DNA of 23,060 bases. Origin: a virus. Shown one piece after another: positions 1 to 23,060 of the stretch (its first letter is position 1; each line of letters starts with the position of its first letter). A program made the position numbers and the translations under genes. The stretch covers positions 1 through 23,060 of IMG/VR virus record IMGVR_UViG_3300019884_000013, one strand, 5' to 3'. The notes beneath the pieces are model-generated. The model was not told the origin of the DNA, ran no database searches, and saw only the letters and a program-made list of their open reading frames with translations.

Positions 1-2089
1 CGCCAAAATTGTCGATAAGGGATTTCTTGAACCAAGCTTGTGTGAGTTTTCTATTAGACTTGAGTTGGCGATAGAGCAATGCCCGGAAGGCATCTTGCTC
101 AACTCTAAGTCCACGTGCTTGTGCATCCTTAATATGATTTGGCGATAGGCTGCCAGACTTCTTAACGTCCAACTTAACGCCAGAGCGGTAGTTATCAAGG
201 TTACGCATGTAATCCTTGAAACCCCTTGGCTTGTAATAGTTGTAGACATAGTTGTACGGCATGATATCGTCCGCCGATCTAATACCGGCATCGACTTCAT
301 CTTGCCATATCTGACGATAAGCTTTCTGAATAAAATCCTGCGCCTCCTGTAGGCGAAGATCAGATGGCTTAACGTTCTTCAGGATATTGTCATTGAGTGA
401 GTGTCGTTCGCTTTTTGTAAGCTGAAGCCGCTTTACAATATCCTGAACATCAGCGTGAAATGCCTCGTATGCGTCTTGACCAGTTGATTTAACCTGATTT
501 GCAATCTGAGGAGTAACTGAGGGGAATTGTTTATTGTATTGAATTCCCTCAAGAGCTTCATTCCAGTTGGGCTTAGTTCTAGCATAAGCATGGCCTAGCC
601 GCTTCAATGGAATTGTCTTGCCAGCAAGTCTAACACCAGGAACATTAACTACTTGCTTATTCAGCTTTTCAAAAACATCCTTGCGAACACCCGCAATAGT
701 ATCATCAAGATTAGCCTTGGCAGCAGTCGCAGCACGATTAGATATTGAGAGGATTTCATCCTTATTTCTGGATGTATACTTCAGAAGAATTCTCTCAACA
801 TCAGCAAGTGATGAAGCAGGATTTGCTTTCCTAGTTAGAGCGAGAAATTCATCCAAGTACGCAGCAACGACAGGGTCTTTTCTGAGTGCCTGAATCTGAG
901 CCTTAGTAAGAGTTTTGCTACTAGAAAGAATGTCATCAAACTGCTTATGAACGGTATCAAAGTTCCTGAGCATGAAATTACGCATCTCATTAGATACGTT
1001 GTTGGCAATTGTATACGCACCAACGTCCTGTCCAATCACTCTACCCCTAGCAGCTCCACCGCCAATTCTAATCATAGAATTGTCGATTCCTCTTTGGGCA
1101 GCCTCATGAAGTAGAGTTCTACCTTCAGGGAACTTATTCCAAGTAGGATCAGCTTTAGTTGGGAACTTGGTTTTCTTTACGTCAAAGGGCTTTGCAAGAC
1201 CTCTTGAATCAATGGCTTCATCAACAGATGATCCAACCAAAGTTCTAAAAGCATCTTCTAGATCGTCACCACGCTTAAGAGCTTGCCCTGCTATATCCGT
1301 TACAATCTTGCCACCAACTAGGTTAGTTGGATCAGCAAAGATTTCTCCGAATAGGCCACCAGTTCTTTGTGCCCATTTCTGAGCTTCTGCTCCTGGTCCT
1401 TCTCTATCTTGATATCGACCAAACTGCTTTCCAATTAAAGAGAATGCTCCGCCACCAAGCATTTCTGTTAGTTGGTTACCTTCTGGATCAGCCGCAGCAT
1501 CTACTTGAGCCTGAATGATATCTCCAAAGCCAGTTTTCTCATCGCCCTTTAATCCAGACCAAAAACCACCAGCAATATCACCAGCAGCTTCTATAGGATT
1601 CTGTCCTTCATTACCTGACTCAGAAGCTTCCTTGCCAGCTTCAAAGAGAGCATAAGAAGGGCGAGAAATCATATCGAGAGCGAATTTGCCTACCTTAAGT
1701 GGATTACGGACATTAACGTCCATGAGGAAGTCACTAGCTGCTTCTCCCCCAGGAACGAAATCAGGCAGATCAATCTTCTCTAAGAAGCCTGAATTCTTCT
1801 TATCCGTAAGAAGTTCAGACGTTTCTCTAGAAAGATTTCCATATTCAGGAGCATTAGAGTCTCCACCTACAGAAGTAGATTTACCACTAACTTTATCTTC
1901 CCAGATTTTCTCAGCGTGCTCTTGTCTTTCCAGCTTTTCAGCTGCCTGCTCTCTTTGTCTATCGTTTAGAAGTCTAGCGCTTAAACTGAGAGTAAGTGCT
2001 TCTTCTGGGGTACGACGTGCAGGATTACGAGTATATTGACCTAGGCGTCTATTAAACTCCTGAGAAAAATACCTGGAAGTGTCGGTCAT
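1..2089 (-). CDS. large internal virion (ejection-type) protein, partial
   Basis: Reading the minus strand from ATG at 2089 gives an open frame to the left edge, 696 codons without a stop, so the C-terminus lies outside the window. The ATG overlaps the stop of the upstream gene (ATGA arrangement), which supports this start and translational coupling. The product is soluble and mostly helical, charged at the N-terminus (about residues 1-75), with a glycine/alanine-rich stretch near 155-250 and no signal peptide or clear membrane segment. I do not recognise a catalytic motif. Its size and place at the end of the virion operon, after the tail fibre genes and several small basic proteins, fit an internal virion or DNA-ejection protein of podoviruses. 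That role is inferred from position, not homology. A minor tail protein is the alternative. Confidence 0.8.
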   Translation of the reverse strand, partial: MTDTSRYFSQEFNRRLGQYTRNPARRTPEEALTLSLSARLLNDRQREQAAEKLERQEHAEKIWEDKVSGKSTSVGGDSNAPEYGNLSRETSELLTDKKNSGFLEKIDLPDFVPGGEAASDFLMDVNVRNPLKVGKFALDMISRPSYALFEAGKEASESGNEGQNPIEAAGDIAGGFWSGLKGDEKTGFGDIIQAQVDAAADPEGNQLTEMLGGGAFSLIGKQFGRYQDREGPGAEAQKWAQRTGGLFGEIFADPTNLVGGKIVTDIAGQALKRGDDLEDAFRTLVGSSVDEAIDSRGLAKPFDVKKTKFPTKADPTWNKFPEGRTLLHEAAQRGIDNSMIRIGGGAARGRVIGQDVGAYTIANNVSNEMRNFMLRNFDTVHKQFDDILSSSKTLTKAQIQALRKDPVVAAYLDEFLALTRKANPASSLADVERILLKYTSRNKDEILSISNRAATAAKANLDDTIAGVRKDVFEKLNKQVVNVPGVRLAGKTIPLKRLGHAYARTKPNWNEALEGIQYNKQFPSVTPQIANQVKSTGQDAYEAFHADVQDIVKRLQLTKSERHSLNDNILKNVKPSDLRLQEAQDFIQKAYRQIWQDEVDAGIRSADDIMPYNYVYNYYKPRGFKDYMRNLDNYRSGVKLDVKKSGSLSPNHIKDAQARGLRVEQDAFRALLYRQLKSNRKLTQAWFKKSLIDNFG

Positions 2090-3495
2090 GAATACTTTTC
2101 AGAAGTGGAATTAGAAATAGTCTTACTTGTATTCACACCAGTACGGTTAGGATTATACTGGTTGAAGAAGTCCAAGAGATACTTGAACATTGCTTGATTC
2201 ATCTGATATTCCTGCTGGTCACCAGTATAATTAGAAAGAGCACTTTGATATTGACTCTGTCTCTGTTGAGCAGCTCTATATGCAGGAGAATCAACAGCGC
2301 CCAATGGAGCAGAACTAGGCATCCATACAGGAGCATTAGGCTGTTGAAAGAAGTTGGGGTTCTCCTCCCTATAATCAGTCTCTAAATATCTAACGGCCGC
2401 TGCTGGATCGCCGGTAATGTTCCAGATTCTATTAGCTTCGTCCATTGTTCTGGAGTCTTTGATGCCCGCCAAACCTTGAACAACATCTGGATAATTTTGA
2501 CGATATTCATCACCAGCACCTTGCGTAAGAGTCTTTGCAAAGTCAGAAAAACCACTAAGCATTGAACCCTGATTCTTCATTTCTGCGGCTTGTTCTGCAC
2601 TAATGCGTTGACCTTCGAGTTCCTGATTATACTTGTTCATCAAGAAATCAGCCATCAGTTTATCACCGGATGAAAGACCGCTTCTACCCTCAACGTATTG
2701 CTTAGGTGTCAGCAATCCTTCTCTAGCCTGACTCCCAAGGTTAGCACCGAACTGACTTGCAACTACGCCAAGTTTGTCATTGGTAGCTAGATCAGTAGCT
2801 TTATTTGCTTCAGCCATTTGAGACAAATAAGCCATATCAGAAGCAGCTTGCTGACCTTGTTGGCTAGCACCGTAATTAACGCCAATGTTTTGACCGGCTT
2901 CTTGCATAGGTCCAACAATCCTCTGCATTGCAGATTCTCTACCTTGCTGCCCCTGTTGATATCCTGCTGCAATATCATTTTTAGCAGCTTGAAAGGCTCC
3001 CTGTGCAGCACTACCTGCGCCTGTAAGTCTATCTCCCAATTGATTCAAATAATCCTGAGAATAAGGAGATTCCCAACGACCTGGAATATCCGGCTTTGCA
3101 GCAAGTGCAGCAATAGCAGCCTCAATGCTAGCTAGAGCATTACCACCCTGAAACTTAGGATCAAGGTCTGTAGATTTAGCCAGATTCAATCCTTGCGAAA
3201 GAACTCTATTAGTCGATCTCTGCCTAAGAGCTTCTAGACCTTCTCCACGAATAATGTTTGGATTAACCGTTCCAATCTGCTTAGGTCGGGGCTTAGCAGT
3301 GGACATTGGACCCCCAGGAATAGCATAATTGGGCGATCCAAGATTGATCTGAGTTGAAGATGTAGGAGAACTGTAGGGAGCATTACCCTGAGCAATCCAA
3401 GATTGCTCAAGTTGTCTACGAAGTTCTTCCATGCGTTTACGCTCAAGCGCATCTGCTGTATATACCTGATTAGAAGGTCTTGTACCGGGAGGCAT
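2086..3495 (-). CDS. Gln/Ala-rich internal virion protein (469 aa)
   Basis: This encodes a 469-aa soluble protein rich in Gln, Ala, Asn and Ser. The first 35 residues are charged and helical, a Pro/Ser-rich linker follows to about residue 75, and residues 100-370 look largely helical. The C-terminus is Gln/Tyr/Asn-rich. The ATG at 3495 is preceded by a good Shine-Dalgarno (AGGAAGTAAT then ATG). It follows the 65-aa gene by one base and its stop overlaps the next start. Composition and position fit an ejected core protein of a short-tailed phage. A stretch near residues 195-260 resembles in style the S-G-x-x-x-S-G-x-N region of the 112-aa protein encoded at 3694-4032, so the two may share a structural motif. 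No enzymatic domain is visible. The function is inferred from context. Confidence 0.8.
   Translation of the reverse strand: MPPGTRPSNQVYTADALERKRMEELRRQLEQSWIAQGNAPYSSPTSSTQINLGSPNYAIPGGPMSTAKPRPKQIGTVNPNIIRGEGLEALRQRSTNRVLSQGLNLAKSTDLDPKFQGGNALASIEAAIAALAAKPDIPGRWESPYSQDYLNQLGDRLTGAGSAAQGAFQAAKNDIAAGYQQGQQGRESAMQRIVGPMQEAGQNIGVNYGASQQGQQAASDMAYLSQMAEANKATDLATNDKLGVVASQFGANLGSQAREGLLTPKQYVEGRSGLSSGDKLMADFLMNKYNQELEGQRISAEQAAEMKNQGSMLSGFSDFAKTLTQGAGDEYRQNYPDVVQGLAGIKDSRTMDEANRIWNITGDPAAAVRYLETDYREENPNFFQQPNAPVWMPSSAPLGAVDSPAYRAAQQRQSQYQSALSNYTGDQQEYQMNQAMFKYLLDFFNQYNPNRTGVNTSKTISNSTSEKYS
3389..3409 (-). repeat. perfect 9-bp inverted repeat inside the 469-aa gene
   Basis: TGAGCAATC and GATTGCTCA are separated by CAA, giving a 9-bp perfect stem with a 3-nt loop. 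It lies about 85-105 nt downstream of the start codon of the 469-aa gene. No T-run follows on the minus strand, so it is not a simple terminator. Confidence 0.7.
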
Positions 3496-3496
3496 A

Positions 3497-3694
3497 TTAC
3501 TTCCTACTCATTAGACGATGGCGAATAGCAGCTTGAATATCCTTAGGCCTAGTTGATTTATTTGTTCTCTTAACATCTAGGTCAGGAAAAGAAAGACGAT
3601 CGGTAGTTCTCATAATGGCACGTTCTCTAGCACGCTGGTCCATTTTCTCTAAGAGACCTTTCATTAGAGACTCGTTCTTCTTGCTAGTTACCAT
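3497..3694 (-). CDS. small basic protein (65 aa), probable virion component
   Basis: This encodes a 65-aa, strongly basic and helical protein with many Arg and Lys residues and no membrane segment. The ATG at 3694 overlaps the stop of the upstream 112-aa gene (TAATG). There is no convincing Shine-Dalgarno of its own, so expression probably depends on ribosomes finishing the upstream gene. The charge suggests nucleic-acid contact or packing with DNA inside the head, but no family is recognised. Its neighbours are all candidate internal virion proteins, which is the only functional hint. Confidence 0.65.
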   Translation of the reverse strand: MVTSKKNESLMKGLLEKMDQRARERAIMRTTDRLSFPDLDVKRTNKSTRPKDIQAAIRHRLMSRK

Positions 3695-4032
3695 TATCGG
3701 GGGAGAAGTGAGTTAATGGAGAATCCAAGTTCATCCTGAATTTTCTGGCGAGCAATATTGGCAAGACGATCACTCAACGCTTGATTAGTTCTAGCGGTCT
3801 GCTCGTCCTGTTGAGCATTAACATCACTTTGAAGATCGAAGTTAACTCCGGAATGAATCATACCAGAGCTAGCTAATGAATCTGACAAAGACTTTCTTTG
3901 TCTAAGACCCATAGCAGCAATCTGTCGCAATTTGTCGGCGCTGCTTGTACGTGCACGATTAGCTTCATAATCGTACATGGCAGCACCCTGCCCGAGATTA
4001 TCTAGAAGGCTTGTTAGTTCTGGAAGTGCCAC
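3694..4032 (-). CDS. small helical virion protein (112 aa)
   Basis: This encodes a 112-aa alpha-helical protein. It begins at GTG 4032, with a GAGG-type ribosome site about seven bases upstream, and overlaps the end of the preceding 65-aa gene by 35 nt. A central segment reads S-S-G-M-I-H-S-G-V-N, followed by a long Gln/Asp/Ala-rich amphipathic helix. From memory, similar 'S-G-x-x-x-S-G' helical stretches occur in internal virion proteins of several podoviruses and actinophages, but I cannot confirm homology. There is no membrane segment or catalytic motif. It probably packs with the neighbouring basic proteins in the head core or portal barrel. Confidence 0.65.
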   Translation of the reverse strand: MALPELTSLLDNLGQGAAMYDYEANRARTSSADKLRQIAAMGLRQRKSLSDSLASSGMIHSGVNFDLQSDVNAQQDEQTARTNQALSDRLANIARQKIQDELGFSINSLLPR

Positions 4033-4195
4033 GTTGGAGCCTCATTCTTGCTGCTGCTTGTAATTCTCTTTGAGACATTACTTTAGGTCCACCACTACGA
4101 GGACGAGATTGAATGCCAGGTCCTCTAGAGAATATACCTCTATTACCTCTTGCGTCAACTGGACGCATTAATTTGCGCATAATGCTATCCATCAT
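3998..4195 (-). CDS. small Arg-rich protein (65 aa)
   Basis: This encodes a 65-aa protein with about a dozen arginines spread over its length and Gly/Pro-rich stretches, probably poorly structured. The start is well supported by a strong Shine-Dalgarno (AAGGAGATAATT then ATG). It is the first gene after the fibre/propeller gene and overlaps the next gene by 35 nt in another frame. No family is recognised. Basic charge and position suggest a DNA-contacting internal head protein, which is inference only. Confidence 0.65.
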   Translation of the reverse strand: MMDSIMRKLMRPVDARGNRGIFSRGPGIQSRPRSGGPKVMSQRELQAAARMRLQRGTSRTNKPSR

Positions 4196-4205
4196 AATTA
4201 TCTCC

Positions 4206-6008
4206 TTATGTGATCCTTAATGCTACCACGCACGGAAGTCCATCTGTAGCCGCATAAACATAATCACCAGCCGATAGTCCGCTTAATCCTGCAATATCCC
4301 ATGTTTGATCCAAAAGGACTTCATGTTGGATAGCATCATCCAGAGTTGGAGAGGACGGTGTAGATACATCTACCTTATGAATTTGATCGCCAAAATACTC
4401 AGTGACATATATTGTGTTAACATCTTTTACATATATTCCGTGTGCTCCTGCAATACCAGTGACAGTCCCTACATGTTGTATATCTGCTGGATCGGAGACA
4501 TCTAGTACAGTTAATCTACCAGTACCCGCATCGCAGGCACAATATAGAGTTTGACGATCTGCTGATAACGCTAATCCCCAAACTCCGTTAAGATTTGTTG
4601 CATCTGTGTAAGCTTGAATTTCGCTCATAGAAGCTGGATTAGATACATCAACAGATACAACCCTATCACCTGTATTACTAGCGACATATATCACATCAGC
4701 TACTTCATCTATAGCCAAGTCCCAAGGAGCATTAAAATTGGCATTTAAAAAAGAACTAATAATTGATAGATCAGATGGGTCAGAAAAATCTACAGAAGTT
4801 AATCTATTAGCTTCAGTGCAGCAAAAAGCTGTAGTTCCCTTAAATACAACAGCACGCATACCCGTTAAAGTTGTTGCATCAGTTATTGAATCCAATACAT
4901 CTGGAATAGTGGGGGTAGACACATCCATAGTAACAAATCTGCCACCCCCTCTACCTACAGCAATTACTAACCCGCTACTTACATATTTACAATCGAACAA
5001 ACTATTGAGAACGGTGCCATCTATTTTAATTCCAACTCTAACGGGCACAGCGGGATTGGTTACATCTATAACAAAGAAACTGTCACCGTTTTCACTAACC
5101 GCATATACATAATCTCCATTAGCATCAACGTCAAGACCATCAACATCATTACCAATAACAGGATCGACGTAGCCCACAAGTCTTAGGAAATGTTCTTCGA
5201 GCCAACCCTCTGCATAAGCTGCATCGAGATATTCGTCTCTACATTCCTGACTTATCTCAGAATTCCACCCAACAGCTATAGCATAGTACCCATTAGCGCA
5301 GGCGGAGTCTACATCAGCTGCTTCATCATTTGATCCAAGAAAAATAGGTTGTAACGTTCCTCTATCGAATCTAACACCCGTATTAATTTCAGTAATAGAA
5401 GTTCCTGTAAGACGAATGCCATCTTCGTACATAACCGGCTGATTATCTCCGGCTGGGAAGTATTGCTCAAGAATTTTCCAAGCACCAGCTTGCATAACAC
5501 CAGCGCTAAAGTTTTTAAATGTTTGATTTGCTACAGAACCGCTAGATGTTGTAGTTGTGCTACAATATCTGGACAACGACAAAAGAGACATGCTCTCCGA
5601 AGCTTCAACGCTTGGAGATTCTCTACGCATAAAAATGAAGCCGTCATCTGCATCACCTGTTGTCAAAGGATAATATACTACAATAACTGTGAATCCGTCT
5701 GCATATGCATCGAAGTCTGCGTCTGCAAAAGCAAAGCAGTTATCTGCATCACTAGGCACATCTCTACCTAGTTCTGGATAAGAAAGACCGTCCGGCCCTG
5801 CAAAAGTTGCAGGAGCATCATTATTAGCTAACACAAGATCGTTTGAACCCAAAAAACCATCGTTAGGCACTGTTTCAGTTTCTAAATTCATACCGTTTAG
5901 CCTATAGGCAAAAATAGGACTGCAAGCTAGCAATGCTTCGTATAATTCGCCTAAGGCTACTTGAACACCACGATGGATAATTCCCATCCCCATCCATGTG
6001 TCACTCAT
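4206..6008 (-). CDS. LamG-like plus seven-bladed LVIVD-type propeller protein, probable receptor-binding tail protein
   Basis: This encodes a 600-aa modular protein. Residues about 1-30 are a short N-terminal anchor. Residues about 35-270 look like a concanavalin/LamG jelly roll: an F-A-Y-R-L-N opening, alternating strands, and an A-I-A-V-G-W-N stretch near the end. Residues about 284-600 contain seven repeats of roughly 45 residues, each with a strand such as Y-V-Y-A-V or I-Y-V-A-S followed by a V-D-V-S-x-P type turn. This is the LVIVD repeat pattern and should fold as a seven-bladed beta-propeller, with the last blade closing at L-R-I-T. The ATG at 6008 overlaps the preceding stop and follows AGAGGG. 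Adjacent fibre and nozzle genes suggest that it binds glycans or another surface receptor. LamG domains and LVIVD propellers are known folds, but the receptor role is inference. Confidence 0.8.
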   Translation of the reverse strand: MSDTWMGMGIIHRGVQVALGELYEALLACSPIFAYRLNGMNLETETVPNDGFLGSNDLVLANNDAPATFAGPDGLSYPELGRDVPSDADNCFAFADADFDAYADGFTVIVVYYPLTTGDADDGFIFMRRESPSVEASESMSLLSLSRYCSTTTTSSGSVANQTFKNFSAGVMQAGAWKILEQYFPAGDNQPVMYEDGIRLTGTSITEINTGVRFDRGTLQPIFLGSNDEAADVDSACANGYYAIAVGWNSEISQECRDEYLDAAYAEGWLEEHFLRLVGYVDPVIGNDVDGLDVDANGDYVYAVSENGDSFFVIDVTNPAVPVRVGIKIDGTVLNSLFDCKYVSSGLVIAVGRGGGRFVTMDVSTPTIPDVLDSITDATTLTGMRAVVFKGTTAFCCTEANRLTSVDFSDPSDLSIISSFLNANFNAPWDLAIDEVADVIYVASNTGDRVVSVDVSNPASMSEIQAYTDATNLNGVWGLALSADRQTLYCACDAGTGRLTVLDVSDPADIQHVGTVTGIAGAHGIYVKDVNTIYVTEYFGDQIHKVDVSTPSSPTLDDAIQHEVLLDQTWDIAGLSGLSAGDYVYAATDGLPCVVALRIT

Positions 6009-6829
6009 GTTGTATAAAACCCTCTAACTGAAACTACCAAAATCTCTCCGTCACCAGCTGACTCGGTATCAATTGTAACAAGAATCTGGTCATTAGCTGC
6101 AATGGCAAGAGGAACTGATAGAACATCATTTTCAATTAAGTCTGATGCAGTTATAGTAGTAGTATTTTCAACAAAGTAGCCGCCAGAGCCACCAGTCTGC
6201 ACCCACAACTTTATAATATAATCTGTTGACGAAGCAGCAACTAGAGTAACAGAAACTTCAGTAATGTTGAAAGCTCTAAATGCATCATAACGACCCAATG
6301 TAGTAGTAGATGTTGGAGCTACTACTGTACCATAAGACCATTCTTTTTCAAAAGCAAAGAACTCTGTATCATACAAGTCAGCAATAATAGCATCAATTTC
6401 GGTCTTAGTATAATAATTATCATCAAGATCAGTAGCTAGGAGCAGAAGATCAGCTTCTACAGCATCAATTTCACCGGCTATAACTAACAAAAATGCATCA
6501 ATCTCATCCTTAGTATAGTAGATATCTCCGATTTCTCCAATAACAAGATTCTCGATGATAGCATCAACTTCGGCCTTAGTATAATAATTGGTGAGGTCTA
6601 CTAATTCCTCGTTTTCATTGATGAAATCAATCAACGACTGTACGTCAACTGCATGAACATGATCTTCTCTAGCAGGAATCGGAGAATTTCCAGTGTTTGC
6701 ATCTGCTTCCACAGAAATCGAGGAAGTAATTAGGGAGGGTACTGGCAAAGCTTCGCCAATATAATGCAGGTCCCTAACTTCATGCTCTGGGACAGTTAGA
6801 CCCGGTTTAAAAAGATCTCTAACTCTCAC
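6005..6829 (-). CDS. tail fibre-like protein with three Y-Y-T-K repeats
   Basis: This encodes about 274 aa from GTG 6829. A TTG at 6862 would add 11 residues. I prefer the GTG because it gives an 11-nt overlap with the nozzle gene, but neither start has a strong Shine-Dalgarno. The N-terminal 70 residues contain an H-V-H-A motif after a D-A-N-T-G-N segment, as seen in trimeric phage fibres. Residues about 80-160 carry three Y-Y-T-K-x-E-(V/I)-D-A repeats joined by acidic helical stretches, a pattern common in trimeric fibre stalks. The C-terminal 110 residues form a beta-rich domain ending in G-F-Y-T-T. It probably attaches the LamG/propeller protein to the nozzle or forms the fibre itself. 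The protein class is well supported by the repeats, but the exact position in the tail is inferred. Confidence 0.75.
   Translation of the reverse strand: MRVRDLFKPGLTVPEHEVRDLHYIGEALPVPSLITSSISVEADANTGNSPIPAREDHVHAVDVQSLIDFINENEELVDLTNYYTKAEVDAIIENLVIGEIGDIYYTKDEIDAFLLVIAGEIDAVEADLLLLATDLDDNYYTKTEIDAIIADLYDTEFFAFEKEWSYGTVVAPTSTTTLGRYDAFRAFNITEVSVTLVAASSTDYIIKLWVQTGGSGGYFVENTTTITASDLIENDVLSVPLAIAANDQILVTIDTESAGDGEILVVSVRGFYTT
6387..6589 (-). repeat. three imperfect 32-nt direct repeats in the fibre gene
   Basis: Copies lie at 6387-6418, 6492-6523 and 6558-6589. The first and third differ at only two positions, and the middle copy is more diverged. All encode the Y-Y-T-K-x-E-x-D-A module. Near-identity at third codon positions between the first and third copies suggests recent duplication or gene conversion. 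Confidence 0.8.
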
Positions 6830-8450
6830 TTCTCGGAGTCTTTCTATGACTATCCATATCAATAGCCGAGCCTAGAATGGTATATTCTTGAATCTCATTA
6901 TCAAGAATTAGTGATAGCTCAAACCGCAGATGACGGAAGAACTCCGGGCCTTTAATACGAATAAGGCCCTCATTGAAATTAACCACATCGGGAGTAATTG
7001 CAGCTGTTACTCTAGTATTTTCCTGCTCTGTATGCCAGGTATAGGTCATATTAACAGGGTCGCCATTTGTGCCTGACCTAGTGGAATAATTAATATAACC
7101 CAAGAGACTCTTTTTCTCTTGAAGCATACCACCACGGATAGTCTTAGAAAGATATCTAGCTTGCACTGCGTCAGTTTCAGCAGAACCGCCTACCTCTCTA
7201 AGAACGTCTTGATACCCAGTATATACTAAGCACTCAGCAGTTAGATCAGCAAAAGCTCCGTCATGCGAAGTACCATGAACTAGAACTAAATAATTAGCCT
7301 TACCCCAGATATGTTGCATTTCCATATTGGAGAAACTTCCAACAACATCTGCCGGCTCTGTTGTTGACTGAGCAAATGTGAATTCAGTCCAAGCAATATT
7401 ATCAAGTCTAGTGTAAAACAAACGTGCTTCTGAAACAGTTTTCTGAGTAGCAGCAGGAGGGACTCCATCCGCTACTGTTTTAGTTTTGCACAGCAAAAGA
7501 CCATCATCGAATGGAGTTAATTTCCATTCATAGTAAATTTCTTCCACAATTCCAATGTCAAAAACATCTTGAATAGATTCTGAAAGAAGTTTTACTTCAT
7601 CCTGATTAGTAGCCCAAACTCCTCTAGCATCGACAAAATAAATAATGCCGTTATTTTCATACGCACAGCTTTGATGATTAACCATTACTGTTGCGTCGAT
7701 AAGTCTAACAACCCAGTTTACTGGCGATCCAAGAATAGAAACGTTGTAGAACCCAGTGGAAGTAAACACAAAGAGTTTAGTGCCGATGGGAACGATACTA
7801 TATATCTTCCCCAGACCAGTTCCCGCTCCGATGTGGATAAATTTTCCATTGACATCCCAAGTTTCAGGATATGCTCCGGGGCTTGTGGGGGCGTCAGTAT
7901 AGTAAATTTTGGTATCATCCCAGCACCACATTCTATCTTTAAATACGAACAAGCCTCTCTTACCTGCAAGATCAGCAGTAATGAGAGTTTCAGTTACAGT
8001 ACCCGCCCCCCAATTCCAAACTGTATCTGAATTCAATCCTGAGTTATCTAGGATATAGATTTTATCCAGATAAATAACTGCACCACGAAATTGATCTATA
8101 CCTCCGAAATTAACGATGCTAGTTGCCCCCGCAGTTGAACCAGGAGCATCTCGATTAAATTGACGAATCATCCAGGTGTCGTTACCAACTCCCCAGATAG
8201 CAACCGGCCAATCTTCATTTGAGGAATTGGGGAGCCTCGTATACCAAGTCTCATGACCCATTCCAGAATAAGTCGCTCTTGTATCAATACTCAAAGGCGG
8301 GCTAAATCCCTTACGAGTAATTAACCTATCACCCTTAGCAACAAAGTTCTCTATCTCAGGACAAAAACCATCCTGTAGGTTAACAGGATGGTTGTAAGAA
8401 TCAATACCCTGCCCTACAGGAATTGGAATGCTTTCTTCTCCATATTTCAC
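6819..8450 (-). CDS. tail nozzle / packaged-DNA-stabilisation-like protein (gp10-type)
   Basis: This encodes a 543-aa beta-rich protein. The N-terminus has the typical layout of podoviral nozzle proteins: G-Q-G-I-D near residue 13, then N-L-Q-D-G-F-C-P-E-I-E-N-F near 24-36, and T-R-K-G-F near 45-49. Repeated strands with aromatic and Asp/Gly turns follow, consistent with a beta-propeller. The start is GTG at 8450, overlapping the adaptor stop (GTGA), with GGGGTG upstream. In P22-like tails this protein docks below the adaptor ring and closes the DNA channel. The gene directly follows the adaptor and precedes the fibre genes, which matches that role. It lies in the same transcript as the adaptor with no gap. 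The alternative is another propeller-type tail protein; the structural class is more secure than the exact P22 equivalence. Confidence 0.7.
   Translation of the reverse strand: MKYGEESIPIPVGQGIDSYNHPVNLQDGFCPEIENFVAKGDRLITRKGFSPPLSIDTRATYSGMGHETWYTRLPNSSNEDWPVAIWGVGNDTWMIRQFNRDAPGSTAGATSIVNFGGIDQFRGAVIYLDKIYILDNSGLNSDTVWNWGAGTVTETLITADLAGKRGLFVFKDRMWCWDDTKIYYTDAPTSPGAYPETWDVNGKFIHIGAGTGLGKIYSIVPIGTKLFVFTSTGFYNVSILGSPVNWVVRLIDATVMVNHQSCAYENNGIIYFVDARGVWATNQDEVKLLSESIQDVFDIGIVEEIYYEWKLTPFDDGLLLCKTKTVADGVPPAATQKTVSEARLFYTRLDNIAWTEFTFAQSTTEPADVVGSFSNMEMQHIWGKANYLVLVHGTSHDGAFADLTAECLVYTGYQDVLREVGGSAETDAVQARYLSKTIRGGMLQEKKSLLGYINYSTRSGTNGDPVNMTYTWHTEQENTRVTAAITPDVVNFNEGLIRIKGPEFFRHLRFELSLILDNEIQEYTILGSAIDMDSHRKTPRSES
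8366..8393 (-). repeat. perfect 11-bp hairpin followed by T-run inside the nozzle gene
   Basis: AACCATCCTGT and ACAGGATGGTT are separated by 6 nt. On the transcribed minus strand the 3' arm ends in GGTTTTTG, so the structure has the form of an intrinsic terminator. It lies about 60-85 nt inside the nozzle gene, in codons for S-Y-N-H-P-V-N-L-Q-D. Whether it terminates when translated is unknown. Confidence 0.7.
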
Positions 8451-9097
8451 GTCAGATATTCACCCCATGTGAAATCCTGATCTACAACATCAGGAGTGAC
8501 AACGTGAAAAGTATCATCTCTGGACATACTCTCATACTTACGAGAGGACATACTATTCTTAAATTTAGTATCAAATATTTCTGCCGCTTTCCAAGCTTCG
8601 TTACGTTCATGCAGTCGCATTACCGTATAATTGATTAAATCATTTCTGAACGAATCAGGAAATAGAATAGTATCTCCGAGCGCAGCCAAGTTAGCGTGAA
8701 GCTTAGCATAGTTAATTGTTACGACAGTAGTATCACCACTCGTTGGCTTAGGAAAACACCTCAAAAGAGTACCGTCTGTATAATATCCTTGAGGTTCTCC
8801 ATCGGGAGAATCATAGATAAACAGACGATCAATCATTTCTTGAGCCATAAGCGCAAGAGGCTTAGTGTCATAAATAACCCTCTTGATAACAATCAAATCT
8901 TCTTCGGTATTTAGCTCAAGACCGCTTCTAACAGCATTACCTGTACTTGCAAGAGTTCCGTTTAGGAGTAATGTTTCTCTAGATACCTCTCTAACAGCAT
9001 CATTAACAGCTGCGAGAAGAACATCTGTGGTTGCTACAACGCCATTGGTGTCTCCAAATAAATAGGTTGCAGGAACGGAAATATCTGAGCCAATCAT
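8447..9097 (-). CDS. head-to-tail adaptor protein (P22 gp4-like)
   Basis: This encodes a 216-aa, largely helical protein. The N-terminal third has the pattern of podoviral adaptors: a first helix with V-N-D-A-V-R-E-V-S-R, a middle strand region with T-K-P-L-A-L-M (about residues 78-84) and Y-Y-T-D-G-T-L-L-R-C-F-P-P-like strands. A C-terminal helix carries F-R-N-D-L-I-N-Y-T-V-M-R-L-H-E-R-N-E-A. In this family the subunits form a ring under the portal. The start ATG at 9097 overlaps the preceding stop by 4 nt and the stop overlaps the nozzle GTG by 4 nt, so the three genes are coupled. The position between head genes and nozzle is what the P22-like tail order predicts. The assignment rests on pattern and context. 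Confidence 0.7.
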   Translation of the reverse strand: MIGSDISVPATYLFGDTNGVVATTDVLLAAVNDAVREVSRETLLLNGTLASTGNAVRSGLELNTEEDLIVIKRVIYDTKPLALMAQEMIDRLFIYDSPDGEPQGYYTDGTLLRCFPKPTSGDTTVVTINYAKLHANLAALGDTILFPDSFRNDLINYTVMRLHERNEAWKAAEIFDTKFKNSMSSRKYESMSRDDTFHVVTPDVVDQDFTWGEYLT

Positions 9098-9570
9098 GTT
9101 TTCTTTTCCACCTTTGGAAGTCTACCATCTTCATAGATAGTAACTTTGGCATCACGATCTTCGTCATAGTAAGAATACTTAGATTTAGTGTCAGCAATAA
9201 TATGCGCCACCAAATCCTTCTTACTTTCCATCTTATCTCTATGAGAACGCTGAAGTTCATCCCTAAGTCTGCTATTGTTATCGTCAATCATCTGTAAGAT
9301 ATCATGCTTCTTAGAATCCGCAAGGTGAACACGTTCTACTACGGAGTCATTCAATTCCCAGAACTCGAAAACCTTGAATGCCCGGAGTCCGTTTGGAAAG
9401 GGGGCTTCTGAGAATGTGCAAGTAGACGGATCAACACACAAGACTTCCAGGGAATCGTCAATATCTTTGATTCGTTCAACGATTGCATGCGATCTAGCCT
9501 CCACAATCATATCGTCAATGACAATAAAATTGTCCTTGCCAGGAAGGTGAATAGTTTTTGACGTAGTCAT
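9094..9570 (-). CDS. conserved-looking helical/acidic structural protein (158 aa)
   Basis: This encodes a 158-aa protein with a beta-rich first half (I-H-L-P-G-K-D-N-F-I-V-I near the start and K-V-F-E-F-W-E-L-N-D-S-V-V-E-R-V-H near residues 66-82). The second half is a charged coiled-coil-like stretch (about 85-135) with a basic, acidic tail. The ATG at 9570 has TAAGGAAA upstream at good spacing. It overlaps the adaptor gene by 4 nt. I recall this F-W-E-L-N-D type of protein beside adaptors in other phages but cannot name the family. It may help connector assembly. It has no membrane segment and no catalytic motif. Confidence 0.7.
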   Translation of the reverse strand: MTTSKTIHLPGKDNFIVIDDMIVEARSHAIVERIKDIDDSLEVLCVDPSTCTFSEAPFPNGLRAFKVFEFWELNDSVVERVHLADSKKHDILQMIDDNNSRLRDELQRSHRDKMESKKDLVAHIIADTKSKYSYYDEDRDAKVTIYEDGRLPKVEKKT

Positions 9571-9597
9571 GATATTTTCCTTAAATAAGAACTAATA

Positions 9598-10356
9598 TTA
9601 TACATCAGGCAGCACAAATCCCTCTTCTATTTTAAGAGCTAGCATGATACCGTTATAAAAATTAGTAAATCCTGTTGCTGCGACGCCTCTATCTCCTAGA
9701 GCTTCAGGATTAGTAGTAAAACCATAAAAAGCAGCACATCTAGCTCCCGCCGCTATGCTAGCATCTCCTAAATCTAGATAAGTAGGATTACTTCCTGATG
9801 GATTAACAGGAGTTCCTCCTGCTATAAGACCGTTACCTTGTGCGATACAAAGTGCATCTTGTCCAGCCGTCATTGTAGCATAAGTCATATTACCACTACT
9901 TGTATTAGCTCCTCTGATACAAGTAGCCACAGCATTAGCTACACTAGAATTCTCAATACCTCTCCAAACAGAGATAAAAGCCGAGCAGTTAGAACTAGCA
10001 TAAGTTAAAACAACAGTTTCATTTTGTTCATTGCCTTCACAAATTTTTCCGTGAATCCCCCCTCTAGTAGTACCATTAACATCATTAATAACAGTAAATC
10101 CTGCGGCAGCTGAAGATGGAACATTACTATTAGACATATTATAATGCAAAACAGCAAAACTATTAATTGGTATAACTATATCAGGAAATAGTACATTTAA
10201 GGTATTAGCCCCAGAAGCTTCAGCAGCCATGGGTCCGACACCAATTAAACCAGCTACATTTTCAGGCTCCCCTAATTTATATACACCCATTCGCATAGGG
10301 TTAGAATGAACTCCTAATTGCATGGGTTCTGGTATAAGAAGGCCACTCATGCGCAT
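9598..10356 (-). CDS. beta-sandwich virion surface protein (252 aa)
   Basis: This encodes a 252-aa beta-rich protein with many Asn, Ser, Gly and Ala residues. The order of elements is an A-V-L-H-Y-N strand, then S-A-F-I-S-V-W-R-G-I-E-N near residues 126-137, then an A-x-x-G-Q-D-A-L strand. It resembles a phage fibre domain I know only by pattern: a strand pair followed by 'Y/W-R-G-(V/I)-(D/E)' and a later 'G-D-x-L-v' strand. The N-terminal 35 residues are Pro/Met-rich and probably a virion anchor. Two in-frame ATGs lie at 10356 and 10350. The first is used here, and both overlap the preceding gene's end. Its place between capsid and connector genes suggests a head fibre or decoration protein. 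That is inference. Confidence 0.7.
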   Translation of the reverse strand: MRMSGLLIPEPMQLGVHSNPMRMGVYKLGEPENVAGLIGVGPMAAEASGANTLNVLFPDIVIPINSFAVLHYNMSNSNVPSSAAAGFTVINDVNGTTRGGIHGKICEGNEQNETVVLTYASSNCSAFISVWRGIENSSVANAVATCIRGANTSSGNMTYATMTAGQDALCIAQGNGLIAGGTPVNPSGSNPTYLDLGDASIAAGARCAAFYGFTTNPEALGDRGVAATGFTNFYNGIMLALKIEEGFVLPDV

Positions 10357-11204
10357 ACCAAAGAAATATCCAGTATCGTACCTATGTGAGTAGTCTGGAA
10401 TCTAGCTGACAATCTACTACCTACAGGAATTTCAATACCGTATAGAGGAATATGCCACATAGTAATAGCTTCAGAACCGCTCGCAGAAATATAATGATTA
10501 GAAACTATAACAGTCTCAGCAGCAGCTGCTCCAATCCCAATATCAATTAATAGATCACCAGCAGTTACGTTAGTATTACCATTCAACTGAATACCAATAA
10601 GTAGACATGTATGATCTGCCGCCGTTGCAGCAACTATCTGAGTCCAAGCACCTTTCTGATTTGTACCCGCTGGTGTAGCTAATACTACACCTTTAGATGT
10701 AGCAGTGTCACAACCATACGAAGATGGTGCGCCAAAGGGAACTGCTCTAGCTTTAACAAATTTAAAATAAAAGGGGCTTCTGCTAGTACCTGCTTGGATA
10801 CCCCGAACTCTAGCAGTAACTCTTGTTCCTGAAGCAAGAAAACCAGGAATAAAAATCTCTCTTTGAGAACCTATGTTACCAATAGTAACTCGTGCCCATA
10901 CAACTTCAGCAGCGTTGGCTCCTGTAGCAATCTCAATAATAGAAAGACTAGCAGCAGCAGATGCGCTTGTAGCAGGCTGAGATATTCTTATACCTTCACA
11001 ATCACCACTTAAAGATGGATCAATTTCAACATATGCACCAGCAGCATGTGGAGTTGCATTTTGAATTAGAGTAGCTAAAGTAATGACGGAAGTTGCTGTA
11101 TTAACTCTATCGTCTAGAGAATCATAGAAAAATTCACTAGGAGTGCTAGGTTCGGGTTCTCCACCGCCAGCTAAGAAATTCTTAGGTAGCACATACCCAG
11201 ACAT
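10347..11204 (-). CDS. virion protein with two tandem beta domains (285 aa)
   Basis: This encodes a 285-aa protein made of two related halves, about residues 35-145 and 170-280. Both halves have an opening V-x-L-A-T segment and a W/Y-(V/T)-x-I strand. They then share an 'I-x-I-x-x-G-x-x-A-A-E-(V/T)-V' stretch and close with 'P-x-x-G-x-R-(V/L)-(T/S)-A-R'. This indicates an internal duplication of a beta domain. The first 30 residues contain a flexible Gly/Pro/Glu linker after L-P-K-N-F-L-A. The ATG at 11204 follows AGGTGACTAA, which is both the previous gene's end and a good ribosome site. Such duplicated domains occur in capsid or tail decoration proteins. The fold is inferred, and the duplication is visible directly. 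Confidence 0.75.
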   Translation of the reverse strand: MSGYVLPKNFLAGGGEPEPSTPSEFFYDSLDDRVNTATSVITLATLIQNATPHAAGAYVEIDPSLSGDCEGIRISQPATSASAAASLSIIEIATGANAAEVVWARVTIGNIGSQREIFIPGFLASGTRVTARVRGIQAGTSRSPFYFKFVKARAVPFGAPSSYGCDTATSKGVVLATPAGTNQKGAWTQIVAATAADHTCLLIGIQLNGNTNVTAGDLLIDIGIGAAAAETVIVSNHYISASGSEAITMWHIPLYGIEIPVGSRLSARFQTTHIGTILDISLVCA

Positions 11205-11492
11205 TTAGTCACCTGTGCCGACTCTTGCATTACTCCCTGAAACTAGAACATTAATGGTAGGAGTACCAGACCCAGCAATGGCATACAAATCGTCTTGTGA
11301 GCCTAGTTCAATTGAAAAGATTTCATCAACATAAATAGGAAAACCATTAGCAGCCGTAACAGTTGGACCACCAATATATACTGTATCAGAAGCATCTCGA
11401 ATCATAATTGTTTTTCTATTCGAGGCGCTGCCGCCTGAAGCAATAAGTTCAGCAGTTGTTGAGAGAGTGTATTTGTCATCTTTTAGAGCCAT
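11205..11492 (-). CDS. small beta-rich virion protein (95 aa)
   Basis: This encodes a 95-aa protein with a clear protein-like sequence: a charged N-terminus, A-S-N-R-K-T-I-M-I-R near residues 23-32, G-G-P-T-V near 41-45, F-P-I-Y-V-D-E-I near 51-58, and Ser/Gly/Asn at the end. It is probably all beta. The ATG at 11492 is the only good start, yet the preceding 16 bases (TTTTTCGTTAATCAAT) contain no Shine-Dalgarno. Directly upstream is a strong terminator hairpin, and before that a strong ribosome site with a five-codon frame. Expression may therefore depend on readthrough and reinitiation. The role is probably a minor capsid or decoration subunit, inferred from position. Confidence 0.75.
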   Translation of the reverse strand: MALKDDKYTLSTTAELIASGGSASNRKTIMIRDASDTVYIGGPTVTAANGFPIYVDEIFSIELGSQDDLYAIAGSGTPTINVLVSGSNARVGTGD

Positions 11493-11502
11493 ATTGATTA
11501 AC

Positions 11503-11535
11503 GAAAAAGGGAGAGTCCCGTTAGGAACTCTCCCT
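11503..11535 (-). terminator. intrinsic terminator / attenuator after the decoration gene
   Basis: Read on the minus strand, AGGGAGAGTTCC, loop TAAC and GGGACTCTCCCT form a 12-bp stem with a single G-U pair, followed at once by five T residues. It lies 24 nt past the stop of the 170-aa gene and 10 nt before the ATG of the 95-aa gene. There is no room for a promoter between hairpin and ATG. It should cut transcription of tail genes relative to capsid genes. There is no T-run on the plus strand, so it acts only on the minus strand. Confidence 0.8.
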
Positions 11536-11550
11536 CAATCGTCCCCTCCT
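11521..11550 (-). promoter_or_regulatory. strong Shine-Dalgarno with five-codon reading frame overlaying the terminator
   Basis: AGGAGG (11550-11545) is followed after six bases by TTG (11538) and then AGG GAG AGT TCC TAA. The four sense codons after TTG are exactly the 5' arm of the terminator, and the stop lies in its loop. A ribosome initiating here would block the hairpin. The ATG of the next gene, which has no ribosome site of its own, begins 29 nt after this stop. Sequence and spacing are seen directly; translation of the frame is hypothesis. Confidence 0.45.
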
Positions 11551-11559
11551 TTTGAGGTT

Positions 11560-12072
11560 TTAGGAAGCTCTTGTAAGCTTCACTCCGAGCAATCCATAAT
11601 CCGCAGCCAAAGTATCGCCTGCATCACCACCGAGTCGTCCGACTCTTAGAACATTATAACCACCAGGAGTAACTGGAACATCCGTTGTTTCCTGAGTAAT
11701 TACAAGATCATCCTCGTCTTCACTTCCATCACAAGTGATGGAAGTAGAGACTACAGGAGTTGGAGTTTCTGCAACAAGAGAAGAACCGTTAGCAAGATCT
11801 TCCATGTAATAACCTAGTTTAACTACACCATCACCTGAAGTGGGGTTGTAGGTATACCAAGTTATGTTTACAGAATTCCAATGGCGGGGGGCGATAAATG
11901 GAGCTGAATACGACTCAGTTGCAGCTGCATCCAACAGAAGTCCTTGATGAATTGCGTCAACAATTTCACCTGTAGGGCCTGCTGCCGCAGCAATCAAGTC
12001 AGTCGCCATGAAATACAACTCACCAAGTGCTAGTGCAAATGTATGAGTTCCGTCATCCTGCTCCATACCCAT
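11560..12072 (-). CDS. putative capsid decoration protein (170 aa)
   Basis: This encodes a 170-aa beta-rich protein immediately downstream of the major capsid gene (2-nt gap). Residues about 58-95 contain A-P-R-H-W-N-S-V-N-I-T-W-Y followed by S-G-D-G-V-V-K-L-G-Y-Y. This is a strand pattern typical of phage beta-sandwich structural proteins. The C-terminus (Y-N-V-L-R-V-G-R-L near 141-149, G-V-K-L-T at the end) also forms strands. Two start ATGs are possible (12072 and 12066). Position after the capsid gene and before a terminator suggests production in capsid-like amounts, as expected for a decoration protein. No family is named with confidence. A head-tail joining role is the alternative. Confidence 0.7.
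   Translation of the reverse strand: MGMEQDDGTHTFALALGELYFMATDLIAAAAGPTGEIVDAIHQGLLLDAAATESYSAPFIAPRHWNSVNITWYTYNPTSGDGVVKLGYYMEDLANGSSLVAETPTPVVSTSITCDGSEDEDDLVITQETTDVPVTPGGYNVLRVGRLGGDAGDTLAADYGLLGVKLTRAS
11722..11745. repeat. perfect 11-bp inverted repeat inside the 170-aa gene
   Basis: ACTTCCATCAC and GTGATGGAAGT are separated by AA, so as RNA it would fold as a 10-bp stem with a 4-nt loop. No T-run follows on either strand. It lies in codons for T-S-I-T-C-D-G-S-E, about 330 nt after the start. Confidence 0.75.
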
Positions 12073-12074
12073 AA

Positions 12075-13292
12075 TCAGCCGCTCGATTCCGTAAGGGCAG
12101 TAAATCTACCATGAGCATTACGCTTATGAGTACCAAACTGCCAATACTGCTTCATGAGTGCTTCCCAAACATCGAAGTTTGACACCCACTTGAAGATAGA
12201 ACCGTCCAAATCCTCCCAATACCAATCCTTGTCACGGAAAATCTTCAATTCCTTTTCCGTAAGCATTGCCATTGTGGAAGCAGGAGCGTCTGGATCGCCA
12301 ACAACTGGAACTTCCTCGCCATCAGTATCGCTCTGGAAAGCAAGACCAACGAGACCACCAGTAAACTTCTTAGGCTCATTAAACCTACGAAGACCAGTAA
12401 GGATATTCCAGTAACTTCTGCGAACACCAAGTGAACAGAAGACTGCGGAAATCTTAGAACCACCCTCAGTTCTAATACGGTCTGCCATTGTAATCATGGC
12501 AAGTTCCGTAAGAGTTGTAGTAGTGGTATCCATAGTAGAAGCCCAAAACTCCTGACCAGCAGTTGCAGGATTAAGTCCATGCAAAGCACCGGCAGAGTTC
12601 ACGATATTAGAAATACCGTAAGGCTCCTTATTATAGTTACCAGTACGAGAGAGGTAAAAGCCGGAAGTCGAAGAAAGAACAGCAGTCATGGTAACAGTAT
12701 TACCAGAAATGCTCTCAATCTCAATGTTGGAATCGTCAACAGTCGGACCAGCCGAGTTAACGGTATCAACCTTCATACCAACTTCAAGCCAGTGAGCGTC
12801 ATCAACAGTAAAGTTATCGACACCAGCGGGCGAAGAAGTAAGTTCGGCAAGAATTCCAGTATGACCCAAAGCACCCTGATCCGGATGACCCCAGATAATT
12901 CTGTTCTCATCCTTACCAAGGTCTTGCTTAAGACCATCCATTTCCTCGTCAAGTGCATTAGAGAATGCCTGAGCGTTAGTTCTAGCAAGTCTCATCATCT
13001 GACCAGTAAACTTAACTCGGCCATAACCGTACTTAAGTTGTTCCTGAGCAGCCTTATAAGCCTGCTTACCTGCATCAGCAAGCTGTGCACTTTCATCTCG
13101 GTAAGAAATACCGTGGTTTCTACCGGAACGAACCGGGAAAACCACGTACTTACCACCAATATTTTCGGTTACATCATCGGCGGTTCTTTCGAGCCGCTTC
13201 ATTGTAACTCTTTCCTCGTTCAACTGATCGTTGATCTGACCCTCATAAACCTCTTTGAGGATATCAGCAACGGTAGTAAGAGTTGCGGACAT
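12075..13292 (-). CDS. major capsid protein
   Basis: This encodes 405 aa. The N-terminal region has the layout of a phage coat protein: a helical arm (D-I-L-K-E-V-Y), then I-N-D-Q-L-N-E-E near 20-27. Next come V-F-P-V-R near 51-55 and a spine-helix-like region with K-Q-A-Y-K-A-A-Q-E-Q-L near 76-86, then strands of an HK97-type fold. A W-G-H-P-D-Q-G stretch lies near 134-140, and the C-terminal half has an F-N-E-P-K-K-F loop and a W-Q-F-G-T-H-K-R-N-A-H-G-R-F end. The size is normal for the family. The ATG at 13292 follows GGAGGAATT and overlaps the scaffold stop. Placement after portal and scaffold makes this the coat protein by synteny. The fold is inferred, since no motif is catalytic. Confidence 0.85.
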   Translation of the reverse strand: MSATLTTVADILKEVYEGQINDQLNEERVTMKRLERTADDVTENIGGKYVVFPVRSGRNHGISYRDESAQLADAGKQAYKAAQEQLKYGYGRVKFTGQMMRLARTNAQAFSNALDEEMDGLKQDLGKDENRIIWGHPDQGALGHTGILAELTSSPAGVDNFTVDDAHWLEVGMKVDTVNSAGPTVDDSNIEIESISGNTVTMTAVLSSTSGFYLSRTGNYNKEPYGISNIVNSAGALHGLNPATAGQEFWASTMDTTTTTLTELAMITMADRIRTEGGSKISAVFCSLGVRRSYWNILTGLRRFNEPKKFTGGLVGLAFQSDTDGEEVPVVGDPDAPASTMAMLTEKELKIFRDKDWYWEDLDGSIFKWVSNFDVWEALMKQYWQFGTHKRNAHGRFTALTESSG

Positions 13293-14143
13293 TACGAATC
13301 AATTCCTCCAAGAATAGATTGGACTGCTGCCAGTCTTGTCTTTTTATCTTTCATCTTAGAAGAATCCACTTGATCCACCGCAGTTCTTCCCCCGCCAATT
13401 ACGGGCGGAGCAGTCTTTGCCTTTGGATTGTAATTCTTGCTAATCATTTCGTTGAAATCTGCAACTGCCTCATCTGGCTTCATGCCATTCATGATTCTGG
13501 CTAGCACAGCCATTTCATCGAAATCTCCATGCTTAGTATGGAGTTCCCCCATCATTTTGTCAAGCTGGCGTTGGCCGTCAGCATTTTCACGTTCTGATTC
13601 AATTTGAGTCATAAAGGACTCAAACTTATCAGCCTTAGCCTTCAAACTCTCATATTCCTTTACGAATTCAGGAGAGGCTCCATCAAAAAGCGGATTAGCT
13701 TCTTGACCAGTGTTTCCACCATCAGCATCATTGGACATTTCGAGTAAACCTTCTTCCTTAAGAAACGCACCGATTTCATTATAAAGTTTGACGGGGTCAG
13801 CATCGCCTAGCCTCATTAGATTAACAGCAGAAATCAAACTATCGTAGTCAACACCAATATCCAGGTATTTCTGGAGTTCAGCAGACTTAGCTTGAGAACT
13901 CTGCGTTACTTGCTTTCCCCACTCTTTATAGTATTTCTCAACAGCGGGCAAATCTTCTGGTGCAACATTCTTAAGGAATTCATTGACGAAAGCTTCATCA
14001 TCTAAGTTTTTGCCGTCGCCATTAATTCCTACAGGAGTAGTATTTGGATCAACTTCAGGCGGCTGATTGTTCTCCTCCTTGTCCAGGTTGAGTTGAAGTG
14101 CCTCCAGCCTCTGAGTCGCTTGACTGATCTGTTCCTCCGGCAT
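13292..14143 (-). CDS. scaffold protein
   Basis: This encodes a 283-aa, highly charged helical protein. The N-terminal 60 residues are Gln/Asn/Pro/Glu-rich and disordered. A coiled-coil-like region lies at about 150-195 (F-V-K-E-Y-E-S-L-K-A-K-A-D-K-F). The C-terminal 40 residues are basic, with S-K-M-K-D-K-K-T-R near 264-272, as expected for scaffolds that bind coat protein through a basic end. It lies between portal and major capsid genes, the classical scaffold position. The ATG at 14143 lies 89 nt inside the portal gene in another frame, with AGGA 12 nt upstream. In assembly it guides coat-protein polymerisation and is removed before packaging. Confidence 0.82.
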   Translation of the reverse strand: MPEEQISQATQRLEALQLNLDKEENNQPPEVDPNTTPVGINGDGKNLDDEAFVNEFLKNVAPEDLPAVEKYYKEWGKQVTQSSQAKSAELQKYLDIGVDYDSLISAVNLMRLGDADPVKLYNEIGAFLKEEGLLEMSNDADGGNTGQEANPLFDGASPEFVKEYESLKAKADKFESFMTQIESERENADGQRQLDKMMGELHTKHGDFDEMAVLARIMNGMKPDEAVADFNEMISKNYNPKAKTAPPVIGGGRTAVDQVDSSKMKDKKTRLAAVQSILGGIDS

Positions 14144-16091
14144 CTTGAATCTGTTGTCCTAACATAACTAGGTGATTGTTGTAGTGGTCCAAGAACAAAG
14201 CTTGAACTTGTGGATCAAGTTGTTCATAGGATTGCGATTTCATAAACTTCGTATGAACATATACATGGGCCTGGTGATTATCAAATGTATTGACTTGCAC
14301 CGGGTTTTGGAGGGGCATTGGTTCCGGAGGTTGACCGACTGCTTGTCCCATTTCACTAAGTTCAGGAGCAACTGTTGGCGGCTGAACTTGCTTCATCTTG
14401 AAGTTTTCTCGCTCAGCTTGGCGAGTATCAATCGCTAGTTCTGCATACAAACGTGACACTTCAGACATTTCAAGATACTTCAAACCTTCCATTGGAGGAA
14501 TGAGTCCCTTATCAATCAAATCAATAATAAAGGCTTGCTTAGCCGCTCTTGAACGAGGAGCCATTGAACCATGCTCAACACGGAAATCAACAGAATCAGG
14601 AAGTGAATTCTCTTTGAACTGCATCACTTCATATACCTGGTCGCCAGAGATAATCTGGACCATCTTACCAGGCTCCCAGAACTGCTTTGCAAGCATAATA
14701 GATTGATAGCCAACTGATTGAACCATTTCCTCCATAGAGGCAACAGTTTCCTCAAGAATGCTATCATTCTCCTCTTGAAGATATGCAATAGCAGAAGCGG
14801 CTTCCACTCCTGGTGGTGTCCTACCCTGAGTTACTTCATACTGGTTACTAATGTAATCCATATCGTTAAGAGAAGCTTGCTCAACATGCTGAAAATAAGC
14901 AGGAAGTTCAGGATTCTTAACAGGAATGGGAGGATCAAAACCAGGAGTATATTCAATAATCAAACCAGGCTGAGCACTAATCTTACGAACATCTACCGAA
15001 CCCTTTGGAACAGCCCATTGAGGCTTACCCGTTAGGTTCCTAGCTTCAATTCCCTGTGATCTGCTTCTGTTATATTCCTTCTGAATTGGAATAAGATCCT
15101 TTATGATGCTCTCAGCATAGAATCTACCTGTAGGAATATGATCTACTTTAGCAAAAGGATATAGGCCGTGTTCATAAGGAAATACAGATTCAGTAGTAGC
15201 ACCACCGACCATATTACTTGGGCGCTCTTTTTGCATAACAGCCGGTTGACCAGTTGTAGAATCAATAACAGGTTGACCCGTAGCCGGGTCAATTTGCATT
15301 TCAGGTGGCTTTTCAGCAATATAAATGAGCTTAGAATTTGAAATAACAAACATTGCACCTTCTGGGAATCGCTTGCACGACTTAACCCAGAATTCTTTAA
15401 GGAATACATGATCTAAAGCCTTCTCCTTCTTAGTAAGCCCCAAACTAAGTCGGAACTTAGACTCAGGATTGTCGGCATTAGAATCAGGTTCGACTTCAAC
15501 TCCGTAAGTATTGAATACTTCCTCAGTGGTCGTGGCAATACCATGAGTAACAAACTCCTGTTGCTGAATATCTTGTTCCTCTAGATTAGGAACCCAAATA
15601 TGGAAAGGAGAAGGTGAGAGATAGCAAATATCCTTATTAGGCTCATAGTACGTCTTAATAAAGCCCGTACCGCAAACACCTCTCCACCAAATAGCCTCTC
15701 TCTTTCTCAGAGCGAAGTTCTTTGAATCAAGGAGGTTCTCAGAGATAGCATTGGCCATTCTAGCTTTTGCCAAGTCCTCATCATCAGGAGAAGCAGGAAC
15801 AATATACCAAATTCCCCTCTCCTTGTTGACTTTGGAGTTCTCTTTGCGGACAATAGTCTTAACTCTGTTAGAGACTAGTCTAACTCGCCAAGCAGGAGCC
15901 TTGGGGAGAATCATGGAAGCAGTATTTGCAGCAGACGAAGTCCACTGCATGTAATGCCTACCGAAGTAAAAAGCTAAATTAGTATACCATTCCTTCTCAA
16001 AAGGTTGCCTTTGAGACCTCGCAGCATTAAATTTCTCGAGGTATTCTTTAGCTAATTTCTGATCCGGCGTCGAGGTCTCGGAGTTCGCCAC
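14055..16091 (-). CDS. portal protein
   Basis: This encodes 678 aa, the size of large podoviral portals. It starts at GTG 16091, six bases after a GGGGAG ribosome site. Recognisable parts are an N-terminal helical part with R-Q-P-F-E-K-E-W-Y near 27-35 and a C-G-T-G-F-I-K-T-Y region near 130-138. The central K-E-Y-N-R-S-R-S-Q helix lies near 343-351. N-Q-Y-E-V-T-Q-G-R-T-P-P-G-V-E-A-A (near 423-439) is typical of the P22/T7-like portal family. The C-terminus is Gln/Gly/Ser-rich, a possible barrel or disordered tail, and is double-coded with the scaffold start. The protein forms the dodecameric ring at the capsid vertex and docks the terminase. A duplicated T-G-Q-P segment lies near residues 268-280. 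Confidence 0.88.
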   Translation of the reverse strand: MANSETSTPDQKLAKEYLEKFNAARSQRQPFEKEWYTNLAFYFGRHYMQWTSSAANTASMILPKAPAWRVRLVSNRVKTIVRKENSKVNKERGIWYIVPASPDDEDLAKARMANAISENLLDSKNFALRKREAIWWRGVCGTGFIKTYYEPNKDICYLSPSPFHIWVPNLEEQDIQQQEFVTHGIATTTEEVFNTYGVEVEPDSNADNPESKFRLSLGLTKKEKALDHVFLKEFWVKSCKRFPEGAMFVISNSKLIYIAEKPPEMQIDPATGQPVIDSTTGQPAVMQKERPSNMVGGATTESVFPYEHGLYPFAKVDHIPTGRFYAESIIKDLIPIQKEYNRSRSQGIEARNLTGKPQWAVPKGSVDVRKISAQPGLIIEYTPGFDPPIPVKNPELPAYFQHVEQASLNDMDYISNQYEVTQGRTPPGVEAASAIAYLQEENDSILEETVASMEEMVQSVGYQSIMLAKQFWEPGKMVQIISGDQVYEVMQFKENSLPDSVDFRVEHGSMAPRSRAAKQAFIIDLIDKGLIPPMEGLKYLEMSEVSRLYAELAIDTRQAERENFKMKQVQPPTVAPELSEMGQAVGQPPEPMPLQNPVQVNTFDNHQAHVYVHTKFMKSQSYEQLDPQVQALFLDHYNNHLVMLGQQIQDAGGTDQSSDSEAGGTSTQPGQGGEQSAA
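15273..15292. repeat. perfect 8-bp hairpin inside the portal gene
   Basis: TTGACCCG and CGGGTCAA are separated by TAGC. It lies in the codons of the duplicated T-G-Q-P segment. A stem of this size can arise by chance; it is listed with the longer ones for completeness. Confidence 0.5.
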
Positions 16092-16365
16092 TTATTTCTC
16101 CCCAAACATTATCAATGTAGGTTGCTTCATTCTCCTGCTCCAAATTAGCATCAGGATCACCTTCTAAGTCAGGTGGGTGAACTTCCGGAATCTCCAAATT
16201 TTCCGAATTCAAGATGGGTGACCGTGAGACTATCAAAGTCAGCTGCTGGTTTGTCTGAAGAAGCATCTGATTTGTCTGAGTCAGACTTTGAATCTGCTCC
16301 CTCTGAGTCTGCACTACGTCCATCAGAATCTGTATTAGTGGTTCCGGTTCCAGTTGTGTCGACAT
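16048..16365 (-). CDS. coiled-coil protein (105 aa) overlapping the zinc-ribbon gene
   Basis: This encodes 105 aa. Residues about 8-48 form a clear heptad pattern with Leu/Ile/Val at regular positions and Gln/Thr/Asn between (L-I-Q-I-L-M-D-V-V, I-Q-S-L, M-L-L-Q, Q-L-T-L-I). An acidic C-terminal half follows. The ATG at 16365 has AGGA about 11 bases upstream. The first 66 codons are in a different frame from the C-terminus of the 221-aa gene, and its last 44 nt overlap the portal start. Small coiled-coil proteins between terminase and portal occur in other actinophages as far as I recall. The function is unknown. The heptads argue that the frame is real, because shadow frames rarely give this. 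Confidence 0.62.
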   Translation of the reverse strand: MSTQLEPEPLIQILMDVVQTQREQIQSLTQTNQMLLQTNQQLTLIVSRSPILNSENLEIPEVHPPDLEGDPDANLEQENEATYIDNVWGEISGELRDLDAGSEIS

Positions 16366-16834
16366 TATCGTCAGTTCCTAACATCTCATTGACCAAATCA
16401 TCCGCAGTTGGAGTCTCTGGTTCCTTAGGAGGGGATACAGTATTATTTTCAGCATCAAGCTTAGATTGCAAAGAATAACGAAGCTGTTGATTATCAGATT
16501 CCATTGAAGTTAATTGCTTACGAAGCATCTTAATTTCACCCTGCAAGGTTCTAATTTCACCTGCATTGGTAGCATGAATCAATCCTCTAGCAACAAGCTG
16601 CTGACGATTAAACTCATTAACTTTACTCAGATAAGACACCATAACTGAAGCAATACAAATATTGCAAAGATAAACAGCACCATCAGACAAGTAAAGCTGA
16701 CCATGATCGTCAGTCTTTTCCCAAGCTACATCAATACCAAGATCAACCCAGTGTTCCCGTTCATTGCCTGTGCCACAAATGGCACAAACATTTGGCCTAA
16801 AAGGAGGCTTGTCTACAATCTGGAGGGGTCTCAT
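16169..16834 (-). CDS. zinc-ribbon protein with acidic Ser/Asp-rich tail (221 aa)
   Basis: This encodes 221 aa. Residues 17-60 contain two C-x-x-C pairs (C17/C20 and C57/C60), forming a likely zinc ribbon around a W-V-D-L-G segment. A helical, coiled-coil-like stretch runs over about 62-125. Residues about 155-205 are a low-complexity tail of Ser, Asp, Lys and Thr, and the end is glycine/serine-rich. The ATG at 16834 overlaps the terminase stop (ATGA). The gene lies between large terminase and portal, so it may assist packaging or serve as an adaptor. No enzyme motif is visible. The tail is read in a second frame by the 105-aa gene, so its odd composition may partly reflect that constraint. 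Confidence 0.75.
   Translation of the reverse strand: MRPLQIVDKPPFRPNVCAICGTGNEREHWVDLGIDVAWEKTDDHGQLYLSDGAVYLCNICIASVMVSYLSKVNEFNRQQLVARGLIHATNAGEIRTLQGEIKMLRKQLTSMESDNQQLRYSLQSKLDAENNTVSPPKEPETPTADDLVNEMLGTDDNVDTTGTGTTNTDSDGRSADSEGADSKSDSDKSDASSDKPAADFDSLTVTHLEFGKFGDSGSSPT
16769..16786. repeat. 7-bp hairpin near the start of the zinc-ribbon gene
   Basis: TGTGCCA and TGGCACA are separated by CAAA. It lies 48-65 nt inside the 221-aa gene, over the codons of the first C-x-x-C pair. A stem of this length is expected by chance at modest frequency. Confidence 0.4.
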
Positions 16835-18354
16835 ACTTCCGTTCCCATAAACTCGTCAATGGATATTTCATTCTTATACGCCTGCTCCCAATCGAAATCA
16901 GAAGAAGGAGTTACGATGTGGAGCCCAGGAATAGTCTCTCTCTGTTCAACCTCTAAGAACTTACGAGGACGAGACATAACGCCATAACGAAGTGCATCGC
17001 AGGCGTGATCATCTTTCTTGACAGGTTCTTCCTTCAGATTCTTTCGATCCTTAGCTTTTGTAAGGTGTCGATCCCATCTGTATTTACGAAGTTCCTTCAA
17101 CAACTCCTTACAACGTGTGGTTATAATAAGTTGCTGCTCCCTGAACATATTTTGCACATAAGCGATTCCACTGTCAACGTTGTTGTTTCCCAAACCAATC
17201 ATAACGCCATGTTCAGCGAATTGTGCTTGTCTACTGACACCTTGGTGTGGGTCAGTTTGAGCTAGTGCAGGATCACCAATTTTATATTGGGTGATAATTT
17301 CTAGCTCTCGTTCTTTGCCCAACCACAAAGCGGCTAGGTCTTGAATGATAGTCTTATTTTTGTAGATTTCATCATAGATGATAATTTTGCCATCTTCGTT
17401 GTATGCTCCAAAAAGAATCGCCGTGGGGTTATTAAATCCATGGTCCATCATTTGAAAATGCGACCAAGTATCTCGCAACAAAGGCCAACGGCTAGACTTA
17501 AGGATATCAGGGCACACATTACCTGCATGGCTGAATACTTCCCCGTATACCAGACCTGTATGGGAAATATATACGCCGGTGGAACGTGTTTTCTTTTCTT
17601 CATCACTCATTATCTCCGTGAGTCTATCAAAAGCCTCCCGCCGAATATGAGGATTCTCGAATGTTTCTACTTCAATTACTTCAACATCAATATCTCCAGC
17701 CAAACCTGGCTCATACAATACATCATAGGTCCATGACATCTCAATAAGCGGTGTCATGGTCATCCACCAATCACCATCAGTATCAATCAAACGTGCAAGA
17801 TTTTCCTTGAAGATTTCCTGAGGAGGTTCCTCATCAAACCAACAAAAGTGGCGACTAGCTCCTGAAAACTTCTGCCAATCTTGCTCATAGGACATAAAAT
17901 CCATGGTTGATCCATTATTCAAAGTCAGAATCTTCTCTGTTCTTGAATATGAATCTTCCCAAGAATTATTAAGAAGATACTTTCCAGGCATCCATCTTTG
18001 AATTTCAGGAATAATTAGCTGATTAATACCTAAATTGAAATCAACCGCAACTGCACGTCCCCTACAGGGGGGAGGGGGAATATGATCTAAGGTAAATGGT
18101 TCCCCGTTTATGTCATGGATAGTGCGTTCGCCGGTTAATCTAATAACAGACTCTGCTGCACCACCGACTGTTTTGCCGGCTCGGTTTCCACCCATATACA
18201 TTCTACCTTTACGGCGGGATTTATGAAACCGTTCTTGTTTAGCATGAGCACGATATCCGTAGATACCTGGCGCTTGTCTAGCTTTGCGAATAGAATTGAC
18301 AAAGAGCCTTTGCAAATCCTGCAAAGGCACTTCATCTGGTTTACGTGCCATCAC
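16831..18354 (-). CDS. terL: terminase large subunit
   Basis: This encodes 507 aa, or 506 if the second codon ATG (18351) is used instead of GTG 18354. The ATPase domain has Walker A G-G-N-R-A-G-K-T at 55-62, Walker B F-C-W-F-D-E-E at 170-176, and the coupling motif M-T-M-T-P at 198-202. The nuclease domain has acidic residues in M-M-D-H-G (D304), I-G-D-P-A (D361) and D-H-A-C-D-A-L-R-Y-G (449-458). These are the expected RNase-H-fold metal ligands of phage terminases. The length is normal. The protein pumps DNA into the procapsid through the portal and cuts the concatemer. Its start overlaps the stop of the 210-aa gene, and its stop overlaps the zinc-ribbon gene. It is separated from the probable small subunit by the lysis genes. 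Confidence 0.95.
   Translation of the reverse strand: MMARKPDEVPLQDLQRLFVNSIRKARQAPGIYGYRAHAKQERFHKSRRKGRMYMGGNRAGKTVGGAAESVIRLTGERTIHDINGEPFTLDHIPPPPCRGRAVAVDFNLGINQLIIPEIQRWMPGKYLLNNSWEDSYSRTEKILTLNNGSTMDFMSYEQDWQKFSGASRHFCWFDEEPPQEIFKENLARLIDTDGDWWMTMTPLIEMSWTYDVLYEPGLAGDIDVEVIEVETFENPHIRREAFDRLTEIMSDEEKKTRSTGVYISHTGLVYGEVFSHAGNVCPDILKSSRWPLLRDTWSHFQMMDHGFNNPTAILFGAYNEDGKIIIYDEIYKNKTIIQDLAALWLGKERELEIITQYKIGDPALAQTDPHQGVSRQAQFAEHGVMIGLGNNNVDSGIAYVQNMFREQQLIITTRCKELLKELRKYRWDRHLTKAKDRKNLKEEPVKKDDHACDALRYGVMSRPRKFLEVEQRETIPGLHIVTPSSDFDWEQAYKNEISIDEFMGTEV
18059..18070. repeat. CCCCTACAGGGG hairpin, copy in terL
   Basis: A 5-bp GC stem with a two-base centre, with T before it, gives the 13-mer TCCCCTACAGGGG. 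The identical 13-mer occurs at 21488-21500 at the end of the small terminase gene. Here it encodes part of a run of prolines. Confidence 0.5.
18306..18328. repeat. perfect 9-bp hairpin near the terL start
   Basis: GCCTTTGCA and TGCAAAGGC are separated by AATCC. It lies 23-48 nt after the start codon, over codons for P-L-Q-D-L-Q-R-L. No T-run follows on the minus strand. Confidence 0.7.
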
Positions 18355-18983
18355 GCACTTTCAGTAATTCGGAGAGCGTGGAAAAATAGATTGTCGGCAT
18401 AGGTATCTGAACCGTGACCACCATCTCTAGTAATATAGAACTGCAATTTGTCTACTTGATCTAGTGCATCGACAACCAAGAGGTTAGACTTAAGTGGGTA
18501 CCATCTAGTTTCCAGGACAGTTTCTGGGCTAGCTACAATAACGTTATCGTCTAACAGAACTTGATCCATATCGAAAGGATCAACAGTGGTGTCAAATGCA
18601 TTGACTGTTAGATAGAGAAACACATTACCAGCTACAGCATTCATAGCAGCTAGCATTTCAACATCAATTGTAGTCCAACCCTCAGGTAAATCTACTTGTA
18701 GAGATACAGCAATAAGAGCGGCGTCTGTCATTTGCACCATGTTCATAAGACTGAAGGTGCTTCCATGTGCATTTTGAGTCATATCAAAATAAAATGGAAC
18801 ATAGACGATTACTTCTGTGGGAACTTCTGCTCCGCCACCTGCTGCAATAGGAGTTAGTGCGGAAACAGGATCATATCCGTTTCCTCTATAACTTTCACCA
18901 GTTACAGTATCATATACTTCCTGACCTGATGGTGGAACATATGAACTATCTACGTCAAAAGAGTCAGTCCGAACTAGTGTCAT
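18351..18983 (-). CDS. beta-rich protein of unknown function (210 aa)
   Basis: I place the start at ATG 18983, because GGGGAG lies six bases upstream and the frame farther upstream merely shadows the holin gene. The longer alternative begins at 19031. The product has 210 aa, no membrane segment, an N-terminal segment with Asp/Ser/Gly, and from about residue 60 a set of strands (V-I-V-Y-V-P-F-Y-F-D-M, L-I-A-V-S-L-Q-V). The last 60 residues contain K-L-Q-F-Y-I-T-R-D-G-G-H-G and L-F-F-H-A-L-R-I, typical of a carbohydrate-binding or jelly-roll fold. It may be a virion decoration or tail protein displaced upstream of the terminase. No family is recognised. It overlaps the holin candidate by 20 nt and the terminase by 4 nt. 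Confidence 0.72.
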   Translation of the reverse strand: MTLVRTDSFDVDSSYVPPSGQEVYDTVTGESYRGNGYDPVSALTPIAAGGGAEVPTEVIVYVPFYFDMTQNAHGSTFSLMNMVQMTDAALIAVSLQVDLPEGWTTIDVEMLAAMNAVAGNVFLYLTVNAFDTTVDPFDMDQVLLDDNVIVASPETVLETRWYPLKSNLLVVDALDQVDKLQFYITRDGGHGSDTYADNLFFHALRITESA

Positions 18984-19137
18984 TAGGTACTCCCCAGGTG
19001 GTCCCGAATGCAACAAGAGTTCCGCCAACAACTACAAGAATCTCAAGAATCTTAAATTCGCCATCAAGAGCAATAGCACCAACACCTGTACCAAGAGCTA
19101 CAATACTTGATGCAATTGCCTTTCTAATGTTACTCAT
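18964..19137 (-). CDS. holin candidate (57 aa, two membrane segments)
   Basis: This is a short frame from ATG 19137 to TGA 18964, encoding 57 aa. Hydrophobic stretches lie at about residues 7-24 and 32-47, separated by a short D-G-E-F-K turn, and the end is G-T-T-W-G-V-P-N-D. A small two-helix protein with a 'W/Y-x-V-P-N' end is the pattern I know from actinophage holins. The Shine-Dalgarno GGAGAGGAAAG lies well placed upstream. The ATG overlaps the stop of the spanin-like gene by 8 nt, and the end overlaps the 210-aa gene by 20 nt. It would permeabilise the membrane at lysis. The four-helix protein at 19383-19829 is a competing holin candidate. Confidence 0.75.
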   Translation of the reverse strand: MSNIRKAIASSIVALGTGVGAIALDGEFKILEILVVVGGTLVAFGTTWGVPNDTSSD

Positions 19138-19423
19138 CGTTTCTTTCCTCTCCTAACGCATAATCTATGGGTAATTTCCCTTGGATTTTTAAGTTTAGAA
19201 TAAATACAGTATTGCGGAGTTGTTCTAATTCTTTTTCTAGCTTGTCGCATTTTATTTCGCATGAATCCCAATGTCCTTTATGACTCTCCGCTAACTCTTT
19301 CCACGACGTTATCGCCTGAACTAGTGTTGCTAGACTTACATCCTCCTTGTTCTTTTTCCGGGAGAAATAAAGTCCAATACCACTAATCAGCGCTGTTATT
19401 AGTGCTGCTAGTCCTATTGTCAT
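19130..19423 (-). CDS. membrane-anchored coiled-coil protein, spanin-like (97 aa)
   Basis: This encodes 97 aa with an N-terminal membrane helix (about residues 3-20), a basic stop-transfer K/R cluster (R-K-K-N-K at 22-26), and a charged coiled-coil region to about residue 80. It matches the layout of an inner-membrane spanin or of a holin-associated protein. The ATG at 19423 lies 41 nt inside the preceding gene, with AAAGAGCAG upstream. It sits in the lysis group between the four-helix protein and the small holin. In a Gram-positive host a true spanin pair is not expected, and no outer-membrane lipoprotein gene is visible, so an accessory lysis or anti-holin role is the alternative. Confidence 0.65.
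   Translation of the reverse strand: MTIGLAALITALISGIGLYFSRKKNKEDVSLATLVQAITSWKELAESHKGHWDSCEIKCDKLEKELEQLRNTVFILNLKIQGKLPIDYALGEERNDE
19381..19404. repeat. 7-bp hairpin at the start of the spanin-like gene
   Basis: CACTAAT and ATTAGTG flank a 10-nt centre that contains the palindrome CAGCGCTG. It lies 19-43 nt inside the 97-aa gene and spans the overlap with the preceding gene. It is weak alone. Confidence 0.4.
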
Positions 19424-19829
19424 TAAACTGCTCTTTAAGCAACTTCAATGGGCGAGGGTCGTCTGCTCTGATGGCAATGGCAAAACAACAAACCGCTAAA
19501 AACATATATGTCATCGCTCCATCGAATATCTGATATGAGTGATTTGCTATTAACAACATTGACCATAGGCCAAAATTTAGTGAACATAGTAATAGGCTCA
19601 ACCTCCATGCGTACATACAACCACACACTATTGAATAGCCTATTAATAGCCCCGTAGCTACCCAACACCAACCAATGAAATCTCGGGGTACATCTGAGAA
19701 TTCTGGTTCATATGTAGAGTAATCCATGGAACTTAGTAACACAAGTCCCCGAGTTAAAGCGTATATACATAGGCTAAGAAGCAGAATCAACAGAGCACTT
19801 GCTCCGGATTTTGCTAAAGACTTAACCAT
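19383..19829 (-). CDS. four-helix membrane protein (148 aa), possible holin
   Basis: This encodes 148 aa with four hydrophobic segments at about residues 10-32, 51-73, 77-95 and 103-120, a basic N-terminus and a hydrophilic tail of about 28 residues. Loops are short apart from an acidic one at 35-50. Multi-helix membrane proteins beside an endolysin are often holins or holin regulators, and this is the reason for the call. No holin family signature is recognised. It overlaps the endolysin stop by 8 nt. Cysteine content is high for a phage protein (about eight residues). Confidence 0.65.
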   Translation of the reverse strand: MVKSLAKSGASALLILLLSLCIYALTRGLVLLSSMDYSTYEPEFSDVPRDFIGWCWVATGLLIGYSIVCGCMYAWRLSLLLCSLNFGLWSMLLIANHSYQIFDGAMTYMFLAVCCFAIAIRADDPRPLKLLKEQFNDNRTSSTNNSAD

Positions 19830-20721
19830 ACGCTCTCACAGATAGAATAATATGAATCGTATCCTGAGTATATATTGAAATTAATCCGGAAGAACTTACT
19901 GGAAGCCAGACAGTCTGAGGCATGGGTCTACCAATATCAGATTGCTTCCAGTTAATGAATGAATCGTTTGAATTCATGCCTAGAAACCCATCACCTTCCT
20001 CGATCTTCTGAGGAATAGCAGTAACAGTCACTTCGACAGCGCTTGGGTAATTAATTCCGTCATACTTCTTGATTCCAAAGGTAGTAGTTCCACCACTAAT
20101 AGGCTGCTTGTCGTCATTAACTCTGGAATCATAAAAACGATCCGGAGTATTTAGAACAGTAAACTTCTCCACTAATTTTCCTCCAACGGAATTTCGATTA
20201 ATTCTTCCAGCCTTTACGGCTGCTCTCATCTTGTCTCCAGGGCATCCAGTAGCATCCATGTCGCTATGAACGTTGACAACGACATTAGCAGGCATTTGCC
20301 TATAAAGCCTGTTGATCCCCTCAATAAGTTTGTCCGTGAGTTCATCGTCTGCTCCAATGATTGCAAGACAACTGAATACTTCTTTATTATCTAGGAGTTG
20401 AGGATTTCCAGGGATATCATCATCTCCGACGTCGTCATCCCCATTGGAAGCTGGTCGATAGTTTTCTCCACGTCCCTCGTAAGTGGAACCTGACAATCCT
20501 GCCGCACTAGAATATCCGAAGGAATATCCCCGACTGGAAACGTAGTCCTGCTGGATCGAGTTAAGAATTTGGACCTCATTCTTCCCTGCATAGCGACCAG
20601 CTCCAATATAATGGATATTGAAATACTTGACCTGAGCCCAGGAGAAAGAATTAGGACTTACAATAGCTGGGCTAGTTGAATAAAGCCATTCTTCTACATC
20701 GTAATCATATAGTACGGTCAT
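19822..20721 (-). CDS. endolysin: PGRP-type amidase with C-terminal actinobacterial beta domain
   Basis: This encodes 299 aa with no signal peptide. Residues about 28-175 resemble a peptidoglycan-recognition/type-2 amidase domain: F-N-I-H-Y at 34-38 gives zinc ligand H37, and Y-S-F-G-Y with Y-E-G-R-G follows. N-V-H-S-D-M-D-A-T-G-C-P-G at 150-162 gives H152 and C160. These would cut the amide between muramic acid and the stem peptide. An acidic insert (N-G-D-D-D-V-G-D-D-D) at about 93-102 interrupts the domain. Residues about 188-299 match a beta domain seen in secreted actinobacterial proteins: T-P-D-R-F-Y-D-S-R, then A-V-E-V-T-V-T-A-I, W-L-P-V-S-S-S-G-L, and I-H-I-I-L-S-V-R-A-Y. It probably binds the cell wall. 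ATG 20721 has only a weak ribosome site. Adjacent holin-like genes complete the lysis set. Confidence 0.85.
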   Translation of the reverse strand: MTVLYDYDVEEWLYSTSPAIVSPNSFSWAQVKYFNIHYIGAGRYAGKNEVQILNSIQQDYVSSRGYSFGYSSAAGLSGSTYEGRGENYRPASNGDDDVGDDDIPGNPQLLDNKEVFSCLAIIGADDELTDKLIEGINRLYRQMPANVVVNVHSDMDATGCPGDKMRAAVKAGRINRNSVGGKLVEKFTVLNTPDRFYDSRVNDDKQPISGGTTTFGIKKYDGINYPSAVEVTVTAIPQKIEEGDGFLGMNSNDSFINWKQSDIGRPMPQTVWLPVSSSGLISIYTQDTIHIILSVRAYG

Positions 20722-20724
20722 GCT

Positions 20725-20820
20725 TTATCGGCGCCATCCTCTACCCACAATAAAGAGGATGCATACAATAATAGCCAGAACGATCAGGACCTTAATCAAG
20801 TCCACTGAATAGGCAATCAT
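20725..20820 (-). CDS. 31-aa single-pass membrane peptide
   Basis: A frame from ATG 20820 to TAA 20725 encodes 31 aa. A hydrophobic helix spans about residues 8-26 and the C-terminus is basic (R-G-W-R-R), giving a helix with a cytoplasmic or inside-positive end. A strong Shine-Dalgarno (AAGGAGAAGTAAA then ATG) lies upstream, and the gene starts one base after the stop of the histone-like gene. It fills the gap before the endolysin. The small size, membrane helix and location suggest a lysis accessory protein. No family is recognised. Confidence 0.65.
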   Translation of the reverse strand: MIAYSVDLIKVLIVLAIIVCILFIVGRGWRR

Positions 20821-20821
20821 T

Positions 20822-21181
20822 TTACTTCTCCTTCATTTGGAGGCGGAACTTGAGCGCACCTGCAATTCTAGTTTCCAGTTGCTCCACGAAATGATCCCAG
20901 TTTTCTACTTCATCAACTGATTTAGTAGTAATATCAACGTGGTTAGCATAGGCTAATCTTACGACTAGGTCCTTAAGTTTATTTACTTCCTTAGCCAGCG
21001 GATTAGCCTTCGGCTTAGGTACTCTTTTCTTAGCTGGAACAGCCACCCTAATCGGGGCCACTTTCTTTGCAGCTGACTTAGTCGTCTTAGCTGCTGCAAC
21101 CTTCTTTGTAGCTCTTGCGGTCTTTTTTGTGCTTTTTGTGCTTTTCTTTGCCGTTGACTTAGTAGTTTTCTTAGCAACCAT
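20822..21181 (-). CDS. lysine/alanine-rich histone-H1-like protein (119 aa)
   Basis: This encodes 119 aa. The first 60 residues are almost only Lys, Ala, Thr, Ser and Arg in K-K-T-T-K-S type repeats, then V-P-A-K-K-R-V-P-K-P-K, like histone-H1 or bacterial AlgP/Hc1-type tails. Residues about 64-119 form a helical domain with L-K-D-L-V-V-R-L and a W-D-H-F-V-E-Q-L segment. The N-terminus should bind DNA non-specifically. The ATG at 21181 follows AAGGAG at slightly long spacing. It may condense host or phage DNA, or act as a packaging co-factor near the small terminase; both are inference. The C-terminal domain is not recognised. Confidence 0.72.
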   Translation of the reverse strand: MVAKKTTKSTAKKSTKSTKKTARATKKVAAAKTTKSAAKKVAPIRVAVPAKKRVPKPKANPLAKEVNKLKDLVVRLAYANHVDITTKSVDEVENWDHFVEQLETRIAGALKFRLQMKEK

Positions 21182-21187
21182 TTTAGG

Positions 21188-21466
21188 TTACGTCTCCTTC
21201 TCGTGGGTAGCAATTATTTCCATCGCCAGATGACGCTGTTCTTGTTGTGTGCGTTCTTCTGGATCAATCTTAGTAATACGTCTAGATTCATTTTTCTCGC
21301 CTAATTGTCCAATAGTGAGTTCATTAAAAGTCTTAACTTCCTTCTGAACCTTTCCCGCACGTAACATTGAAACTCCTGCAAAAACGGCACCAATAATTGA
21401 AACTACGCTTCCTGTTGAGGCAACTATTAGTATTCCAATACCAACTGGGTCTGTAATACCAATCAA
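21188..21466 (-). CDS. small membrane protein (92 aa)
   Basis: This encodes 92 aa with an N-terminal hydrophobic region of about residues 7-34, probably one long helix or a helical hairpin. A charged amphipathic region of about 55 residues follows, with many Lys, Glu and Arg. The only start at the beginning of the frame is TTG 21466, overlapping the stop of the preceding gene (TTGA), with GGGGCAGG upstream. No ATG or GTG lies in the hydrophobic region. It precedes the histone-like and lysis genes and could be a lysis or membrane-attachment factor. No family is recognised. Confidence 0.6.
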   Translation of the reverse strand: MIGITDPVGIGILIVASTGSVVSIIGAVFAGVSMLRAGKVQKEVKTFNELTIGQLGEKNESRRITKIDPEERTQQEQRHLAMEIIATHEKET

Positions 21467-22221
21467 GCTACCTGCCCCTTCATTAATTCCCCTACAGGGG
21501 TGCTTTCTAGTTCTGATGCAATCTTCTCGAATACGTCTGCACTTACATTTTTCACTAGCACTTCTAGCAATGCTCCAACAATTGCCATTATGTTCAAAGC
21601 ATTCTGATCCTGTGGTCTATAGCGACCAGTGAATTCATGGTAATACTTAATTGACTGTAAATCACCATTCGCCACGTTACGAGCCAACGCCATTTTTGCA
21701 TCTACATCAGTAACACTTTCAAATTGAGTTTCCATCAACTCTTTGGCGTACTTGAAGTATGACGGGATATTCATCCACGCATTCCACGTAGATTCAGTTA
21801 CCCCGATACTCTTCAAATCTTTAAACCGGGCGCCCTTTGACTTACCGCTAACTGTGCAGAGTTGATTGCACGCTAATACAAATCTGGGGTCAAATCCGTT
21901 GTCCGGAACATTGGGGGCAATCTTGTGAAAAACGTACTCTGGAATTCCCCTACCTTTAAGCCTGGGATTAATCTTATCCTTGATTAGGTCCTCAGGCAGA
22001 TTCAGAACGGTATGAGGAGGGAGTTCGCTCATTTTCCAGAAATAGGATTCTACATAACTGACAGCGTCAGTCACCTGTAGGTCCGTCTCAGATACGAATT
22101 CTAGAATAGAAGCAGAGCTTTGCTCTACGTCATCGCTCTTTTCCGGAATCGAAAAATTTTCCAGGAAATTCTGAACTTCACTAATCAGTGAAGTTTCATC
22201 AGTTTGATCTTCTTCGCTCAT
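21463..22221 (-). CDS. terS: probable terminase small subunit (252 aa)
   Basis: This encodes 252 aa, the first gene of the late operon. Residues about 1-85 are acidic and variable. A helix-turn-helix-like segment lies near 142-160 (I-G-V-T-E-S-T-W-N-A-W). A helix with A-K-M-A-L-A-R-N-V-A-N-G-D near 178-190 follows, and then Y-H-E-F-T-G-R-Y-R-P. This order (HTH, 'A-x-x-A-x-x-G-D' and 'G-R' end) resembles the phBC6A51-type terminase small subunits. The C-terminal helices would form the oligomer ring. The ATG at 22221 has GGAG nine bases upstream. A late regulator is the main alternative, because the gene is not next to terL. A perfect hairpin lies at the 5' end of the coding region. Confidence 0.68.
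   Translation of the reverse strand: MSEEDQTDETSLISEVQNFLENFSIPEKSDDVEQSSASILEFVSETDLQVTDAVSYVESYFWKMSELPPHTVLNLPEDLIKDKINPRLKGRGIPEYVFHKIAPNVPDNGFDPRFVLACNQLCTVSGKSKGARFKDLKSIGVTESTWNAWMNIPSYFKYAKELMETQFESVTDVDAKMALARNVANGDLQSIKYYHEFTGRYRPQDQNALNIMAIVGALLEVLVKNVSADVFEKIASELESTPVGELMKGQVA
21489..21500. repeat. CCCCTACAGGGG hairpin, copy in the small terminase gene
   Basis: This is the second copy of the 13-mer TCCCCTACAGGGG (21488-21500), identical to the one at 18058-18070. It lies near the end of the 252-aa gene, about 25 nt before the TTG of the next gene on the minus strand. Confidence 0.5.
22174..22195. repeat. perfect 9-bp hairpin near the small terminase start
   Basis: AACTTCACT and AGTGAAGTT are separated by AATC. 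It lies 27-48 nt inside the coding region, over codons for E-T-S-L-I-S-E-V, at the same distance from the start as the hairpin in terL. Confidence 0.7.
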
Positions 22222-22325
22222 TTCTATTTCTCCATGTCTATCCGAAATGAGGGCTCCGCAGTCGCAATACGAAAATTATTTCCGGGATCGGTTAACTTTA
22301 TTTGTAAGGCTGACCTAACATAGAC

Positions 22326-22354
22326 AGTAAACCTCACCTACCCTCAAACGTCAA
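22326..22354 (-). promoter_or_regulatory. candidate sigma70-type promoter for the late operon
   Basis: Read on the minus strand, TTGACG (22354-22349) and TTTACT (22331-22326) are separated by 17 nt. Transcription would begin near 22320 and give a leader of about 100 nt before the ATG at 22221. The -10 box is imperfect. Confidence 0.45.
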
Positions 22355-22430
22355 GCTTCCTTCACTTTCATTTTACAAGTTAGCTTGCGATAAGAAAGGG
22401 CAATGGTGTTTAACAAAGTGATCTATATTT

Positions 22431-22448
22431 CAGATGGTTAACTATCTG
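22431..22448. promoter_or_regulatory. near-palindromic operator candidate
   Basis: CAGATGGTTAACTATCTG has two-fold symmetry around GTTAAC with one mismatched pair. It lies 24 nt upstream of the candidate plus-strand -35 box. The core GGTTAACT recurs at 22290-22297 near the other promoter, which suggests a shared repressor or activator site. Confidence 0.4.
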
Positions 22449-22471
22449 TTTCTCCTAGTATGCAAGGGGTA

Positions 22472-22501
22472 TTGACTTCTGTATATTGGTCCTTGTAAGA
22501 G
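22472..22501 (+). promoter_or_regulatory. candidate sigma70-type promoter for the plus-strand operon
   Basis: A good -35 box TTGACT (22472-22477) is followed 17-18 nt later by GTAAGA/TAAGAG, a weak -10 box. Transcription would start near 22508 and leave a short purine-rich leader before the ATG at 22528. Confidence 0.45.
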
Positions 22502-22527
22502 AGAGCGAGCGAAACGAAAGGGAGAAC

Positions 22528-22629
22528 ATGAGAGTCAATCAGGTAGTACGGAACTTCAAGTGTTGGACTACATGGTCCGACCGATCATCGAACTTCAGGA
22601 TCATCCTGACTTCGACCTCGAAATGCTGA
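22528..22629 (+). other. 33-codon reading frame with the strongest ribosome site, start conflict
   Basis: ATG 22528 follows AAAGGGAGAAC at ideal spacing and opens a frame of 33 codons ending at TGA 22627-22629. Its later part runs out of frame over the better gene at 22560-22781, and its product (Trp/Ser/Thr-rich end) does not look natural. It may be a leader peptide, the true start of the next gene with a lost or gained base, or a translational coupling device. Confidence 0.35.
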
Positions 22630-22781
22630 TTGCGGTCGGCAAGTTATCGAAGATGACACGCTACGACTTTAACAATCACGTTGCAGTCTTTGAATGCTTC
22701 GATAAGTTGGACTACTCGCAGCGCCGTCAACTTCGGGACTTCTGGCAGGATTCTTTCGAGAACATTCCTGTCCGCTGGTAA
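22560..22781 (+). CDS. small early-type protein (73 aa), function unknown
   Basis: The frame gives 73 codons from GTG 22560, or 69 from ATG 22572. The sequence looks natural: helical, acidic, with E-L-Q-D-H-P-D-F-D-L-E near the start, L-D-Y-S-Q-R-R-Q-L-R-D-F-W in the last third, and no membrane segment. Codons often end in C or G, unlike the A/T-ending codons of the late operon. Neither start has a strong Shine-Dalgarno, whereas the ATG at 22528 does but is in another frame. The in-frame region is open back to a TGA at 22473 without any ATG, GTG or TTG before 22560. It is the first gene of the divergent operon, so an early or regulatory role is likely. No family is recognised. Confidence 0.65.
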   Translation: MLDYMVRPIIELQDHPDFDLEMLIAVGKLSKMTRYDFNNHVAVFECFDKLDYSQRRQLRDFWQDSFENIPVRW

Positions 22782-22867
22782 TCTCCCAGACCTGAGCATG
22801 TCGATAAACTGCTCACCATCTGCAACGCTGGGAAGCGTCGCCAAATAAGCAAACAGAAAGGTAAGTC

Positions 22868-23060
22868 ATGGCAACTACAAAGTCCACGGCTACTACTTCT
22901 GAGGAAACAACTACGGTTGTCCCACCGAAGAAGAAGTCAGCCATTCAAACAGTCATCGACGAGAAGATGCTTCCGAATCTCGTCAATGGTTCGGTCTGGA
23001 AGCAGATTGAGGGAGAATCCGATGAGGAATATCTCGCTCGAATCATCCGGACCAGGGAAA
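22868..23060 (+). CDS. second plus-strand gene, partial N-terminus
   Basis: ATG 22868 follows AAAGGTAAG and opens a frame to the right edge (64 codons seen, no stop). The first 20 residues are Thr/Ser-rich and disordered, followed by P-P-K-K-K and then a helix-like I-Q-T-V-I-D-E-K-M-L-P-N-L and a charged G-E-S-D-E-E-Y-L-A-R segment. No family is recognised from this fragment. It lies 86 nt after the previous gene in the same direction and probably belongs to the same early transcript. Confidence 0.75.
   Translation, partial: MATTKSTATTSEETTTVVPPKKKSAIQTVIDEKMLPNLVNGSVWKQIEGESDEEYLARIIRTRE

Follow-up and report, generated by a model that had tools for sequence, protein, structure and literature searches.

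A hairpin after the capsid genes of an uncultured phage as a candidate partial terminator and spacer of a split Shine-Dalgarno sequence

The viral DNA analysed here, 23,060 nt in length and referred to as the window, carries on its minus strand a strong hairpin between a 170-aa gene and a 95-aa gene that follow the capsid gene (Table 1). We incline slightly to the view that this is a post-capsid partial terminator whose hairpin also provides the spacer in a split Shine-Dalgarno (SD) sequence; both functions, termination and SD bridging, we infer from the sequence and its predicted fold. The motif AGGAGG is separated from ATG 11492, the start of the 95-aa gene, by 52 nt in unfolded RNA, and by 8 nt when a predicted extended hairpin loops out 44 nt. 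If this reading is true, one small structure would act both on transcription, as a terminator, and on translation, by bridging a ribosome-binding site; gene prediction software that insists on an SD close to the start codon would then judge this start wrongly.

Table 1. Features at the junction in window coordinates (L001-L003 are three relatives with the same junction).
Feature	Position	Strand	Basis
170-aa gene, upstream, possible capsid decoration protein	11560..12072	minus	position; homologues in L001-L003
CCTCAAAAGGAGG, Shine-Dalgarno AGGAGG 11550-11545 under small CCUC/GAGG pairing	11545..11557	minus	sequence and fold
Extended hairpin (outer helix, 13-bp stem and U-tract), proposed SD-ATG spacer	11500..11543	minus	MFE -29.2 kcal/mol
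Intrinsic-terminator-like hairpin, 13 bp, 4-nt loop, T5	11504..11536	minus	sequence and fold
Mini-frame TTG AGG GAG AGT TCC TAA (MRESS), judged fortuitous	11521..11538	minus	sequence; absent in L001-L003
95-aa gene, downstream, start ATG 11492 without local SD	11205..11492	minus	start conserved in L001-L003

The 170-aa gene ends with TAA at 11562-11560, and 67 nt lie between it and the 95-aa gene. The layout described in the original prediction was recovered: a perfect AGGAGG, a TTG (11538-11536) six nucleotides past it, four codons (AGG GAG AGT TCC) that form a 12-nt part of the 5′ arm, and a stop codon, TAA 11523-11521, in the loop. The hairpin and its T5 were likewise as described, but the stem, given as 12 bp, has 13 bp, the thirteenth pair being G-U. 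Its arms (11536-11524 paired with 11519-11507) contain 7 G-C pairs and are followed directly by the U-tract (11508-11504), which is the layout of an intrinsic terminator. The region folds with a z-score of -5.7, and none of 200 shuffles folds as well. Among 4600 segments of 60 nt tested over the whole window the hairpin is the one of lowest energy (-33.4, against a window mean of -10.9 and a standard deviation of 4.0), and it is the strongest terminator-like site within 5000-18000. A second terminator-like hairpin, with an 11-bp stem and then TTTG, is present at 8366-8393 on the minus strand, inside the first 90 bases of a 543-aa gene.

ATG 11492 is the true start of the 95-aa gene, as three homologues align from M1, and it was correctly said to have no SD, the SD pairing being 0 at spacings of 4-15. 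No usable SD stands at a normal distance from this start. Two pairings had been missed earlier. The first is an outer helix between GACGA (11543-11539) and UCGUU (11504-11500), which encloses a UU/UU internal loop, lies partly beyond the U-tract and is present in both the MFE and the centroid folds. When this helix is closed, AGGAGG would fall within the range of about 5-11 nt expected of a split ribosome-binding site, and the collapsed sequence has an SD pairing of about -10.7 kcal/mol at spacing 8, against 0 without folding. The second is a small pairing of CCUC (11557-11554) with GAGG (11548-11545), which may partly mask the SD in the predicted fold; the pairing of AGGAGG with the anti-SD of 16S rRNA amounts to -12.1 kcal/mol versus -5.1 kcal/mol for this small hairpin. 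Because part of the outer helix is 3′ of the U-tract, the helix would form only in readthrough RNA, which appears to fit a translational role better than a part in termination. This helix is short, and the split arrangement occurs in one sequence only. Of 8277 candidate starts in the phage DNA examined, 77 are closely preceded by a strong hairpin; the start in the window is the only one of these with an SD immediately ahead of the hairpin and none behind it.

The proposed course of events is as follows. Most late transcripts over the capsid and 170-aa genes would end at the U-tract, and a fraction would read through, perhaps aided by the ribosome that finishes the 170-aa gene 23 nt before the stem. 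In the readthrough RNA the helix is predicted to extend past the U-tract and to bring AGGAGG to its position near ATG 11492, where the bridged SD would support translation of the 95-aa gene. As a result, capsid products would be abundant and everything downstream scarcer. The simpler alternative put forward earlier was a plain partial terminator whose folded hairpin lets AGGAGG reach the ATG, and it is this alternative that fits best, the bridging itself being a prediction of the fold. A plainer version, in which the terminator is partial, the 95-aa gene starts without an SD and AGGAGG has no role for that gene, seems to us unlikely. Initiation would then rely on an A/U-rich, unstructured start region or be coupled to ribosomes that come off the 170-aa gene. 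Weak SDs do occur at several other starts in the window, in line with such a route, but nearly all of the starts with a weak or no SD overlap or abut the upstream gene, whereas that of the 95-aa gene follows the 67-nt gap. Moreover, a strong SD at an effective distance of 8 nt is a rare arrangement, which argues against its being without use.

The junction is known from four sequences, namely the window and three contigs (L001-L003) that came from a capsid protein search and share the gene order capsid, 170-aa gene, 95-aa gene. In these contigs the 170-aa stop is followed by CCTCAAAGGAGGGG, a hairpin with T5, GAAAGGATT(T)AA and the ATG or GTG of the 95-aa gene. CCTCAAAGGAGGGG is retained before the hairpin in all three, and the two longer contigs have no other copy of it in their genome; CCTCAAA(A)GGAGGGG (window 11544-11557, minus strand) is common to all four phages there. 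The stem sequences, GCTAGGGT...ACCCTAGC in the relatives versus GGGAGAGTTCC...GGGACTCTCCC in the window, have nothing in common, and it is therefore as a structure that the hairpin has been kept. The helix of the relatives also closes 1-2 nt past AGGAGGG, through other bases (CAG/CUG, 3/3). To the SD and helix kept in these three sequences a second SD is added, a local one after the hairpin in front of the 95-aa gene (3/3), and only the window is without it. At the 95-aa start the relatives read GAAAGGATTTAAATG versus AATCAATATG in the window, and a 10-nt alignment gap removes the local SD. In phage T7 the SD of the next gene lies after the hairpin of the terminator Tphi, and the relatives of the window have theirs in the same place.

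The presence of both AGGAGGGG and a separate SD in the relatives favours the plainer terminator, as it means that AGGAGGGG need not serve the 95-aa gene. The collapsed spacing from AGGAGGGG to the 95-aa start is about 17-19 nt in the relatives, too long for ordinary SD use. AGGAGGGG may be conserved there, despite the local SD, for another reason: as an extra ribosome landing site, or through a role in the hairpin structure or in the mRNA of the upstream gene. Other explanations of these conserved letters were tried and rejected. AGGAGGGG could instead pair with the 3′ arm, but this pairing is weak in the window and is not kept in the relatives. CCTCAAAGGAGGGG slightly resembles a T3/T7 promoter for a phage polymerase, but there is a single copy per genome in the longer relatives, and no T7-type polymerase was found: PF00940 had no match in six related records, which are possibly incomplete, and gave nothing in the control genomes either. 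As a general motif, CCTCAAA-GGAGGGG with T5 returned from a scan of viral contigs the three known relatives and chance matches without terminators.

The original prediction had placed its main weight on the mini-frame: a ribosome starting at TTG 11538 would melt the terminator and reinitiate at ATG 11492, giving an attenuator controlled by translation. We regard this as very improbable. The SD is perfect, the spacing of 6 nt is suitable and the stop of the frame lies inside the loop, and an SD with a short frame like that of the window was seen at none of 59 terminators in other phage DNA. AGGAGG itself preceded none of the 59, which are few for a strong statement. Against these points stand the three relatives, which keep the hairpin and AGGAGGGG and have no ATG, GTG or TTG at SD distance from AGGAGG (3/3), so that no conserved short frame overlies the terminator in them. 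Relatives that have the hairpin without the TTG frame had been named beforehand as evidence that would count against the attenuator; they exist at the sequence level, and the 95-aa gene has its own SD there. Of the elements whose joint conservation was to be compared, the SD and the hairpin structure are shared by the three relatives, and the TTG and the stem sequence are not. In addition, TTG is a weak start and lies partly within the folded structure, and MRESS carries no regulatory codon pattern. Judging from timing, the polymerase would advance by just a few nucleotides from the moment the TTG site is exposed until the hairpin folds, too short an interval for new initiation. As the mini-frame is not conserved in the relatives, it is probably fortuitous, an accident that would arise as a by-product of a strong SD beside a purine-rich stem.

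An influence of translation on termination is nevertheless possible without the mini-frame. In E. coli, ribosomes at nearby stop codons repress terminators, and full efficiency is reached only above about 27 nt (PMC4824070). The distance of 23 nt from the 170-aa stop to the 13-bp stem lies within this repressing range, although figures from E. coli may not be those of the host. The window resembles pyrBI-type leader attenuators and ribosome-repressed terminators in having a terminator close behind a stop codon (PMC4824070). It differs from the pyrBI type in having no conserved leader frame, and the stop codon of the 170-aa gene itself would be the source of any coupling.

The two halves of the preferred reading, termination behind the capsid gene and bridging of the SD by the hairpin, are separately known, the former from T7 and the latter from T4. 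In T7, Tphi stands behind capsid gene 10, and genes 11 and 12 depend wholly on transcripts that pass it (PMC5592923). The window would share with T7 a partial terminator after the capsid gene and readthrough into downstream virion genes, but Tphi serves a phage RNA polymerase. A terminator has also been predicted after the major capsid gene of the Fri1-like Acinetobacter podoviruses AS11 and AS12, at the same position of the late operon (PMC5537680). These are different phages with a T7-type RNA polymerase, and the excerpt of PMC5537680 makes no mention of a split SD. Split translation initiation is described for T4 genes 25 and 38 (Nivinskas 1999; Malys and Nivinskas 2009, as described in PMC3014915), in which the SD is too far from the start and an intervening RNA structure brings the two within workable reach, as is predicted here. 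The spacing is reduced from 22 to 5 nt for gene 38 and from 27 to 11 nt for gene 25, and the gene 25 arrangement is found in close relatives only (PMC3014915). The hairpin of the window differs in being also terminator-like, with T5, in its raw spacing of 52 nt as against 22-27 nt, and in that the split is a prediction from sequence and fold. One hairpin as both terminator and SD bridge was not found in the literature covered by our limited search.

The place of the hairpin was compared over a wider family. Searching with a profile built from 14 capsid proteins yielded 80 loci, and the comparison took in 65 distinct post-gene sequences, among them those of the window and of the phage record L023; capsid identity among the relatives is 40-84%, and they are not all independent. 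In 53 of the 65 no segment of the surrounding 4 kb is more stable than the one that immediately follows the capsid gene; about 3% would be expected by chance. In the window, L001-L003 and most of the other exceptions the stability minimum comes after one further gene. The post-capsid hairpins of L164-L243 and L023, a family of uncultured podovirus-like phages, have sequences that are fully turned over. By automated classification the SD of the next gene lies after the hairpin in 45 of the 65 and inside the 3′ arm in 15; only the window has it in front of the terminator with none after or inside the hairpin. The remaining four comprise three without a detected start and one with a misplaced helix, and were left unclassed. 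In L174, L184, L194, L198, L200, L177 and L222-L228 the next start codon abuts or lies within the stem and the SD (e.g. GTAGGAGGGACACATG) is in the 3′ arm; these likely have an SD-masking hairpin in place of a terminator.

A clear U-tract (at least 6 T in 8 nt) is present in 21 of the 65, about a third. What stays constant in the family is the strong hairpin behind the capsid gene, and 'terminator' may not be the shared function. Tentatively, and with more doubt than confidence, we suggest that throughout the family the hairpin associated with the capsid gene serves as a control point, fixed in place but free to change in sequence, with the SD of the next gene after it, inside it or, in this phage, before it, and that it sets both the passage of RNA and its translation. 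The comparison over the family also suggests that in these uncultured phages it is the post-capsid hairpin that sets the excess of capsid. The same strong hairpins in nearly all of the 65, many without a U-tract, would also be expected if the structure were mainly a 3′-end stabiliser or processing stop for capsid mRNA and differential decay set the stoichiometry. The window and its three nearest relatives, however, have T5 directly at the stem, the classic terminator layout, and we think such a stabiliser quite unlikely.

The names 'decoration' and 'tail' given earlier to the flanking genes are guesses from position. Neither protein has a Pfam match; the 170-aa protein has no PHROG match, and the 95-aa protein has a single one, of unknown function. 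Homologues of the 170-aa protein in L001-L003 are 44-47% identical to it. Viral contigs yielded no further homologues of either protein, and genome contigs none of the 95-aa protein. The structure model of the 170-aa protein is a beta-sandwich of low confidence (pLDDT 57), and a weak match to a beta-sandwich resembling carbohydrate-binding modules was consequently not relied on; the model of the 95-aa protein (pLDDT 39) is unusable. Elsewhere on the minus strand, the region 8447-9097 matches the head-tail adaptor family of phage SU10 (PF24175, E 2.6e-13), which suggests a neck of podovirus type. Within a 285-aa gene, positions 6384-6589 of the same strand hold three imperfect 35-nt repeats encoding recurring YYTK-x-EIDAI-like segments.
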